Source: Methanohalophilus portucalensis
Lineage (GTDB): Archaea > Halobacteriota > Methanosarcinia > Methanosarcinales > Methanosarcinaceae
DNA length: 64,000 bases
Direction: 5' to 3'
Assembly (NCBI RefSeq): GCF_002761295.1
Contig: NZ_CP017881.1
Span: forward strand, 1,227,069 to 1,291,068
Shown: piece by piece, positions 1 to 64,000 of the stretch
Position numbering within the stretch: position 1 is the stretch's first letter
Layout of the letters: each line of letters begins with the position of its first letter
Position numbers and translations under genes: made by a program
The notes under the pieces: generated by a model
Seen by the model: only the letters and a program-made list of their open reading frames with translations
What the model was told of the DNA's origin: nothing
Database searches by the model: none

Positions 1-559
1 CGGGGACACTGTCCAACGGGAAGGTTATGTGATTAATGCAATTGCAAGTGAGCACAGTGTTCCTTCTCTTGCCTATTCTCTTGTGGAAAATGACCGCCCG
101 GGCAAATTTGACCGCCGTCATGCTGAAGAGCTGGGTGTACCCGTAGGCCCCCTTTTTTCCCGTCTCCAGAAAGGTGAATCTGTAGAAGTAAATGGCAGGG
201 TCATCTATCCCAATGAAGTAATAGGTCCTTCCCGTAAGGGGCGCAAACTCATCTATACCGGTGATACTCGCCCGTGTGAGGCAATTATTAAAGCAAGTAA
301 AAACGCTGATGTCTTAATTCATGATGGGACACTTGCACAGGAAAAAGCAGATTGGGCCTGTGAATCACTGCATTCTACAGCAAAAGAGGCCGCAGACGTG
401 GCACAAAAAGCAGAGGTACAGCGGCTCATCCTGACCCATATCAGCTCGAGGTATACTGACGATTCTTCAGTACTTCTGGAGGAGGCAAAAGAAGTTTTCG
501 AAAATACCTGTGTGGCAGATGACCTGATGGAATTTGAAGTTCCCTATGGGAAACAATGA
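1..559 (+). CDS. rnz: Ribonuclease Z, C-terminal part (cut by window edge)
   Basis: The reading frame is already open at base 2, so the gene starts outside the window and only about the last 185 residues are present. RNase Z is a metallo-beta-lactamase-fold endonuclease that removes the 3' trailer of pre-tRNAs in the cytoplasm. Motifs visible in this half fit the family: YTGDTRPCE, with the metal-binding Asp after the RNase Z-specific insertion; the HSTAKEAA stretch; and the terminal ILTHISSRY motif carrying the last metal-binding His. The N-terminal HxHxDH motif lies upstream of the window. It converges on the AMA operon, whose last gene ends 19 bp away. The assignment is firm. Confidence 0.93.
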   Translation, partial: GDTVQREGYVINAIASEHSVPSLAYSLVENDRPGKFDRRHAEELGVPVGPLFSRLQKGESVEVNGRVIYPNEVIGPSRKGRKLIYTGDTRPCEAIIKASKNADVLIHDGTLAQEKADWACESLHSTAKEAADVAQKAEVQRLILTHISSRYTDDSSVLLEEAKEVFENTCVADDLMEFEVPYGKQ

Positions 560-578
560 GTGAAGCACTCACGTGCCT

Positions 579-842
579 TTAAATGAAGGTCCAATCGATT
601 TTCTCATCATTTTTGTTGTAAAGGGTAACTTCGGCCTGCATCTCTTCCATCTGGCTGGGTAATTCCCTGACTCCCAGGTAGAGGGTATCCCCGGGTTTCA
701 AATCCCTCTTAGGATCAGTGCGGGCAAAATAAACATTCCCTCCACTTTTTATCTCTTTGACCATCACTCCTTTCCATTTCAGGTTGTTTATTATGTTGAC
801 AACTTTGCACTCGAACCTGTCTGATTCTTCTATTTCTGTCAC
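579..842 (-). CDS. Small beta-rich conserved protein downstream of an AAA ATPase
   Basis: This 87-residue protein is not recognised. It starts at GTG 842, chosen because a strong GAGGTGA ribosome site sits directly upstream, and it follows the AMA-type ATPase gene by only 14 bp, so the two are probably co-transcribed. The sequence alternates hydrophobic and charged residues in short strands (ECKVVNIINN, KWKGVMVKEI, DTLYLGVREL, QAEVTLYNKN), suggesting a small beta-barrel, perhaps of OB type. It has no signal peptide or membrane segment and should be cytosolic. A link with the ATPase is inferred from position only. Confidence 0.6.
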   Translation of the reverse strand: MTEIEESDRFECKVVNIINNLKWKGVMVKEIKSGGNVYFARTDPKRDLKPGDTLYLGVRELPSQMEEMQAEVTLYNKNDEKIDWTFI

Positions 843-856
843 TTTGTCACCTCTTT

Positions 857-1960
857 TCAGGCGTAAAGGTGGGTATTTGTTTCCTTTTTCTGCAACCCGG
901 ATGCAGCTTTTTCAAAATAATGTGCTTCAACTTTTTCCATGTCGTCCATTATTGCATGGTGAAGGGCACTTTTGAGGACTTTTTCCACAATGTCTCTTCC
1001 TGAAAGGCCGTTGGTCAGTTTTGCAAGTTCACCTACGTTAGCTTCAGCTTTTATGGGGAATGTCTGTAGATTGAGTTCGATTATTTCTTTTCTTTCCTCT
1101 TTGCCAGGAAGTACAAACTCGATCTCCTCTTCAAAACGGCTTCTTACTGCGCCGTCAAGTACTGCTGTCCTGTTTGTGGCACAGATGGTGCACACTCCAT
1201 CTCTCTGGCTGATACCGTCCATTTCGGTTAGCAGGGCGTTGACGATTTCGGCTACATCGCCCCTGAGTTCCTGGTATCGCCTATCAAGGGCAATGGCATC
1301 CAGTTCGTCTATGAAAATAATGCTGGGTGCAAGTTCGCCGGCTCTTTCATACAGCTGATGTATCTGGCGGGAGCCTTCTCCTACAAATTCTCCTATAAGT
1401 TGTGTGGCTTTGACCGGGAGGAATGCCACATCAGTTTTATTTGCAAGGGCTTTTGCGACCATGGTTTTCCCTGTACCTGATGGTCCATGGAACAGGATGT
1501 TGCGAGGTGCCCATTTGCCAAATCTTTCCGGCTCTTCCAAATATCTCTCGATGAGCTTGCATTTGCGTTTTGCTTTAACCTGTCCGACGATATCATCAAA
1601 TGCAACTTCCACGGGATATTCAATATCCGTTTTTTCCTTCTCTTCCTGATTCACTACAATTGTTGTGGACTGGCCTATTATTGTAGCTTCGGGCCTTACT
1701 TCCTGGATTCTGTACGCAAAATCAGGGAACATTCTGTGATCAAAGAGGTAATCGTTTTTTCGGGCAATGTAACCATTCCATTGCATTCTCGCATAACATT
1801 CGAAAAGTTCGGGTTCTTCGATGCGTGGATATTCTTCAATAATTCCACAGAGGGGGTAACCAATAGGTTGCAAAATTACAATTTCTGCAGTAGATTCTTT
1901 TGCCTCGATTGCTTCCTGGGGTATTTTTTTCAGACTGGGACGTTGTGCGGATCTTGCCAT
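857..1960 (-). CDS. AMA-type AAA ATPase with proteasome-docking tail
   Basis: A 367-residue single-ring AAA protein. Residues up to about 110 form a non-ATPase N-domain without the coiled coil of PAN. The AAA module follows, with Walker A GPSGTGKT, Walker [12 protein letters not shown], a sensor-1 ATN and the arginine-finger region around VRSRFEEE. The protein ends in HLYA, so its last three residues, LYA, are a textbook hydrophobic-Tyr-any (HbYX) motif, the tail proteasomal ATPases insert into the 20S alpha ring. AMA proteins (AAA of methanogens and Archaeoglobus) have this size and layout and have been described as part of an archaeal network of proteasome regulators. The family name is inferred from architecture; the HbYX tail is seen directly. 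It heads a two-gene operon. Confidence 0.75.
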   Translation of the reverse strand: MARSAQRPSLKKIPQEAIEAKESTAEIVILQPIGYPLCGIIEEYPRIEEPELFECYARMQWNGYIARKNDYLFDHRMFPDFAYRIQEVRPEATIIGQSTTIVVNQEEKEKTDIEYPVEVAFDDIVGQVKAKRKCKLIERYLEEPERFGKWAPRNILFHGPSGTGKTMVAKALANKTDVAFLPVKATQLIGEFVGEGSRQIHQLYERAGELAPSIIFIDELDAIALDRRYQELRGDVAEIVNALLTEMDGISQRDGVCTICATNRTAVLDGAVRSRFEEEIEFVLPGKEERKEIIELNLQTFPIKAEANVGELAKLTNGLSGRDIVEKVLKSALHHAIMDDMEKVEAHYFEKAASGLQKKETNTHLYA

Positions 1961-2159
1961 ATTTTCTCCTTTAGGTCATATGGGTCGTGTTGCAGTATTA
2001 AAGTTTATCCATAAGATTTTACTGTAAAATTAAATTTTAGATGGTCGGTTGAAGAAAGTAATAACTTTCTGCCACTTTCGGATGTATTATTACTGCTTTA
2101 TATTGATTAGATGGATGAACTTATATGTATTCTCTTTCTTTGTATACTAATTTATTTGG

Positions 2160-2172
2160 TTATATTTATATC
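2160..2172 (+). promoter_or_regulatory. TATA box of the hybrid kinase gene
   Basis: An AT-rich TTATATTTATATC element lies about 30 bp before the ATG at 2198 and no ribosome site separates them. This fits a leaderless or near-leaderless mRNA and argues against an upstream start at 2111, because the box would then lie inside the gene. Confidence 0.5.
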
Positions 2173-2197
2173 AGATAATTTTTCTATATATTCATCC

Positions 2198-5100
2198 ATG
2201 AAACCCATATCCAGGTATCTATGTATGTCAGTCGCCGTATTATTTATTATTTTGACTTGCAGTATTGTAGTTTCTGCTTCCGGCGACCCTCTCAGGATAG
2301 GAGTGCTTGCAAACAGGGGAGATGAAGCTGCAATGGAGAGGTGGGGTCCTACTATAGATTATCTGGATGCTGGTTTTCCGGAAAAGGATGTAGTGCTTGT
2401 CCCTATGGATTTTGAACAGATGACTTCTGAAGTAGCTAATGAACAAATTGATTTCCTTATCACAAACCCTTTGGTATATGTTGAGCTGGAAGTCGATCAC
2501 AATGTACAGAGAATAGCAACTTTGAAAGAATCCTGGGGAGGCCGCTCATACACTGTCTTTGGTTCAGTCATCTTCACTAAAAACGACAGGATCAATGTGA
2601 ATTCTCTTAATGACGTTGAAAGTTTATCGGTAATGGCAGTTAACGAACATTCCTTTGGGGGTTGGTGGATGGCTGCGAGAGAATTTAATGATGCAGGATT
2701 GGATATAGATGCCATGGATGTCACTTATGGGGGTACAGAGGACAAAGTGGTAGAAGCAGTGCTTTCTGGGGGGGTTGATGTGGGGATCGTTAGTACCGGG
2801 ATCCTTGAATCGATGAAAAAGGAAGGCAAGATTTCTTTTGTTGATATCAAGTGCTTGAACGTGGATCATTCTCCTGGTTTACATGAGGGAGATAATTTTG
2901 ATTCTTCTTTCTTACAGAAGCACAGCACCCGTCTATATCCACAGTGGGCTTTTTCCCGCAGTTCTCATGTATCTGAGGATGTAGCCGAAAAAATGCTTGC
3001 GAACCTGCTTCAATTGCCTCGTTTTTCGGAAGCTACCATAAAAGGTGGATATGCAGGCTGGACTGTTCCTCTGGATTATGGCTCGGTCCATGACTCTATG
3101 AAAGAATTAAAATTAGGGCCATATGAAAACTATGGTGAAGTCGCTCTTTCCGATGTGATTTACCAGTATTGGTATGTCTTTCTTTTGATGGGTATCACAA
3201 TAGTTACTCTTGGTGGGGCCAGTCAGGCTATTAACAGTAAGAACCATAATTTACAGGTGGAAATCTATCAGAGAGATCGTGCAGAAAAAGAAAAACAGGA
3301 ACGTGATAAACAACTTGAATTGATCATATCTAATTTTCCCAATGGAATAGTTGTCCTGCATGACAGTGATTTGAGATATATTTCAATAGGGGGTAAAATG
3401 ATTGATAGATTCAAGTTCGATAAAGATAATTTCGTAGGTAAGTTGCCTGAAGACGTATTGCCTGCAGATATGGTTGAAACTCTTCGTCCTCATTTATATG
3501 CTGCTCTGGATGGGGAAACTCGCAATTTTGAATTCACTATAGAAGGCTACCGGGTCGAAGAAACCCTTCTCCCCCTTGAAAAATCCAATGGGGATCTTGT
3601 AATTGTGGGTGTAATCTATAATATGACAGAGCGAAAAAATATCGAAGAAGCTCTCAACAATGCAAAAATGGCTGCAGAACAGGCTAATCGGTCCAAGAGT
3701 GAATTTCTGGCAAATATGAGTCATGAATTGAGAACTCCTTTAAATTCAGTGATTGGATTTTCCGATATCCTGCTGGAAGAAGTAAGGGGTGAACTCAATG
3801 ATCCCCAGAAGAAATATGTTTCCAACATTGCCAAAAGTGGCAAACATCTCTTAAACTTGATCAATGACATTCTCGATCTTTCAAAAGTGGAAGCCGGTAA
3901 GATGGAGCTTGAATGTGAGGTTTTCTCTTTAAATGAGGCTTCCAGAGAAGTGGTGGAACTTGTTATGCCTCTTGGAAATAAGAAATCCCTTTCTCTTTCA
4001 GTTGAACATAATTATACTGAAGAGATATGTGCTGATAAGGGAAAATTCAAGCAGGTACTTTACAATCTCCTCAGCAATGCAATAAAATTTACACCCGAAG
4101 GGGGAAAGGTGCGTTTATTTTCCCATGTGGAAAACGATTTGTTGCATGTTTCGGTATCAGATACTGGTGTAGGAATCTCTGAAAAAGCTCAAGGTACTTT
4201 ATTCGATGCCTTTACCCAGGAAGACACATCTTCTTCACGTAATTATGAAGGGACAGGTCTTGGTTTATCTCTTGTAAAAAGATTTGTGAATATGCATGGT
4301 GGTGATGTATGGGTGAAAAGCAAAAAGGGAGAAGGCAGTACTTTTACTTTTACGATTCCTTTAAACCAAGTTTCCTGTGAAGCTAATCATGAAGAAACCG
4401 GTGAATCAGACGAAGACCAATATGTTATTGATTCTAGTACAAATACCTCTGAAAACACCGATATTGATCCATTTCCGCTTTTGGAAAAACCTCTGAATTC
4501 GAGCAATAAGGAACCTATTGTAATGGTAGTTGAGGACGACTATTCATCACGGAATTTGCTTGTTTCAACTGTTGTCAATGCCGGTTACAGGGCATTGCCC
4601 CTCTCTCGTGGGTATCTTGTATCCCGCTATGTGGAGGTTGTAAAACCTTTCGCGATATTGCTTGATATCATGATGCCGGGGATGAATGGGTGGGACGTTT
4701 TGGGCAAACTGAAAAAAAGTTCTGATACTGCCGGTATTCCGGTAATTATAGTTTCTGTCCTTAATGCCAATGCAATTAAAAAAGAGTATGCCATATCCGC
4801 TTATATTTCCAAACCCATTGACAGGGAACGGTTATTGACGGTACTGGATGGTCTTGAAAGTTCCTCGAGCTCTCCTTCCTCAATACTTGTTGTGGACGAT
4901 GATCCATCTGCAGTAGAAATGCTCAAATCTTCCCTTGACATTGAGGGGTATAATGTGATACGTGCCTATGGTGGCCAGGAGGCTATCGATAAAACATTTT
5001 CTTATTCTCCTGATCTAATTATCCTGGATTTGATGATGCCAATTACAAGTGGATTTGACGTTATGGCAGCTTTGAGGGAAAACAGTGATACTGCAGACCT

Positions 5101-5266
5101 CCCTATAATTATTCATACAGCCAAAGATCTTGAAAAGAAAGCTGTTTTTGAAGGCAATGTAGTTTCAATTCTCCAGAAAGGCGCCTTTACTCGCAATCAT
5201 CTGATCGAAATAATAAACCACCTTGATTCAAAGAAAAGTCATGGCGAGTCTGCTAGCAATGATTAA
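2198..5266 (+). CDS. PhnD-type sensor hybrid histidine kinase with two receivers
   Basis: This 1022-residue membrane sensor begins with an export signal (residues 1-26). A periplasmic-binding domain of the PhnD/phosphate-phosphonate family follows to about 315 (PLRIGVLANRGDEAAMERWG at its start), then a membrane helix near 345-365, a short coiled coil and a PAS domain (about 375-480). The HisKA motif HELRTPLN has its His at about 509. The HATPase_c boxes are NLLSNAIKF, DTGVGIS and GTGLGLS. Two receiver domains follow, with phospho-acceptor Asps at about 823 and 944. A PhnD sensor fused to a kinase recalls the tetrathionate sensor TtrS, so the ligand is probably a small anion, but this is unknown. 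The start at 2198 was chosen over 2111 because of the TATA box and the signal peptide. The lone receiver at 5485 is a likely partner. Confidence 0.88.
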   Translation: MKPISRYLCMSVAVLFIILTCSIVVSASGDPLRIGVLANRGDEAAMERWGPTIDYLDAGFPEKDVVLVPMDFEQMTSEVANEQIDFLITNPLVYVELEVDHNVQRIATLKESWGGRSYTVFGSVIFTKNDRINVNSLNDVESLSVMAVNEHSFGGWWMAAREFNDAGLDIDAMDVTYGGTEDKVVEAVLSGGVDVGIVSTGILESMKKEGKISFVDIKCLNVDHSPGLHEGDNFDSSFLQKHSTRLYPQWAFSRSSHVSEDVAEKMLANLLQLPRFSEATIKGGYAGWTVPLDYGSVHDSMKELKLGPYENYGEVALSDVIYQYWYVFLLMGITIVTLGGASQAINSKNHNLQVEIYQRDRAEKEKQERDKQLELIISNFPNGIVVLHDSDLRYISIGGKMIDRFKFDKDNFVGKLPEDVLPADMVETLRPHLYAALDGETRNFEFTIEGYRVEETLLPLEKSNGDLVIVGVIYNMTERKNIEEALNNAKMAAEQANRSKSEFLANMSHELRTPLNSVIGFSDILLEEVRGELNDPQKKYVSNIAKSGKHLLNLINDILDLSKVEAGKMELECEVFSLNEASREVVELVMPLGNKKSLSLSVEHNYTEEICADKGKFKQVLYNLLSNAIKFTPEGGKVRLFSHVENDLLHVSVSDTGVGISEKAQGTLFDAFTQEDTSSSRNYEGTGLGLSLVKRFVNMHGGDVWVKSKKGEGSTFTFTIPLNQVSCEANHEETGESDEDQYVIDSSTNTSENTDIDPFPLLEKPLNSSNKEPIVMVVEDDYSSRNLLVSTVVNAGYRALPLSRGYLVSRYVEVVKPFAILLDIMMPGMNGWDVLGKLKKSSDTAGIPVIIVSVLNANAIKKEYAISAYISKPIDRERLLTVLDGLESSSSSPSSILVVDDDPSAVEMLKSSLDIEGYNVIRAYGGQEAIDKTFSYSPDLIILDLMMPITSGFDVMAALRENSDTADLPIIIHTAKDLEKKAVFEGNVVSILQKGAFTRNHLIEIINHLDSKKSHGESASND

Positions 5267-5484
5267 TTTGGCTTATGGGTTTGTATGAATCAATCCTGAA
5301 TTTCTATATAATGAGTTGTATTAAAAAATTCAGGGTTTATAAGTTGTATGCCTATTACTATATATATATGGAAACATACTAGACAATAGCTTTTCAATTT
5401 AAGTTGTGATCAAATCAGTCAGGTATTTTCCGGGAAAGGGAAATATATCGATATTTATAAAATCATATTTGGAGGTATTAAAGA
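5267..5484 (+). promoter_or_regulatory. Intergenic promoter region of the lone response regulator
   Basis: About 220 bp without a gene. It holds a TATA-like ATTTATAAAA at 5453-5462 and a near-perfect ribosome site GGAGGT at 5471-5476, nine bases before the ATG at 5485. Nothing else was recognised. The separate promoter suggests the receiver can be expressed independently of the upstream kinase. Confidence 0.5.
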
Positions 5485-5850
5485 ATGGCCACAATTCTGG
5501 TAGTTGAAGACAACCCAATGAACATGGAACTTACAGTGGACTTGCTTGAGTCTTACGGATATGAAGTAATGCAGGCAGAAGACGGTTCAAAGGCTCTTGA
5601 TGTTGTAGAAAATAATATTTTTGATCTCATCTTACTTGATATGCAGCTGCCCAAAATGGATGGGCTTGAAGTTCTGGAAAAATTCAGAGAGATTGAAAAC
5701 GCAAAAGATACTCCTGTAGTTGCATTGACAGCACATGCAATGAGGGGCGATGATAAGAAATTTATTAATGCAGGATGTGCGGGTTATATATCCAAACCAA
5801 TCGACATACATGATTTCCAACAAACTATTTCATCGTATGTCGAAAATTAA
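5485..5850 (+). CDS. Single-domain response regulator (DivK/CheY-like)
   Basis: The 121-residue protein is one complete receiver domain without an output domain. The acidic pocket is in VVEDNP, the phospho-acceptor is D52 (LLDMQLPKMDG), the conserved Thr is in ALTAHAM and the Lys is K104 in ISKPID. The NPMNMEL helix and the AHAMRGD loop resemble receivers that end hybrid-kinase phosphorelays. Such proteins work by binding a partner. The nearest candidate donor is the hybrid kinase ending 218 bp upstream in the same orientation. It has its own promoter and a strong ribosome site. Confidence 0.9.
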   Translation: MATILVVEDNPMNMELTVDLLESYGYEVMQAEDGSKALDVVENNIFDLILLDMQLPKMDGLEVLEKFREIENAKDTPVVALTAHAMRGDDKKFINAGCAGYISKPIDIHDFQQTISSYVEN

Positions 5851-6089
5851 TTATAACTATTCCTGAATTTCATTGGCGGATTAAAAAAGTTTTCTGCAAG
5901 GGCCTGACTCTTGCATTCATTACAATATAATTTCTGCATATAATCTCTTCTAATAGATATCTGGCACTTTTTGCCAGGATATTTTATTATATTTCATACA
6001 CAGTGGTCTTGTTTTTTCTGTATCCCAATAGTTTTAATATATATGTGGCCTATCAAATGAGAGAATTAGCAGCATTTGAGGCAGGATCC

Positions 6090-6866
6090 ATGGAACTTGA
6101 TGAGAGAATTATTACCCGAGCGATAGTTGAAGAATTTACCAATGTTTTTCTGGACTATACTGATGTTGATGTGGCCCTTGTAGGTGGAGGCCCGGCAAAC
6201 CTTGTTGCTGCACGTTATCTTGCAGAAGCAGGATTAAAGACTGTGCTTTTTGAGAAGAAACTATCTGTAGGAGGCGGTATGTGGGGCGGTGGCATGATGT
6301 TCCCGCGTATTGTGGTCCAGGAAGAAGCGCGCAGGATACTTGATGATTTTGATGTGCCTTATCATGAGTATGAAGAAGGTTACTATGTGGCAAACTCGGT
6401 TGGTACTGTAGGTAAACTCATAAGTGCAGCGGTTTCTGCCGGAGTTGAAATATTCAATCTGGTAAGTTTTGAAGATGTTATGATACGGGATAATGATGAG
6501 GTATGCGGGCTTGTTATTAACTGGACAGCAGTTGAAATAGGCCGGCTTCATGTTGATCCTCTCACAATCCGTTCTCGCTTGGTACTTGACGGAACCGGCC
6601 ATGAGGCTACTGTCTGCAATACTGTGCAGCGCAAAATTCCCGGAGCTTTTGGTGGCAAGGAGGTAGTGGGTGAAAAACCAATGTGGGCTGATAATGGTGA
6701 GCGTCTTGTAATGGAAAATACCCGGGAGGTTTATCCTGGTTTGATAGTTACAGGAATGGCTGCCAATGCAGTTGCAGGTTCTCCCCGGATGGGTCCGGTT
6801 TTTGGAGGTATGCTTCTCTCAGGTGAAAAGGCCGCACAGCTTGCAATTTCCCTTCTGAAAGATTGA
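6090..6866 (+). CDS. thi4: Sulfide-dependent ADP-thiazole synthase Thi4
   Basis: Thi4 makes the thiazole half of thiamine (adenylated thiazole) from NAD and glycine. The dinucleotide-binding motif is VGGGPANLVAARYLAE, followed by EKKLSVGGGMWGGG, and the C-terminal RMGPVFGGMLLSG closes the FAD/NAD-like fold. At the position where suicidal yeast-type Thi4 has the sulfur-donating Cys, this protein has His (H154, in GRLHVDP). Methanogen enzymes with His there use free sulfide and Fe(II) and turn over many times. The start at 6090 (MELDERIITRA) matches the family N-terminus and has GAGG upstream; the open frame extends back to 6003. A TATA-like TTTAATATATATG lies near 6034. ThiL at 27028 acts in the same pathway. 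Confidence 0.92.
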   Translation: MELDERIITRAIVEEFTNVFLDYTDVDVALVGGGPANLVAARYLAEAGLKTVLFEKKLSVGGGMWGGGMMFPRIVVQEEARRILDDFDVPYHEYEEGYYVANSVGTVGKLISAAVSAGVEIFNLVSFEDVMIRDNDEVCGLVINWTAVEIGRLHVDPLTIRSRLVLDGTGHEATVCNTVQRKIPGAFGGKEVVGEKPMWADNGERLVMENTREVYPGLIVTGMAANAVAGSPRMGPVFGGMLLSGEKAAQLAISLLKD

Positions 6867-6905
6867 TCTGGAGAAAAGTTTATTTAAGAGAAATACATGT
6901 ATAGG

Positions 6906-6924
6906 ATGCCCTCGCGTAGGGCAT
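6906..6924 (+). promoter_or_regulatory. Inverted repeat in the 5' leader of pre-tRNA-His
   Basis: A perfect 7-bp inverted repeat (ATGCCCT, spacer CGCGT, AGGGCAT) ends nine bases before the tRNA. A TATA-like TTTATTTAAG at about 6879-6888 places the start of transcription near the left arm, so the hairpin would sit at the very 5' end of the precursor tRNA. Its role is unknown; it could protect the end or influence 5' processing. Confidence 0.45.
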
Positions 6925-6933
6925 TCTCAATAT

Positions 6934-7008
6934 GCCGGGGTAGGGTAGCGGTTATCCTGTAGCCCTGTGGAGGCTACGATCTGAGTTCGATTCTCGGTCC
7001 CGGCCCCA
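6934..7008 (+). tRNA. tRNA-His (anticodon GTG), CCA encoded
   Basis: All four stems can be drawn. The acceptor is GCCGGGG with TCCCGGC (one G-U), the D stem is GGGT/ATCC, the anticodon stem is TAGCC/GGCTA with loop CTGTGGA and anticodon GTG, and the T stem is CTGAG/CTCGG with loop TTCGATT. The discriminator base is C at 7005, as expected for tRNA-His, and CCA follows at 7006-7008. The base before the acceptor stem is T, so the identity-determining G at position -1 seems not to be encoded and would have to be added after transcription, for example by a Thg1-type enzyme. Confidence 0.93.
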
Positions 7009-7051
7009 TTTTCTTTAATTTTCGCAGGATTTTTTAATGTTTTTAAATGCA

Positions 7052-7393
7052 TTAATTGTTTATTTCGAATTCAGGATAGATTTCAGAATTATCCATTAAT
7101 TCTTCGTAAGCATCGTGCCTGGGGCTTATTATTACAATATGGGCTGGTGGATGTATCTTCCTCAGTTTGTTTATCGCAGAGCCGGCATTATTTTCCAGAC
7201 CCACAAGTGCTGCAAACTTACAATTTGAACGCAAGGGTACTCCCACGACCTTTACAAGAAGAGTATCTGCATAGTTTGGTTCGATACGTTTTGGACAGGA
7301 ACTGAATTTCATGCTCCCGTATTGCTGCAAATCGTGCAGCGCAATCCTGACTTTGTTTTTGTCTTCTCCCCTGATTACCGCAAAGGATTTCAT
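7052..7393 (-). CDS. Conserved methanogen protein, DUF356-like
   Basis: The 113-residue cytosolic protein begins MKSFAVIRGEDKNKVRIALH and contains a central YADTLLVKVVGVPLRSNCK and a late HPPAHIVIISPRHD motif. Length and motifs fit the DUF356 family, found mainly in methanogens, whose function is not known. The family call is from memory of motifs and is moderate. The gene converges with tRNA-His and is followed upstream by proC on the same strand. Confidence 0.6.
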   Translation of the reverse strand: MKSFAVIRGEDKNKVRIALHDLQQYGSMKFSSCPKRIEPNYADTLLVKVVGVPLRSNCKFAALVGLENNAGSAINKLRKIHPPAHIVIISPRHDAYEELMDNSEIYPEFEINN

Positions 7394-7477
7394 ACAAACC
7401 CCCCGTTGAAGGCTTTGTAATTAATTAAATCATACAACTATATCAATTTTTGTATCGTTTCAGGAAAGGTAGGGGAA

Positions 7478-8296
7478 TTATTTCCCCATTTCACGGGAGC
7501 GTTTTGCAGAAGCCATCACTGCATCTGTGAAAGCCGCCCTTACTCCGTTTTTCTCAAGTGCATGAACACCATGAATGGTTGTCCCTGCAGGAGAGGTCAC
7601 CATGTCCTTGAGCTCTGCTGGATGTTTTTTTGTTTCAAGGACCATCTTTGCTGCGCCTAGTACTGTCTGAGCTGCCAGTTTTTGTGCACTTTCCCTGTCA
7701 AGTCCTTCAAGCACACCACCGTCTGCCATGGCCTCGATTATTGGGAAAATATATGCGGGACCACTCCCGGAAACTCCTGTAACCGCATCCATGAGATGTT
7801 CATGAACAAGGGCAGCAGAACCCATGCTTGAAAATATTTCCATTGCAACTTCAGCATCTTCTGCGGATGCATTTTTCCCCGCACTGACTGCAGAGGCCGC
7901 TTCACCGACGGTTGCTGCAATGTTTGGCATCACACGAATTACTCTTGTATCTTCATGCAACTCCTCTTCAATAGTGGATGCAGGAACTCCTGCTGCAATT
8001 GAAATTATGAGTTTGTTTTCATTGATATGGTCTGCAAAACCTCTCAGTACATTGCGCAGTATCTGGGGCTTGACCGCAAGAATGATGAGGTCTGAATTAT
8101 CCACTGTGTCAAAATTGTCTGTTGATACGTTAATTCCAAGTTCACTTTTAAGTGCCTGCAGTGCAGGTTCATAAACATCGCTGGCATAGATATTTGCAGG
8201 CTTTGCTTTTCCTGCACGTATTATGCCTCTAAGCAGGCTTTGCCCCATCTTGCCGGTCCCTATTATGCCGACTTTCTTATTTTCGAGGTGCATCAT
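7478..8296 (-). CDS. proC: Pyrroline-5-carboxylate reductase
   Basis: ProC reduces pyrroline-5-carboxylate to L-proline with NAD(P)H, the last step of proline synthesis. The Rossmann motif [15 protein letters not shown] is at the N-terminus. The family signature region follows late ([19 protein letters not shown]), and the conserved [20 protein letters not shown] region precedes it, which forms the substrate site and dimer interface. At 272 residues the protein is of usual length. It lies six bases downstream of the MBF1 gene on the same strand, so the two are probably one transcript. Confidence 0.95.
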
Positions 8297-8302
8297 ATCA
8301 CT

Positions 8303-8785
8303 TCATTTTTTCTTGATGGTTACTATATCGCCAAGAGTAGTGCCCCTGTTCAGGGTATTTGTATCCCAGTCGTCTTCTCCCACTTTCTCGGTGAGTTCGA
8401 TATCAAGGGCATGTTCAAGCTTTGTACGTACCGAATCTTCAGGTACGATGTCTCCCTTCTCGATCTTTTTGATCAGGGATGCTTTTTCCTTTATCTTGGA
8501 AGCAAGCTCTTCCTGGGTAAGGCCCTTTGCTTCCCTGGCCTCTCTTATGGTTTGTTCGTATTCGTCTATGAGTTCTTCTGTAGGAGCAGTTACCGGGTTC
8601 TTTTTGGGTTTTGAACTCTTTTTGATCCCCTGCCGCACAGGAGCATTCTTTCTGGATACCGGTTTCCGGGTGCTTACTGATGTTCCGTATTGTGAACATC
8701 GGTTGCAGGCGTTGAGTTCGCTTCCCTCGACATTTATCTTAAAAGGCTCCCCTTTTATCTCTGCACCACATATTTCACACTGCAT
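8303..8785 (-). CDS. MBF1-type transcription factor (zinc ribbon plus HTH)
   Basis: This 160-residue protein has the layout of archaeal multiprotein bridging factor 1. An N-terminal zinc ribbon (CEICGAEI and later CNRCSQYG) is followed by a basic linker of Lys, Pro and Arg. A Cro/XRE helix-turn-helix comes next (about residues 80-135), with [24 protein letters not shown]. Archaeal MBF1 is ribosome- and transcription-associated. Upstream it is divergent from PAN, sharing a short promoter region of about 85 bp. The identification is firm at family level. Confidence 0.92.
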
Positions 8786-8833
8786 AAAAAATCATCTCTT
8801 ACATGGAAGCTGCCATGCCTCTTTTCGAAAGTG

Positions 8834-8842
8834 CTATATACC
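8834..8842 (+). promoter_or_regulatory. TATA box of PAN
   Basis: CTATATACC lies just before an in-frame ATG at 8844, too close for that ATG to be transcribed from this box. The next ATG, at 8871, is about 32 bp from the box and is preceded by GGAG, so the box supports 8871 as the translation start. Confidence 0.5.
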
Positions 8843-8870
8843 TATGGACTTAAATATTATTCGGAGCTAT

Positions 8871-10160
8871 ATGAACGAAACCAGTGATGATACGGTAAAT
8901 CAGGGGAATTACGGATTTAAAAATATGTCCGATGTAGAATATGATTATATGAGTTCTGAAGGAGACGAAGACTTTTCAAAGTACCTTCTGGACAGGATGA
9001 AACAACTTGAATCCCGCAACAGCAAACTTAAAGAACAGTGCGATCAGATTGAATCTGAAAAAAAGTATGTCGAATCCCAGAAAGTGAAGTATGAACGAGA
9101 AGTTCGCAAACTTCGCTCCGAGATTAACCGGCTTAAAACTGTTCCTTTGATCGTGGCAAATATAATTGATGTCATTGATTCCAATAAAGTATTGATACGC
9201 AGCAGTTCGGGACCCCAGTTCATGGTAGGGGTTTCCCAGTATATAGATGAGTCCAAATTGGTTGCCGGTGTCAGGGTTGCCCTGAACCAGCAGACCCTTT
9301 CTATTGTGGACGTTCTCCCTTCGACAGAAGAACCGGAAGTCTCAGCAATGGAAGTCTTGGAATCCCAGGATATAAGCTATGAAGATATCGGTGGATTGGA
9401 TAATCAGATCCAGGATATTATCGAATGTGTCGAACTACCGCTCATTAAACCCGAGTCTTTTGAACGTGTGGGTGTGGAACCTCCTAAAGGTGTGCTCCTG
9501 CACGGCCCGCCGGGTACAGGTAAAACAATGATGGCAAAAGCGGTTGCCCATCGTACTGACGCAACTTTCATCCGTGTTGTGGGCTCGGAACTTGTGCAAA
9601 AGTACATTGGTGAAGGTTCCCGGCTGGTCAGGGAAGTTTTCGATATGGCAAGAAAGAAAGCTCCCAGCATTATTTTCATAGACGAGCTGGATGCCATTGC
9701 AGCAACCCGGCTGAGTGACACCAATGGTGCTGACAGGGAAGTACAGCGCACTCTCATGCAACTTCTTGCAGAGATGGATGGATTTGAGAACCGGGGCGAT
9801 ATTCGTATAATTGCAGCCACCAACCGGGTTGATATCCTGGATCCTGCCATTATCCGTCCGGGTCGTTTTGACAGGATGGTCGAGGTCCCGATGCCGGATA
9901 AAGAATCGCGTAGTTTGATTCTCCAAATTCATTCCAGAGGGCTTTCCCTTGCCCGGGATGTGGACTTTGATAAACTTGCCACCCTTACAGAAAATACAAG
10001 TGGTGCGGATCTGCATGCACTGACTACCGAGGCCGGTATGTTTGCTGTGCGCAATGATCGTGATAGTGTGACAATGGCTGACTTTATGGATGCCATCGAT
10101 AAGGTCTTAAAGCCCCGGCAACCTCAAGTCAATGAGCATCCGGGTGCAATGTTTGTTTAA
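8871..10160 (+). CDS. pan: Proteasome-activating nucleotidase PAN
   Basis: PAN is the hexameric AAA unfoldase that feeds substrates to the archaeal 20S proteasome. In this 429-residue protein, an N-terminal coiled coil of about 60 residues ([20 protein letters not shown] onward) is followed by an OB-fold domain. The AAA module has Walker [14 protein letters not shown], Walker [12 protein letters not shown], sensor-1 AATNR and the RPGRFDR arginine-finger motif. The pore loop is YIGEG. The protein ends MFV, which fits the hydrophobic-Tyr-any docking tail except that Phe replaces Tyr. Length matches known PANs with the start at 8871; longer in-frame starts run antisense through MBF1 and proC. 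Confidence 0.95.
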
Positions 10161-10761
10161 AGGGGGTATACCCTTTTCTCTTTTTCATATAAAACCGGAA
10201 ATAAGGATCCTGGGTATTGATGATTCAGCTCTGGTAAGTGACCGTATACTTGTGGTCGGGACTTTTTTCAGAGGGGGAATGTGGCTTGATGGAGTATTAT
10301 CCACCTACATTACCAGGGATGGTATGGATGCTACCGATTCATTAATAAGGATGATCTCAGCCAGCAAACACAGGAATCAGGCTCGTGTGATAATGCTGGA
10401 TGGAGTCACATACGGGGGTTTCAATCCGATTGACATTGTGCGCTTAAATGAATCCACAGGAATGGGTGTGATTGTGCTGATGCGCTCGCTGCCTAATTTT
10501 GAGAATATAAAAAATGCTCTCTATCATCTGGAATGCCCCGATGAAAGATTTGCTATAATAAAAAAAGCAGGCAGTATATCCCGGGTGGTAACTTCTCACT
10601 CCCCTACGCCCGTTTATATCCAGTGTGCAGGCATCGATGAAATTTCCGCCACCCGGATAGTCCAGTTAAGTGCTACCCATAGCAATATCCCTGAACCCCT
10701 GAGGGTTGCACATCTTATTGCCACCGGTATTATTTGCGGGGAATCCTGCGGCAAACCCTGA
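10132..10761 (+). CDS. DUF99 family protein (start uncertain)
   Basis: An archaeal DUF99/UPF0215 protein. The diagnostic core [10 protein letters not shown] is followed by [21 protein letters not shown] and the C-terminal region [14 protein letters not shown]. Homologues have been linked to an endonuclease V-like fold, but I cannot confirm an activity here. The family usually begins two to six residues before RILGIDD. No ATG, GTG or TTG is available there, so either the start is the ATG at 10132, overlapping pan by 29 bp, or TTG 10153, or a rare codon nearer 10189. GGGTATACCC just after the pan stop is a perfect palindrome followed by a T-rich run and might be a weak terminator. Confidence 0.75.
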
Positions 10762-10764
10762 TTT

Positions 10765-12111
10765 TTAATCCTGAATTGAATCCAGTACTATTTTTTCCCC
10801 TCTTTCCAGCAGTTCGTTTGCCTTTTGCTCAGTTTTGGCTTCGGCAAAGATCCTGACAATTGGTTCGGTGCCTGAAGGGCGTATCAGTAGCCACCCGTCT
10901 TCATACCATATCTTGAAACCATCAGTGGTATCAATCTCAATTCCTTCTTCCTGTATACGGCTGGCTACGTTTTCAAGTGTCTTTTTCAGATTGCCACATT
11001 TCACTTTTGTTTTTGCATTGTGATATTCCGGAACATCTGCAGCCATCTTTGAAGGTTTCACTCCAGTTGCCATTATGTCAAGTAATTTGGCACATGCCAT
11101 GGCTCCATCCCTGCAATACTGGTGTTCGGGGAAAATAAGCCCTCCATTACCTTCTCCGCCAAAAACAGCGTCTATTTCCATCATCCTGCGTGCTACATTA
11201 ATGGATCCTACAGCTGTCCAGTGAAGTTCCACACACGCTTTTTCTGCAATGTCCAGCATACGCCGGGATGAACTTACCGGCGTTACGATTGGGCCTTTTT
11301 TACCCGATATCACATATTTTGCCATCATGGAAAGCAGTATTTCTTCATCAATAAATGTACCATTTTCATCAAAGAAGACTGCCCTGTCTGCATCACCGTC
11401 CTGGGCAACTCCCAAGTCAGCATCGTAGTTTTTGACAATATCCCTGAGTTCTCCCAGTACATCAGGGGTTGGCTCGGGATTTCTCCAGGGGAAAGTACCA
11501 TCCGGCTGGGCGTTGATAGTAATAACATCACATCCCAGTTTACGCAATAAGAAGGGTAGTGTAAGAGAACCTGCACCACATCCTGTATCTATGGCCACCC
11601 GGAATCGTTTTGCGCTGATTTTTGTTGAATCGACCGATGAAATTATTCCATTGATGTAGTAATCATTGGCATTATAATCCTTGTTCAGTTCACCTGTCAG
11701 GTTCCAGTTAGCAGTGTGGAACTCGCCGGTATTGTAGATATTTTCGACCTTTTTCTCCCCTTCCCTGGAAAACTCGGTACCATCTGCGTCTATAAGTTTT
11801 ATGCCGTTGTATTCCCGGGGGTTGTGGGATGCAGTAATAACAATCCCTGCATCTGCATATTCGCGCACATAATACTGGACAGATGGGGTTGGGCAGGTTC
11901 CAATATCGATTACTTTTATACCTGCTGAAAGTAAACCGGATATTGCAGCTGCTTTTAGCATCTCTCCTGAGATGCGTGTATCTCTTCCGATAGCTACGGT
12001 CTTACCTTCTCCCAGATAGGTCCCCAGACTTCTGGAAAGATCGATTGCAAATTTAGGTGTGATGAATTCGTTAGCTATACCACGTACTCCGTTGGTTCCG
12101 AACAGGCCCAT
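10765..12111 (-). CDS. glmM: Phosphoglucosamine mutase / phosphohexomutase
   Basis: A 448-residue alpha-D-phosphohexomutase. The N-terminus FGTNGVRGIANEFITP, the catalytic phosphoserine loop TASHNPREYNG, the metal loop QDGDADRAVF, the sugar-binding loop GGEGNGG and the phosphate-binding RPSGTEPIVRIF are all present and in order. The N-terminal motif and closest family resemblance favour phosphoglucosamine mutase, which makes glucosamine-1-phosphate for UDP-GlcNAc; archaeal enzymes may also accept other hexose phosphates. It converges with the DUF99 gene, with only three bases between the stops. Confidence 0.9.
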   Translation of the reverse strand: MGLFGTNGVRGIANEFITPKFAIDLSRSLGTYLGEGKTVAIGRDTRISGEMLKAAAISGLLSAGIKVIDIGTCPTPSVQYYVREYADAGIVITASHNPREYNGIKLIDADGTEFSREGEKKVENIYNTGEFHTANWNLTGELNKDYNANDYYINGIISSVDSTKISAKRFRVAIDTGCGAGSLTLPFLLRKLGCDVITINAQPDGTFPWRNPEPTPDVLGELRDIVKNYDADLGVAQDGDADRAVFFDENGTFIDEEILLSMMAKYVISGKKGPIVTPVSSSRRMLDIAEKACVELHWTAVGSINVARRMMEIDAVFGGEGNGGLIFPEHQYCRDGAMACAKLLDIMATGVKPSKMAADVPEYHNAKTKVKCGNLKKTLENVASRIQEEGIEIDTTDGFKIWYEDGWLLIRPSGTEPIVRIFAEAKTEQKANELLERGEKIVLDSIQD

Positions 12112-12226
12112 TTGTAAACTCTCCTACTTGCTATACTAGATGCCACTTTACTATTTTAGGTTTATCAGGAGGTTGGTCTATCACCAAGAATTATATTTAA
12201 TGAATTCCAATCTATGGATCATGCTA

Positions 12227-12514
12227 ATGAAAGACGAAGGCAGGCTTGTAATCTGGCCGGCTTCCATAGATCGTTCCAAAAGCAGGAATGAAGGAAGGAT
12301 TATATCTCGCAAAAGTTCAGTAAAGGAGCCGAGTCTGGAAGAGATGGAAAAGGCAGCTGCGTCCCTGGATCTTAATCCCGAGGTTCAAAAAGACAAAGCT
12401 TATCCACGTTCCTGGTGGGAGAAAAGCGGACGTATCATGGTGGATAAGAACGAATCCAGATCTACCACGGCAAGACAGATATCTAAAACGATAAAAAAAT
12501 ATAGACAGGGCTGA
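12227..12514 (+). CDS. srp19: Signal recognition particle 19 kDa protein
   Basis: SRP19 binds the S domain of 7S RNA and prepares it for SRP54. The protein begins MKDEGRLVIWPASIDRSKSR and includes GRIIS and the AYPRSWWEKSGRIMV segment typical of archaeal SRP19. At 95 residues it is family length. A TATA-like TTATATTTAA at 12191-12200 puts the transcription start close to the ATGs at 12221 and 12227, so the mRNA is probably leaderless. I chose 12227 because homologues begin MKDKG; 12221 would add two residues. Confidence 0.92.
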   Translation: MKDEGRLVIWPASIDRSKSRNEGRIISRKSSVKEPSLEEMEKAAASLDLNPEVQKDKAYPRSWWEKSGRIMVDKNESRSTTARQISKTIKKYRQG

Positions 12515-12544
12515 ATGCCCTTTTTCTTTTTAATGATTTTAATT

Positions 12545-12718
12545 TTATGGCCAGGTACCATAACTGGCACTTAATAGAATGACGGCAAATCCACAAAGCA
12601 ATCCAAAGACTATAACTGCTTTGGGGTCCAGGTGGATTGCCCTTTTGTCCTCTTCATAATATCTCATAAGACCGGCAGAAGACATCAATCCGTTGTTACT
12701 CTGTTTCTTTTTTCCCAT
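12545..12718 (-). CDS. secG: Sec61-beta / SecG subunit of the protein translocase
   Basis: A 57-residue gene that is easy to miss. It encodes MGKKKQSNNGLMSSAGLMRY followed by YEEDKRAIHLDPKAVI, then one hydrophobic segment VFGLLCGFAVILLSA and a short tail SYGTWP. The Lys-rich start, the GLMSSAGLMRYYEE box and the DPK before a single C-terminal membrane helix are diagnostic for archaeal Sec61-beta. It accompanies SecYE in the membrane. It is convergent with srp19, another secretion-targeting gene, about 30 bp away. Confidence 0.93.
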   Translation of the reverse strand: MGKKKQSNNGLMSSAGLMRYYEEDKRAIHLDPKAVIVFGLLCGFAVILLSASYGTWP

Positions 12719-12787
12719 ATTCTTCCAGCTCTTTCCTTTTGTTTACTTGTTCCCTGATTGTATTTTATACTTTAAAAGCTTGCGCTC

Positions 12788-13807
12788 TCAGGTTCTTACT
12801 TCATCTATCAGGAATGGTGGCCTGAAGATTCCTTTTTCTGTAATTATCGCCTCAATATATTCCATCGGCGTGCTGTCAAAAGCAGGATTGATCACCGGTA
12901 CATCTTCGGGTGCTATCTGTACTCCCTGCATGTAGCGCAATTCATCAGGATCCCGCTCTTCTATCTTCACGCTGCCTTCCCAGCCTTTGAAATCAAAGGT
13001 TGAGGCAGGAGCTGCCACATAAAAAGGAATTTCGTGTTCCATGGCCACTATCGCATGGTTGTAGGTTCCGATCTTGTTGAATACAGCATCTTCTGTAACG
13101 CGGTCTGCTCCGACTATCACCTTGTCCACAAGCTCGTGGCGCATTACATAGCCACTCATGGAGTCCGAGATTAGTTTGACCGGGATGTTGTCCTGCATCA
13201 GTTCCCAGGTCGTAAGCCGCCCTCCCTGGTTCAAAGGCCGGGTCTCACATGCGATCACATTGATGTCTTTTCCCTGTTCCACGGCGGAGCGTACGACTCC
13301 CAGGGCTGTGCCCCAGTCCACGCAGGCCAGTCTGCCGGCATTACAGTGGGTCATTACGGTATCCCCGTCTTCCAGCAGGGAAGCACCATGTTTGCCGAGA
13401 GTTTTGTTGATCTGTACATCTTCATCTGCAATGGCCTGTGCTTCGCTGAGAGCTATATCCCGTATGCCTGCGGTGTCGTAGGCCTCTGAGACCGCTTTGA
13501 TCACCCGGTGTACTCCCCATCCCAGGTTTATAGCTGTGGGTCGGGTGGCCAAGATGATCCGTGCGGCATTTTTGAGATCTTCCAGGAGGCTTTCCATGTC
13601 ATTTGCACTGCTGAGTTTGCTGGCAAGGGCAATACCATAGGCACCTGCTGCTGCCAATGCGGGTGCTCCCCTGACACGCAATGATTTGATTGCCTCACAC
13701 AGCTGGGCCAGATTTTCACATTCGATTTCCCTGTATTCGACAGGCAACAGGGTCTGATCGATCATTCTCACGGTAGAATTCTCAGCATTCCATTGAATTG
13801 TTCTCAT
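12788..13807 (-). CDS. mtnA: S-methyl-5-thioribose-1-phosphate isomerase (MtnA)
   Basis: An eIF2B-like sugar-phosphate isomerase of 339 residues. It carries the MtnA N-terminus (IQW..., IDQTLLP), RVRGAPALAAAGAYG, the catalytic Cys loop THCNAGRLACVDWGTALG and the late VIVGADRVTEDAVFNKIGTY with its catalytic Asp. MtnA converts methylthioribose-1-phosphate to the ribulose form in methionine salvage. In methanogens the same fold also supports related ribose-phosphate isomerisations, so the in vivo substrate is less certain than the fold. Confidence 0.88.
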   Translation of the reverse strand: MRTIQWNAENSTVRMIDQTLLPVEYREIECENLAQLCEAIKSLRVRGAPALAAAGAYGIALASKLSSANDMESLLEDLKNAARIILATRPTAINLGWGVHRVIKAVSEAYDTAGIRDIALSEAQAIADEDVQINKTLGKHGASLLEDGDTVMTHCNAGRLACVDWGTALGVVRSAVEQGKDINVIACETRPLNQGGRLTTWELMQDNIPVKLISDSMSGYVMRHELVDKVIVGADRVTEDAVFNKIGTYNHAIVAMEHEIPFYVAAPASTFDFKGWEGSVKIEERDPDELRYMQGVQIAPEDVPVINPAFDSTPMEYIEAIITEKGIFRPPFLIDEVRT

Positions 13808-13859
13808 TATGTTTCACTCTGATGATAATTAATTTAGTCTGGTTGAGATATTTTACACC

Positions 13860-13870
13860 TTTATATATAT
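13860..13870 (+). promoter_or_regulatory. TATA box of the HD phosphohydrolase gene
   Basis: TTTATATATAT is centred 27 bp before the ATG at 13892, the normal distance to the transcription start in archaea. No ribosome site intervenes. This suggests a leaderless transcript and supports the chosen start. Confidence 0.55.
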
Positions 13871-13891
13871 CTTCCACCTAAATACACATCC

Positions 13892-15715
13892 ATGGTCAGT
13901 TCAAGGGCTATTCATGATCCTGTGCATAAAACTATCCTGTTGAATCCTCTCCAAAAGGAACTGGTGGAAACTCCTCAGGTGCAGAGGTTACGTTCCATCC
14001 AGCAGCTCGGTCTTGTTGATATCGTTTATCCGGGTGCAAAGCACAGCAGGTTTGAACATAGCCTGGGTACCATGCATATGGCATCCCTGATGGCCGATGC
14101 CCTGTCTCTGCCGCAAGAGGATAAAGTGAAAGTAGAGGTTGCAGGTCTTTTGCACGATGTAGGTCACTCTGCATATTCTCATGCCGTGGAAGATGTCCTA
14201 AAACGCAATCCCGATATTAAGCCACAATACGGTGGTATAATTAGGGAAAATCACGAAGCTTTCAGTGAATATGTCATAAGGAATTGTTTTGCAAACAACG
14301 GTAATATTGCAAGAGTCGTTGAAGATGAGCTGGGTCAGGATCCTGTTGATTTTTTCGATCAAATCGCCCTCATGGCAACAGGTAAATCTTCTTTTCTGGA
14401 AAAGCCCTATCTGGGACAGTTAATATCCGGTGATATAGATGCGGATCGAATAGATTTTTTGCTTCGTGATTCCTATCACACGGGCATATCCCTGGGATTG
14501 ATAGACGTGGATCAGATAATACAGAACCTGAGCATCCGCAATGGCAATATCGTACTGGGTAAAAAGGATGGCTGCAGTTATGATGAAGATATGACTTTGA
14601 CGGTTGCTGAATCAATGCTCATAGCCCGTGCACATCACTATAATGCTATAGTGCATCATCCTCATACCCAGTCTGCAAGAATTATGTTATTGAGGGCTCT
14701 TGAAAATGCTCTGGCTGTGTTTGGGGAAAAGAGGGATGCAGAATCTGTGAATAATGAGGTGGGTTTGTTTTTCACGCAATATAATGATGCGGACTTGATC
14801 TATTTTATAAAAACATATGGCAGCGATCAAGCACAACAGCTTATCAGTTCAGTCCTTGCGGGAAATATCTGTGACCCAATTGTACGATTTAACCAGAAAA
14901 CCCTCAACCCGGCAACCCGCATGGCCCTGTCTACAATCGCCCGGCATGGTGTGGCCAAGAAGATGTTCGAGGAGCAGCTTGAAAAGAGAATTGGGGACGT
15001 TTTTGTAGATTTGAGTGTTGCCAGCGGTGTGCCTCGCAGTACAAGGGTTGTTGTGAACGGTGAGGATAGTTTCTTTTACGATGAATCTGCCCTTGCAAAC
15101 GGTCTGGTCAGGGCAATTTCCAGGCAACTATCACTGGTTGTTTTTTCTCCTGTTGATGGTGTAGGATGCCCAGAAGCTGCACAGCTCAAGGATGTTGTAG
15201 GCCATACTGTTGATACTCTTTCCCCCCAGTTGCTGAGATTTATACGTCAGGAAAATTACCTGCCCATAGAGGGGCTGATTTTGTTGTTCTATACCGTTAA
15301 TTCCATTTTCTGGAAAGAGGAAGATGGCTTTGTCTCAATTCCTCGTTTACGTAATATAACCTGGATATATCGCATGGTCCAGCGGTTCAGTGAAGATGTC
15401 AGCCTTCGTAACCTCTTTGACTATAAATTCCATCGGGACTATGGTTTTCCTTACAGCAACAGGGTTTTTGAAGACATCCAGTTGCTCGTGGCAATGGGTA
15501 TAGTGGACGAAGACCTGCGTTATTATGAAAAAGACAACAGGTTCCACCAGCGCTATGAGTATGTCCTGACGATGCACGGAGTTAAATATGGAAAACAACT
15601 TTCAGAAGCCTACGGCCGTGAATTCAGGGAGCTTACAAAGATACTCCGGCAGGATAAACACTCAATCCCCCGGGATATTGTAACAATTCCTGCACGCCGT
15701 TATCAACAACCCTGA
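13892..15715 (+). CDS. HD-domain phosphohydrolase (dNTPase-like)
   Basis: A 607-residue HD-superfamily protein. The N-terminal third contains IHDPVHKTI, the HSRFEHSLGTMHMA metal His, the LLHDVGHSAYSH motif with the HD pair, and later GDIDADRIDFLLRDSYHTG. This pattern is that of dGTPase/SAMHD1-like proteins, which dephosphorylate dNTPs, although the substrate cannot be read from the sequence. The C-terminal half is not recognised and may regulate or oligomerise. It probably forms an operon with trmI, whose ATG follows the stop by nine bases. Confidence 0.85.
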   Translation: MVSSRAIHDPVHKTILLNPLQKELVETPQVQRLRSIQQLGLVDIVYPGAKHSRFEHSLGTMHMASLMADALSLPQEDKVKVEVAGLLHDVGHSAYSHAVEDVLKRNPDIKPQYGGIIRENHEAFSEYVIRNCFANNGNIARVVEDELGQDPVDFFDQIALMATGKSSFLEKPYLGQLISGDIDADRIDFLLRDSYHTGISLGLIDVDQIIQNLSIRNGNIVLGKKDGCSYDEDMTLTVAESMLIARAHHYNAIVHHPHTQSARIMLLRALENALAVFGEKRDAESVNNEVGLFFTQYNDADLIYFIKTYGSDQAQQLISSVLAGNICDPIVRFNQKTLNPATRMALSTIARHGVAKKMFEEQLEKRIGDVFVDLSVASGVPRSTRVVVNGEDSFFYDESALANGLVRAISRQLSLVVFSPVDGVGCPEAAQLKDVVGHTVDTLSPQLLRFIRQENYLPIEGLILLFYTVNSIFWKEEDGFVSIPRLRNITWIYRMVQRFSEDVSLRNLFDYKFHRDYGFPYSNRVFEDIQLLVAMGIVDEDLRYYEKDNRFHQRYEYVLTMHGVKYGKQLSEAYGREFRELTKILRQDKHSIPRDIVTIPARRYQQP

Positions 15716-15724
15716 GGTGGATGT

Positions 15725-16477
15725 ATGAAAGAAAATGAAACGGTGCTTTTGCGCACCCGTCATAAAGACAAATTCCGGGAATACCTGACCACAGTTTCGG
15801 GTAAACAGTTCCACTGTGAATTTGGTATTGTTGAAACGGCTGATTTGCTGGATATAAAACCCGGCGGCACCATTGTGTCCCATATGGGTCAGCAATTCTC
15901 TGTCATCAGGCCCAGGGCTCCGGATATGTTCAGACTTGCAAAACGCACGGGGGCACCGATCATGCCCAAGGATGTGGGCCAGATTATTTCCCATGCAGGT
16001 ATAAATTCTTCTGACAGGGTCCTCGAAGCCGGTACTGGCAGCGGTGTGCTTGCCATTTATCTGGGTTCTGTAGCAAAGGAAGTGATCAGCTATGAGATTC
16101 GTGAGGATTTTGTGGAGAATGCCCGGGCCAATTTGTCCATGGCCGGCCTTTCCAATGTGGAAGTTCGCTGCGGGGATATTGTGGATGTGATGAAGCAGGG
16201 CAGTGATTTTTTCGATGTTATAGTACTTGATATTAAAGATTCGGCAGAATCTGTCAAGTATGCCTGTTCTAGTCTGATTGCCGGAGGTTTCCTTGTTGTT
16301 TATTCACCTTTCATTGAACAGGCAAAAGCGGTATATCTGGAAGCAGTGAAGGCAGGATTTTACAGTGTACATACTCTTGAATGTCTGGAAAGGGAATTAT
16401 CTGTATCCGAAAGAGGCACAAGACCCGCACCTGCACGGGTGGGCCACACCGGTTATCTGACCTTTGCCAGAAAATGA
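15725..16477 (+). CDS. trmI: tRNA (adenine-N1)-methyltransferase, TrmI family
   Basis: The protein has a small N-terminal beta domain, then a class I SAM-dependent methyltransferase fold beginning at about residue 95 with the SAM loop VLEAGTGSGVLAIYLG. The acidic YEIREDF motif follows, then a late DVIVLDIKD. Archaeal TrmI methylates A57 and/or A58 in the T loop of tRNA. Length (250 residues) and the RPRAPDMFRLAKRTGAPIMP linker fit. It lies directly behind the HD phosphohydrolase with a GAGGTGG ribosome site. Confidence 0.92.
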   Translation: MKENETVLLRTRHKDKFREYLTTVSGKQFHCEFGIVETADLLDIKPGGTIVSHMGQQFSVIRPRAPDMFRLAKRTGAPIMPKDVGQIISHAGINSSDRVLEAGTGSGVLAIYLGSVAKEVISYEIREDFVENARANLSMAGLSNVEVRCGDIVDVMKQGSDFFDVIVLDIKDSAESVKYACSSLIAGGFLVVYSPFIEQAKAVYLEAVKAGFYSVHTLECLERELSVSERGTRPAPARVGHTGYLTFARK

Positions 16478-16599
16478 TCAAGGGTAGCTTTACCTTTTTT
16501 ATTTTTACATGATGTTTCAGGACTAATGATTCTGGAGCATAGGAAACTCAATTTGATTAATTTAATATAGGTTCTATTCATTAGTTCATTTCGATTAAC

Positions 16600-18078
16600 G
16601 TGTCTGATAATGGATTATGGAAAAAGAATGTTGAATCAATCAGGAAACCTTTAGAAGATGGGCGCAGGATTGCTCTGGAAAAAGGTATTAGTGAAACAGC
16701 TATAATTGATTTTAGTTCAACATCCAATCCTCTGGGCAGTCCCTTTAATTATCCGGATTGCAAACTCTGCCTGGAGGATATTTTTTCCCGTGTGGAATCC
16801 ATGTATTCATACTTTCCTGATAATGAATATTCAGAATTAAGGTCAATTGCTGCCAAATATTTTGGAAATAATATTGCTGCTGATAATATTTTTCCTGCTC
16901 TGGGGGTTGAAGATGTAATACGCATGGTATTTTCCTCGGTAATTGAAAAAGGTGATACCGTTCTTCTGAACAGGTCTCAGAATCCGGCCGATGAAAAACA
17001 TTGTATAATCAGTGGTGGGGAAGTGAACTATGTTTGTGAGGAAAATTTAAGAAACATATCTTCAGGTTTGCTGAGCAAGGCCAAACTAATCCTGCTTACC
17101 AATCCGGACAATCTTTTCGGCCATCTTTATTCAAAAAGCGATTTAATTTCTCTTCTGCAACGCTGTAATGACCATTCTACTCTGCTGGTGGTTGATGAAA
17201 GTCTGATAGACTTTGCGGCTGAATCCGTCACAATGGTTGATGAAGTATCTCATAATACCAACCTGTTGGTTATACGTTCCCTGAAAGACACATTTTCGCT
17301 TCCCGGAGCAGGGATTGCTTTTGGTATTACTAATGAGAATTTTGCAGCAATTTTGAACAGGGTACGCAATCTCTTCAACCTGGGTTTGCTGGAAGAGGCA
17401 ACGGCTCTTTCCTTGCTGGATGTGCAGGAAGAACTGATTAATACCTATTTGCCTGCTTCCAGACAATTCGTCCGGGAAAACCGCCGCTACCTTATGGAGC
17501 GCCTGAGTAAGGTGCGCAAATTCAAAACACATGAAAGCGATACATCCTTTGTCCTTGTTGATGTAAGCGCTGCAAGTCTGGATTCAGTCGAACTGACTCG
17601 CAGACTCGCTGAAAAAGGTCTTCTTGTAAGGAATTGTTCCGAATTTTATTCCATGGACCGTAATTTTATCAGGGTCTCGGTGAGGCCGAAAGAGGATACT
17701 GATAGACTTGTAGAGGCTATAGGGACAGTTGTAGTTGACAGTGCCCGGGATAGTGCCATGGAGAATCTTAACCAGATACTGGACGAAGAACCTGTCAGGC
17801 CTCTTGGTGCAAACAGGGCATGTCCCTATTATCCCTGCCATTTCAAAGGGCAGGATTGCACTTTCTGCTTCTGTCCCTTTTATCCCTGTGGGGATGAGCG
17901 CACAGGAGGCAGGTGGGTCTGTCGCTCAAGCGGAGGTAAGGTGTGGAGTTGTGAAAAATGTGGCCTGGTTCACCAAAAACCAACTGTCCAGAAACTCCTT
18001 GATGTCCTCAAATGTGAGGGGGAGATGGAATACAAACTCAAAAAAGCCTGGGATGAGGTAATGGAGCCCCTATTATGA
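16600..18078 (+). CDS. cobD: L-threonine-phosphate decarboxylase CobD with metal-binding tail, likely bifunctional
   Basis: This is the first gene of the cobamide operon. Residues 1-380 form a fold-type I PLP enzyme with the Schiff-base Lys at about K229 (RSLKDTFSLPGAGIA). It is related to CobD, which decarboxylates threonine phosphate to the aminopropanol phosphate that links the nucleotide loop. The last ~90 residues are a Cys-rich domain (ACPYYPCHF, CTFCFCPFYPCG, WSCEKCG), probably binding metal or Fe-S. A Methanosarcina mazei enzyme of this layout (MM2060) has been reported to be both threonine kinase and decarboxylase. The same is inferred here, since no separate PduX-type kinase gene lies in the operon. 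The start is GTG 16600. A TATA-like TTTAATATAG lies at 16558-16567. Confidence 0.85.
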   Translation: MSDNGLWKKNVESIRKPLEDGRRIALEKGISETAIIDFSSTSNPLGSPFNYPDCKLCLEDIFSRVESMYSYFPDNEYSELRSIAAKYFGNNIAADNIFPALGVEDVIRMVFSSVIEKGDTVLLNRSQNPADEKHCIISGGEVNYVCEENLRNISSGLLSKAKLILLTNPDNLFGHLYSKSDLISLLQRCNDHSTLLVVDESLIDFAAESVTMVDEVSHNTNLLVIRSLKDTFSLPGAGIAFGITNENFAAILNRVRNLFNLGLLEEATALSLLDVQEELINTYLPASRQFVRENRRYLMERLSKVRKFKTHESDTSFVLVDVSAASLDSVELTRRLAEKGLLVRNCSEFYSMDRNFIRVSVRPKEDTDRLVEAIGTVVVDSARDSAMENLNQILDEEPVRPLGANRACPYYPCHFKGQDCTFCFCPFYPCGDERTGGRWVCRSSGGKVWSCEKCGLVHQKPTVQKLLDVLKCEGEMEYKLKKAWDEVMEPLL

Positions 18079-19073
18079 TGGATTTTATTTTTGCCGGTTA
18101 TATGCATATGATTTATGTGCTTTTATTTGCTGTGTTAATTGATCTTGCAGTTGGGGAACCTCCGGCTCGTCTGCACCCGGTGGTCTGGATCGGGACACTG
18201 ATTGGCATTTTCAAAAAGCACATTCCTTCATCGGGAAGAAAAGCCTACGGTGTTTTCATGGGTCTTTCATGCATTCTTTTTGCATCCTTTATTGCCTATA
18301 TTGTACTTTTAGTGTCGAGTCAATCCGTGGTGCCTGAACTTGTGGGTATAGTTATTGAAGCCTATTTCCTCAAAAGTACTTTTGCTATCCGCAGATTGTT
18401 ATTTGCCGGAGAAGAAGTTGCATCATCTCTGGAAGTTGGGGCCCTGGAAGAGGCCAGAAAACAACTTTCTATGTATGTAAGCAGGGATACCTCAAAACTT
18501 AGTGGCTCCCATGTATCTTCTGCTGCCATAGAAACCGTTTCCGAGAATTACGTAGATTCTATTCTCTCTCCCCTGCTCTATTATTCTGTAGCAGGTCCCT
18601 TCGGTCTGATAGCAGCTTATGCCTTTAAAGCTGTAAGTACCCTTGATTCCATGGTTGGCTACCGGGATGAGGCACACAGGGAAGTTGGGTTCTTCTCGGC
18701 AAAACTGGATGATGTACTTAATTGGATTCCTGCCCGGATCTCCCTGTTTTTCATCTGGGTAGCTGCATTTTTCCTGAACATCCTGCCAAAAAATATGTCT
18801 TTTGATCCTTCGGGCGCATACTACTGTTCAAATAAAGATTGCAAGGTTCCGGATTCTCCAAATTCAGGATATCCAATGGCAGCAGTGGCAGGGGCTGTAG
18901 GTGTCAAACTGGAAAAACCGGGAGTTTATGTACTGGGAGAGGGACTTGCATCCCCGGGTGCGGAATCTATTAAAAGGGCAAACCGGCTTGTAGAAGGAGC
19001 CGCTCTTATATCTATAGCGTGCTTTTCGCTTGTAATTTATGTATTTACAAACTTTATATGGAAATTAATATAA
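18075..19073 (+). CDS. cbiB: Adenosylcobinamide-phosphate synthase CbiB
   Basis: CbiB is an integral membrane enzyme that attaches aminopropanol phosphate, made by the preceding CobD, to adenosylcobyric acid. The N-terminus DLAVGEPPARLHPVVWIGT is the family signature. Further conserved segments are VSRDTSKLSGSHVSSAAIET, AYAFKAVSTLDSMVGYRDE and the late NSGYPMAAVAGAVGV. Several hydrophobic segments span the protein. The ATG overlaps the cobD stop by four bases, so the two genes are translationally coupled. Confidence 0.94.
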   Translation: MMDFIFAGYMHMIYVLLFAVLIDLAVGEPPARLHPVVWIGTLIGIFKKHIPSSGRKAYGVFMGLSCILFASFIAYIVLLVSSQSVVPELVGIVIEAYFLKSTFAIRRLLFAGEEVASSLEVGALEEARKQLSMYVSRDTSKLSGSHVSSAAIETVSENYVDSILSPLLYYSVAGPFGLIAAYAFKAVSTLDSMVGYRDEAHREVGFFSAKLDDVLNWIPARISLFFIWVAAFFLNILPKNMSFDPSGAYYCSNKDCKVPDSPNSGYPMAAVAGAVGVKLEKPGVYVLGEGLASPGAESIKRANRLVEGAALISIACFSLVIYVFTNFIWKLI

Positions 19074-19091
19074 TCTGGTCAAAGTGATACT

Positions 19092-19676
19092 ATGAAACTG
19101 TCTGATGTAGAATCCAGGAATACAAAAGGAGAACAGCCCGAAGAAGCTGATACCGGTTATACTTATGATATTATGGATATCCTGAAGGAAGAGGGTATTA
19201 CTGAAGAGGCACTTGTGGAAGCTTCAATGGGACTTTACACACCTCACCCCGGAATTGAGACACGTGAAAAAGCAGAAGCCCTTTTTATAAGGGAACTTCG
19301 TCTTGCTATTTCCGATCCCAACCTTTGCATGCTGATCTATTCCGGTATCCTGCTTGAAAGAGAGGGTCGCAATGGGACACTGCCTAACATAAGTCGTGAT
19401 TCCTATGAAAGGGACCTGACCTTCCTGATAGCCGATGAGGTACTGGGGATGAGCATTTCCAAATATATCAGTGGTGACAAGGGAATGTTTGAGTTTGTCA
19501 GGTTCGACAAACAAAAACCGGGTATACTTGTAGAACTCGGTCCTTTCATGGATGATGTCATCGGTGGACTTATCGGAGGAGTTTCTGCCAATATGTATAC
19601 CAGGGGAATGGCAGAGATTGACAACTCCAAAAAAGAAGATGATGAAAAACTCGGCGGTGGTGTGATAGCCGGATGA
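19092..19676 (+). CDS. cobZ: Alpha-ribazole-5'-phosphate phosphatase CobZ
   Basis: CobZ is the methanogen phosphatase that replaces bacterial CobC and releases free alpha-ribazole or the dephosphorylated cobamide end product. The 194-residue protein resembles the phosphatidylglycerophosphatase A fold. It shows SMGLYTPHPGIETREKAEALF, the repeated acidic helices and GPFMDDVIGGLIGGVSANMY. Identification leans on family resemblance to M. mazei CobZ and on position between cbiB and cobS. It overlaps cobS by four bases (ATGA). Confidence 0.85.
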   Translation: MKLSDVESRNTKGEQPEEADTGYTYDIMDILKEEGITEEALVEASMGLYTPHPGIETREKAEALFIRELRLAISDPNLCMLIYSGILLEREGRNGTLPNISRDSYERDLTFLIADEVLGMSISKYISGDKGMFEFVRFDKQKPGILVELGPFMDDVIGGLIGGVSANMYTRGMAEIDNSKKEDDEKLGGGVIAG

Positions 19677-20500
19677 GCGGATTTCTACTCGCAGTCAGGA
19701 CGGGTTTTGGTTTCTTATCGACAATTCCCGTGGGAATAACCATGGAAGGCCTTGATGAACTGGTTAAACGAAGTTACCTGTTTGTCTTTACGGGTATTAT
19801 ACTGGGTCTTTTGATTGGCATGTTTACAGGAATTGTGGAGTATGTATTCCCCGCCAATATTTCCGCAGCCCTGGTTATTGTTTTTATTTACTATCTAACA
19901 GGTCTCAATCATCTGGACGGGTTGTCTGATTTTGGTGACGGGTGTACGGCTCACGGTTCCCTTGAAAAGAAGATCAAGGCCCTTAAGGATATGTCACTGG
20001 GTATAGGGGGGGTGGCATATTGTGTCATAGGCCTGATTTTGCTCTATGCCAGTATTTCCTCTCTTCAGCAGCAGATATACATGACAGGTGCCATATCATC
20101 GCTGCCACATTGGGCACTTTTGCCCCTCTGCCTGCTTGTGGCGGAGATCGGTGCCAAACAGGGTATGCTTACAATAGCAGCTTTTGGCAAATCGATCCAT
20201 GAAGGCCTGGGTTCCATGGTGATAGACAAAACGGATGGAGGTAAATATCTGGCTGGCCTGATAATGGGTGGTATTGTATCGGTTCTCGGGCTGGGTTTAA
20301 TCGGTCTGATAGGTTTTGTGGCAGCCATATTGGGGGCCTTCGGAGTTCTCAATGTTTCCAACAGGCATTTTGGTGGTGTCAACGGGGATTGTATTGGTAC
20401 CGCCAATGAAATTGCCAGGCTTACTTCTTTAATCGCCATTACTCTGGCGCTATTTGCCATCAATGCAGGCTATGGAGGTCTTTCATGGATGCTTTTATAA
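19673..20500 (+). CDS. cobS: Cobalamin-5'-phosphate synthase CobS
   Basis: CobS is a polytopic membrane enzyme that joins adenosylcobinamide-GDP to alpha-ribazole (phosphate), the last assembly step. The Mg-binding motif LNHLDGLSDFGDG is at about residues 80-92, the N-terminus is FLSTIPVG, and a C-terminal HFGGVNGDCIGTANEIAR motif is present. The protein is 275 residues long with about seven hydrophobic segments. It overlaps cobZ by four bases and cobY by sixteen, consistent with tight co-translation. Confidence 0.95.
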   Translation: MSGFLLAVRTGFGFLSTIPVGITMEGLDELVKRSYLFVFTGIILGLLIGMFTGIVEYVFPANISAALVIVFIYYLTGLNHLDGLSDFGDGCTAHGSLEKKIKALKDMSLGIGGVAYCVIGLILLYASISSLQQQIYMTGAISSLPHWALLPLCLLVAEIGAKQGMLTIAAFGKSIHEGLGSMVIDKTDGGKYLAGLIMGGIVSVLGLGLIGLIGFVAAILGAFGVLNVSNRHFGGVNGDCIGTANEIARLTSLIAITLALFAINAGYGGLSWMLL

Positions 20501-21102
20501 TGGCTGGTGGACAGGGTTTGCGTCTGGGTATGGGTGAGAAACCCTGTGTAGATCTACTGGGTAAGCCCATGATATGTTATGTTGTGGATGCTCTGGAGGA
20601 GTCAGAAAGCATAGGTGATGTTTATGTGACGGTGTCTCCTTTTACACCTCACACCGAAAAAGTTGTACAAAATTGTTATGAGGGTAAAGTCGAAACCATT
20701 GATACTGCAGGCGATAATTATGTTGGCGATATGGTTTATGCTGTGGAACAGGCAAAAGTTGCAGAGCCCCTGATGGTAATCATGTCTGACCTGCCCCTGA
20801 TAACAGCCAGTCTTATTGATTCCATTGTGGAGGAATATTACAGGTGTGGAAAACCTTCAATGTCGGTATTTATACCCCTTTCCCTGTGTAAAGAGATAGG
20901 TTTGCGTCCGGATACTGTTTTCAACTGGAGTGGTAATCTCATAGTCCCCACCGGAATAAATATCCTTGACGGAAGCAAAATCCGGGAGGAACAGGAATAT
21001 TATAATTATCTTCTGGAAGACCCTGAAGTAGCCCTGAATGTCAATACTGCAGAGGATCTGCAGCGCTGCACTGATGTTCTTGAAAAAAGACATAATAAAT
21101 AA
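20485..21102 (+). CDS. cobY: GTP:adenosylcobinamide-phosphate guanylyltransferase CobY
   Basis: CobY is the archaeal non-orthologous replacement of CobU guanylyltransferase and makes adenosylcobinamide-GDP, the CobS substrate. The nucleotidyltransferase N-terminus MAGGQGLRLGMGEKPCVDLL is at the start, with MSDLPLITASLID as the metal and nucleotide motif in the middle. Length (205 residues) fits. With CobD, CbiB, CobZ and CobS it completes nucleotide-loop assembly in one operon. Confidence 0.93.
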   Translation: MDAFIMAGGQGLRLGMGEKPCVDLLGKPMICYVVDALEESESIGDVYVTVSPFTPHTEKVVQNCYEGKVETIDTAGDNYVGDMVYAVEQAKVAEPLMVIMSDLPLITASLIDSIVEEYYRCGKPSMSVFIPLSLCKEIGLRPDTVFNWSGNLIVPTGINILDGSKIREEQEYYNYLLEDPEVALNVNTAEDLQRCTDVLEKRHNK

Positions 21103-21115
21103 TTCGGGGTTATCT

Positions 21116-21511
21116 ATGACAAATTGTGTCAATATTAAAGGCAAGGATTATTCTCTGGATACATTAGGGCTGATTGTGGGTACGCAGAACCTGGATATCA
21201 CAAATTCTTTCGCTGAAGAATATCTCTTATTGTGTGAAGTTGTGGACAATCCTTTTATTCTTCCATTTTTCCTGGAGAAATTCTATACTATGGACATAAA
21301 GGACCCTGAAAATTTCCGGCTGGCATTGTGGAGGGTACAGGTTGATTCTGACTTGCGTCTCGGGGAGGATATAAGTAAACATCAGCAACGCAGCTATATC
21401 ACACGTACACTGGAAAAATTACTTTTCAGTGAGGTGTTGCTAGAAGTTGTCGAAGAACCGGATACGTCTGATGAAAGCGATTTTTTGTTAAATTCCGGGG
21501 AAGATACATGA
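21116..21511 (+). CDS. Hypothetical protein at the end of the cobamide operon
   Basis: A 131-residue protein that I do not recognise. It starts at ATG 21116, chosen over the longer frame from 21038 because CGGGGTT precedes it at proper distance and the longer start would overlap cobY. Mostly helical, acidic and soluble, with no Cys motif or membrane segment. It follows cobY by 13 bp, so it is probably in the same transcript; a role in cobamide metabolism cannot be claimed from this alone. Confidence 0.6.
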   Translation: MTNCVNIKGKDYSLDTLGLIVGTQNLDITNSFAEEYLLLCEVVDNPFILPFFLEKFYTMDIKDPENFRLALWRVQVDSDLRLGEDISKHQQRSYITRTLEKLLFSEVLLEVVEEPDTSDESDFLLNSGEDT

Positions 21512-21631
21512 ATTTTTATATCAGGAATCCCTTATTTTATATGTAAATAAATTCCATTGTGGTTTATCACAGGTGGATATTTTTGCTATTATGTTCTAAT
21601 TACATTGTGAGATATTTATAAGGTGTTTCAA

Positions 21632-22360
21632 ATGGAAGAAACCACAATTCCTGAAAGGATTAGTACTGGTATTAAGGGACTGGATGAGATGCTCAAAGGC
21701 GGGTACTTTAAAGGTACTGCAAACGTTGTTTCCGGGAAATCAGGTACCGGTAAAACAATTTTTGGATCTCAGTTCATTTATGAGGGGGCAAAGAACGGGG
21801 AGAAGGTGATGTGTATAATCACATCGGAAGAATCCAAATCCATTGTTCGGGAAATGAAAGCATCCTTTGACTGGGATTTTAAGAAACTTGAGGATGATGG
21901 CTTACTTTCTTTTGTCGATATAACCGATCCGGGGCTTCGTCTCCAGAAAAGTGTGGAAATCGCACCCTCAGAGCTTATAAAGAGTTTCAAAAAGCTAATT
22001 GAAAGCAAAATAGATGATGTGCAGCCTCAGAGGGTATTCATTGATTCAATAGAGGCCCTTTTCCTTGCAATAGATTCAAATTACAAACTTAGGACCCTCA
22101 TAGATGATGTGTTTGGTGTCCTGCGCAGCCGCGATGTAACTTCTGTTATTTCAGTAGGCAAGATGTTTGGCCTTGATGAGATGGTGGAATATGGTGCCGA
22201 TTCAGTTGTCAAACTGGAACGTGTCAGGGTGGGCAATAATCTCCAGCGTACCATCTTTGTTATGAAATTGAGGGGCTCGAGCACAATCAATGAGGTGCGT
22301 GTACTTAATATTTCGGATAATGGGATGTCGGTGCTTGCCCAATCTCCGTATCTGGAGTGA
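21632..22360 (+). CDS. KaiC/RAD55-family ATPase
   Basis: A single-domain RecA-like ATPase of about 242 residues. Motifs seen are ISTGIKGLDEMLKGGYFKG, Walker A VSGKSGTGKTIFGSQF, then EESKSIVREMKASFDW and RVFIDSIEALF, the Walker B equivalent. Archaeal KaiC-like proteins of this size act in signalling or regulation of other pathways; the partner is not evident. The ATG at 21632 has AAGGTG six bases upstream and is preferred over GTG 21623. It is convergent with radB, twelve bases apart. Confidence 0.85.
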   Translation: MEETTIPERISTGIKGLDEMLKGGYFKGTANVVSGKSGTGKTIFGSQFIYEGAKNGEKVMCIITSEESKSIVREMKASFDWDFKKLEDDGLLSFVDITDPGLRLQKSVEIAPSELIKSFKKLIESKIDDVQPQRVFIDSIEALFLAIDSNYKLRTLIDDVFGVLRSRDVTSVISVGKMFGLDEMVEYGADSVVKLERVRVGNNLQRTIFVMKLRGSSTINEVRVLNISDNGMSVLAQSPYLE

Positions 22361-22371
22361 ATATTCTTATT

Positions 22372-23049
22372 TTACTCCAGCCCTTCTTCGGTAATTATGA
22401 ATTCCCTGCTCAATCCTTCCGGACGGGAGCGATGTTTGAGCAGGTTGGCTTTTCTTTTATTCTCGCCTGTACGCTCAAGCTGAATTATGGTTTTTGACAT
22501 ATGTTCGACCGTACTGCCACCCACAGGTTTCAGTTTGCCGCTTCCTATGTCTGAGTATACCTGATTTGTGATAACAACTACAATTCCTCTTTTGCGGGCC
22601 AGGCCGTGCAGATAGCCAATCTGATTGGCAAGTTCCCTGCGAGTGCGGATACTTTTCTCTTCATCTTCAAGGCCAAAGCGGTAATAAGCAGTTGCTGAAT
22701 CCACAATTATAAGTCCGATGTTCTGGGCACTTATTTTTTCTATCTCATGGATTGCAGAATATTGTTCTTCAAAACTGTGGGGTTCATAGATGATTATGTT
22801 CTGGGCAATTTCCCTGGCATTTTCACCTGCTATCTGACTGAAACGTTCTGGTGAGATTGCCTCAGTATCAACAAGAATTGCTTTTTTTTCACCCTTTACG
22901 CAATGGACTGCAAGCTGGAGGCAGAGGTTTGTCTTTCCGCTTCCGGATTCTCCATATATCTGGGTCACAACTCCTGCTTCGAATCCACCTCCAAGCAGTT
23001 CATCTATGGGTTTGCACCCTGATGTAAGTAAGTCGGTTATATTGTACAC
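22372..23049 (-). CDS. radB: DNA repair and recombination protein RadB
   Basis: RadB is the euryarchaeal RadA paralogue. It has only the ATPase core, without the N-terminal helix-hairpin-helix domain, and works as a recombination mediator. The protein begins with GCKPIDELLGGGFEAGVVTQ, Walker A YGESGSGKTNLCLQLA follows at about residue 33, and Walker B is GLIIVDSATAYYRF. The L2-like segment YSDIGSGKLKPVGG and IQLERTG follow. Length (225 residues) is exactly that of RadB. Confidence 0.94.
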   Translation of the reverse strand: MYNITDLLTSGCKPIDELLGGGFEAGVVTQIYGESGSGKTNLCLQLAVHCVKGEKKAILVDTEAISPERFSQIAGENAREIAQNIIIYEPHSFEEQYSAIHEIEKISAQNIGLIIVDSATAYYRFGLEDEEKSIRTRRELANQIGYLHGLARKRGIVVVITNQVYSDIGSGKLKPVGGSTVEHMSKTIIQLERTGENKRKANLLKHRSRPEGLSREFIITEEGLE

Positions 23050-23378
23050 CTCAATTGGTTCAAGTTACTGCTATTATTGGTGTTTAGGTTATACATCTTT
23101 TGGAAACGTTCTTTTTTGTTTGTTATCAGACCTGATAATGCAATAAATTCAAAAAAATTAGGCTATTTATTTGTATACCACATTTGTTACCAAGCGTATT
23201 TCAGTGTATCCAGACATAGGGTGAAAAAGCATTATAAATGAATGAATCCTATTTCGTATCTACTTACTGCGGGAAGTCAGTCGTTTAGGGGAAATCGGAA
23301 TCTTATTCATGGTTGTTGATTCCTTTCTATCTTCTTTGGCTCTCCTGATGGTGTTTATTGTTACAAGGATGGAGTATC
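23050..23378 (+). promoter_or_regulatory. Intergenic region and leader of the nrd operon
   Basis: About 330 bp without a gene between divergent radB and the redoxin gene. A TATA-like ATTATAAATG at 23231-23240 would start transcription near 23262, leaving a leader of over 100 bases before the ATG at 23379, unusually long for this window. Part of the leader, 23270-23300, is GC-richer than the surroundings. I see no known riboswitch and no NrdR box that I can defend. Confidence 0.35.
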
Positions 23379-23633
23379 ATGTCTGAAATTATTATCTATA
23401 CCACCGATGTCTGCCCGAAATGTGCCCGTCTGAAAGCGACGCTAAAAGAGAATAATGTACAGTTTGAAGAAGCAGATATGACATCTGCAGAAGCACTTAC
23501 AGAACTGCGCATAAATGGTGTCTTTACAAGTGAAGCACCTGTATTGCAGATAGGGGATGATTTCCTTACATCTGACAGTATATTCAAAGGCAGTGATGTG
23601 GATATGGATGTCCTTCAGGATTTGCTAAATTAA
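23379..23633 (+). CDS. Glutaredoxin/NrdH-like redoxin, probable reductant of NrdD
   Basis: An 84-residue thioredoxin-fold protein with the active-site motif CPKC near the N-terminus (YTTDVCPKCARL) and the cis-Pro region EAPVLQIGDDFL. It starts at ATG 23379 behind AAGGATGGA. It precedes nrdD by 13 bp. Methanogen class III ribonucleotide reductases have been proposed to take electrons from a glutaredoxin-like dithiol protein instead of formate; the gene order supports that role here, but electron transfer is inferred. Confidence 0.85.
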   Translation: MSEIIIYTTDVCPKCARLKATLKENNVQFEEADMTSAEALTELRINGVFTSEAPVLQIGDDFLTSDSIFKGSDVDMDVLQDLLN

Positions 23634-23646
23634 ATGGGGGCTTAAT

Positions 23647-26028
23647 ATGGATTCTATGGCAGAAGAAATTGAAAAGAAAGTAAAAAATACCGATATAAGC
23701 GGTGTCCCTGAGGACACCATCCCTTCGTCCAATATTGTTGAAACTACTTCCGAATCATCTCCAAGACAGCAGACTCTTGACGGTAGTTTTGTTTCAATAA
23801 TGCCTAAAGTCAGGACCACTGACGGACACATGGTTGAATGGGATCGCAATATCGTTGTAAACCAGCTGCTAAAAGAAACCTCTCTCAGTGAACGTTTCCA
23901 TGGGATCCCGGCTATCACCCGGGATGAGGCCCTTGGTATAGCAAAGGAAACGGAAAAAAGAATTCGTAGTATGAATCTCAGATTCCTCTCCGGCCCGCTA
24001 ATCAGGGAAGTTGTTAATATGGTCCTGATTGAGCGCAATGATGTGGAATGGCGTAATATTTCCACCAGGGTAGGTACTCCTGTTTATGATGCCTGCGAGA
24101 TCGATATGGGTACCGGCTTTGAAGCCAAGGAAAATGCCAATCTCCAGGAGAATGCGGAAACCTCCCACAAGAAAAAGGCCGACAAAATCTCCAAGGAACA
24201 GTATCTTCTACTTCTGCCACCCAAACTTTCCGACCTTCACCTGAATGGTGATCTGCATATCCATGATCTGGAATACATGGGAACCCGGGCTTTCTGTCAG
24301 GACTGGGATTTGAGATATTTCTTCTATTATGGACTCATGCCGGATGGTTCCGGTGCCAAGGCAAGTGTTGCCGGTCCTGCAATGAAAGCCGAAGTTGCAG
24401 TTCTTCATGCGGTAAAAGCCCTGGGTAGTGCCCAGACGAATTTTGCCGGAGGTCAGGGATTCTATAATTTCCTTACGTTCCTTGCGCCCTTTTTAGAGGG
24501 TAAGTCCTACAAGGAGATCGAACAGCTGATGCAGATGTTCGTTTATGAGATGACTCAGATGATGGTAGCCCGGGGAGGACAGCTTGTCTTTTCCTCCGTA
24601 CAGCTTTCTCCCGGGGTTCCAAAACTCTGGAGAGATAAACCTGTAGTCTATCGCGGACGTGTCTGGGATGGTTCAGATGGTAGTGATGTGAGGGTCTATG
24701 GTGAGTATGAAAGGGAGGTACGTCTTGGTTTCCAGGCGCTTATGAATGTCATGCTTGAAGGTGATTACTGGGGTAAACCCTTTAATTTCCCCAAACCTGA
24801 GATCTCCATTGAACCTGATTTCATGGAAGAGGACGAGATGTTCAATCGTGCCCATCCAGAACTTCCGACCTATGATGATCTTTATAACCTGACATTCGAA
24901 CTTACCGCCAAGTTTGGCACTCCTTACTTTGATAACCAGCTTCCTCCTTACAGGGGTGCAGGTGAAGGAATTTCCTGTTACCAGTGCTGTGCCTATCAGT
25001 TTTCTGCAAATGCAGAAGATGATGATGAATTTGATGAAAAGCTCAACTTCACGGACGGAAAACACTTTTCCATGGGTTCCTGGCAGGTTGTTTCCCTGAA
25101 TTGCCCAAGGGCTGCCTACGAGGCACAGGGTAATGATGAGGAACTATTCTCAAAGCTTAAGGGTTTGATGGACAGGGCAATTGAGGTGTTCCATACCAAA
25201 CTCAAATGGATGACCCCGATCATTGAATCCGGCAGGATGCCCTTTGCCACCCAGCAGCCCAAGGACCCAGTTACCGGTAAGAAAGGTGCTGTTGCTGTTG
25301 ATATGGATAGTCTTGTGTTTACCATAGGTGTGGTGGGTATCAATGAGATGGTCCAGTACCATACAGGTTCCCAGATGCATGAGTCAAAAGAGGCTTTCAA
25401 GATTGCAGTCAGGGCAATGACAGAAATGGAAATGCATGCCCGCAAGATTTCACAGGAACATGGAATTGAGATAGCTCTTGCACGGACGCCTGCTGAAACC
25501 ACCTGTCAGAGATTCGGTGTTTCAGACCTGCTTCATGATGAGTACAGGGAAAAGGCTGCTTCGGTTCTCAAGGGAGATGTGGAATCCTCGGTTTCCAGAC
25601 TCAAGGAAACACACGATTTGCCTGTGTATTACACCAATGGTACACATGCACCACCGGGAGCAGACCTATCCCTGATGGAGAGGATCAATGTGGAGCATGT
25701 ATTCTTCCCTATTGTCGATGGGGGTAATATCATGCACATCTGGCTTGGTGAAGGTTCTCCCGATGCAAAGGGACTGAAAGACTTTACCATGCATCTTGCA
25801 CGCAACACCCAGACCGGCTACTTTGCTTTTACAAAAGATATGACTGTCTGTATGAATGATTTCCATATGATGTCCGGATTACAGGACTGTTGTGAGAATT
25901 GTAAATCAGATAATGTGGAGCACCTTTCCAGGGTTACCGGTTATATCCAGTCTGTAGGCGGATGGAATGCTGCCAAGAAACAGGAACTTGCGGACAGGAT
26001 GAGATATGGCTCCCCGGACATGCGTTAA
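23647..26028 (+). CDS. nrdD: Anaerobic (class III) ribonucleoside-triphosphate reductase
   Basis: NrdD reduces NTPs to dNTPs using a glycyl radical. Residues of about 55-150 form an ATP-cone regulatory domain (KVRTTDGHMVEWDRNIVVNQ onward). The catalytic barrel follows, with DLHLNGDLHIHDLEYMGTRA, a Cys-rich active-site loop SCYQCCAYQFS, and RTPAETTCQRF. Near the C-terminus a CCENC metal-site region precedes RVTGYIQSVGGWN, whose Gly in RVTGY is the radical site. The protein is 793 residues. Its stop overlaps the nrdG start by 23 bases. Confidence 0.95.
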   Translation: MDSMAEEIEKKVKNTDISGVPEDTIPSSNIVETTSESSPRQQTLDGSFVSIMPKVRTTDGHMVEWDRNIVVNQLLKETSLSERFHGIPAITRDEALGIAKETEKRIRSMNLRFLSGPLIREVVNMVLIERNDVEWRNISTRVGTPVYDACEIDMGTGFEAKENANLQENAETSHKKKADKISKEQYLLLLPPKLSDLHLNGDLHIHDLEYMGTRAFCQDWDLRYFFYYGLMPDGSGAKASVAGPAMKAEVAVLHAVKALGSAQTNFAGGQGFYNFLTFLAPFLEGKSYKEIEQLMQMFVYEMTQMMVARGGQLVFSSVQLSPGVPKLWRDKPVVYRGRVWDGSDGSDVRVYGEYEREVRLGFQALMNVMLEGDYWGKPFNFPKPEISIEPDFMEEDEMFNRAHPELPTYDDLYNLTFELTAKFGTPYFDNQLPPYRGAGEGISCYQCCAYQFSANAEDDDEFDEKLNFTDGKHFSMGSWQVVSLNCPRAAYEAQGNDEELFSKLKGLMDRAIEVFHTKLKWMTPIIESGRMPFATQQPKDPVTGKKGAVAVDMDSLVFTIGVVGINEMVQYHTGSQMHESKEAFKIAVRAMTEMEMHARKISQEHGIEIALARTPAETTCQRFGVSDLLHDEYREKAASVLKGDVESSVSRLKETHDLPVYYTNGTHAPPGADLSLMERINVEHVFFPIVDGGNIMHIWLGEGSPDAKGLKDFTMHLARNTQTGYFAFTKDMTVCMNDFHMMSGLQDCCENCKSDNVEHLSRVTGYIQSVGGWNAAKKQELADRMRYGSPDMR

Positions 26029-26824
26029 AGATTTCGAGGTAAATTTCGGGGACTATGTCCCCCTTTCTACCCTCGATTGGCCGGGCAAGGCCTCTGTAGT
26101 TTTCTTTTTAAGGGATTGTCCTTTCAGGTGTCCCTACTGCCAGAACTATTCTATTTTGAATGGTTATGAGCTGGTCGAAAGTTCCCAGATAAAACAGTTA
26201 ATGGAAACTTCCCGTCCCTTTGTGAGTTCTGTGGTAATCTCCGGTGGTGAACCCCTGCAACAGGAGCAGGCAGTTTCTGGAATCGCTCAAATGGCCAGGG
26301 ATATGGGGCTTCTGGTCGGGCTACATACCAATGGTGTACACACCGATGTTCTGGAAGATCTTATTGAAAATGAATTGGTTGATGGTGTTTTTATCGATGT
26401 CAAAGCCTCTCTTGAAAATGCCGAGGATTATGGCAGGATGATTGGTTATGGCTCCTATCCTGCTGTGACAATTTCACCGGCAGATGCTGTGAATAATGTG
26501 CAACGTTCTATTATAATGGCTGCGGAGAACAAACTCTTGCAGGAATTGAGGACAACCGTGCTGCCAGGTTTTATGGATAAACCCGAGGATATTGAATCCA
26601 TTGCTTCTTCTATTGTTAAATGTGCTGGAAGGGATATTCCTTATTTTATCCAGCAGGGCGAAACGGAACACTCAATGGACAGGAACTTGAGGGATCTCTC
26701 TCCCCTGGGTCGGGATGAACTTTTATCCCTGGGTAATGCTGCAACTCCTTTCCTGAATAATGTCTCTATACGTACAGGCAAAAACGGCACTGAAAAAATA
26801 ACTTCAAACCAGTCTGTAGTTTAA
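26006..26824 (+). CDS. nrdG: Anaerobic ribonucleotide reductase activating protein (radical SAM)
   Basis: This enzyme uses a 4Fe-4S cluster and S-adenosylmethionine to place the glycyl radical on NrdD. The radical-SAM motif CPFRCPYC (CxxxCxxC) is at about residues 34-41, followed by the GGEPLQQ motif. The N-terminal VPLSTLDWPGKASVVFFLRD is typical of the anaerobic NTP reductase activase subfamily in archaea. It is 272 residues long and its ATG lies inside the nrdD end, so the two are translationally coupled. Confidence 0.92.
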   Translation: MAPRTCVKDFEVNFGDYVPLSTLDWPGKASVVFFLRDCPFRCPYCQNYSILNGYELVESSQIKQLMETSRPFVSSVVISGGEPLQQEQAVSGIAQMARDMGLLVGLHTNGVHTDVLEDLIENELVDGVFIDVKASLENAEDYGRMIGYGSYPAVTISPADAVNNVQRSIIMAAENKLLQELRTTVLPGFMDKPEDIESIASSIVKCAGRDIPYFIQQGETEHSMDRNLRDLSPLGRDELLSLGNAATPFLNNVSIRTGKNGTEKITSNQSVV

Positions 26825-27027
26825 GTAAGTTCTTTATATGTGCCAGCAGTACCTTTTGTAAGATATAGTTATGAGAAGCATACCTGCTGAATTATTGCCT
26901 GTCCTGCAGGTAGTTGATCTGCAGGTGTGCTTTCTGGCTTTTTCCGATGCCTTCTGATTTGATAAACCAGAACATTCGTATTGCTGATATGATGCGCAGA
27001 TAGGCATTGGATATTTCGGAGGTTTCG

Positions 27028-28017
27028 ATGGTATCAACGATAAAGGATATTGATGAACGTGCGTTTATCGCACAGCTGGCTTCAGTTTTTGGCAAGGGAA
27101 AAGATGAATTAAAGGTACCTGCCGGGGATGATGACTGTGCGGTCCTTGAATTTGGCGGGGAGTACCTTGTAGTTACTACGGACATGTTGCACCAGAAGAC
27201 TGATTTTCCCGATACGATGACTCCCTGGCAGATCGGCTGGATGTCTGCTGCGGTGAATTTCAGTGATATTGCTTCAATGGGCGGCCATCCCCTGGGTTTG
27301 CTTGCAGCGGTGGGCTATCCCAAAAACATGTCTATGGAAGACGCCGGGGAAATTGCCCGGGGAATGCGGGATTGTGCAGAATTCTGCGAAACTTCTGTAA
27401 TTGGAGGGGATGTGGATTCCCATGAGGAACTTACCATCACAGGAACTGCCCTGGGCAGGGTTTCCAAAGAAGAACTTCTCACCCGCAAAGGGGCAAAACC
27501 GGGAGATCTGGTATGTGTTACCGGCCCCCTTGGGGCAGCCGGGGCAGCCCTGGAAGCCTATCTGAAAAATATTGATTTTGATGACGATTTCATGAAACCC
27601 CTTCTGGAACCCGTACCCAGGATTGCCGAGGGCAGGATGCTTGCAAAAAGCGGTGCTGTGACCTCTGCCATGGATACCAGTGACGGGCTGGCACTGTCGC
27701 TGTATGATCTTGCATCTGTTAATGACGTGGGTTTTGTCCTGAGGGAAGAATTGCTGCCAGTAGACAGGCGTGTTTTTGATATTGCTTCAAGTGAAAAAGA
27801 AGCCCTGGATATGGCGCTGTATTCAGGCGGGGATTTCGAGTTATTGGTAACGGTTTCAAGGGAGATGTTCGATGCGTTACAGGCCGAATCCTATTTAACT
27901 GTTGTAGGAGAAATTGTTGACATTGATGCGGGTATTATTTTGATTGGCAAAGATGGGGCAAACTTTGCTATTAATCGAAAAGGTTATTTACATATAGGGA
28001 CATCTGAACAGATATGA
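27028..28017 (+). CDS. thiL: Thiamine-monophosphate kinase
   Basis: ThiL phosphorylates thiamine monophosphate to the active cofactor. It belongs to the PurM/HypE-like ATPases. GDDDCAVLEF and VTTDMLHQKTDFP near the start are the ATP and Mg motifs. VNFSDIASMGGHPLG, GGDVDSHEELTITGTALG, AMDTSDGLALSL and YSGGDFELL follow in family order. The ATG at 27028 lies behind CGGAGG and is preferred to the in-frame 27007. Together with Thi4 it represents thiamine synthesis in this window. Confidence 0.94.
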   Translation: MVSTIKDIDERAFIAQLASVFGKGKDELKVPAGDDDCAVLEFGGEYLVVTTDMLHQKTDFPDTMTPWQIGWMSAAVNFSDIASMGGHPLGLLAAVGYPKNMSMEDAGEIARGMRDCAEFCETSVIGGDVDSHEELTITGTALGRVSKEELLTRKGAKPGDLVCVTGPLGAAGAALEAYLKNIDFDDDFMKPLLEPVPRIAEGRMLAKSGAVTSAMDTSDGLALSLYDLASVNDVGFVLREELLPVDRRVFDIASSEKEALDMALYSGGDFELLVTVSREMFDALQAESYLTVVGEIVDIDAGIILIGKDGANFAINRKGYLHIGTSEQI

Positions 28018-28038
28018 TTATACAAAGGAGATTATGGT

Positions 28039-31000
28039 ATGAAAACCGGATTTAAAATTTTATTGATAGGATTGATGATTATTGGAATGTTTTCAGGGGT
28101 TGCGATTGGTTCACCTTCTATAATAGATAGTAATCCCTCTAGTAGTACGTCCAGTGAATATGGTGATTCAATACAATTTGATGTGACTTTGAATGAAACT
28201 GCAAATGTAACTTGGCAAATTGATGGCACAAATCTTACACCAATCAACGAAAGTGTCATGTCTGCTTCATATACCAATTCAACTGCATCAGTAGGAAACT
28301 ATACAGTAACTGCAATTGCTGAAAATATGAATGGTTCTGATTCAGTTTCATGGACTTGGAAGGTTTCGAACACACCATCACTTGAAGACCGCACCCCTTC
28401 CAATAATGATGTGGATACTACCACCGGTGATTCAGAAACATTTTCTGTTAAAATCGATCAGACTGTAAATGTAACTTGGCAAATTGATGGTACAAATCTT
28501 ACGCCAATCAACGAAAGTGTCACATCTGCTTCATATACCAATTCAACTGCGTCTGCTGGTACTTATATTGTTACTGCATTTTTTGAAAATGTAAATGGTT
28601 CTAATTCAACCTCATGGACTTGGGAAGTTTCTGATCCTCCGGCACCATCACTTGAAAGTCGTACTCCTTCCAGTAATGATGTGGATACTACCACCGGTGA
28701 TTCAGAAACATTTTCTGTTGACATCGATCAGACTGTGAATGTAACTTGGCAAATCGATGGCACAAATATAACGCCGATCAACGAAAGTGTCATGTCTGCT
28801 TTATATACCAATTCAACTGCGTCTGCTGGTACTTATATTGTTACTGCATTTTTTGAAAATGTAAATGGTTCTAATTCAACCTCATGGACTTGGGAAGTTT
28901 CCAATCCTCCTGCACCATCACTTGAAGACCGCACTCCTTCCAATAATGATGTGGATACTAGCACCGGTGATTCAGAGACATTTTCTGTTGACATCGATCA
29001 GACTGTGAATGTAACTTGGCAAATCGATGGCACAAATATAACGCCGATCAACGAAAGTGTCACATCTGCTTCATATACCAATTCAACTGCATCTGCTGGT
29101 AATTATACTGTTACTGCATTTTTTGAAAATGTAAATGGTTCTAATTCAACTTCATGGAATTGGGAAGTTCATTCCGCCACTTATGAATGGGGCAACCGTA
29201 TCTGGGATGAAGATGCAGACCAGTCCAATATATACACATGGGATGGCCGTAGTTTCTCCGGCTTCTACTATGACCTTGATACAGGTGACACTTCAGAGAC
29301 CATGGAAATAACTATCGATGTTGGTAATAGTGAAATAAAGAACGGTAACCTTAATTATACCACGAACCCAATCCCCAAAGATTTTGAACAAGATCGTTGG
29401 GGAAGTTATCAGATTATAGGTTTCATGGCAGAGAGATATTTTGCCGGCTACAAAGATACATCATCCTCCATCGTAGATAACGACCTTAGCCTGATGTCAG
29501 ATGGCATCCTATCAAAGGTTCTTCTGGATACAGACGATGACGAATCCATCTACTCCGGATCATCTCTGACTCTTGAGGAAGGTTACAACCTAAATATTCA
29601 GCAGGTGGATGTTAATGGAGACAGTGTATGGATAAGCCTTACTCAGAATGGAGATGAGGTAGATGATGCAATCCTTTCCTCCGATGAAACCTATGTTTAT
29701 GAAAAGGATCTTGGAGGCGTGGATGATGTCCCCGTAATTGCAGTGCATATTGATGATGTATTCAGTGGTACTGAGACAAATGCTGTCTTTATTGACGGTA
29801 TTTTCCAGATTTCCGATGATTATGTGGAAATCGATGAAGGGGATGACTTTGGTGAGATGGAAATTGACAACGTTGGTGCTAATGAAATCAAGATGTTAAA
29901 TGAAGATGACATTGATCTTGAAGAAGGTGATATTATTGACATCATGGGTAAACTCAAGTTCATAGTTGCAGATGATGAAGATGGTACTCTGAGATTTGCT
30001 CCCTTTGTCGATATGTCCGAACCCGGTACCTATGAACTCAGGGGTACCATTGCTGAAGATCAGGAATTTACCTGGACTCCCTTGAACTTCGAAGGTTTCT
30101 ATTATAACATAGATGAAGGACTGAGCAGTGAATCTCTCAAAGTGGAAGATGATGACGGATCAATTGATGAAGGAAAGTTGATTTATGAAGCCAAACCAGT
30201 ATCTGTAGAATTTGAATACGATAACAGTGGCTGGGGCGAATATCATGTAATCGGTTTCATGGCCGAGAAATATTTCGCCGGGTATAATGGCAGTAACTTT
30301 GCAGGTGAAAACTATAATTCTGATCTTATGTCCGAAGGCCAGCTATCGAAAGTTCTTATAGACGATGACGATGAGAAATCGGTCTATACAGGCTCTTCCC
30401 TGATTTTGGAAGAAGGTTATGCCCTTAACATTCAGGAAGTTGATGTCAATGGTGAAAGGGTAATGATTGAACTAACTCAGGACGGAGACGAAGTCGACTC
30501 AGGTATAATATCTTCCAACGATGAATATGTTTATGAGAAAGATCTTGGCGATGAAGATGATGTACCGATAATCGTTGTCCATTTCAATGAGGTATTCAGT
30601 GGTACCGAAACCAGTGCTGTGTTTGTTGAAGGTATCTTCCAGATATCCGAGGATTACTTGGAAGTCGAAGATGGAGACGACTTTGGTGTAATGACAGTTG
30701 ATAGTACAACTGGAAGCATTATCCTTGAAAATGAAGATGAGGTCGATCTTGATGAAGGAGACACCATCGACATCATGGGTGAGGTCAAATTCAAGGTTGC
30801 CGATGACGGTGATTATGTCCGTTACTATCCATTCGTTGAAGTAGAAACCGAACCCGCTGAATCTCTGGACATCGATATCGAACCAACCACGGTTGTCGAA
30901 GGTGAGGAAATCACTTTCACAGTAACCTCTCGTGGGGCTTCTATCAGGGATGCATCGATACTGATTGATGGTGACAGGGTTGGAACCACCTCTGATGAAG

Positions 31001-31773
31001 GTGTTTTCGAGTATGATACTGATGATGCCGGTAAATTCACTGCAACAGCTGAAAAGGAAGGCTATGTATCATCAAAAGGTAACTTTGAAGTAATATCTCC
31101 TGATGATGAAAGCAAAAAGATCAGTATCGAAGTTTCCCCGGAGGAAGTCTTTGAGGGTACACCGATAACCATCTCTGTGGTCAAGGCGATCGGCTCTGAA
31201 CCACTGGAGGATGCCGAGGTATTCTTTGACGGCACATCCCTGGGTGAGACTGATGAGGACGGCACGATAACCTACAATCCCAAAGAGCCCGGTACTCACA
31301 AGCTGGAAGCCAAGGCGGATGGATACCTTGATGCAGAATTGAACATCAAGGTCAATGAACTGGCAGCAAACTTCGAATTCAGTAATCTGAGGATTGATCC
31401 GCTTCCTGCCACTGCCGGTGAGGAATTCACGGTAATGGTTGACTCGATCAACACGGGTAATGCAGAGGGCAGTTATACTGTCGAGTTATCGATCAACGAC
31501 AATGTGACAGACAGCCAGGAAATAACCCTCGGACAGAACAATTCCACAACCATTGAATTCACCTCTACTGCAGGTGAACCGGGTACCTATCTTGTCAAGG
31601 CAGGCGGCCTGTCAACGACCATGGACGTGGAAGAGGGAACCAGTATAGTATGGTATGTCCTTGGTGGCCTTCTCCTTGTAGTTGGTGGAGGTGCAGCCTA
31701 CATATTTGCCACAGGCGGAACTGCCAAATTCGCTGAGATCGCAGAATCCCTGCGTTCCATGCTTGGTAGGTAA
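28039..31773 (+). CDS. S-layer-type surface protein with DUF1608 duplication and Ig-like repeats
   Basis: A 1244-residue exported protein. A signal peptide (residues 1-26) is followed by four Ig-like repeats of about 90 residues, each ending near WTWEV or a variant and rich in NxS/T glycosylation sites. Two tandem DUF1608 S-layer family domains then follow (about 385-640 and 670-930). Each carries WGxY or WGEYHVIGFMAEKYFAGY and an FSGTET...F.GIFQIS segment. After these come two carboxypeptidase-like or PEGA-like Ig domains, a CARDB-like domain (FEFSNLRIDPLPATAGEEFT) and a C-terminal membrane helix VWYVLGGLLLVVGGGAAYIF. The DUF1608 pair is the architecture of the Methanosarcina S-layer subunit, but the extra repeats suggest an accessory or variant surface protein. 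Very acidic throughout. Confidence 0.88.
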   Translation: MKTGFKILLIGLMIIGMFSGVAIGSPSIIDSNPSSSTSSEYGDSIQFDVTLNETANVTWQIDGTNLTPINESVMSASYTNSTASVGNYTVTAIAENMNGSDSVSWTWKVSNTPSLEDRTPSNNDVDTTTGDSETFSVKIDQTVNVTWQIDGTNLTPINESVTSASYTNSTASAGTYIVTAFFENVNGSNSTSWTWEVSDPPAPSLESRTPSSNDVDTTTGDSETFSVDIDQTVNVTWQIDGTNITPINESVMSALYTNSTASAGTYIVTAFFENVNGSNSTSWTWEVSNPPAPSLEDRTPSNNDVDTSTGDSETFSVDIDQTVNVTWQIDGTNITPINESVTSASYTNSTASAGNYTVTAFFENVNGSNSTSWNWEVHSATYEWGNRIWDEDADQSNIYTWDGRSFSGFYYDLDTGDTSETMEITIDVGNSEIKNGNLNYTTNPIPKDFEQDRWGSYQIIGFMAERYFAGYKDTSSSIVDNDLSLMSDGILSKVLLDTDDDESIYSGSSLTLEEGYNLNIQQVDVNGDSVWISLTQNGDEVDDAILSSDETYVYEKDLGGVDDVPVIAVHIDDVFSGTETNAVFIDGIFQISDDYVEIDEGDDFGEMEIDNVGANEIKMLNEDDIDLEEGDIIDIMGKLKFIVADDEDGTLRFAPFVDMSEPGTYELRGTIAEDQEFTWTPLNFEGFYYNIDEGLSSESLKVEDDDGSIDEGKLIYEAKPVSVEFEYDNSGWGEYHVIGFMAEKYFAGYNGSNFAGENYNSDLMSEGQLSKVLIDDDDEKSVYTGSSLILEEGYALNIQEVDVNGERVMIELTQDGDEVDSGIISSNDEYVYEKDLGDEDDVPIIVVHFNEVFSGTETSAVFVEGIFQISEDYLEVEDGDDFGVMTVDSTTGSIILENEDEVDLDEGDTIDIMGEVKFKVADDGDYVRYYPFVEVETEPAESLDIDIEPTTVVEGEEITFTVTSRGASIRDASILIDGDRVGTTSDEGVFEYDTDDAGKFTATAEKEGYVSSKGNFEVISPDDESKKISIEVSPEEVFEGTPITISVVKAIGSEPLEDAEVFFDGTSLGETDEDGTITYNPKEPGTHKLEAKADGYLDAELNIKVNELAANFEFSNLRIDPLPATAGEEFTVMVDSINTGNAEGSYTVELSINDNVTDSQEITLGQNNSTTIEFTSTAGEPGTYLVKAGGLSTTMDVEEGTSIVWYVLGGLLLVVGGGAAYIFATGGTAKFAEIAESLRSMLGR
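28378..29170 (+). repeat. Three near-identical 270-bp in-frame tandem repeats
   Basis: Units begin at 28378, 28648 and 28918 with a regular 270-bp period, each opening with a TCACTTGAA- stretch. A more diverged unit precedes them (about 28120-28377). The last two are almost identical over long stretches, pointing to recent duplication or gene conversion. They encode the Ig-like repeats of the surface protein, so this is coding variation and not a CRISPR or intergenic element. Confidence 0.85.
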
Positions 31774-31783
31774 AACCAGAATA

Positions 31784-31805
31784 AGAGCGCTTACAAAAGC
31801 GCTCT
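31784..31805. terminator. Stem-loop between convergent genes
   Basis: A perfect 9-bp inverted repeat (AGAGCGCTT, loop ACAA, AAGCGCTCT) is followed on the plus strand by a C/T-rich tract with seven consecutive Ts. It lies 11 bases after the surface-protein stop and 13 before the end of the convergent regulator gene, so it may end transcripts from both sides. Confidence 0.65.
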
Positions 31806-31817
31806 CCTCTTCTTTTT

Positions 31818-32345
31818 TTATTCCATTTCCATTTTTCGTGCCACATTCTCGATTGCTTCGAGAAGACTGTCTTTTGGCATAATTGTAGATACGGGTATTT
31901 TGATAATTTTTTCCACCGTAGGACTTACGATAGGTGCACAAACAAGTGCCCTTGCTCCTTCCCTTTCAGCTCGCACAGCCGCAATGATTGCTTCTTCCAT
32001 GGAGGTGGCCGCATACTCTCGTATTGTGCACAGGTTCCCGTGAATTTTCCTTTTTGTCTCTTTAATATTATCCAGTACCGGACGGGATGCTATTACGGCT
32101 ATGAATTCACCGCCCTCATAGCCTTCGAGTTTCTTTATGGTTTTCACGATCTGGCGCATTGTACGTAAATTGGGTTCCCGGTTGCCGGACATAAGTTTGT
32201 AAAGGGTACTTGGTGGAATGGAGGAATGCTCGGAAAATTCTATCGCTGTAAGACCCAGGTCCTCCTTGATGACCTTCAATAAAGTATGCTGGAACGCTTC
32301 ATCGGATTCAAATGCTGATTCGATAACTTTGTCTGCAATACTCAT
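31818..32345 (-). CDS. HTH transcriptional regulator with a C-terminal signal-like domain
   Basis: A 175-residue protein with an N-terminal XRE-type helix-turn-helix at about residues 25-70 (LGLTAIEFSEHSSIPPSTLY then KLMSGNREPNLRTMRQI). A second alpha/beta domain follows, with EEAIIAAVRAEREGARALVC and later IPVSTIMPKDSLLEAI, resembling the effector part of the PrpR-N-like archaeal regulators. The ligand is unknown. It is divergent from the ABC transporter at 32518, whose promoter carries a perfect inverted repeat, so it is the natural candidate to control that operon. It starts behind GGTGG at a good distance. Confidence 0.75.
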   Translation of the reverse strand: MSIADKVIESAFESDEAFQHTLLKVIKEDLGLTAIEFSEHSSIPPSTLYKLMSGNREPNLRTMRQIVKTIKKLEGYEGGEFIAVIASRPVLDNIKETKRKIHGNLCTIREYAATSMEEAIIAAVRAEREGARALVCAPIVSPTVEKIIKIPVSTIMPKDSLLEAIENVARKMEME

Positions 32346-32462
32346 TTTTCCACCTACTGAAAATAAATGTCTTTTAAAGGCTATAAATCCTCTCTTATTA
32401 ATACTTTTAGGATATTATCTTGTGAAAAAAGGCAAGTTATAAATAAGGTTCTTTGTCAATCT

Positions 32463-32481
32463 ACTATATTGGCTATATAGT
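32463..32481. promoter_or_regulatory. Inverted repeat overlapping the TATA box of the ABC operon
   Basis: ACTATAT, spacer TGGCT, ATATAGT form a perfect 7-bp dyad. Its right arm is part of the TATA-like CTATATAG that lies about 40 bp before the ATG at 32518. A protein bound here would block TBP, as expected of a repressor operator. The divergent HTH gene is the likely owner. AT-rich dyads can arise by chance, so this is moderate. Confidence 0.45.
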
Positions 32482-32517
32482 AATATTGTCACTGAAAATA
32501 TAATATGGAGGTTACTT

Positions 32518-33522
32518 ATGAAAAGAATCAATACAATACTGATATTAATGCTTATGGTAACAGGCGGAGTCTTTCTCGCAGGTTGCACTTCTCAGGAAGA
32601 CACCGAAGAAGTGCCTGATGTGAGCACTCTCAATATAGGATACCAGCCGAGTACACATCAGCTTGCCTATATGACCGCCAAGGAAAAGGGATGGTGGGAA
32701 GAGGATCTTGCTCCCTATGGTGTGGAAAATGTGAGAGAATATGAATTCCCGACCGGCGCTCCTGAAATGCAATCCATGCTTGCAGGAGATCTGGATGTGG
32801 CCTATGTAGGGGCGGCTCCTTTTGTGGCAACTCTGGCCAGTGACCTTGATGCCAAAATAGTAGCAGCTGCGAATTCCCAGGGGTCCGATCTTGTCCTGCG
32901 TCCTGATATTGCCTATGAAGGTCCTGATGATCTCAAAGGCTTAGACATTGCAACCTTCCCACCGGGCACAATTCAGGATACGATCCTGCGTAACTGGCTG
33001 AAAGATAATGGTATTGATCCGGATAATGACGTTGACATAAAAGCAATGGGTCCCGGTGATGCAATCTCTGCGATATCTGCAGGACAGGTAGATGCAGTAT
33101 TCCTTCCACACCCAGCTCCTACTCTGATTGCAGAGGAGGGTAATGGCAGGTCCGTTGTATATTCCGGTGAAATGCTTCCCGACCATGTTTGCTGTGTGGT
33201 TGTTGTAAGCGGAGACCTGATACGCAATCATCCCGATCTGGTGACTGAGATTGTAAAGACCCATATAAAGGGTACAGAATACAGTAACGAAAACCAGGAT
33301 GAAGTTGCACAGCTCTATGCAGACAGGCAGGGATGGGATGTTGATGTAATCCGTGCTTCCCTGGAAGATTGGGATGGTCAATTGATTGCTGATCCTACTA
33401 TTATTGCAGAATCCACTGTGGACTATGCACAGATCCAGTATGAACTTGGCTATGTAAATGAAGAATTCACCCGGGCAGACATGTTTGACATGAGCTTCTA
33501 CGAGCAGGCTACAGCTGAATAA
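32518..33522 (+). CDS. ABC transporter substrate-binding lipoprotein (nitrate/sulfonate/taurine type)
   Basis: The 334-residue protein has a lipoprotein signal ending FLAGCTSQ and would be membrane-anchored outside the cell. The mature part is a NMT1/TauA/SsuA-like binding protein (TLNIGYQPSTHQLAYMTAKE, then GAAPFVATLASDLDAKIVAA and AISAGQVDAVFLPHPAP). This family binds nitrate, taurine, alkanesulfonates or similar anions; the ligand is not readable here. A very good ribosome site, GGAGGT, lies at 32507-32512. It is followed by permease and ATPase genes. Confidence 0.88.
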   Translation: MKRINTILILMLMVTGGVFLAGCTSQEDTEEVPDVSTLNIGYQPSTHQLAYMTAKEKGWWEEDLAPYGVENVREYEFPTGAPEMQSMLAGDLDVAYVGAAPFVATLASDLDAKIVAAANSQGSDLVLRPDIAYEGPDDLKGLDIATFPPGTIQDTILRNWLKDNGIDPDNDVDIKAMGPGDAISAISAGQVDAVFLPHPAPTLIAEEGNGRSVVYSGEMLPDHVCCVVVVSGDLIRNHPDLVTEIVKTHIKGTEYSNENQDEVAQLYADRQGWDVDVIRASLEDWDGQLIADPTIIAESTVDYAQIQYELGYVNEEFTRADMFDMSFYEQATAE

Positions 33523-33605
33523 AAACAGTAAACTTTTTAAGGACCTGTTGATTATAGGTCGCCGGAAGTGGGGATTTCTATCTCCACACATTTTTCGGAG
33601 GAATT

Positions 33606-34385
33606 ATGAAAACCAAACCGGTTTCAAAAAAAGGTATTGAAATTGTTTCCCTGATTGCTGTCATCGTTATATGGCAACTGATAGCTGATTTTGTTATAGG
33701 GAACACATTTATTCTTCCGAGTTTTACCGATGTAGTTTATTCCTTTATCACCATAGTTGAAAGGGGTGTTCTGTTTACAGATATTGGTATAAGCCTGTTG
33801 CATTTTGGAATAGGTATAATATCAGCACTAATAGTGGGTATCCCCATAGGTATTGCAATGGGATGGTTCCAAACAGTGGACAGGATTACTGACCCCTTAA
33901 TCGAGATTGTACGTCCTATTCCTCCTCTTGCATGGATTCCCTTTGCAATTGTGTGGTTCGGTCTGACCCACCAATCTGCCGGATTTGTTGTTTTTGTGGG
34001 CGCAGTTTTCCCTATAATAATTAATACAGTAGCGGGTTTTAAGAGTGTATCAAGGGTTTATGTGGAAGCTGGCAAGGTACTTGGTTGCATGAAGAGCACC
34101 TCACTTATCAGGCATGTTGCTCTGCCCTATTCTCTTCCTTCCATAGCCTCTGGAATACGAATCGCAATGGGTGTTGGCTGGATGTGTCTGGTAGCAGCTG
34201 AGATGTTCGGTGTCAGTAAAAACGGTCTGGGATACAAGATTTGGTGGCATTATTATCTGCACCAGATGGATTTCGTGCTGGTCTATATGCTTATTCTGGG
34301 CTTTTTGGGATTGTTGATAGATCGTATTTTCCGCTGGTATGTGGACGGGAAATTGCTCAAATGGAGAAAAGGAGTCGTTGTTTAA
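33606..34385 (+). CDS. ABC transporter permease (SsuC/TauC-like)
   Basis: An integral membrane protein of 259 residues with about six hydrophobic helices and the binding-protein-dependent transport EAA loop (EAGKVLGCMKSTSLIRHVAL). It is typical of the nitrate/sulfonate/taurine permease family. It lies 83 bp after the binding-protein gene, with a GGAGG ribosome site just before the ATG. The short gap includes GC-rich TTATAGGTCGCC, and I see no strong terminator there. It abuts the ATPase gene directly. Confidence 0.9.
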   Translation: MKTKPVSKKGIEIVSLIAVIVIWQLIADFVIGNTFILPSFTDVVYSFITIVERGVLFTDIGISLLHFGIGIISALIVGIPIGIAMGWFQTVDRITDPLIEIVRPIPPLAWIPFAIVWFGLTHQSAGFVVFVGAVFPIIINTVAGFKSVSRVYVEAGKVLGCMKSTSLIRHVALPYSLPSIASGIRIAMGVGWMCLVAAEMFGVSKNGLGYKIWWHYYLHQMDFVLVYMLILGFLGLLIDRIFRWYVDGKLLKWRKGVVV

Positions 34386-35141
34386 ATGGGCCGACTTGTG
34401 ATTGAGAATGTAGGGCAGAGTTTTGAAAAGGATAAAGGTGAGACTACCGATGCCCTCAAGGATGTGAACTTTGAGGTTAAGGATGGTGAATTTGTCTGTA
34501 TCATTGGTCCATCAGGTTGTGGAAAAACCACTTTATTGAGAATTGTTGCTGGCCTGGACAGGGCTGATTCGGGCAGTATCCTGCTGGATGGCGAAACAAT
34601 AACCTCTCCCGATCCACGCAGGGGTATGGTCTTTCAGGAATATTCCCTGTTCCCATGGCGTACAGTCATGGATAATGTGACCTTCGGCCTGGATATGGGT
34701 GGTATGGATAGGAAAGAATCCAGGAAGATTGCTGAAGAATATCTGAGGCTTGTAGGCCTTGAGCAGTTCCGTGACAGTTATCCTTACGAACTTTCAGGAG
34801 GAATGAGACAAAGGATTGCTATTGTCAGAGCCCTTGCAAATGATCCGGCGGTTTTACTTATGGATGAGCCTTTTGGATCCCTGGATGCCCAGACACGCAA
34901 TAAACTCCAGCAGGAACTGCTACAAATATGGGAATCTAAAAAGATAACAATTCTTTTTGTAACGCACAGTGTGGATGAAGCAGTTTTTCTCTCCGACAGG
35001 ATTGCTGTTATGACTTCCCGACCCGGGCGAATAAAGGAAATGGTTGATGTTGATCTGCCCCGGCCCAGGGACAGGACAAGTACCTCTGCAAATAAACTGC
35101 GTAACCGTCTGCTGAATATGCTGGCTGAAGAAAATAAATAA
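34386..35141 (+). CDS. ABC transporter ATP-binding protein (SsuB/TauB-like)
   Basis: A 251-residue ATPase that would power the preceding permease. Walker A is GPSGCGKTTLLRIVAG, the Q-loop VFQEYSLFPW, the signature LSGGMRQRIAI, Walker B VLLMDEPFGSLD, and the switch His lies in VTHSVDEA. All catalytic residues are present. The ATG directly follows the permease stop. Substrate class follows the binding protein. Confidence 0.93.
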   Translation: MGRLVIENVGQSFEKDKGETTDALKDVNFEVKDGEFVCIIGPSGCGKTTLLRIVAGLDRADSGSILLDGETITSPDPRRGMVFQEYSLFPWRTVMDNVTFGLDMGGMDRKESRKIAEEYLRLVGLEQFRDSYPYELSGGMRQRIAIVRALANDPAVLLMDEPFGSLDAQTRNKLQQELLQIWESKKITILFVTHSVDEAVFLSDRIAVMTSRPGRIKEMVDVDLPRPRDRTSTSANKLRNRLLNMLAEENK

Positions 35142-35142
35142 T

Positions 35143-35583
35143 TCATTCAGAATGTATGATTACTTTCGTACCTGATTCTATACTTTCAACATTGACTTTA
35201 CCAACAAGTTCCAGTTCTTTTTTTGCCCTTACAAACTTTATATTGCAACCAGGCCTAACCTTCATCCATCCATCTGTAGTGGCGTGGCCACTGATTGTAC
35301 AACGATCAAGCAGGGTCGCATTCCTGCTTGCATGAATATCCCCGTCAACCCTGCAATCAGGGCCCAGTATCACTTCTTCTGCATGGAGGCTTCCCCTGAT
35401 AACTGTACCCTTGCCCAGTTCTACGTTGCCGGCAACTTTCAGGTTTTTCCAGAAATTAGTATCTGGTCCTGTAATGAGATTTCCGTCCAGGCTTACATTT
35501 TGCTCAAAATAGGATTTTTTCCGGAGAATGTAGGTATTGCTCTGTGGATGGAATTTCATGTTGTTCTCATGGTCTTCGTTCAT
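35143..35583 (-). CDS. Bactofilin-like polymer-forming protein
   Basis: A 146-residue protein built of short repeated strands (LDGNLITG, NLKVAGNVELGKG, VIRGSLHAEEVILG, CRVDGDIHASRNATL), the left-handed beta-helix pattern of bactofilins and related polymer-forming proteins. There is no membrane segment, so it should act in the cytosol or at the membrane surface. Archaeal members are little studied. It is convergent with the ABC ATPase, one base apart, and lies 42 bp after the next gene on its own strand. Confidence 0.7.
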   Translation of the reverse strand: MNEDHENNMKFHPQSNTYILRKKSYFEQNVSLDGNLITGPDTNFWKNLKVAGNVELGKGTVIRGSLHAEEVILGPDCRVDGDIHASRNATLLDRCTISGHATTDGWMKVRPGCNIKFVRAKKELELVGKVNVESIESGTKVIIHSE

Positions 35584-35625
35584 GTTTTCAATATTATAGA
35601 TGGCTTGTATTTTAGCCCTTCTGTT

Positions 35626-36381
35626 TTAAGCATTGATATACAGAGCAAGAGTAATCAATGACTGTGCAGTAGCAGTAATATCTCCGTTATTTTTGCCCCA
35701 GCTACCGTTATCATTTTGTTCTTTTAGTAACCAACGTATAGATTGGTCTATTTCTTCTGAGCGACCGGCCATTATAAGTGCCTGCATAACAAGATTGCTG
35801 GTCGCTATGAACTTCCAGCCACCATTTTCCTGCATCCTGTACAGTAACCAGTCGGATTTTTCCCGGGTAAAATCAGTGTGGTCGGTTCCTGTCAGTTCTG
35901 ATTGTTTCATAAGGCAAATTATTATCAATGCAATTGTACCGGGGTGTTCCCATGTACTATCAAAATCCTTTATGATTCTCTGGCATTCATCGGGACAGGA
36001 CACTTCAAGATCTGCAAGAGTTATCAGGGAATAAGTTCTATCATATATATCTTCTAAATTGCCACCTTTCTGTTTGGTTTTGATATAATGAGTAACTTCA
36101 GGATAGTAAATCCCCATTGTGGCAAGGGCTGATACACCTCTGCAAATTTCCCTGAAAGATTGTGGCCTGTGAATTTCTTTTATGAGGGCGGCTGTACGGG
36201 TATATCCCCTGCCCCAGAGGTAGCTGGCTGTTGTGCTTCTGGCATATTCCTTGAGGCTCACAGGCTGATTTTCATCCAGCCAATCAAGTCCTCTTCTTGC
36301 TGCATCGTTATATTTAGTTTCCTTTGCCTGAATATTACAATCCCCTGGCTTTCTTGATAGGCTTTTCATAGAGTTTTTCAA
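35626..36381 (-). CDS. Prenyltransferase/squalene-cyclase repeat protein
   Basis: A 251-residue all-helical protein with repeats of the alpha/alpha toroid type. The clearest is EQNDNGSWGKNNGDITATAQ near the end (QxxxGxW), with another RMQENGGWKFIATSNLVMQA. It resembles a partial terpene-cyclase or prenyltransferase-beta barrel, but it is much shorter than a full squalene cyclase and lacks the DXDD catalytic motif. An enzymatic role is therefore doubtful and binding is as likely. The start at 36381 overlaps the preceding DUF169 gene by 47 bp; an ATG at 36369 is an alternative. Confidence 0.65.
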   Translation of the reverse strand: MKNSMKSLSRKPGDCNIQAKETKYNDAARRGLDWLDENQPVSLKEYARSTTASYLWGRGYTRTAALIKEIHRPQSFREICRGVSALATMGIYYPEVTHYIKTKQKGGNLEDIYDRTYSLITLADLEVSCPDECQRIIKDFDSTWEHPGTIALIIICLMKQSELTGTDHTDFTREKSDWLLYRMQENGGWKFIATSNLVMQALIMAGRSEEIDQSIRWLLKEQNDNGSWGKNNGDITATAQSLITLALYINA

Positions 36382-37033
36382 GATGCTTGACTATATCTTC
36401 AAGAATTGGGCCTGGAATTCCCACAAGCATTTCGTCCCTGCCTATATCGGTTGTCCTGCGACATCCGAAACATCCCATGGAAAAATTTACATCTCCGGTC
36501 TGGATGGGAATTATAGTTGAATCCACACAGGTGGCCTGGAACGGTGCTGTGCTCAGGGTTACCCTTCCTCCCTTTTCAAAAGTAAACGCTGGTACAATCC
36601 AGTAAAGGGTTTCCGGAAGATCGATCAGGACTACTACATCGGGCTTAAAGTCAGCCTTTTCAAGAGGACAAACTACTGTTGCCTGCATGGAACACTCTTC
36701 GAATTCTGCCCTTTCCTCTATCATCTTAGCAGCTGCTTCATGTGTATCGAACATGCCGATTTTGGAGTGGAATTCTCCGCTTCTTACATTGTCAGGTGTT
36801 TCTAAAAGTCCCAGACTGGAACCGCCTACTACACATGCATGTTTATCTGCCGGAATCAAAAGACATTCGCCAGTCCTTGCTTTCATGATAGACTGGCAAT
36901 GGCGGGTTTTCTTCTCGGGTTGGTTAAAGTCTGCAGGAATATCTTCGCTCTTTTTAACCAATTTCACGGCTACTGGTTCGTATCTTAGTTGCAGTATTTC
37001 CTTGAGTTTGTCACTTATCACTTTATTTTCCAT
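36335..37033 (-). CDS. DUF169 family protein
   Basis: A 232-residue protein with the DUF169 pattern. It shows LRYEPVAVKLVKKSEDIP near the start, KTRHCQSIMKARTGECLLIP with conserved Cys residues, and a late NFSMGCFGCRRTTDIGRDEM. Members are common in methanogens and anaerobes, and the Cys placement suggests cofactor or metal binding; the function is unknown. It sits behind mrp with a 35-bp gap in a five-gene reverse cluster. Confidence 0.8.
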   Translation of the reverse strand: MENKVISDKLKEILQLRYEPVAVKLVKKSEDIPADFNQPEKKTRHCQSIMKARTGECLLIPADKHACVVGGSSLGLLETPDNVRSGEFHSKIGMFDTHEAAAKMIEERAEFEECSMQATVVCPLEKADFKPDVVVLIDLPETLYWIVPAFTFEKGGRVTLSTAPFQATCVDSTIIPIQTGDVNFSMGCFGCRRTTDIGRDEMLVGIPGPILEDIVKHLEKLYEKPIKKARGL

Positions 37034-37068
37034 AAAAATCCCCTTGCCCTTAAAAATAGAATGGAAGA

Positions 37069-37902
37069 TTAGTTGAACTTTTCTTCCACAGAATTAACGA
37101 TTAAATCGAACTTTTCTTTCCATATGGATTTATCATCATTGACATATACATCTCCTTTGTCTCCTGATGATGAAACATCGGGTTCGATAGGCAATGTGGC
37201 AAGTATAGGAGTGTTGAAATCTTTTGCAGCCTTTTCTACAGATTCGCCGCCAAAGACCTGTATTTCTTCATTGCAGTGCGGGCATATTACACCGCTCATG
37301 TTTTCGACCATTCCAATAACAGGTACTTCCAGCATTTCTGTAAATTTCAGGGATTTCCTTACACTTGTAAGTGCTACATCCTGGGGAGTTGTGACTACGA
37401 TGGCACCGTCAACTTTGCCCAGCAACTGTACTATACTCAATGGTTCATCTCCTGTGCCCGGAGGCAGGTCTATGATCAGGTAGTCCAGCACTCCCCAATC
37501 AACTTCTTCAAGGAATTGTTTTATGGCTCCCATCTTGGCAGGCCCTCTCCAGACCACAGGGGAATCCTGATCGTCCAGCAGTAAACCTATGGACATAACC
37601 TTGAGGTTATCGGCAACCTGTACAGGCAGGATTCCCTTTTCTCCTACTTCAGGTCTCTTGTCAGCAATTCCAAACATTGTTGGAATACTTGGTCCATGAA
37701 TATCGCTGTCAAGCAGCCCGACCCTTTTCCCGCGTCTGGCAAGGGCTGCAGCGAGATTTGCGGAAACGGTACTCTTTCCTACCCCGCCTTTGCCACTCAT
37801 TACCATGAGCTTGTTTTTTATTCCGCGCAGATTCGATACGAGTTTTGGCTCTTCAACTTTGGAATTTACCAGACTTTCAGCTGACTGTATGTTTTGACTC
37901 AT
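37069..37902 (-). CDS. Mrp/NBP35-family Fe-S cluster carrier ATPase
   Basis: A P-loop scaffold that binds and delivers iron-sulfur clusters in the cytosol. It has the deviant Walker A GKGGVGKSTVSANLAAAL, the switch I DSDIHGPSIPTMFG, the DYLIIDLPPGTGDEPLS motif and the cluster-binding CPHC in the C-terminal half (VICPHCNEE). The length of 277 residues is normal. It lies 14 bp downstream of the DUF134 gene. Confidence 0.92.
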   Translation of the reverse strand: MSQNIQSAESLVNSKVEEPKLVSNLRGIKNKLMVMSGKGGVGKSTVSANLAAALARRGKRVGLLDSDIHGPSIPTMFGIADKRPEVGEKGILPVQVADNLKVMSIGLLLDDQDSPVVWRGPAKMGAIKQFLEEVDWGVLDYLIIDLPPGTGDEPLSIVQLLGKVDGAIVVTTPQDVALTSVRKSLKFTEMLEVPVIGMVENMSGVICPHCNEEIQVFGGESVEKAAKDFNTPILATLPIEPDVSSSGDKGDVYVNDDKSIWKEKFDLIVNSVEEKFN

Positions 37903-37916
37903 TTTAATGACTCCAT

Positions 37917-38222
37917 TTATTCAGTAGTGTAATTTCCGCCTTTGATATCTATGGCCTGCCCTTCAACAAGAGCTCTGGCGACTTTTTTTCTCGCATTTTT
38001 CAGTTCTTCCCAGAAAGCCCTTCTGGAAATTCCCATCTCAAGGGCTGCTTCTTCCTGTGTCAGCTCATCCACATCCACAAGCCGGATGGCCTCCAGTTCC
38101 TCAAATGCGAGTTCTATTACCTCAACTTCAGACCTTGGTATGCCGCAGGGTTTAAAGCACATAATATTGGGCTCTGCCCTTATCCTACGGGGGCATTTTG
38201 GTCTTCCTCTCCTGCATTTCAT
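37917..38222 (-). CDS. DUF134 family putative DNA-binding protein
   Basis: A 101-residue UPF0251/DUF134 protein. The N-terminus is Cys- and Arg-rich ([14 protein letters not shown]), and a helix-turn-helix of sigma-70 region 4 type follows ([20 protein letters not shown] is its core, allowing for the local sequence VDELTQ). Members are predicted regulators often adjacent to Mrp ATPases, as here. A 14-bp palindrome just upstream is a candidate site for autoregulation. Confidence 0.85.
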
Positions 38223-38233
38223 AAGTTAACCAA

Positions 38234-38247
38234 TCACCCATAGGTGA
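38234..38247. promoter_or_regulatory. Palindrome in the shared DUF134 / Orc1-Cdc6 promoter region
   Basis: TCACC, spacer CATA, GGTGA. The AT-rich TATATAAA just beside it (about 38252-38260) can serve as TATA box in both directions. For the DUF134 gene the palindrome falls between TATA box and start, where a repressor would act. Confidence 0.45.
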
Positions 38248-38333
38248 GCAAATATATAAAGGATTCCAAATTGCCCTGCAAAAAAGCTATTATATTTACA
38301 GGGGAATTTTATACTAGGTTTAGGAGTCAGGAT

Positions 38334-39449
38334 ATGAAAAATAATATGCTTCTCTGGGATGAGACAATTTTCAGAGACCCCATCGTACTGGAGCTGGATT
38401 ATCTTCCCGAACAATTTATGCACCGGGATTCTCAGTTACAATCTCTCATCTATAGCTTAAAGCCTGCAGTAAAAGGTATGAGACCTATTAATTGTCTTGT
38501 TTATGGTCCACCCGGTACCGGAAAAACCAGTGCTGTATTGAAGGTTTTTGAAGAAATAGAAGCACATACCTCGGATGTGGTCCTGGTTAAGATAAATTGC
38601 CAGATGGATTCCACTCGCTTTGCTGTTGTTTCACGCATATATCGTAAACTTTTCAATATAGACCCGCCGTCTTCAGGAGTAGCCTTCAGGAAACTTTTTG
38701 AAAAGATTGTCCTGAAACTTATCGAAAAGGACAGGGCAATGGTGGTGTGTCTGGATGACATCAATTATTTGTTCCACGGCGGACATGCCGATGAGATCAT
38801 GTATTCCATACTACGGGCCCATGAACAGTATCCCGGTGTGAAAATGGGTGTGATTGCGATTGTAAGTGATACGGGGAAACTTTACAGGTTTGATCCAAAG
38901 GTGAGTTCTGTATTCCTGCCTGAAGAGATTGAATTTCCTCCTTATTCTTATGACGAAATAGGAGACATCATTTCTTCCCGAATCCAGCTGGCTTTTTATC
39001 CGGAAGTAGTTCCGGATCAAGTCAGAGAAAAAATAGTGAATTATGTCGATGTGACCGGTGATCTGCGTGTTGGTATCGATTTACTCAAGAGATCGGGCCT
39101 GAATGCAGAAAAAAGGGCAAGCAAAAACATTTCAGAGGATGATGTGGATAAGGCCTATGAATCATCACGTCTTTTGCATTTGAGGCGTAACATATCATCC
39201 CTTTCAGAAAATGAAAAAGAGATCTTGCGGCTTGTGGCGGAAAATGATGAAATCAAAGCAGGCGAACTTTACGAACTTTTCAATGGCAATAATGAATTGG
39301 GATATACCCGGTTTTATGGGTTGGTGAATAAATTAAAAGATTCACATTATCTGGATGTTTCGTTTTCAGGTGAAGGTATGCGGGGCAGAACCCGTATTAT
39401 TCGTCTGAACTATCCTGCAGATGATGTAATAAAATGCATTAGGGGTTGA
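38334..39449 (+). CDS. Orc1/Cdc6-family replication initiator
   Basis: A 371-residue AAA+ protein with the Orc1/Cdc6 layout. The N-terminus is LDYLPEQFMHRDSQL, Walker A is [12 protein letters not shown], and Walker B is VVCLDDINYLF, where the second acidic residue is Asp and not the usual Glu. The sensor-2 region is TGDLRVGIDLLKRS, and a C-terminal winged helix (ENEKEILRLVAENDEIKAGE) follows. The start at 38334 has AGGAG seven bases before it; the longer frame from 38244 would overlap the TATA box. Sequence features suggest a diverged paralogue (Cdc6-2 type); I see no origin recognition boxes next to it, so a nearby origin is not claimed. Confidence 0.85.
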   Translation: MKNNMLLWDETIFRDPIVLELDYLPEQFMHRDSQLQSLIYSLKPAVKGMRPINCLVYGPPGTGKTSAVLKVFEEIEAHTSDVVLVKINCQMDSTRFAVVSRIYRKLFNIDPPSSGVAFRKLFEKIVLKLIEKDRAMVVCLDDINYLFHGGHADEIMYSILRAHEQYPGVKMGVIAIVSDTGKLYRFDPKVSSVFLPEEIEFPPYSYDEIGDIISSRIQLAFYPEVVPDQVREKIVNYVDVTGDLRVGIDLLKRSGLNAEKRASKNISEDDVDKAYESSRLLHLRRNISSLSENEKEILRLVAENDEIKAGELYELFNGNNELGYTRFYGLVNKLKDSHYLDVSFSGEGMRGRTRIIRLNYPADDVIKCIRG

Positions 39450-39453
39450 TATT

Positions 39454-39990
39454 CTGGAAACCCGTACAAAAGTATGGCTGACACATGAAGGCAAACCTGT
39501 GATTGGTGCCGGTAAGGTACGTCTCCTGAAAGCTATAGATGAAGAAAAATCCCTGAAAAAAGCCTGTGAAAAACTCCATATCTCTTACAAACATGCCTGG
39601 AACATATTGAAGAAGATGAATTTGAGAATCGGACATGATGTTGTAAGGACTGTAAGGGGGGGTAAGGAGCAGGGTACTTTTCTTACAGAGTATGGAAGGG
39701 ATCTGATAAATCAATATGAGCTGAATCGGGATTATGTTGACAGGATGGTGGAGGAGGAATTATCCTCTGAAAATGTGGGTGAGATCAACAATATTCCCTG
39801 TAAGGTCAGTAAAGTAAAATCTTTTGATGGAATTTCCAGAATCCAGATTGAATTTGAGTCTGCAGTATTAACTTCTATAATGGGAGAAAAGGATTTGGAA
39901 GATCTGGATATCGATGAAGGGGATGAAGTAATAGCTACTATTCGGGCTGTCGATATAGGTATTTCTCCTGCAAAAAATGAGGGGGAATAA
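39454..39990 (+). CDS. ModE-type molybdate-responsive regulator, probable CTG start
   Basis: An N-terminal ModE-type winged HTH ([20 protein letters not shown], then [12 protein letters not shown]) and a C-terminal TOBE/Mop domain ([20 protein letters not shown]) that would bind molybdate or tungstate. Family members begin with a stretch like [14 protein letters not shown], which here is encoded from 39457. Two in-frame TAA codons lie at 39427-39432, and no ATG, GTG or TTG occurs before GTG 39499. The most likely start is therefore CTG 39454, seven or eight bases after AGGGG; ATT 39451 is the alternative. GTG 39499 would cut off the conserved start. It follows orc1/cdc6 by four bases. Confidence 0.8.
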
Positions 39991-39992
39991 AT

Positions 39993-40757
39993 CTGCGACT
40001 GCTTTCCTGGAATGTCAATGGTTTGCGGGCAGTTGCTAAAAAAGGATTTCTGGAATGGTTTGATTCTGAGTCACCTGATATCCTGTGTTTGCAGGAGACA
40101 AAAGCCCGCCCTTCCCAGCTGCCGCCGAATGTCAGGCGCATAGATGGTTATTACAGTTATTTCAGTGCTGCTGAAAGGAAAGGTTATAGCGGGGTTGCCC
40201 TTTACAGTAAGGTCCAGCCACAAGAGGTTCGTTATGGTTTTGGTATAAACCGCTTCGACCATGAAGGTAGGATTTTAATCGCTTTTTATGATGATTTTGT
40301 ACTTTTTAATATTTACTTTCCCAATGGTAATTCTTCGGCTGAAAGACTTCAGTATAAAATGGATTTCTATGAGTCTTTCCTGGATTATGCACAGGGCTTA
40401 AAAGACAAGGGATATTCCATAGTTGTATGTGGGGATTTGAATACGGCTCATAAACCGGTTGATATTGCAAGACCAAAGCAAAATGAAAACCGTTCCGGTT
40501 TTCTCCCAATTGAAAGGGAATGGATTGACAAGTTTCTTTCCCATGGTTTCCTTGACACTTTCAGGCTTTTCAATAATGAAGGAGGCAATTATACCTGGTG
40601 GGATTTGAAAACCAAAGCACGGGATCGTAATGTGGGATGGAGGCTGGACTATTTCTTTGTAAGTGATGATATGGAGCTGAATGTAACCGAGGCTTCTATT
40701 TTAAGGGAAGTGACTGGTTCGGATCATTGTCCTGTTGGAATTACGCTTCAATTTTAA
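39993..40757 (+). CDS. xthA: Exodeoxyribonuclease III, probable CTG start
   Basis: An AP endonuclease/3'-exonuclease for base excision repair. The N-terminal [11 protein letters not shown] with its catalytic Asn, CLQETKA with the metal Glu, VCGDLNTAH and the final GSDHCPVGI His are all present. The conserved SWNVNG must be included, yet the in-frame stop at 39978-39980 leaves only ATA 39987 and CTG 39993 or 39999 as possible starts. CTG 39993 stands seven bases after GAGGGGG and gives the normal N-terminus. It overlaps nothing and follows the ModE stop by two bases. Confidence 0.9.
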
Positions 40758-40813
40758 GGGACAACAATGAAGAGGGAATTCTTCTCTGTCATCTTGTTGA
40801 GGGTCTGTTTTTG

Positions 40814-41068
40814 CAGTTCTGGTTTTTCAGAAAGTTATTTTTCAGGGACTCCAGTTGTTAATCAAAGTGATTAATATTAATCATTCAGATAAAGTTGTGT
40901 TGAAAAAAATAATATATACCATCACGTCGAATGAGAATTTGCAATGTGGAGTTCCGATGAATGTTAACCAACCAGAACTCCACATTGGCCCAAAGGCAGG
41001 CTCAAGTTTGATGTTTACAGTATATAAGCGTAGCTTTGCCTCGGGGTAAATTGAACAAATGAGGTAAA
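40814..41068 (+). promoter_or_regulatory. Palindromic promoter cassette, copy 1 (core 40927-41046)
   Basis: First of three copies of the same upstream cassette. The 120-bp core is gap-free between copies. In it, CAATGTGGAGTTC (40942-40954) and GAACTCCACATTG (40975-40987) form a perfect 13-bp inverted repeat around a 20-base loop. One TATA-like box (AATAATATATAC, 40908-40919) precedes it and another (TATATAAG, 41021-41028) follows. The downstream box fits the ATG at 41073 with a leader of about 20 bases carrying GAGGT. Function is unknown; see the finding on the three copies. Confidence 0.8.
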
Positions 41069-41072
41069 TAAA

Positions 41073-41585
41073 ATGAAAAGTAAAGGAATTAAAATTGGGT
41101 CACTACTCATGGCACTCCTGCTTGTGAGCGTGTTATTTGTTTCATTTGCTAGTGCAAATGAGATTTCCCAGAATGATTTAGAGATAAAGAATGCAGAATC
41201 ATTAGTTACCGACAAAAGTACTGCATCTGGATTCGTAATGTTTTCAGATAAATCATCTACTAGGTCAGGAGTCACTTATGATCTAGACGTCACCATAACT
41301 GGAGTAAAATCATCTGGAAGTTACTGGTATACTCTCTATGGTGATTCTACTGCAACTGCATCTGAAAACATTGATTATATTCAAGCTTCTGGAACACTTA
41401 TGGGTCCAACACTTACTGCCAACTATGGGCCAGCAGGCCGCTACAATGATGATTCAACAGTTGCATCTGGAACATTAACTGATTATTATTTCTGGCAAAC
41501 AACATATCAAAATCAAGGACATGGAATGTATCGAATAAATGGAGTAAATTATTATCTCGATTCGACTGCATCTATTACGACATAA
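41073..41585 (+). CDS. Small secreted protein of unknown function
   Basis: A 170-residue protein not recognised. A clear signal peptide (KIGSLLMALLLVSVLFVSFA, cleavage after SFASA) is followed by a Ser/Thr/Tyr-rich mature part without Cys, containing SGSYWYTLYGDST and TDYYFWQTTYQNQGHGMYRI. It has no C-terminal anchor and is probably released or bound to the surface non-covalently. The pattern of short aromatic strands suggests a beta-sandwich. It lies directly downstream of cassette copy 1 and is followed by two genes that could be co-transcribed. Confidence 0.75.
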   Translation: MKSKGIKIGSLLMALLLVSVLFVSFASANEISQNDLEIKNAESLVTDKSTASGFVMFSDKSSTRSGVTYDLDVTITGVKSSGSYWYTLYGDSTATASENIDYIQASGTLMGPTLTANYGPAGRYNDDSTVASGTLTDYYFWQTTYQNQGHGMYRINGVNYYLDSTASITT

Positions 41586-41625
41586 AGTCAATTGCTGATG
41601 ATGAACAGAAGAAGGTGTAGAGTAA

Positions 41626-42312
41626 ATGAGTAAAAAAGAATTAGTCATTCTTCCTTTTTTTATTTTTTTTGTGATTACTATTTGCTTATATGGTTTTTTT
41701 GCAGATGAACAATCGAAAGTAAATCTGAATAATATTTCAGCTAAAGAAAGTCTTCTCAATGGAAATAGTATTTACGGCTATGAAACAGGATATGCTAATA
41801 AAAATTTAAAAACCATATCCTCAAATTCTATGGATGAAAGTCAACCGGAAATCCTAGAAATTGATAAATTAAAAGTTCCAGGTACAATTGCAATGGCAAC
41901 ATCAGATTCATATCCCTTCAAAAAAAATGAGGTTTGGAATAAGTCATATATTAAAGAAGGCGAATCTATCAAAAGCTATGTCCTTCTAGCAAATTACAAA
42001 AATAAATCGCATGATTTTTTGGTATTTAACTTAGTTAATTACACGCAGAAACCAAGTTCTTTGGGAGGGAATTCATCTACAACTCATCATCTAACTTTGG
42101 AAAAAGATAGTTATACCGTTTTTACATTAGAAACACAACCTTTCGAACAAGTCGGAGAGTATCTTTTTCAAGTGGTTGTAGTAATCGATCCTTATGAAGC
42201 CGAACCTACTGGTAAATACGGATTTTTGGATACAGGTTATTTATATCTGTCTCCAAAGGTATTGGTAAATGTAACTAAGACAGGGATAAATAAAAATTAT
42301 ATCTATGAATGA
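41626..42312 (+). CDS. Membrane-anchored extracellular protein of unknown function
   Basis: A 228-residue protein with one N-terminal hydrophobic segment (ILPFFIFFVITICLYGFF) that may be an uncleaved anchor. The rest is an Asn- and Ser-rich extracellular domain with several NxS/T sites and a strand-rich core (IKSYVLLANYKNKSHDFLVF, then VFTLETQPFEQVGEYLFQVV), like the extracellular Ig-like part of DUF1616-type proteins. The base composition is visibly AT-rich. No function can be given. It lies between the small secreted protein and a membrane protein, all on the plus strand. Confidence 0.65.
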   Translation: MSKKELVILPFFIFFVITICLYGFFADEQSKVNLNNISAKESLLNGNSIYGYETGYANKNLKTISSNSMDESQPEILEIDKLKVPGTIAMATSDSYPFKKNEVWNKSYIKEGESIKSYVLLANYKNKSHDFLVFNLVNYTQKPSSLGGNSSTTHHLTLEKDSYTVFTLETQPFEQVGEYLFQVVVVIDPYEAEPTGKYGFLDTGYLYLSPKVLVNVTKTGINKNYIYE

Positions 42313-42327
42313 TATGGGGATGGTAAT

Positions 42328-42630
42328 TTGAACAAGAATACAATCGAATGGATAATCATCGGAATTATATTTGTAACAATAATCACAGTAGCATTTTATA
42401 TGGGTCAACTACTATGGGGTGTAGGTGCAATAGTTATTGTTTTCTGGCTTTTCATGTTATCTGACTGCCTTCAACGAAGCACAGAAAATTTTCCGCGAGC
42501 CGGAGAATATGAGAAGTTAATCTGGTCAATCGTCCTAATTTTCTTGAATTTTATAGGTGCAATACTTTATTACTATATGGTCAAGCTACAGGATAATAAT
42601 ATAAAAATCTCCGAAGATTCGACTTATTGA
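42328..42630 (+). CDS. Small membrane protein (PLDc_N-like)
   Basis: A 100-residue protein with three hydrophobic segments. The C-terminal pair with the acidic linker (MLSDCLQRSTENFPRAGEYE, then KLIWSIVLIFLNFIGAILYY) resembles the phospholipase D-nuclease N-terminal domain family (PLDc_N), found also as stand-alone membrane proteins with no known activity. It follows the preceding gene by 15 bases and probably shares its mRNA; AT-rich. Confidence 0.65.
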   Translation: MNKNTIEWIIIGIIFVTIITVAFYMGQLLWGVGAIVIVFWLFMLSDCLQRSTENFPRAGEYEKLIWSIVLIFLNFIGAILYYYMVKLQDNNIKISEDSTY

Positions 42631-42688
42631 AAAGCACAAAGGATTCTAATAATAAAGAATTTTTATAAATCTGAAGTATCTGTAACAT

Positions 42689-43099
42689 TTGAATGGGGGT
42701 CAATTGGTTGAAGCCGAGTATCCCGTAATGAACGAAGTCACCTATAAAAAAAACATAAATGGGATGCCTGTTGAGGGTCCCGGTGACACCATAACTGTTT
42801 CACTTGGGGAAAATGGTGAAGTAACGTATTTCTCCAAAAGCTGGAGGACGCTGGAAGAAATCGGGACAACTGAAGTGATAAGTGGGGAGGAAGCTATAGA
42901 TAAACTGAAAGCAGGCCAGATTATGAGAAATACTGTAGGAAAAACCAGTCCTGTGATTGAAATTCACAAGGCAGAAATTGGTTATTTCTCAGCTACTCCG
43001 GATAGTGAACAGGAGTTTTATAAACCAGTGTGGATATTCAAAGGTGTCAACAGTAATGGTGGTAACGTAACGAGAATTGTAGGTGGGGTGGCTAAATAA
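42689..43099 (+). pseudogene. Probable truncated remnant of an extracellular protein gene
   Basis: The open frame follows a TAA at 42683 and its first possible start is TTG 42689; the first ATG is 42728. There is no signal peptide, although the sequence (EVTYKKNINGMPVEGPGDTI, then QEFYKPVWIFKGVNSNGG) looks like the C-terminal part of an exported protein. The neighbouring gene at 43130 ends with a comparable pattern, a YFD or YFS strand, a tyrosine-rich turn, then PAWK or PVWI. I therefore read it as a 5'-truncated gene; a genuine small cytosolic protein is possible. Confidence 0.5.
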
Positions 43100-43129
43100 T
43101 CCTCTATTCCCTTTTTTGAAGGCGATTAC

Positions 43130-43789
43130 ATGCAGAGGAAGAAAAAGATTGCAATTCAAGTTCTAATCATATTGATAATCATTTCCACAGTATTTTCCCC
43201 GCTTTATAGTGCCTTCAATTATTACCCGACAAAAGAAGAAATGGAGGGAGGCTTGTCTCTAGAGTACATCCCGCTTACAAAAATTGGCCAGTTGTGGGCA
43301 ATCCTGCAAAATCAGAGAGTCAGCCTGAATACAGAAGTTCCTGCAATATCAACAGATAAGTTACCGATTCTTCAGGGCAATGCTTCCTCGAGTGTCCTGT
43401 ATGTTGATTTCGAGGACTACATTGAGGAATGTGGCAGTTCTGCTGATGACATTTGTTTCCTTGTTACTAATCATAATATAACAAAAACCAGTATCAATAC
43501 AGGTAGATTAAATTCTATTGAACAGGTAAGGATAGATTATTCAGATGAACACATTCTCCATCAGGTGAAAAACGGTAACTTCGTCACAGATACAGGTGAT
43601 TATCCCATGTCACCATTGGGAAGGGTTAAAATTGTGGATGTTGAACTTGTTTATTTTGATCTCTTTGATTATTATCCCTATGGATACAAAGGTGAAACTA
43701 CATATTATCCCGCCTGGAAAATGACAGCTGAAACTTCCAATTATGGCGATGAAGTAATTATGATAAAAGCAATGGGAAAGCAACTGTGA
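43130..43789 (+). CDS. Exported protein of unknown function
   Basis: A 219-residue protein with a basic start and a hydrophobic export segment (IAIQVLIILIIISTVFSPLY). The mature part has two Cys residues (EECGSSADDICF), NxS/T sites and a C-terminal domain with KIVDVELVYFDLFDYYPYGY followed by TYYPAWKMTAETSNYGDEV, similar in plan to the upstream remnant and to PepSY-like domains. It carries no C-terminal anchor. Function unknown. Confidence 0.65.
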   Translation: MQRKKKIAIQVLIILIIISTVFSPLYSAFNYYPTKEEMEGGLSLEYIPLTKIGQLWAILQNQRVSLNTEVPAISTDKLPILQGNASSSVLYVDFEDYIEECGSSADDICFLVTNHNITKTSINTGRLNSIEQVRIDYSDEHILHQVKNGNFVTDTGDYPMSPLGRVKIVDVELVYFDLFDYYPYGYKGETTYYPAWKMTAETSNYGDEVIMIKAMGKQL

Positions 43790-43858
43790 TAAATGGAAAT
43801 TGAATAGTATTCAGGAGGTGGCTCTATCCACCGTTTATTTTTTAATTTTGGTCAAAAA

Positions 43859-44290
43859 ATGACAAATTTCAAAAAATTAATACTTCCAGTAATCATATCT
43901 TCAGGAATCGTTATTATTACAACTGGAATAGATTTTCTGGGAGATGCATTGCGCCCAGTAGTTGGTGATTTTCTGACCCTCCCAGTTGTGTTTTTCGGTA
44001 TGCTTCTTTTACCGTTAGCTCCCATCATATATGGATTGCTTACAGGGGATAGGATCGGGTCCGTTATTATTGGAGTTATACCTGTAGTCGGGCTTTTTCT
44101 TGACATATATTTTAGCTTAATCGTATCAGGTGAGTTTATCAGTACAAAGACATTTTCTTATTTTGGAATCCTTGCTATATTGGGTGGTCTGGTAGGATAT
44201 TTTGCAGCAAGAAAAGAAATAGAGTACAACATTCTTTCGATATGTTGTTTTCTGTTCTGGATGGTAATTTTTGTCAGAGGGATTAATTGA
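43859..44290 (+). CDS. Four-helix membrane protein of unknown function
   Basis: A 143-residue protein with about four membrane helices, for example LPVIISSGIVIITTGIDFLG, LLLPLAPIIYGLLTGD, and SYFGILAILGGLVGYFAARK. No catalytic motif or family is recognised. The ATG lies behind a weak ribosome site. It closes the first half of the island before cassette copy 2. Confidence 0.6.
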   Translation: MTNFKKLILPVIISSGIVIITTGIDFLGDALRPVVGDFLTLPVVFFGMLLLPLAPIIYGLLTGDRIGSVIIGVIPVVGLFLDIYFSLIVSGEFISTKTFSYFGILAILGGLVGYFAARKEIEYNILSICCFLFWMVIFVRGIN

Positions 44291-44414
44291 TTGAACTCAG
44301 GAAAATGCCATTTATCTGGCAATCCTGTATATATGAAGCATTGTGCCTGTAATGTTAGACCAATAGTGATCTTCTTCCCTATGCCGGATAAGCGGGAAAA
44401 AATTAATATTTTGT

Positions 44415-44676
44415 CTCCAGTTCTGGTTTTTAAGGAAGATGCTGGTCTCGGGAATTCCAGTCGTTAGTCAAAGTGATGAACACCATGGCACAGGTTAAAT
44501 TGAATTAGGGCAAATAATATATACGATAACGTCGAATGAGAATTTACAATGTGGAGTTCCGATGAATGTTAACCAACCAGAACTCCACATTGGCCCAAAG
44601 GCAGGGTTAGGTTTGCTGTTAACAGTATATAAGCGTAGCTTTGCCTCGGGGTAATTTGAACAAATGAGGTAAAGAC
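44415..44676 (+). promoter_or_regulatory. Palindromic promoter cassette, copy 2 (core 44532-44651)
   Basis: Second copy, about 92 percent identical to copy 1 across the 120-bp core by eye, and similar upstream (CAGTTCTGGTTTTT, AAAGTGAT and AAATAATATATAC are kept). The 13-bp inverted repeat is unchanged. The downstream TATATAAG box and GCTTTGCCTCGGGG block are also unchanged, and a GAGGT ribosome site precedes the ATG at 44677. The remaining stretch 44291-44414 between the previous gene and this copy holds only a weak inverted repeat (TGCCA/TGGCA, near 44305-44320). Confidence 0.8.
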
Positions 44677-45777
44677 ATGAAGAATATTACAAAAATAAGC
44701 TTGAGCATATTGCTTGTAAGCATAATGCTCATTGGGTTTGCATGGGCAGGAGCTTCCGATTCCAGCCAAGATGACTCTTTCGAAGAAGAATATTATTTCC
44801 CGGCGTATGGTGCAAACACATTTGATTCCCTGAAGAAAGATTCAAGTGTAATTGAGAGCCGGGGAGCAGTACCTGAGCTTACAGATGATAAAACAAAAGT
44901 GGAATGGGTGGCGACTCTCAGAAAAAGTCTTAACAATTCTGGAAGTGAACTTCATCCTTATATGAAAGAATGTGGTGGTCCTCTGTTAGGGTTTGGTGTA
45001 AACTATGGGGGATATATATTTGTAGAATTTGATAAGGAAGTGGGAGATATTGACCAATCTACAATTGATAAATTTTACAGTATTGTGGATACAAATGCAA
45101 AAAAATTAGAAATATCTAATGTGCCAGTAATTTTCAGAAAAGGAGAAGAAGTTTATCTTGATGAACGTGACGATGAATGGTCAGATATGATTGGTGGTAT
45201 AAGGATAATATACCAAAATGCAACAAACACATGGTATGAGTCAACGTTATCATTTGCTGCAGAAGACAGCACTGGAACAAAAGGGTTTGTAATATCTGGA
45301 CATTCTGCTATGACAGCTGGTAGTGTCGGAGGAGACATTTATCAACCCAGTTCAACCAGAAAAGTGGGTGAAGTAACTTACATCACGGGCCATTTTGCAG
45401 ATGCTGCATGGGTTGAAGCCAGTAATGTTGAAGATGATATCTATTATGAAGATGTTGATGATGTTAGGGATGTACGTAATTATTACGATCCAAACTTAGG
45501 CAGCAAAGTCTACATGTCAGGAATTACCAGTGGCCGGACATATGGCTACGTCGAAGAAGAGTGGGATGAAATAAACCACCCCGTTTTTGGAACTCTTTAT
45601 GATCAACTTTCTGCAGATTATGATTCCGACAATGGTGATAGTGGTGCACCTATCTTTAAAAAATATGGAAATCAAGTAATGATCTCTGGTGTACATTGGG
45701 GCAGTACTGCTACAAACGCCCTTTTTTCACCAATTAGTGGAGTTGAGCTAGATTTGGATGTAGAACCTTTGACGTAA
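44677..45777 (+). CDS. Secreted trypsin-like serine protease with a pro-domain
   Basis: A 366-residue exported protein. The signal peptide is at 1-27. A domain of about 100 residues (about 45-155) is shared with the next gene: VIESRGAVPEL, LHPYMKECGGPLLGFGVNYG, GYIFVEF, then NVPVIFRKGEE. A chymotrypsin-fold protease domain follows. Its triad is readable as His209 (GFVISGHSAMTAG), Asp242 (FADAAWVEA) and Ser322 (DNGDSGAPIF). By analogy with alpha-lytic protease and streptogrisin, the N-domain is probably a propeptide that folds or inhibits the enzyme. It has no PGF-CTERM or other anchor, so it is likely released. It is directly controlled by cassette copy 2. Confidence 0.85.
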   Translation: MKNITKISLSILLVSIMLIGFAWAGASDSSQDDSFEEEYYFPAYGANTFDSLKKDSSVIESRGAVPELTDDKTKVEWVATLRKSLNNSGSELHPYMKECGGPLLGFGVNYGGYIFVEFDKEVGDIDQSTIDKFYSIVDTNAKKLEISNVPVIFRKGEEVYLDERDDEWSDMIGGIRIIYQNATNTWYESTLSFAAEDSTGTKGFVISGHSAMTAGSVGGDIYQPSSTRKVGEVTYITGHFADAAWVEASNVEDDIYYEDVDDVRDVRNYYDPNLGSKVYMSGITSGRTYGYVEEEWDEINHPVFGTLYDQLSADYDSDNGDSGAPIFKKYGNQVMISGVHWGSTATNALFSPISGVELDLDVEPLT

Positions 45778-45800
45778 GAATATCATGTATTCTGTGGTTT

Positions 45801-45828
45801 AGCCAGATTATTGGCGTATAATCTGGCT
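45801..45828 (+). terminator. Stem-loop after the protease gene
   Basis: A perfect 11-bp inverted repeat (AGCCAGATTAT, loop TGGCGT, ATAATCTGGCT) is followed by a T-rich run. It lies 24 bases after the protease stop and would separate the protease from the next gene, which has its own TATA-like CATATAAG near 45858. Confidence 0.7.
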
Positions 45829-45876
45829 TTTATATTTTTGACATAACTCATATGAAGCATATAAGAGTGGAAGAAA

Positions 45877-46884
45877 ATGCTTATAAAAAATCAAATTTAC
45901 AAATTTGTAATTCTGATATTCTTTATTTCGATCTTATCAATAGTTTCAGCAAGTGCAGTTGATGTCAGGGGAAATGATTCTGGACATACGGATGAATTCT
46001 CTGATTTGAATAGTTCTAATTCCTATTTTGAAGAATATAAGGACGAACCGCTATTCATAGCCAGCAGGGGAACTTTTCCCGAAACAATTGATCAGGAATG
46101 GAATAATTCGGTATCTAAATGCTGGTTATCCATATCAACCGAAAAATCGCTTGTCGAATTTGATCCATCGGTATATGGCATCGGTAATGCTGGTGAATTT
46201 CTGGAAGTGTACTTGGGTTCTTCTTATCAGGGAAAAATAAATGAGTCAAAGATTGATGAGATATACCTGAAAATAGGTGAATACTGCAAACAGGAAGCAG
46301 TAATCAATGAAATTCCAGTGGTTTTTATGTGGACAGAGGATGATGAAAATATGCCGCTTCTTGACTACGGGCCGGAGATCCTTGAAAATGTTAAAAACGA
46401 TCCATCTGTGATAGCGGTCTATGGGACAATGCCCGTAATTGAACAAGAAAGTGAAAAAAGAAGGTGGATAGATTCACTTGGTCATTCAACGGACGGGGAA
46501 ATTCGCCCATTTTCTGCTGAATTTGGCGGACCTGCAACAGGTTACGGAGTCAGCATAAATGGATATCTGTTTGTGGCCATGGATATGAACAGCCCTGAAA
46601 AAGTAAATGAGTCAGTAATTGATGAAATATATCAGGCAATAGATGAGCACTTTGAACAGGAAGCTGGCATAACTGGAGTACCTGTGGTGTTTAGGTGGGA
46701 AAAACGTGCTGTTTTAGATGAAGCAATCGTTGAAGAGGAAAGCACATCTGATGAAGATGAAAATCCTGTAATCGTGGGCAATGAAACAACAGAACAAGAT
46801 AAGGGGGCAAACAATCAACTACCAGGCTTCACTTCAATTCTGCTTGTCGTTGGATTGGTGCTGCTGGCAATAAGTAGAAAGTGA
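45877..46884 (+). CDS. PGF-CTERM-anchored protein with two protease-pro-domain copies
   Basis: A 335-residue surface protein. The signal peptide at about 1-27 is followed by two copies (about 55-165 and 180-275) of the domain that precedes the protease in the gene upstream. Copy 2 is the closer match: VIAVYGTMPVI, IRPFSAEFGGPATGYGVSIN, GYLFVAM, then GVPVVFRWEKR. After an acidic linker comes LPGFTSILLVVGLVLLAISR, a PGF-CTERM signal (PGF, hydrophobic helix, basic end) for archaeosortase-type processing. No protease domain is present. It may bind the protease, as inhibitor or chaperone, at the cell surface; this is inferred from shared domain and adjacency. Confidence 0.75.
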   Translation: MLIKNQIYKFVILIFFISILSIVSASAVDVRGNDSGHTDEFSDLNSSNSYFEEYKDEPLFIASRGTFPETIDQEWNNSVSKCWLSISTEKSLVEFDPSVYGIGNAGEFLEVYLGSSYQGKINESKIDEIYLKIGEYCKQEAVINEIPVVFMWTEDDENMPLLDYGPEILENVKNDPSVIAVYGTMPVIEQESEKRRWIDSLGHSTDGEIRPFSAEFGGPATGYGVSINGYLFVAMDMNSPEKVNESVIDEIYQAIDEHFEQEAGITGVPVVFRWEKRAVLDEAIVEEESTSDEDENPVIVGNETTEQDKGANNQLPGFTSILLVVGLVLLAISRK

Positions 46885-46889
46885 TGATT

Positions 46890-47130
46890 TTTTAGGAGGA
46901 TTCCGTTTCGGGAATTCCGGTTATTAATCGAAGTGATGAACATCCATATATCAAGTTGAATTGAATTAAGGCAAATAATATATACTATCACATCGAATGA
47001 GAATTTACAATGTGGAGTTCCGATGAATTTTAACCAACCAGAACTCCACATTGGCCCAAAGGCAGGCTCAAGTTTGATGTTTACAGTATATAAGTGTAGC
47101 TTTGCCTCGGGGATTAAATACAAGAGGTGA
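46890..47130 (+). promoter_or_regulatory. Palindromic promoter cassette, copy 3 (core 46993-47112)
   Basis: Third copy. In the core only a few bases differ from copies 1 and 2 (for example ATTTTAACC for ATGTTAACC in the loop and TAAGTGTAG for TAAGCGTAG after the TATA box). The inverted repeat arms, both TATA-like boxes, their spacing and the GCCTCGGGG block are kept. Similarity fades in the last ~20 bases before the ATG at 47135, where AAGAGGTGA supplies the ribosome site. Confidence 0.8.
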
Positions 47131-47134
47131 AATA

Positions 47135-48473
47135 ATGCGAAATTTAAAGATTGGATACTCAATAGTATTGGCAGCAATATTATTGGTAAATCTGGCACTG
47201 ATACCCGTATCAGCCACAGTAAATGACAGTAAAATGGAGAATGACATTTCGGATATTCCGGAATTTGAAGAATGGGTAAAACCCATGGACCTTTCGGAAT
47301 ACAACGGACATAAACCTCAGGTAAAACAGGAACCTCTGTCGCCGGAGGAACTTGAAAAAACAAATCCTTTCATAATTGCCTTGAATGAATCGGAAAAAAA
47401 AGAACTCAATAGTATTCCTAAAGAAACTACAACCCAGAAAGCAAAATTCGAATCAGGCGGTCAGATTTCAATTAATATACCTGCAAAGGCAACGCAACTG
47501 TCTGAAAATGAAGATAAAACAAGATCAGATCCTGATGTCAAAATCACGGAAGTAACTTATCAGTGGTATTGGGTACAGGACACAACATTCAATAATTACG
47601 TTACCATCCATAATTATGGTATCTCAACTGCAAGCGGAAAAGTTCTCTTCTGGTCAGCAGAAGATGGCTATGGTTACTACAAAGCATTCAGTAATGCTGG
47701 CTTCAGGTTCCAACATGACAGTAACTGTTCCCTTCCAGCCAACAAGTACGCAGAGTTCCATAGGTATAAAACCTATTGCTCTTGAAGTGCGGGTTGATCC
47801 GGATGATACATCTACTCATTTTGTATGGATGCCGTATGATGGAATTGAAAAGTACAATAATGATGCAAATCATCTACCTGATCCTGATAATGGAGTGAAC
47901 CTGAATACAAGTGATATTTACCACTTCCCATTCAATGAAGGCTATAATATCATACTTGAAGCTGCAGTTGCAGGGGATAACAGTACTACCCCCTATGATA
48001 CTGCAAACCAAATTACAGATTATGTTCATAATGTCATGCATTTTTATAAGGAGCACTTCATAAATAAAAGTTATACTGCTTCAGATATCTGGATTACAAA
48101 TAACACAAATGCCAGTGGGTACTATATTGGTGTTTGTGATGAATATGCCATTCTCTCTAATGCATTTAATAGAGCACTTGGAGTACCTTCAAAACAGTAC
48201 TACATGAATATGACTAACAGTTCAGGTATCCAAACTGCTCATGAAATAGCTGAGGTATGGGACGGGCAGGAATGGATTCATTCAGATCCCGCATGGAATT
48301 CTTTTGATAATCCAGACATTTATGTCTCACGGAATTGTTCAAATATGTATTTCTGGAACATGAAGAATGCAGATGATAGTCTTGATGCCGGTGATCCTAC
48401 GGGAGATGGGTTGCTGCACTTCTGGCTTGATTTCGAAAGGGAATATCTAGGGATGTTGGATAAATACAACTAA
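47135..48473 (+). pseudogene. Secreted transglutaminase-like protein gene, frameshifted
   Basis: Two overlapping frames make one gene. The first (47135-47785) has a signal peptide and an extracellular domain reading to about KAFSN. The second, shifted by +1, continues with LASGSNMTVTVPFQP and a transglutaminase-like core: Cys at 48135 (GVCDEYAILS), His at 48240 (TAHEIAEVW) and Asp at 48285 (HSDPAWNSF). The switch lies at about 47688-47702. One extra base there breaks the gene, or it is a sequencing error, or less likely a programmed shift. The catalytic part is intact. Such domains are often cysteine proteases or crosslinking enzymes on the cell surface. It is headed by cassette copy 3. Confidence 0.75.
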
Positions 48474-48557
48474 CATGATTGTTTCAAAATGGGTAAATAC
48501 AGATTATATTTTCTGTGTTTATTCATATTTTTCAGAATGACTATCAGGGGTGGTTAT

Positions 48558-49460
48558 ATGAAAGAAATAAAGCTGATTGTAATATTTATTCTCATAATAG
48601 GAACAGTTATGCCTGCATTTGCTGAAGAACTTCCTCCTCGTCCAGGAGATGGTGATCCGATAGAAAACTATCTTATGCCGCATATCTTGAGTATGGAAGA
48701 AAATCAAGATGTCATGGACTTCATAAACACATATAGTATCAGTGATTATGAAATTGCATATATCAACGATAGTTATAAATTTATATATCTACTTCCAGAA
48801 GAAAACCATTCAAAAAAACTAGTTTTTCTTGAAAGAACTGGAGGTATCGACCAAAAATGGGAAAGAGAAATTGTATGGGTCCGGCAGATCGGGATGAATG
48901 AGACAATTCCTTTCGAACCTGCGGGTCCGCTGGATGATTTTTTCGCTGCTCATCCTGAGGCTGAAGATAATGATACAATAATTTCTTTTATCAACTCCCA
49001 TGATCCGCGGAAATGGAAAGAAATACCCACAGACATGAACCAGACTTATTCACTTGTTTATCTTGTAGCCAACAGGGATGTTTTCAGGGAACTTATGTTC
49101 ATGGAGCAAAAGGGCAATATCAGATGGGTCAAGACATTCAATGAGTTACAGGTATCCGTGGATAAGGAACAGGCACTCCATATAGCTGCAAAGGAGATGA
49201 ATTCATCGGTATCTCCGATTGATATCCACGTTGTATTCCGGGATTCACATCCTTTCTGGGTTGTGACTTACATAACAGGCCCCTCTGTCACTACCTTTTA
49301 TATCGATACTGGTGCCGGTGAAGTTTACTATTACCTGAAGGATGCAGAAACTGATGAGCCCAAGAAATCTTCATACAAAGTTCCCGGTTTTAGTGGAATG
49401 TTTACTTTGATTGCATTTGGAGTGTCTCTTTGGATAGCAAGGGAAAGGGGAAAGAGTTGA
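48558..49460 (+). CDS. PGF-CTERM-anchored surface protein with PepSY-like domain
   Basis: A 300-residue protein with a signal peptide (LIVIFILIIGTVMPAFAEEL) and a two-part extracellular region. In it a motif of the type FINTYSISDYEI / FINSHDPRKWKEI recurs. A PepSY-like domain follows (VDKEQALHIAAKEMNSS then HPFWVVTYITGPSVTTFYID). It ends VPGFSGMFTLIAFGVSLWIA plus RERGKS, a PGF-CTERM sorting signal. ATG 48558 lies behind AGGGGTGG and is preferred over 48489. It closes the surface island and probably shares a transcript with the transglutaminase-like gene. Confidence 0.7.
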   Translation: MKEIKLIVIFILIIGTVMPAFAEELPPRPGDGDPIENYLMPHILSMEENQDVMDFINTYSISDYEIAYINDSYKFIYLLPEENHSKKLVFLERTGGIDQKWEREIVWVRQIGMNETIPFEPAGPLDDFFAAHPEAEDNDTIISFINSHDPRKWKEIPTDMNQTYSLVYLVANRDVFRELMFMEQKGNIRWVKTFNELQVSVDKEQALHIAAKEMNSSVSPIDIHVVFRDSHPFWVVTYITGPSVTTFYIDTGAGEVYYYLKDAETDEPKKSSYKVPGFSGMFTLIAFGVSLWIARERGKS

Positions 49461-49587
49461 TTGTGTTGATATATTAATTACACTCAGTGATTGATCTCAT
49501 GAATAGTCTTGATTACAAATAATCCCGAAATAATAACGTATAATCTGAATTATTATTTGGAAAATAAACAAAAAAAGAAGTTGATGC

Positions 49588-49604
49588 ATAGCCTTGAAAG
49601 CTAT
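49588..49604 (-). terminator. Possible terminator of the thermosome gene
   Basis: A short inverted repeat (ATAGC, seven-base loop, GCTAT) lies 23 bases beyond the thermosome stop. On the minus strand it is followed by CTTCTTTTTTTG. The stem is only five pairs, but the T tract and position make termination plausible. Confidence 0.4.
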
Positions 49605-49626
49605 ACATCACATGTTTTGTCTCAAA

Positions 49627-51312
49627 TTACATTCCGCCCATGCCTGGAGGCATGCCGCCCATACCTGGAGGCATTCCGCCGCCCATGCCTGGTGGCATAC
49701 CGCCTTCGCCACCGCCGCCTGATGGGGATGGGTTGGAGGATGCAATTACATCGTCGATTCTCAGGATCATTATGGATGCTTCTGCTGCAGCATTGATTGC
49801 CTGGGTCTTTATTCTCAGGGGTTCAACGACACCTGCGTCCCACATGTCAATGACTTTTCCACTGTAGACATCAAGACCGGCGGTCTTGGCGCCCTTCTCA
49901 TGGTGGGAGCGAAGTTCTACAAGCATGTCGATTGGGTCCAGGCCAGCGTTTTCTGCAAGGGTCCTTGGGATAACTTCAAGGGATTCTGCAAATGCTTTAA
50001 CTGCCAGCTGTTCCCTGCCGCTTAGGGATGATGCGTAATCCTGCAGCTGAAGGGCCACTTCCACTTCTGGACCGCCGCCGCCGGATACGAGTTTTTCATC
50101 CTCTATGGCTACGCCGACTACGCGCAGAGCATCATGGAGTGCTCTTTCAATATTGTCGACTACATGTTCGGTTCCGCCGCGCAGGAGGATAGATACGGAT
50201 CTTGGGTTGACACAGCCGGTAATAAAGACCATGTTGTCGCCAGCAATCTTTCTTTCTTCCACGGTCTCGGTCTTTCCAAGATCGTCTGCGGTCATTTCCT
50301 CGATGTTGGTAACCAGTTTACCACCGGTGGAACGTACGAGTTTTTCCATGTCACTCTTTTTGACACGTCTGACTGCAAATATTCCTTCCTTGGCAAGGAA
50401 GTGCTGTGCCATGTCATCAATACCTTTCTGACAGAAGACAACGTTTGCACCGCTTGCAACGACTTTGTCTACAAGGCCTTTGAGCATCTTTTCTTCCTGG
50501 TCAAGGAAGGACTGGAGCTGGTCAGGAGAGGTGATGGATATTTCTGCGTCGACTTCAGTTTCTTTGAGTTCGATGGCACTGTTGATAAGTGCAATCTTTG
50601 CATCGGTGACTTTCTTTGGCATGTTGGAATGTACACGCTCTTTGTCAAGGATCATTCCTTCAATGAGTTCTGAATCCTCGATACTGCCACCGACCTTCTT
50701 TTCTACCTTTATATTGTCGATGTCGATGTTTTCGCCATCAGTCTTGTCTGCAATGCTTGCGACAGCGGATACGGCGATTTCGCTGAGTACATCTTTGGAA
50801 GCCTCTGCACCCTTTCCTGTCATGGCAGTATTGGAGATGTTTATCAGGGTGTCCTTGTTATCGATTGTAACTTTCTGTGCAAGTCCCTTGAGCAATTCGC
50901 CAGCTTTCTCGGCTGCCATCCTGTATCCGGATGCGATGATTGTTGGATGTACATCCTGCTCGATCATGTCTTCTGCCTTTTTGAGCAGTTCACCGGTGAT
51001 CACAGCAGCAGTGGTTGTTCCATCTCCTACTTCATCATCCTGGGTCTTGGAAACTTCCACGATCATCTTGGCAGCAGGGTGCTCAATGTCCATTTCCTTG
51101 AGTATGGTTGCACCGTCATTTGTAATCACTACGTCACCAAGGGAGTCTACAAGCATCTTGTCCATTCCCTTTGGTCCGAGTGTGGTCCTGACAGCTTCAG
51201 CCACAGCTTTTGCAGCCATTATGTTGTTGCTCTGGGCATCCCTGCCCCTGGTTCTCTGATTTCCGTCTCTTAAAATAAAAATTGGCTGTCCACCAGCCAT
51301 CTGTCCTGCCAT
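49627..51312 (-). CDS. thsA: Thermosome subunit (group II chaperonin)
   Basis: A 561-residue subunit of the ATP-driven archaeal chaperonin that folds cytosolic proteins. It begins [19 protein letters not shown]. The ATP-site motifs are [13 protein letters not shown] (in [12 protein letters not shown]), [18 protein letters not shown] and the catalytic [15 protein letters not shown] late [11 protein letters not shown] and a Gly/Met-rich tail of MPPGMGG repeats complete the family picture. An AT-rich TATA-like element on the minus strand lies near 51392-51400. Paralogues may exist elsewhere; symbol by convention. Confidence 0.95.
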
Positions 51313-51472
51313 TACTTTTACCTCCGTATTATATACATCAAATTGATATTCCCTGTATTATACAGGTCGTTTGTACATGTTTGTGGTTCTATATAAATAT
51401 TGCTGCAAGGGGAATATCGGTTAACCTATTGAAAATTGTATTCTAAAAATTAGTATAATAAAAAAAAGAAAA

Positions 51473-51646
51473 TCAGCCAACAATGGCTTTTTGGGATCTT
51501 CTTTTGAATCTCCTCTTTGTACCTGCAGAAGAATATCTCTGTGCAGGTGCAGTGTGTGCCTTGTTAGCTCTGGCTTTTTTAACTTTGATTGTGTTGCCTT
51601 TGCGTCCTTTTATTTTTACCCATTCAATACTTCCGGTTTTGCCCAT
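51473..51646 (-). CDS. DUF5350-like small basic protein
   Basis: A 57-residue, very basic protein: [20 protein letters not shown] followed by [20 protein letters not shown] and a C-terminal [13 protein letters not shown]. It matches my recollection of the DUF5350 family of methanogens. Its composition suggests binding to nucleic acid or the ribosome, which is inferred. ATG 51646 fits homologues better than 51655. It lies upstream of the thermosome on the same strand, 160 bp away. Confidence 0.7.
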
Positions 51647-51701
51647 AATTATCACTCTCTATGATATTGATTATTTGAATATGTGGATTACTTTAGAGGG
51701 A

Positions 51702-51800
51702 ATGCTAGTTATTAAAGGTTGCGGAAAAAAGATGTGAGGATTATCTCCTTATCACTCTCAAAAATCATATCTCAATCTATCATTCCTGTTTGCTTCTTAT
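51702..51800 (-). pseudogene. Scar of a deleted second binding-protein gene
   Basis: This non-coding stretch matches both ends of the gene at 53312-54205 but nothing of its middle. Bases 51702-51721 repeat exactly at 53254-53273, just beyond that gene. The GTGAGGATTATC near 51735 resembles its terminator hairpin. The bases 51766-51828 match the region around its TTG start (CATATCTCAATCTATCA, TATGGTTGGAA-like and GATAAAA). The simplest reading is that a paralogue stood here and was deleted, leaving about 100 bp. Confidence 0.65.
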
Positions 51801-51828
51801 AAGGATGGTTGGAAAGATAAAAAAAAAG

Positions 51829-51853
51829 GAATAAGGGTTAAATTGCCTTATTC
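51829..51853 (-). terminator. Stem-loop overlapping the stop codon of binding protein 1
   Basis: GAATAAGG, spacer, CCTTATTC form an 8-bp inverted repeat that includes the TAA stop at 51848-51850. On the minus strand a T run follows, making it a good intrinsic terminator or mRNA 3' end. Confidence 0.6.
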
Positions 51854-52726
51854 AGTTTCAAGCCATTCATTAACTCTGTCAGGATTGTTTTCGACCCATT
51901 TTGCAGCGGCTTCTTCAGCACTCATTCCTGCTTCAATGTCGGTCATTACGGTCTGTATCTCTTCGTGGTTATACTCTAAATTGCTGATGATTGCATAGAG
52001 TTCAGGTTTTTCTTCTTTGAGTCCATGTCTTGCAAGTGTTTCTATGTTATCGCCATCTCCATAGGCCTGCTGTGGATCATCCAGCATCTTCAGGTCATAT
52101 CTGCCGAATGCCCAGTGAGGTGTCCAGAGGGTGACAACGATTGGTTTCTCATCCCTGTAAGCACTATCAAGGGCAGATGCCATTCCAGCACTGCTGCTGG
52201 CTCTAAGTTCGTATTCCAGGTCATACATATCGATTGCATTTTCGGTATTGTGCATTATTCCTGCACCGGGATCAATACCGGTGATTTCAGCATTGAACTT
52301 CTCCTTGTTTGCATTCAGGTCTTCGATGGAATTAATATCTTCCATGTAAGTTGGTACTACAAGGCCGAGTTTGCAGTCTTCAAGATTTGGACCAACTCTG
52401 TCAACCTGGTCCCCATACTGTTCCCAGTAATTTGCCTGGGTTTGTGGAAGCCATGCACATGTGGTAAAGTCAAACTGGCCATCAGCAAGTCCCTGGTATA
52501 GTGGGCCTGCATCGACAGATATTATTTCTACTTCATACCCTTCCTGTTCGAGAACTTGCTTTATTACATTGGTATTTGCAATTGCATCATCCCACATTAC
52601 ATATCCGATAGTTGCTGATTTTTCTTCAGTGCCAGCACCTTCGTTTTCTTGCTGGGTACATCCGGCAGCAAAGAGGGAAAGCACTAACAATATTCCTATT
52701 ATAATCATTTTTAATTTATTATCCAT
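51848..52726 (-). CDS. Glycine betaine ABC transporter binding lipoprotein 1
   Basis: A 292-residue OpuAC/ProX-type binding protein. The lipoprotein signal ends FAAGCTQQ. Mature motifs are SATIGYVMWDDAIANTNVIK, ADGQFDFTTCAWLPQTQANY, GIDPGAGIMHNTENAID, ELRASSSAGMASALDSAYRD and VTLWTPHWAFGRYDLKMLDD, the last carrying Trp and His of the ligand cage. It binds glycine betaine or a similar quaternary amine outside the cell for osmoprotection. It is closely related to the protein at 54279 and belongs to a duplicated copy of the locus whose permease is decayed (52780-53221), so it must use another permease. Confidence 0.9.
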   Translation of the reverse strand: MDNKLKMIIIGILLVLSLFAAGCTQQENEGAGTEEKSATIGYVMWDDAIANTNVIKQVLEQEGYEVEIISVDAGPLYQGLADGQFDFTTCAWLPQTQANYWEQYGDQVDRVGPNLEDCKLGLVVPTYMEDINSIEDLNANKEKFNAEITGIDPGAGIMHNTENAIDMYDLEYELRASSSAGMASALDSAYRDEKPIVVTLWTPHWAFGRYDLKMLDDPQQAYGDGDNIETLARHGLKEEKPELYAIISNLEYNHEEIQTVMTDIEAGMSAEEAAAKWVENNPDRVNEWLETE

Positions 52727-52779
52727 ATTTTTCTATTCCTCCTTTCTTATTGGATAAAAGTAAAAAGACTGTTCAGGCC

Positions 52780-53221
52780 TTATTTGGGTGTAAGGTGCCG
52801 GGTCAGTCTGACAAGGACAATCGCTATAATCACAATACTGAGTCCTGCTTCGAATCCAACTCTGATACCTACTCGCTGGATTCATATCAATACGTTATAA
52901 CTCAGGCTACAGGCTTCGATCATGGAAGCAGTAACGACCATTGAAAAGGCCAGCATAATAGACTGGTTAACACCGGCCATTATACTCTTAAAAGCAATCT
53001 GGATATCTAGCTTCATAAGTTTCTGCCAGGACTGAGCCAAAAATATTGACAACCTCTACAAATTCTGTTGGTGCCTGTGTAATATTCAGGTTTAATAAGT
53101 AGGATTGCAGGACCAGTGCAGCAGATGTCATTACAGGCTCAATGGTTTTCGTGGATACTTCCACAGGTCCATTGTTACAATTAAAATATATCCAATGCCG
53201 GTACCTTAAGCGATTTTCCAT
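52780..53221 (-). pseudogene. Decayed betaine ABC permease gene
   Basis: The nucleotide sequence aligns with the intact permease at 55225-56055. From the common TGTAAGGTGC-type end, stretches such as CCTGCTTCGAATCCAACTC and GGTTAACACCGGCCATTAT are nearly identical, but frameshifts and stops break every frame. About 200 bp in the middle and the entire 5' part are missing. It lies between binding proteins 1 and 2 where a functional permease gene would be expected in the duplicated unit. Confidence 0.85.
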
Positions 53222-53253
53222 TTCTTCTTGGATATATGGAATCCCTGAACGTG

Positions 53254-53273
53254 ATGCTAGTTATTAAAGGTTG
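53254..53273. repeat. 20-bp direct repeat marking the duplicated betaine unit
   Basis: ATGCTAGTTATTAAAGGTTG is identical to 51702-51721, 1552 bp away. Both copies lie just beyond the 3' end of a binding-protein position, so they mark equivalent points of a tandem duplication. Confidence 0.8.
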
Positions 53274-53295
53274 TGGAATAATAAAAGAAAAAGGA

Positions 53296-53316
53296 AGTGA
53301 GGATTTTATCCTCACT
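53296..53316 (-). terminator. Stem-loop overlapping the stop codon of binding protein 2
   Basis: AGTGAGGAT, loop TTT, ATCCTCACT form a perfect 9-bp stem that contains the TGA stop (53312-53314). An A-rich tract on the plus strand gives T-rich RNA at its 3' side on the minus strand. Confidence 0.65.
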
Positions 53317-54205
53317 GAGTTCCAAGTACTTCATCATACTTTTCAGGATGCTCTGCAAGCCAATTTTGAGCTGCCTGTTCTGGCTCATTTCCTTCATCGA
53401 TAGCGATCATTATTGATTCGATATCATTAAGATCCATTTCATAGTTCTGGATAAGCTGGTAGAACTCTGGTCTATCCTCTTCAAAACCGGGTCTTGTGAG
53501 GATGACAAGGTTGTCACTTCCTCCATACACTCCTTTTGGATCTTCAAGGAATTGCAGGCCTTCCATACGTGCGAATGTCCAGTGTGGCCTCCAGAGGGTA
53601 GCTACGATCCATTCCTCATTGTCAACTTTGCCCTGAAGCTCGGCTGCCATTCCCACAGTACTGCTGGAAGATAATACATATTCTTCAAGGTTGTATTCCT
53701 CGAGGGCCTTCTCTGAGGTTATCATTATTCCTGCACCTGGTTCAATACCAGTGATTTTTCCATCGAATTTGCTGGCATTGCCTTTCAGGTCTTCCACGGT
53801 GGTAATTCCGGAATCATATACGTAGTCTGGAACAGCAAGTCCAATTTTAGCACCTGAGGATACAACCTGTGCCTTGTTCAGACTGTCTCCGTATTTTTCC
53901 CAGTAGGAAGCCTGGGTTGCAGGTAACCATGTGTGTATAAGGACATCGATGTCTCCCTGTGCAGTTGCCTGGTATAGACCACCGACATCTGCGGATACAA
54001 TCTCATATTCATGGCCTCCTTCATCAAGGATACCTGTGAATACATATCCTCCTGCACGCGAGTCATCCCACTGGATTAATCCAATTCGTACTGGTTCTTC
54101 TGTTGTTTCTTCTGTCGGGCCTTCTTCCTGTGATGTGCAACCTGCACCAATCAGGGCGATTGCTACCACAAAACATGCTAGCATTTTCAAAACATTATAT
54201 CTCAA
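53312..54205 (-). CDS. Glycine betaine ABC transporter binding lipoprotein 2 (diverged)
   Basis: A 297-residue OpuAC-type lipoprotein (signal ending LIGAGCTSQ) that differs clearly from proteins 1 and 3. It shares the plan RIGLIQWDDSRAGGYVFTGI, LIHTWLPATQASYWEKYGDS, GIEPGAGIMITSEKAL and ATLWRPHWTFARMEG, keeping the aromatic cage motif as WRPHW. The ligand may therefore be a different quaternary amine. It starts at TTG 54205, with GGAGTGATAG just upstream as the ribosome site. It lies directly downstream of binding protein 3. Confidence 0.88.
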   Translation of the reverse strand: MRYNVLKMLACFVVAIALIGAGCTSQEEGPTEETTEEPVRIGLIQWDDSRAGGYVFTGILDEGGHEYEIVSADVGGLYQATAQGDIDVLIHTWLPATQASYWEKYGDSLNKAQVVSSGAKIGLAVPDYVYDSGITTVEDLKGNASKFDGKITGIEPGAGIMITSEKALEEYNLEEYVLSSSSTVGMAAELQGKVDNEEWIVATLWRPHWTFARMEGLQFLEDPKGVYGGSDNLVILTRPGFEEDRPEFYQLIQNYEMDLNDIESIMIAIDEGNEPEQAAQNWLAEHPEKYDEVLGTQ

Positions 54206-54258
54206 GCTATCACTCCTTTTTGCATTTTATAAATATGGTTGGAACGATAAAAAAACAG

Positions 54259-54284
54259 GAATAAGGGTTAAATTGCCCTTATTC
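54259..54284 (-). terminator. Stem-loop overlapping the stop codon of binding protein 3
   Basis: GAATAAGGG, spacer TTAAATTG, CCCTTATTC form a perfect 9-bp stem that includes the TAA stop at 54279-54281; the minus strand continues into a T run. It sits between binding proteins 3 and 2. Confidence 0.65.
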
Positions 54285-55172
54285 AGTTCCAATCCATTCA
54301 TTAACTCTATCTGGATTGTTTTCAACCCACTTTGCAGCGGCTTCTTCGGCATCCATGCCGCCTTCCATATCAGCCATTACGGTCTGAATTTCTTCATGGG
54401 TCCAGTTGAACCTGCCGATGATTGCATAGAGTTCTGGTTTTTCTTCCTCGAGTCCCTGTCTTGCAAGGGTTTCTACATTGTCAGATTCTCCATAGGCCTG
54501 CTGTGGATCATCCAGCATCTTCAGGTCATATCTGCCGAATGCCCAGTGAGGTGTCCAGAGGGTGACAACGATTGGTTGCTCATCCCTGTAAGCACCATCA
54601 AGAGCAGATGCCATTCCAGCACTGCTGCTGGCTTCAAGATCGTAATCCAGTCCATACACATCGATTGCATCTTCTGTGTTCTGCATGATACCTGCACCGG
54701 GGTCAATACCGGTGATCTTTCCATTGAACTTCTCCTTGTTTGCATTCAGGTCTTCGATGGAATTAATGTCTTCCATGTAAGTTGGTACTGCAAGACCGAG
54801 TTTACAATCTTCAAGATTTACTGCAACTCTGTCAACCTGGTCTCCATACTGCTCCCAGTAATTTGCCTGGGTTTGTGGAAGCCACGCGGATGTTGTAAAG
54901 TCAAACTGGCCGTCTGCAAGTCCCTGGTAAAGTGGGCCTGCATCAACAGCGATTATTTCTACTTCGTAACCGGCCTGTTCAAGGACCTCTTTCATTACGT
55001 TGGTACTGGCAATTTCACCATCCCACATAACATAACCGATACTCGTGGTTTTTTGTTCATCTGCACCATTATCGGTTTCTTCACCTTCGTCTCCCTGCTG
55101 GGCACAACCAGCGGCAAAGAGAGAAAGCACTAACAAAATTCCTACTATTACTGCTTTATATTTATTATCCAT
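54279..55172 (-). CDS. Glycine betaine ABC transporter binding lipoprotein 3
   Basis: A 297-residue OpuAC-type lipoprotein (signal ending FAAGCAQQ) with the same motifs as protein 1: IGYVMWDGEIASTNVMKEVL, DFTTSAWLPQTQANYWEQYG, GIDPGAGIMQNTEDAID and VTLWTPHWAFGRYDLKMLDD. It follows the intact permease gene by 52 bp and is the core partner of the working transporter. High similarity to protein 1 marks the two as recent duplicates. Confidence 0.93.
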   Translation of the reverse strand: MDNKYKAVIVGILLVLSLFAAGCAQQGDEGEETDNGADEQKTTSIGYVMWDGEIASTNVMKEVLEQAGYEVEIIAVDAGPLYQGLADGQFDFTTSAWLPQTQANYWEQYGDQVDRVAVNLEDCKLGLAVPTYMEDINSIEDLNANKEKFNGKITGIDPGAGIMQNTEDAIDVYGLDYDLEASSSAGMASALDGAYRDEQPIVVTLWTPHWAFGRYDLKMLDDPQQAYGESDNVETLARQGLEEEKPELYAIIGRFNWTHEEIQTVMADMEGGMDAEEAAAKWVENNPDRVNEWIGTE

Positions 55173-55224
55173 TTTCTATATTCCTCCTGTGTTAATTGGA
55201 TAAAAAGAATGAAGGCTTTAGCAC

Positions 55225-56055
55225 TTACTTTGGTGTAAGGTGCTGTGTAAGCCTGTCAAGAACAATAGCGATTATGACAATTCCAAGTCCTGCTTCGAAT
55301 CCAACTCCTATATCAACCCTCTGGATTCCTATCAATACCTGGTATCCAAGGCCACGGGCTCCGATCATTGAAGCAATAACGACCATTGAAAGGGCAAGCA
55401 TTATACATTGGTTAACACCGGCCATTATTGTCTTTAAAGCTACAGGTATTTCGACCTTGATAAGTTTTTGCCATGAGGTTGAACCAAAAGCGTCGGCAAC
55501 TTCTACCAGTTCTTTGGGAACCTGTGTTATTCCAAGAGTTGTAAGCCTGATTGCTGGGGGCATGGAGAAAACAACGGTTGCAATCATACCCGGCACGTTA
55601 CCAAGTCCAAAGAAGATAACTGCTGGGATAAGGTAAACAAATGAAGGCATAGTCTGCATAAGATCCAGAATCGGTCTCAATATCCTATGAAGAGTCTCAC
55701 TCTTTGCTGCAAGTATACCCAACGGAATACCTATTATTAGAGCCAGTGCAGCAGACGAAATTACAAGAGCGATTGTTTCCATTGAATATTCCCACAGATC
55801 CATACTCAGTATAACTATGAATCCAAGGGCCGTGCCTAAAGCAAGTTTCCAGTCCTTTCGCCCAACTACGTATGCAATGGCTGCAATCAGCACAACAAAT
55901 AACAGAGGCGGCATTGCCATCAGTACATCTTTGAAAATATCAATGACAAACCCAAAGAGAGCACTGAATGCATCAAGGATGAAGCCAAAAGTATCACTTA
56001 TCCAGTATACTAAAGATTCGACAATGCTTCCTAGGGGGAGTTGTGGTACTATCAT
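55225..56055 (-). CDS. Glycine betaine ABC transporter permease
   Basis: A 276-residue ProW/OpuAB-type permease with six or more membrane helices and the EAA loop (VPKELVEVADAFGSTSWQKL then IKVEIPVALKTIMAGVNQCI). It is intact and of usual length, with the family N-terminal amphipathic part (ESLVYWISDTFGFILDAFSA). It overlaps the end of the ATPase gene by four bases. Confidence 0.93.
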   Translation of the reverse strand: MIVPQLPLGSIVESLVYWISDTFGFILDAFSALFGFVIDIFKDVLMAMPPLLFVVLIAAIAYVVGRKDWKLALGTALGFIVILSMDLWEYSMETIALVISSAALALIIGIPLGILAAKSETLHRILRPILDLMQTMPSFVYLIPAVIFFGLGNVPGMIATVVFSMPPAIRLTTLGITQVPKELVEVADAFGSTSWQKLIKVEIPVALKTIMAGVNQCIMLALSMVVIASMIGARGLGYQVLIGIQRVDIGVGFEAGLGIVIIAIVLDRLTQHLTPK

Positions 56056-57259
56056 TGTTCTACCTCCTCAACTTGCTCTTCATCCTCAGTGGTCTTAAGT
56101 GCAGCAAGGATACTGCCTCTGACGACCACACCTACAAGTTTGTCATTTTCATTAACAATCGCAATTGGCTGGTCAGTTTCCGCCCGGATGGATATGAGGT
56201 CTTGAAGTGGAGTATCGACTGTAGTTTTCGGGAATTCCTTTATGATTACATCTTCCATGGTCTTTCCGGCTTTCTGTGCTCGGACTGCATCATCGACTTT
56301 CAGGAATCCCTGAAGACGCTTGGCTTTATCCACTACGTATATGGAGGATATGCCATGCTTTTCCATGAGTTTCAGGGCAACTTGCAGACCGGATTTGAGT
56401 GATACAACCGGGTCAGGCCTCTTCATTACATTCTCAGCAGTAAGGATCTTTGTTTTGTCCACACCGGCAACGAACTTGGACACATAATCGTTCGCAGGGT
56501 TTGTGAGAATCTCTTCAGCAGTCCCGATCTGGGCAATTTCTCCATCTTTCATCAAGGCAATACGGTCACCGAGCTTGAGGGCCTCATCAAGGTCATGTGA
56601 TACGAAAACAATTGTTTTCTGCATCTTTTCCTCAAGTTCAAGCAACTCGTCCTGCATCTCACTGCGGATAAGCGGATCAAGGGCACTGAATGCTTCATCC
56701 ATTAAGAGGATCTCCGGATCTGTTGCAAGGGCTCTCGCAAGTCCGACCCTCTGCTGCATACCTCCACTCAACTGGGATGGTTTACTGAACTCATGTCCTT
56801 TCAGTCCAACAGTTTCGATTGCTACTGATGCCTTTTCATGTCTACCTCTTTTGAGAAATCCTGTATTTCAAGACCATAGGCAACATTATCGATGATGGTT
56901 CTGTGTGGCAAAAGGGCGAAATTCTGGAAGACCATGCTGATCTGTTTTTCCCTTATCAACCTGAGTCTCTCACTGGAGGCCTTTGTAACATCCTCATCGC
57001 CAATAGTTATCGATCCGGATGTGGGTTCAATGAGCCGGTTTAGGCAACGTAGAAGGGTTGACTTACCGGAGCCTGAAAGCCCCATAAGTACAAAAATTTC
57101 TCCTTCATACACATCAAAACTCACATTATACAGTCCTACGGTCTGGCCAGTCTTGTTGAAGATTTCATCTTTTGAAAGACCTTCTTCAACATAGGACAAA
57201 GCTTTCTTTGGATGCTTCCCAAAGATCTTTGTTAAGTTGCTAACTACAATTTTCTTCAT
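56052..57259 (-). pseudogene. Glycine betaine ABC transporter ATPase gene with a frameshift
   Basis: A ProV/OpuAA-type ATPase in two frames. The first part (57259-56822) has Walker [18 protein letters not shown] and the Q-loop [12 protein letters not shown]. The second (from about 56830 to 56052) has LSGGMQQRVGLARAL, Walker B ILLMDEAFSALD, VSHDLDEA and two C-terminal CBS domains, which sense ionic strength in this family. The break is at TTTT 56833-56836 (AAAA on the coding strand). One more A there would restore the normal [17 protein letters not shown] reading. Mutation, homopolymer sequencing error and slippage on A-AAA-AGG are all possible. All motifs are otherwise intact. Confidence 0.8.
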
Positions 57260-57310
57260 TCTTTCCTCAGAAATAAAAATAACCCCTTTTTTTTTAATAG
57301 GTTATTTAGT

Positions 57311-57331
57311 AAAAGATTATAACAATCTTTT
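57311..57331. promoter_or_regulatory. Inverted repeat upstream of the betaine operon
   Basis: AAAAGATT, spacer ATAAC, AATCTTTT form a perfect 8-bp dyad 52 bp before the ATPase start (57259, minus strand), overlapping a TATA-like TTATAATC on that strand. It is a candidate operator for osmotic control. A ribosome site GAGGAAAG precedes the start. Confidence 0.4.
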
Positions 57332-57474
57332 TTGTAAACATAATTCAATATTAAATAGGGAATAATCGTTTGGAATTCAAACTATAAATGGCTTAATTCT
57401 TTTTATACTTTATGGTGATACATTTTCGATGAAAACGTGGCGCTATCTGCTGAAAATTCCAGTCTATGTGAATA

Positions 57475-57486
57475 ATTATATATTGT
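57475..57486 (+). promoter_or_regulatory. TATA box of nurA-herA
   Basis: AATTATATATTG is centred about 28 bp before the ATG at 57509 with no ribosome site between, so the nurA-herA mRNA is probably leaderless. The rest of the intergenic stretch 57332-57474 shows nothing further that I can support. Confidence 0.5.
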
Positions 57487-57508
57487 CAGGGACCTCTCTT
57501 AGCATTAA

Positions 57509-58762
57509 ATGTCACTTGAACCGATTCACATAAAAGCCATACAAGAAATCGCATCAGGTATTGAAATGGATGTAGAGCAGGAAGATGAAGATAGCGATGC
57601 TACTGATCTTTTTGATTTTTTGAAAGAACTAAAATACGGCTCCAGAATTGTTTTGAAATCCATCGGGAGGCTATACAGGGGAAAGGTAGATATGGCCCGA
57701 ATGTCACAATCAAAAGACCCTGTTGAAAGAACTCTTTCTTCTGATAGTGGAAGTACCAACACTTTTCTCTTTGACTCGGGGCTTGCACTGGATTTCTGTC
57801 ATTGTGCAATGGCATCCTCGCCAAGCGACCTTGGTATCCATTCCAAAAGAACAATAGTTGCTGCTACTTATTCCTCTTCTGCAAATGTTACTATCAACAC
57901 CTCGCAGGACTGGAAATTATTTGATAGGGGCAATGGCAGAAGTCGCCTGGTAAAAATTGAGGCAGGTCTGCTGGAGACAAGGGAAAAACGCCTCGTTCAC
58001 AATATTGCTCTTTACCTTTCCGAGTCCGAACATATTCTCTGGATGAAAGATATTTTCACAAAAGGGGATTTTTTCATAATGGATGGTCCCATATACCCTA
58101 AACAGTTAATGTACTGGATGGTTGTCCCCTCTGAAGAAGTCAGAATAAGATATGACCCTTCAGCATTGAAAATATTGCAAAATTACATTGACATAATGGA
58201 CCATGCAATGGATAATAGTCTTCCACTGGTAGGATTTGTGAAAAATCCTGAAGATATGCAGATAGTACAAACGCTTAAAAGGAAGGAAATGGAGCTGGAT
58301 ATACCCTGGCTGGTAGATGCCCAGTTTTTCAAAAATGTCCTCCATCCTTCTGCTGAAGACTCACGCAATTGTATTACGTATACAAACTGGTTCATGCAAC
58401 CCAACCAGTTCTATGAGAATATGCTCCAGACCACAAGTCCTTTGATGGATAGTTCTCTTTCCCACAAATATGATGCAGAGGATTATGCATTGACATTTTT
58501 TGTGATCTATGTTCCTGCTATGAATGTTCTTTTTAAAGTAGAATCTCCTTATGGTCTGACAAAAGATGATGATCAGAGGCACCTGCTCACTCGCAAAGTA
58601 TTATATGACATTTCAGTAGGCGGTGTCCCACCGACCCTCTCCAAGGTGGATTCTATCGCAAAGATACGCAAAAAAGAAAGGAAACAGATTCTTGGGCAAT
58701 TCAGTAAACTCAGGGTCGATACGAAATACAACGATATACGCTGGAGTGATACAGATGGATAA
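57509..58762 (+). CDS. nurA: NurA-family 5'-3' nuclease
   Basis: A 417-residue NurA-domain protein. The domain begins around residue 85 with FLFDSGLALDFCHCAMASSP, whose Asp is the usual metal ligand, and continues to FIMDGPIYPKQLMYWMV with the second metal Asp and LVGFVKNPEDM. C-terminal ALTFFVIYVPAMNVLFKVES fits the family. NurA resects DNA ends with the HerA translocase, here encoded immediately downstream with an eight-base overlap. The start at 57509 is supported by the TATA distance. Confidence 0.85.
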   Translation: MSLEPIHIKAIQEIASGIEMDVEQEDEDSDATDLFDFLKELKYGSRIVLKSIGRLYRGKVDMARMSQSKDPVERTLSSDSGSTNTFLFDSGLALDFCHCAMASSPSDLGIHSKRTIVAATYSSSANVTINTSQDWKLFDRGNGRSRLVKIEAGLLETREKRLVHNIALYLSESEHILWMKDIFTKGDFFIMDGPIYPKQLMYWMVVPSEEVRIRYDPSALKILQNYIDIMDHAMDNSLPLVGFVKNPEDMQIVQTLKRKEMELDIPWLVDAQFFKNVLHPSAEDSRNCITYTNWFMQPNQFYENMLQTTSPLMDSSLSHKYDAEDYALTFFVIYVPAMNVLFKVESPYGLTKDDDQRHLLTRKVLYDISVGGVPPTLSKVDSIAKIRKKERKQILGQFSKLRVDTKYNDIRWSDTDG

Positions 58763-60545
58763 CGATGACGATATACTTGCTTATGCCACAGGTGAGAAGG
58801 GGGACAGTGTATCCTCGAAAGAACCGGTTGAAGATTTTGAGGAATATGTTCCTGATACAGTGGATAATCCGGATGAACTGTCCTTAGATGATGCGCTGGG
58901 TACAATTACAACAGGAATTGACCCGCTGGAAATAACTGAATCAGGTGCACGACTTACTGGTTACATTACTTCTTCGCACAGGCCGAATGTCAGGCTTGGT
59001 ACATATGTACTGGTTCCCTACGGAGATGAAGATCTGTTTGCAAGGGTCTGGAAACTGCAGTACCTTCAGGAATTTGAAGTTGATGATGCGACAGAGTTGC
59101 ATTCCCGGCGCATGTTAAAGGCCAATAATACCAATGAGATAGATTACAAATTCCTTGCATATCTTGATCCTCTATGTATCCTGTCTCCCGCAAAGGCAGG
59201 ACTAATGCGTCGCATGGCCGACAGGCTTCCCCGTCCCAATACTCCGATACTACCGGTTTCTGAAAAACTCAAGATCCAGACCGGTCTCAACATTCCTACA
59301 GAAGGTATTTTCCTGGGACATTTGAGTGTGGGGGGTGAACTTGTCAGGACACATGCTTCTCCTCCAACAGTTGCCTACTACCTGCGCAATGATTATTCAA
59401 TGGGGGATCCTCTCATGTTCCGTCATATGCTGGTGTGCGGAAGTACCGGGACGGGGAAAACCTTCCTTACAAAGAATATTCTGCGTCAATTCCTGTCATC
59501 GGACAACCAGTATCTTGTAAGGGGGGAGCAGGGCAGGAAGAAAAACCCATGTCTTGTGATAATGGATCCACAGGATGAATATTCCCAGCTTTTTGAGGAT
59601 AATGCGGATATAGGATATGGCGATGAAGTAACTTTTGCAGAAGAGCACGTCTTGCATGGAGGCCATCAGGATACAAGGACATTCCTGGCAAGTGTGGACG
59701 GTCAGTCCTATCCGGGTAAATCCCGTGCACAACAAATGGAATTTACAATTCCTTTCGAACTTGTAAGGAATAATTCCTGGTTGATATCAGCAGCGGAATT
59801 GACAGAAAACCAGTATATAGGCCTTGAGCTGTTGATTGAGGATTATTTCAAGACTCCTGCAAACCATACTTATCAGGGATTTACAGATTTCATTGCGGAT
59901 GAAGGCACACGTTCTGTATATGTGGATAGTGGGAAAATCCATGAATCCTCCTATGATGCTATTGTGCGTAAGGTCAAAAATCGCTCTTTTAGCAAGGTAT
60001 TTGACCAGCCGGCAAAACCGATAACCGAAATACTTGATGAGGTTTTCAAGCCTGGCAGGGTCAGTGTTTTCCCGACTGAATATATAAATAATAGCCGTAT
60101 CAGGGATCTCATTACTCTCACCTTGATGACAATTGTAGTGGATAACAAACTCAGCACATCAGGCAATGATTCTGTTAAGAAAACCCCTGTATTACTGGCT
60201 CTTGATGAAGCACACAGGTATCTTTCGGGTGCGATGTCGGCTCATTCAAGACGTATTGTTTCCCGATTCGCAGATGCAGCAAGGCAGGGGCGCAAGGAAA
60301 CACTTGGTCTTTTCCTGATTACCCAGGATCCACAGGACATCGATGACACAGTGCTCAAGCAAATAAATAGCAGGATTATTCTCAATCTCTCAAACGACAA
60401 TGCCATAAATGCATTAAATGTTCCCTTGGAATTTGAAAAAAGGATTCCTTATCTTCGCAAGGGACAGATGATAATTCAGAGTCCGGATAACAGTGATATT
60501 GTGGAGGTTACCGGTCTGCATAAATGTGTGGTAAAACACGCCTGA
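58755..60545 (+). CDS. herA: HerA DNA translocase/helicase
   Basis: A 596-residue FtsK/HerA-type hexameric ATPase that works with NurA at double-strand breaks. An N-terminal HAS-barrel domain (ARLTGYITSSHRPNVRLGTY) is followed by Walker A VCGSTGTGKTFLTKNILRQF, Walker B LLALDEAHRYL, the RFADAARQGRKETLG sensor region and the final RMIQSP-like region (KGQMIIQSPDNSDIVEV). The first 50 residues are acidic and less conserved. ATG 58755 overlaps nurA and has GGAGTGAT as ribosome site; an in-frame extension back to 58623 runs through nurA. Confidence 0.92.
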   Translation: MDNDDDILAYATGEKGDSVSSKEPVEDFEEYVPDTVDNPDELSLDDALGTITTGIDPLEITESGARLTGYITSSHRPNVRLGTYVLVPYGDEDLFARVWKLQYLQEFEVDDATELHSRRMLKANNTNEIDYKFLAYLDPLCILSPAKAGLMRRMADRLPRPNTPILPVSEKLKIQTGLNIPTEGIFLGHLSVGGELVRTHASPPTVAYYLRNDYSMGDPLMFRHMLVCGSTGTGKTFLTKNILRQFLSSDNQYLVRGEQGRKKNPCLVIMDPQDEYSQLFEDNADIGYGDEVTFAEEHVLHGGHQDTRTFLASVDGQSYPGKSRAQQMEFTIPFELVRNNSWLISAAELTENQYIGLELLIEDYFKTPANHTYQGFTDFIADEGTRSVYVDSGKIHESSYDAIVRKVKNRSFSKVFDQPAKPITEILDEVFKPGRVSVFPTEYINNSRIRDLITLTLMTIVVDNKLSTSGNDSVKKTPVLLALDEAHRYLSGAMSAHSRRIVSRFADAARQGRKETLGLFLITQDPQDIDDTVLKQINSRIILNLSNDNAINALNVPLEFEKRIPYLRKGQMIIQSPDNSDIVEVTGLHKCVVKHA

Positions 60546-61658
60546 TCAGGCACGGGGGATGGTGGCCCAGAAAATGCTCCCTTTTCTATCTTGCCTGTCC
60601 TCAACACCTGTTTGGCCGCCATGTAGCTCCATTATCTTTTTTACAATTGCAAGTCCAAGCCCGGTTCCTTTTATACTGACAGATGATCCTGCTCTTTCGA
60701 ATCTTTCAAATATGAGTTCTTTTTTATCATCGGGTACTCCCTCCCCCTCATCGATGAAACGTATTTTCCACATATCATTATCTTCAATTATATCTATGGT
60801 AATGTGGCCCCTTTGAGGTCCGTATTTTATTGCATTTGAAAGCAGGTTGGAAAATGCTTCCTGAATTGATTTGTGAATGTTTGCAAGGTATTGTCCACTG
60901 GTATTTATTTTCAGGTCAACTTCTTTTTCTTGAATTTCTTCTGCATATTCGTTTGCAACTTTTTGCAACATCATGGCAAGGTCTGCTTTTTCGAATTTGA
61001 TATCTGTGAGTGTATCAAGTTTTACAAAAACAGATGCATTTTCAATAAGTTCCAGTATCCTGTTTATGTTCCTGTTGATAGTAATGGCCATCTTCTTTTT
61101 TTCTGCGTCCTCTTCCCTTTCGATCAGCAACTGTGAGTAACCCTTAATTATTCCTGCAGGATTTTTCAGATCGTGACTTACTATGTCTCCAAATAGCTCT
61201 TTGACATGGTAGTTTTTTTCAAGGCTTTTGGTATATTGTTCAAATCTTTTTTCTGCATCCCTTCTCTCTGTTATATCTCTGATTATTGCCATATCAGCAG
61301 GCATGTTGTCGTGTTCTATGTAAGATGCACTGATCTCTACAGGAACCCTTAATCCTTGTTTGCTGAGCATTTCAGTTTCATATCTTTCCGGGATATCGGG
61401 ATCTTTTTTGAGCCTGCGATGATATCGCTCGCTGATCATATTGATGTTTTCAGCAGGAAAAATATTTTTAAAATCCATTCCCTTAAGTTCTTCAGATGTA
61501 TATCCGATTATCTCCCTGAATTTAGGGTTTGCAAATATTATGGCCTCCTTCTGGATTATGATTATCCCATCATTACTTTTTTTGACCAGGGTGGAATACA
61601 TATCCGTAGGATATTGTTTTGATTTATCCATTTCTTCCACAATTACTCCCCATTTCAT
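60546..61658 (-). CDS. PAS-domain histidine kinase, soluble
   Basis: A 370-residue kinase without membrane segments. The N-terminal PAS domain is at about 20-130 (NDGIIIIQKEAIIFANPKFR ... DITERRDAEKRFEQY). A HisKA-type dimerisation region follows, with its His in DIVSHDLKNPAGIIKGYSQL. The ATPase has N box EAFSNLLSNAIKYGP, DEGEGVPDD, and GTGLGLAIVKKIMELHGG. It probably senses an intracellular signal; no response regulator is adjacent. An ATG at 61631 (MDKSKQYP) is an alternative start. It converges on herA with no gap. Confidence 0.88.
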   Translation of the reverse strand: MKWGVIVEEMDKSKQYPTDMYSTLVKKSNDGIIIIQKEAIIFANPKFREIIGYTSEELKGMDFKNIFPAENINMISERYHRRLKKDPDIPERYETEMLSKQGLRVPVEISASYIEHDNMPADMAIIRDITERRDAEKRFEQYTKSLEKNYHVKELFGDIVSHDLKNPAGIIKGYSQLLIEREEDAEKKKMAITINRNINRILELIENASVFVKLDTLTDIKFEKADLAMMLQKVANEYAEEIQEKEVDLKINTSGQYLANIHKSIQEAFSNLLSNAIKYGPQRGHITIDIIEDNDMWKIRFIDEGEGVPDDKKELIFERFERAGSSVSIKGTGLGLAIVKKIMELHGGQTGVEDRQDRKGSIFWATIPRA

Positions 61659-61720
61659 TTAGCGATAAATTAGTTCCTAATAGTGCTATGTACTGTTTTT
61701 GTTTTATCTTTTTGCCGAAA

Positions 61721-61730
61721 CGTATATATT
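61721..61730 (+). promoter_or_regulatory. TATA box of the tRNA-Lys gene
   Basis: CGTATATATT lies 31-40 bp before the tRNA gene, at the distance expected for a short precursor leader. Confidence 0.45.
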
Positions 61731-61760
61731 CAGGTAATGCCTATGAAGGGCCGCACAAAT

Positions 61761-61834
61761 GGGCCGGTAGCTTAGTCAGGCAGAGCGATGGACTCTTAAT
61801 CCATAGGCCGAGGGTTCAAATCCCTTCCGGCCCG
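61761..61834 (+). tRNA. tRNA-Lys (anticodon CTT)
   Basis: The acceptor stem is GGGCCGG/CCGGCCC with discriminator G at 61834. The D arm is AGCTTAGTCAGGCAGAGC-like. The anticodon stem is ATGGA/TCCAT with loop CTCTTAA, giving anticodon CTT, and the T stem is GAGGG/CCCTT-type with loop TTCAAAT. The next bases are CCT, so CCA is not encoded, in contrast to tRNA-His in this window. Confidence 0.95.
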
Positions 61835-61944
61835 CCTATTTTGCTTTTCTTATCTTAATCTAATAATATATTATCTCTTTTCTTCAGTTAACTAAAAAGG
61901 CTGAACAACAAAACCTATATACTACTTTCTTAATATTTATTGAT

Positions 61945-61993
61945 AAGGAATGGGGTTCCGTGAGGTGATAGTTAGCCATCTATCTCATTCCTT
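61945..61993 (+). promoter_or_regulatory. Structured leader before the DUF3303 gene
   Basis: AAGGAATG at 61945-61952 pairs perfectly with CATTCCTT at 61986-61993, enclosing an inner hairpin (GATAG 61967-61971 with CTATC 61980-61984). A TATA-like CTATATAC at 61914-61921 would start transcription almost exactly at the left arm, giving an mRNA that begins with this structure and ends before the GGAGG ribosome site at 62003-62007. It may be an RNA regulatory element or a DNA operator. Confidence 0.5.
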
Positions 61994-62017
61994 GATATAA
62001 ATGGAGGATTTGAAAAT

Positions 62018-62281
62018 ATGTTATATATGGATGTTAGTACATGGGAACCTACTCTCAGTGACAAGGTAATTGAACACTTCAAGGAACTAAAACCACCTGC
62101 AGGTATCAATATAATAAAACAGTGGGTTGACCTTACAGGAGGACGTTATTTCATCCTCTACGAATGTGATGATGCAGAAGCCTATGCGGCTTTCAACCTT
62201 CCATGGTCTGATATCTGCGAAATAGACAGTGTTCCTGTTATGGAATCAACTGATTTCATAAAACTAATGTCAAAGCAATAA
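62018..62281 (+). CDS. DUF3303 family protein
   Basis: An 87-residue soluble protein: MLYMDVSTWEPTLSDKVIEH, then FKELKPPAGINIIKQWVDLT and GGRYFILYECDDAEAYAAFN. This is the DUF3303 pattern, a small ferredoxin-like dimeric alpha/beta-barrel relative found in methanogens and others, with no known function. It has a strong ribosome site, GGAGG, and a structured leader upstream. Confidence 0.75.
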   Translation: MLYMDVSTWEPTLSDKVIEHFKELKPPAGINIIKQWVDLTGGRYFILYECDDAEAYAAFNLPWSDICEIDSVPVMESTDFIKLMSKQ

Positions 62282-62295
62282 TTTATAAGGGAAGT

Positions 62296-62928
62296 TTAAT
62301 CTTCCCCTATAAGTTCTACTTCTTTTTTATCATTGCCGATTTCGATCTCAACGACTCCGGGGCGAAATGGGGTTGTATCATAAGTATAACGAATATTACC
62401 TTCAGGATCGGCTTGAATGACCTGTGAGGCTTTTACGTCCATCTGGACCGTTTCTGTATTTTCCTGAGCATCCCCACTGATGTTTATATTGAAGGTACCG
62501 GAAGGCACATTTGTGTCTATGTATGTGGCCACTGACTCTTCAGCATCCCTGTGTTGTCGGAAAGGCATCAACATTTTAACGGTAAATGTCATGTTCTTAA
62601 CAGGCCTTGTTTGGACTTTAAATTCATTCGGTCCTTCTGGAATTTGGACTTTCCGGAAATCATGACTGTACCTGCCATCATTCACCTCAACTGCCACATT
62701 GAATCTCACTATCATGTTTATGCGGGCGTCGGGCTTCGTATTGCCCGTTATTGTGATATTTTCACCGGGTTTGAGCTGCTTGTGTGATACGTCCCACTCA
62801 ATATCGGAGTCCTTTGTGTCTGGCTTTTCTTCTATAGGTTTCAATATAGAGCTTATTATTTTGTAAAATCCCAAAAATATGTTGTATCCTGTTGTTGAAA
62901 TGGAAAATCCCCCTTGTTCTATAAACAT
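62296..62928 (-). CDS. Conserved hypothetical protein, beta-rich
   Basis: A 210-residue protein not recognised. The start contains a short hydrophobic stretch (ISTTGYNIFLGFYKIISSIL) that might be an anchor. The remainder resembles one or two Ig-like or transthyretin-type sandwiches, with LKPGENITITGNTKPDARIN, MTFTVKMLMPFRQHRDAEES and PFRPGVVEIEIGNDKKEVEL. Such folds are usual in extracellular proteins, but a cleavable signal is not clear. Convergent with the DUF3303 gene, 14 bp apart. Confidence 0.6.
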   Translation of the reverse strand: MFIEQGGFSISTTGYNIFLGFYKIISSILKPIEEKPDTKDSDIEWDVSHKQLKPGENITITGNTKPDARINMIVRFNVAVEVNDGRYSHDFRKVQIPEGPNEFKVQTRPVKNMTFTVKMLMPFRQHRDAEESVATYIDTNVPSGTFNINISGDAQENTETVQMDVKASQVIQADPEGNIRYTYDTTPFRPGVVEIEIGNDKKEVELIGED

Positions 62929-63023
62929 AATTGAACGTATGCCAATTTATTTTCTTAGGCCCGTTTTCAACGAGTTGTTTATATGTATTATCAGTTATTA
63001 TCTTATATAAAATTCACAGGAGA

Positions 63024-63203
63024 GTGAGATTTATACCCAAGGTTAGTGTGGATATCCCCCAGCAGTTGCTGGATGATCTTAATTGTCACGTAGGGGAGGA
63101 TAGGAAATTCGTGAGCCAGTCGGATGCTATCCGGACTGCAATACGTAAATTACTGGACAGGATGGATGATGTGGATACAAGGCATGGAAGAGTTAAAGAA
63201 TAA
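63024..63203 (+). CDS. Ribbon-helix-helix transcription factor (start uncertain)
   Basis: A 59-residue protein with the ribbon-helix-helix plan: the strand PKVSVDIPQQLLDDL, then helix and SQSDAIRTAIRKLLDRM. It is of the CopG/NikR N-terminal type without an effector domain. GTG 63024 is the best standard start, but the GGAG at 63019-63022 is almost touching it. A TATA-like CTTATATAAAA (63002-63012) puts the RNA start at about 63024-63033, so the mRNA may be leaderless. Its 3' end overlaps the convergent gene by 11 bases. Confidence 0.7.
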   Translation: MRFIPKVSVDIPQQLLDDLNCHVGEDRKFVSQSDAIRTAIRKLLDRMDDVDTRHGRVKE

Positions 63204-63981
63204 GATTTGATTTTAAATAATCCATACATTCTGTACCATTTTCCAGATTTTTCATTTCTGTAATGAACAACCCTTCATAACCGTCAACCCTGTCAAATAC
63301 TTTTTTCCAGTCAATACAGCCCTTGCCAAGGGGGAGGTGCTCATCCCTTTTTTCATGGTTGTCATGTATATGGGAATGGACCATTACTTCTCTACAGGAA
63401 TCCAGAAATTCATCAAGCAAGCCCATTGTATTGGCATGGCCGATATCCAGCGTCATGCCTATATTATCTGTATCTACCTTTTCTATTATTTCCAGTATTT
63501 CAGCAGGATATTTTCCAAATATATGGGGCATATCTGGCATATTCTCCAGTGCAATAATAATTCCTTTATCCTCTGCAATCGTGCTTATCTCTTTCAGTGA
63601 TCCTATCGTATTATCCCAGGCTTTTTCGGGATATAATGCTCCTTCAGGGGAGAGATAACCAGGATGGATTACTGCAATTTCAGCAAGACCTGATGCCATG
63701 TGCAGGCAATGTCCCATCTGCCTTACAATTTCTTTATGTATGCCGGGATTGAGGGTTGCAAGGTTTATGTCAGAAAATGGCAGGTGTATTGTGAAGGTCA
63801 GGTTAGTTGTATCCTTTATCTGTTGTACCCTGTCAATATTTTCAGCAGTAATTTTCTGTTTTCCTTCCTGTACAAGTTCGATTGCTGAATATCCCATCTC
63901 TTCCAGTTCATAAGCCCATTCAAGTGGCTTTTCTCCGCTTGCTCTTGCAGAAAAACCGATTGCTGGTGACAACTTACTCAC
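63193..63981 (-). CDS. TIM-barrel sugar-phosphate isomerase/epimerase-like protein
   Basis: A 262-residue xylose-isomerase-like/AP-endonuclease 2-family barrel. Metal-ligand motifs are HLPFSDINLATLNP, VIHPGYLSPEGALY, IALENMPDM with its Glu, MTLDIGHANTMG with Asp and His, VHSHIHDNHEKRDEHLPLGK and the final ITEMKN Glu. The fold and metal site are clear; substrate is not. The start is GTG 63981, but the AGGTGAG ribosome site overlaps it. TTG 63972, six bases further, may be the real one. Confidence 0.85.
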   Translation of the reverse strand: MSKLSPAIGFSARASGEKPLEWAYELEEMGYSAIELVQEGKQKITAENIDRVQQIKDTTNLTFTIHLPFSDINLATLNPGIHKEIVRQMGHCLHMASGLAEIAVIHPGYLSPEGALYPEKAWDNTIGSLKEISTIAEDKGIIIALENMPDMPHIFGKYPAEILEIIEKVDTDNIGMTLDIGHANTMGLLDEFLDSCREVMVHSHIHDNHEKRDEHLPLGKGCIDWKKVFDRVDGYEGLFITEMKNLENGTECMDYLKSNLIL

Positions 63982-64000
63982 CTTCTCTTAAGGGGGGCAT

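Follow-up and report, generated by a model that had tools for sequence, protein, structure and literature searches.

The importer locus and the break in its ATPase gene

The window analyzed here is a stretch of 64,000 nucleotides from the genome of Methanohalophilus portucalensis FDF-1T (CP017881, a single contig of 2,084,875 bp). It contains a set of linked minus-strand genes whose components, given in window coordinates from upstream to downstream, are as follows:

57272..57286, minus strand: leader of the ATPase gene, with a GGGG box and an ATT 8 nt on; the ATG at 57259 follows five codons after this ATT
56822..57259, minus strand: first piece of a ProV/OpuA-type ATPase, starting with the ATG at 57259, 145 residues, ended by a premature TAG at 56822-56824
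56844..56848, minus strand: the break, at codons 138-139, with 5 bases against 6 in five close relatives
56833..56836, minus strand: run of four A, equal in length in the five intact relatives and not the lesion
56052..56867, minus strand: second piece of the ATPase, in the -1 frame, with the remaining ATPase domain and the CBS region
55225..56055, minus strand: ProW-type permease, an open frame; its ATG (56053-56055) overlaps the ATPase TGA (56052-56054)
54279..55172, minus strand: OpuAC-type binding protein 1, an open frame with a profile match
53312..54205, minus strand: OpuAC-type binding protein 2, an open frame with a profile match
51848..52726, minus strand: OpuAC-type binding protein 3, an open frame with a profile match

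Judged by its gene content, this locus in its intact form encodes a ProV-ProW-ProX/OpuA-type ABC importer made up of a single ATPase, a single permease, and three binding proteins. Betaine is its likely substrate, considering the protein family and the literature on FDF1. The ATGA overlap between the ATPase stop and the permease start suggests that the permease is probably made via translational coupling. As the earlier note on this DNA had judged, the genes downstream of the ATPase look functional: the permease and all three binding-protein genes are open frames. Three consecutive OpuAC genes (51848-55172) stand behind the one permease, and seven other genomes of the genus have between one and three OpuAC matches genome-wide, one of them marginal. 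An OpuAC domain was also observed at L156 (G000:C1, around 1708930) inside an open frame of 2138 codons that is repeat-rich and, by eye, surface-protein-like.

The two ATPase pieces align in order to the NCBIfam ProV model NF007480, the first to positions 4-137 and the second to positions 144-393 of 400, and thus belong to one gene. By this alignment, the frame change sits near residue 138 of a single ATPase gene. Neither piece alone reaches the curated ProV cut-off. An ABC ATPase domain followed by a CBS region was found across the pieces taken separately (NCBIfam, Pfam), and the ProW permease and OpuAC binding proteins are linked to them. In its in-order model match and its ABC and CBS domains the gene resembles the ProV/OpuAA ATPases (NF007480 PRK10070; TIGR01186 proV), whereas it differs from them in that its frame is broken between the pieces. 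The interruption noticed earlier is therefore real: the frame ends at the TAG 56822-56824, and the remainder is open in the -1 frame from 56867 to 56052. The retention of ABC motifs and CBS domains was confirmed in part, since both kinds of domain are found across the pieces but only one CBS stretch scores above the Pfam cut-off. The individual ABC motifs in the pieces were read by eye.

In the five close relatives compared (M. mahii, M. halophilus, M. euhalobius, M. profundi, and strain RSK), the ATPase is a single open frame of 416-431 codons, and in alignments the frame is unbroken at the site of the break also in two more distant relatives (G037 and G003). The alignment of the second piece to its relatives starts directly past the break. 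The lesion had been placed in the A-run at 56833-56836; however, this run, CATGAAAAGGC, is identical to the window in all five intact relatives and is therefore normal. A codon-by-codon alignment instead shows the window to be one base short at 56844-56848, about ten bases upstream of the run, in a differing stretch that contains no long homopolymer. The codon directly before the break is AAA in the window only and AAG in each of the five relatives.

Departures unique to the window are concentrated at this place: there are three within nine bases at the break and none in codons 1-135. From codon 147 to the end, three further window-unique changes were found, all of them synonymous, with 0 amino-acid changes; these counts leave out codons 136-146 and codons at which the five relatives disagree. 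Compared with M. euhalobius, the window past the break has 26 synonymous and 5 amino-acid changes. By these comparisons, the second half of the gene has no sign of decay, and the small number of changes (3) dates the event only loosely. The clustering of three departures in nine bases suggests that a single compound event, and not slippage within a run, produced them. An origin of the odd 13 bases by templated copying of another genomic site was rejected, the only match in the genome being the site itself.

Across the family, the second ATPase piece was matched in 69 of 111 genomes at E <= 1e-70. Three of the 69 have an open frame of fewer than 380 codons, namely M. portucalensis (271), G060 (302), and G100 (347, a partial match). 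In G060, a member of a different genus within the family, the gene is independently broken by one base near residue 105 (locus L021, about 1,380-1,400). Breaks of this ATPase gene are thus sporadic and differ in place, as expected for ordinary mutation or for assembly error.

Origin of the frame change

We consider it likely that the ATPase gene deposited for FDF-1T carries a real and recent loss-of-function mutation, which is tolerated by the cell. Four observations favor this option, which had been among those listed in the earlier note: (i) the break is absent from the five close relatives, (ii) the sequence after the break is undecayed, (iii) the assembly is based on deep Illumina data, and (iv) other candidate importers are present. 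The gene resembles an ordinary strain-level frameshift pseudogene in having one small indel that is missing from its orthologs, intact neighbor genes, and no decay. It possibly differs from such a pseudogene in that its change is compound, combining a deletion with a substitution, and not a simple slip.

Codons 138-139, a place that we take to lie between the Q-loop and signature regions of the ATPase, would have lost one base net, accompanied by one or more adjacent substitutions. Translation would stop at the UAG after 145 residues. The resulting fragment would have Walker A and lack the signature and Walker B, and for this reason it should not hydrolyze ATP. Given the overlap of the permease ATG with the normal stop of the ATPase, the early stop would probably lower translation of the permease too. 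The importer would then be dead in the sequenced stock, in which the mutation may have arisen during culture. Such a mechanism is ordinary in kind.

Alternatively, the assembly or sequence may be in error at codons 138-139, in which case the strain would have an undamaged gene and a working importer. This reading agrees with those parts of the FDF1 literature that describe the BtaABC importer as active and expressed, with the undecayed state of the second piece, and with the packing of three departures from the relatives into nine bases. The assembly itself argues against it. CP017881 was assembled from Illumina MiSeq and HiSeq reads at ~5,300x, and PacBio was used for scaffolding (PMC5773736). 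The break does not lie in a long homopolymer; in particular, the suspected homopolymer error does not fit an A-run whose length is equal in the intact relatives, as the difference lies elsewhere and outside any long run.

Comparison of neighboring genes points in the same direction. In 224 kb including the window, one of 172 genes with an M. mahii counterpart looks frameshift-split in M. portucalensis, and this gene is the ATPase; in the reverse direction, two of the 172 look split in M. mahii. This survey was based on ORFs of at least 100 residues and matched stretches of at least 30 residues, so that splits near gene ends may escape it. Within the window, open reading frames of the relatives that appear split number 1/44 for M. 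mahii, 1/51 for M. halophilus, 2/8 for M. euhalobius (38.5 kb compared), 3/47 for M. profundi, and 2/48 for RSK. The ATPase is split against all five relatives, and the other four cases were seen against one relative each. The reverse comparison yielded two splits in M. mahii, four in M. halophilus, two in M. euhalobius, seven in M. profundi, and one in RSK; several of these derive from overlapping or wrong-strand ORF calls, which means that the window survey has false positives. The window contains no N bases. Both surveys and the lack of N speak against a generally error-prone assembly. Taken together, a sequencing error at the true site of the break is unlikely, and we would assign it only a minor share of the probability.

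Recoding, whether programmed or incidental, would yield the full-length ATPase if ribosomes shifted frame within the overlap, and slippage on A-AAA-AGG had been proposed as such a device. The frames do overlap by ~45 bases in the -1 relation, and a passage of PMC4928046 names BtaABC as phosphoproteins of FDF1T. Nevertheless, the A-run reads in frame as the heptamer G AAA AGG, and no frame-0 X-XXY-YYZ heptamer occurs anywhere in the overlap. Pseudoknot-free folding of 101 bases around the site predicted no stable downstream or stimulatory structure (z +1.15; 181 of 200 shuffled sequences fold equally well or better). Moreover, the shift is absent from all five close relatives, although they carry the identical run. 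Slippery-site recoding was therefore rejected on motif, structure, and conservation. The -1 frameshifting of fucA1 in Saccharolobus solfataricus, as described in a section of PMC8211752, likewise involves overlapping -1 frames in an archaeal gene, but there a slippery run of A and a putative stem-loop are described, and no equivalent of either was found at the break in the window; here, in addition, the shift is not shared by relatives.

Pyrrolysine read-through of the UAG was rejected as well, because a TGA follows six codons later and the remaining protein would not be rescued. According to one part of PMC4928046, pyrrolysine has been measured in an FDF1T protein. PMC8211752 is divided on this point: it denies Methanohalophilus a pyrrolysine system in one passage and, within the same section, counts M. 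mahii among the users. Overall, recoding in any form is highly improbable.

No more credence is due to a two-piece ATPase whose halves are made separately and then assemble: both pieces are open with their motifs kept, but no relative is split at the same place, and the second piece has no ATG, GTG, or TTG before the TTG at 56771, which lies inside the signature, so that a separately made product would miss the segment from the break to the signature.

Tolerance of the probable loss and the BtaABC literature

A recent loss of the importer, the reading that we prefer, would be tolerated because the cell makes betaine de novo and retains two BCCT carriers plus a second ABC importer of the osmoprotectant type. 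Passages of PMC3176816 and PMC5201303 state that FDF1 makes betaine from glycine, and PMC5201303 also mentions two BCCT-type open frames. We found two BCCT carriers in the M. portucalensis genome. The second ABC importer (~915,837-919,201; L158 2838-6202, G000:C1) consists of an ATPase, two permeases, and an OsmF-like binding protein and is OpuB/OsmF-like. Its intact ATPase, a member of the betaine/choline family at 917134-918261, limits the earlier statement that the broken gene is the only ATPase: this is correct within the locus and not genome-wide. The redundancy of the remaining carriers would follow from family similarity.

The ATPase of the second importer has matches in 48 of the 111 family genomes at E <= 1e-80, with 52-67% identity to the counterparts in the 47 other genomes. 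At the same threshold it was found in one of the eight genomes of the genus, that of M. portucalensis. The second importer would thus be either a recent gain or a lone retention in this species. The one genus member with a backup ABC system is also the one with a broken importer, which, as a single case, is no more than suggestive. In the genus member G033 (98% complete), we found no match to the window ATPase at the thresholds used, no BCCT carrier, and one marginal OpuAC match. G033 thus lacks a clear betaine importer, which indicates that the locus can be lost.

Strain FDF1 of M. portucalensis serves as a model of how methanogens use betaine in osmoadaptation. A review (PMC1224877) states that it imports betaine by the ABC importer bta, which is betaine-specific and induced by salt and heat. 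In the FDF1T phosphoproteome, BtaABC is described as phosphorylated; the database used was an in-house draft genome together with M. mahii proteins (PMC4928046). The window locus probably corresponds to the bta importer of the literature: the BtaABC described in parts of PMC1224877, PMC4928046, and PMC5201303 is a betaine-type ABC importer of the same strain, and one ProV-ProW-OpuAC locus of that layout was seen in the genome. The importer has been published as active and expressed, whereas the ATPase gene deposited in the window is broken.

The simplest resolutions of this conflict are that the sequenced stock has lost the gene or that the sequence is wrong. Since the literature ascribes active uptake by BtaABC to FDF1, it is plausible that the mutation is specific to the sequenced stock. 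If the BtaA phosphopeptides stem from beyond the break, the stock used for them differs from the sequenced one or the product is still made. Either the sequenced and laboratory stocks differ, or there is a sequence error at one site, or uptake in FDF1 would have to be ascribed instead to the BCCT carriers or to the second ABC importer.

A candidate AUU start codon of the ATPase

The leaders of the ATPase gene were compared across 69 loci (that of the window, L010-L038, and L167-L205), one per genome, among which 67 leaders are readable and two are truncated. An ATG, GTG, or TTG no more than 20 codons upstream of the conserved N-terminus is present in 36 of the 67 loci and missing in 31, and 30 loci have none of these codons in the whole open frame. 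By a hand count, 30 of the 31 leaders without such a nearby codon have an ATT (27), ATC (2), or ATA (1) located 7-8 nt after GGAG, GAGG, or GGGG, which resemble a Shine-Dalgarno box. This triplet is codon -5 in 18 loci, codon -4 in five, codon -6 in two, and codon -7 in five. An ATG or GTG occupies codon -5 in 26 of the 67 loci. Six loci (L033, L174, L182, L183, L193, and L195) have an upstream ATG plus an ATT or ATC and do not discriminate between the two. The sole exception among the 31 leaders is L176.

In the L176 leader, the A-run exceeds that of the related L036 by two bases, which places the usual start out of frame; this may reflect start-site variation or a sequence error. An in-frame TAG occurs between the candidate start and the N-terminus in three of the 30 loci (L030, L032, and L169); it could be read as pyrrolysine at codon 3, or the start may lie elsewhere. 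The related loci L033 and L183 have CAG or TCG at the place of this TAG.

Across the 13 loci with ATT at codon -5, variation in codons 0-6 is 0.033, 0.011, and 0.264 by codon position, a coding pattern that makes it probable that translation starts no later than codon 0. In codons -4 to -1 of the 13 loci, the corresponding values are 0.115, 0.096, and 0.115, with no clear coding pattern. In four of six Methanohalophilus sequences, ACG stands at the site of the ATG found in the window and in M. euhalobius. We lean toward the view that much of this ATPase family starts at a conserved, non-canonical AUU (rarely AUC or AUA), and that M. portucalensis (at 57259) and M. euhalobius gained their ATG later. 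The in-frame TAG of three loci and the values for codons -4 to -1 count against this view. No report of AUU starts in archaea was found among the full-text literature matches listed. If true, a conserved AUU start would matter more than the frame break itself, and the broken ATPase is a practical note for the betaine literature on FDF1.
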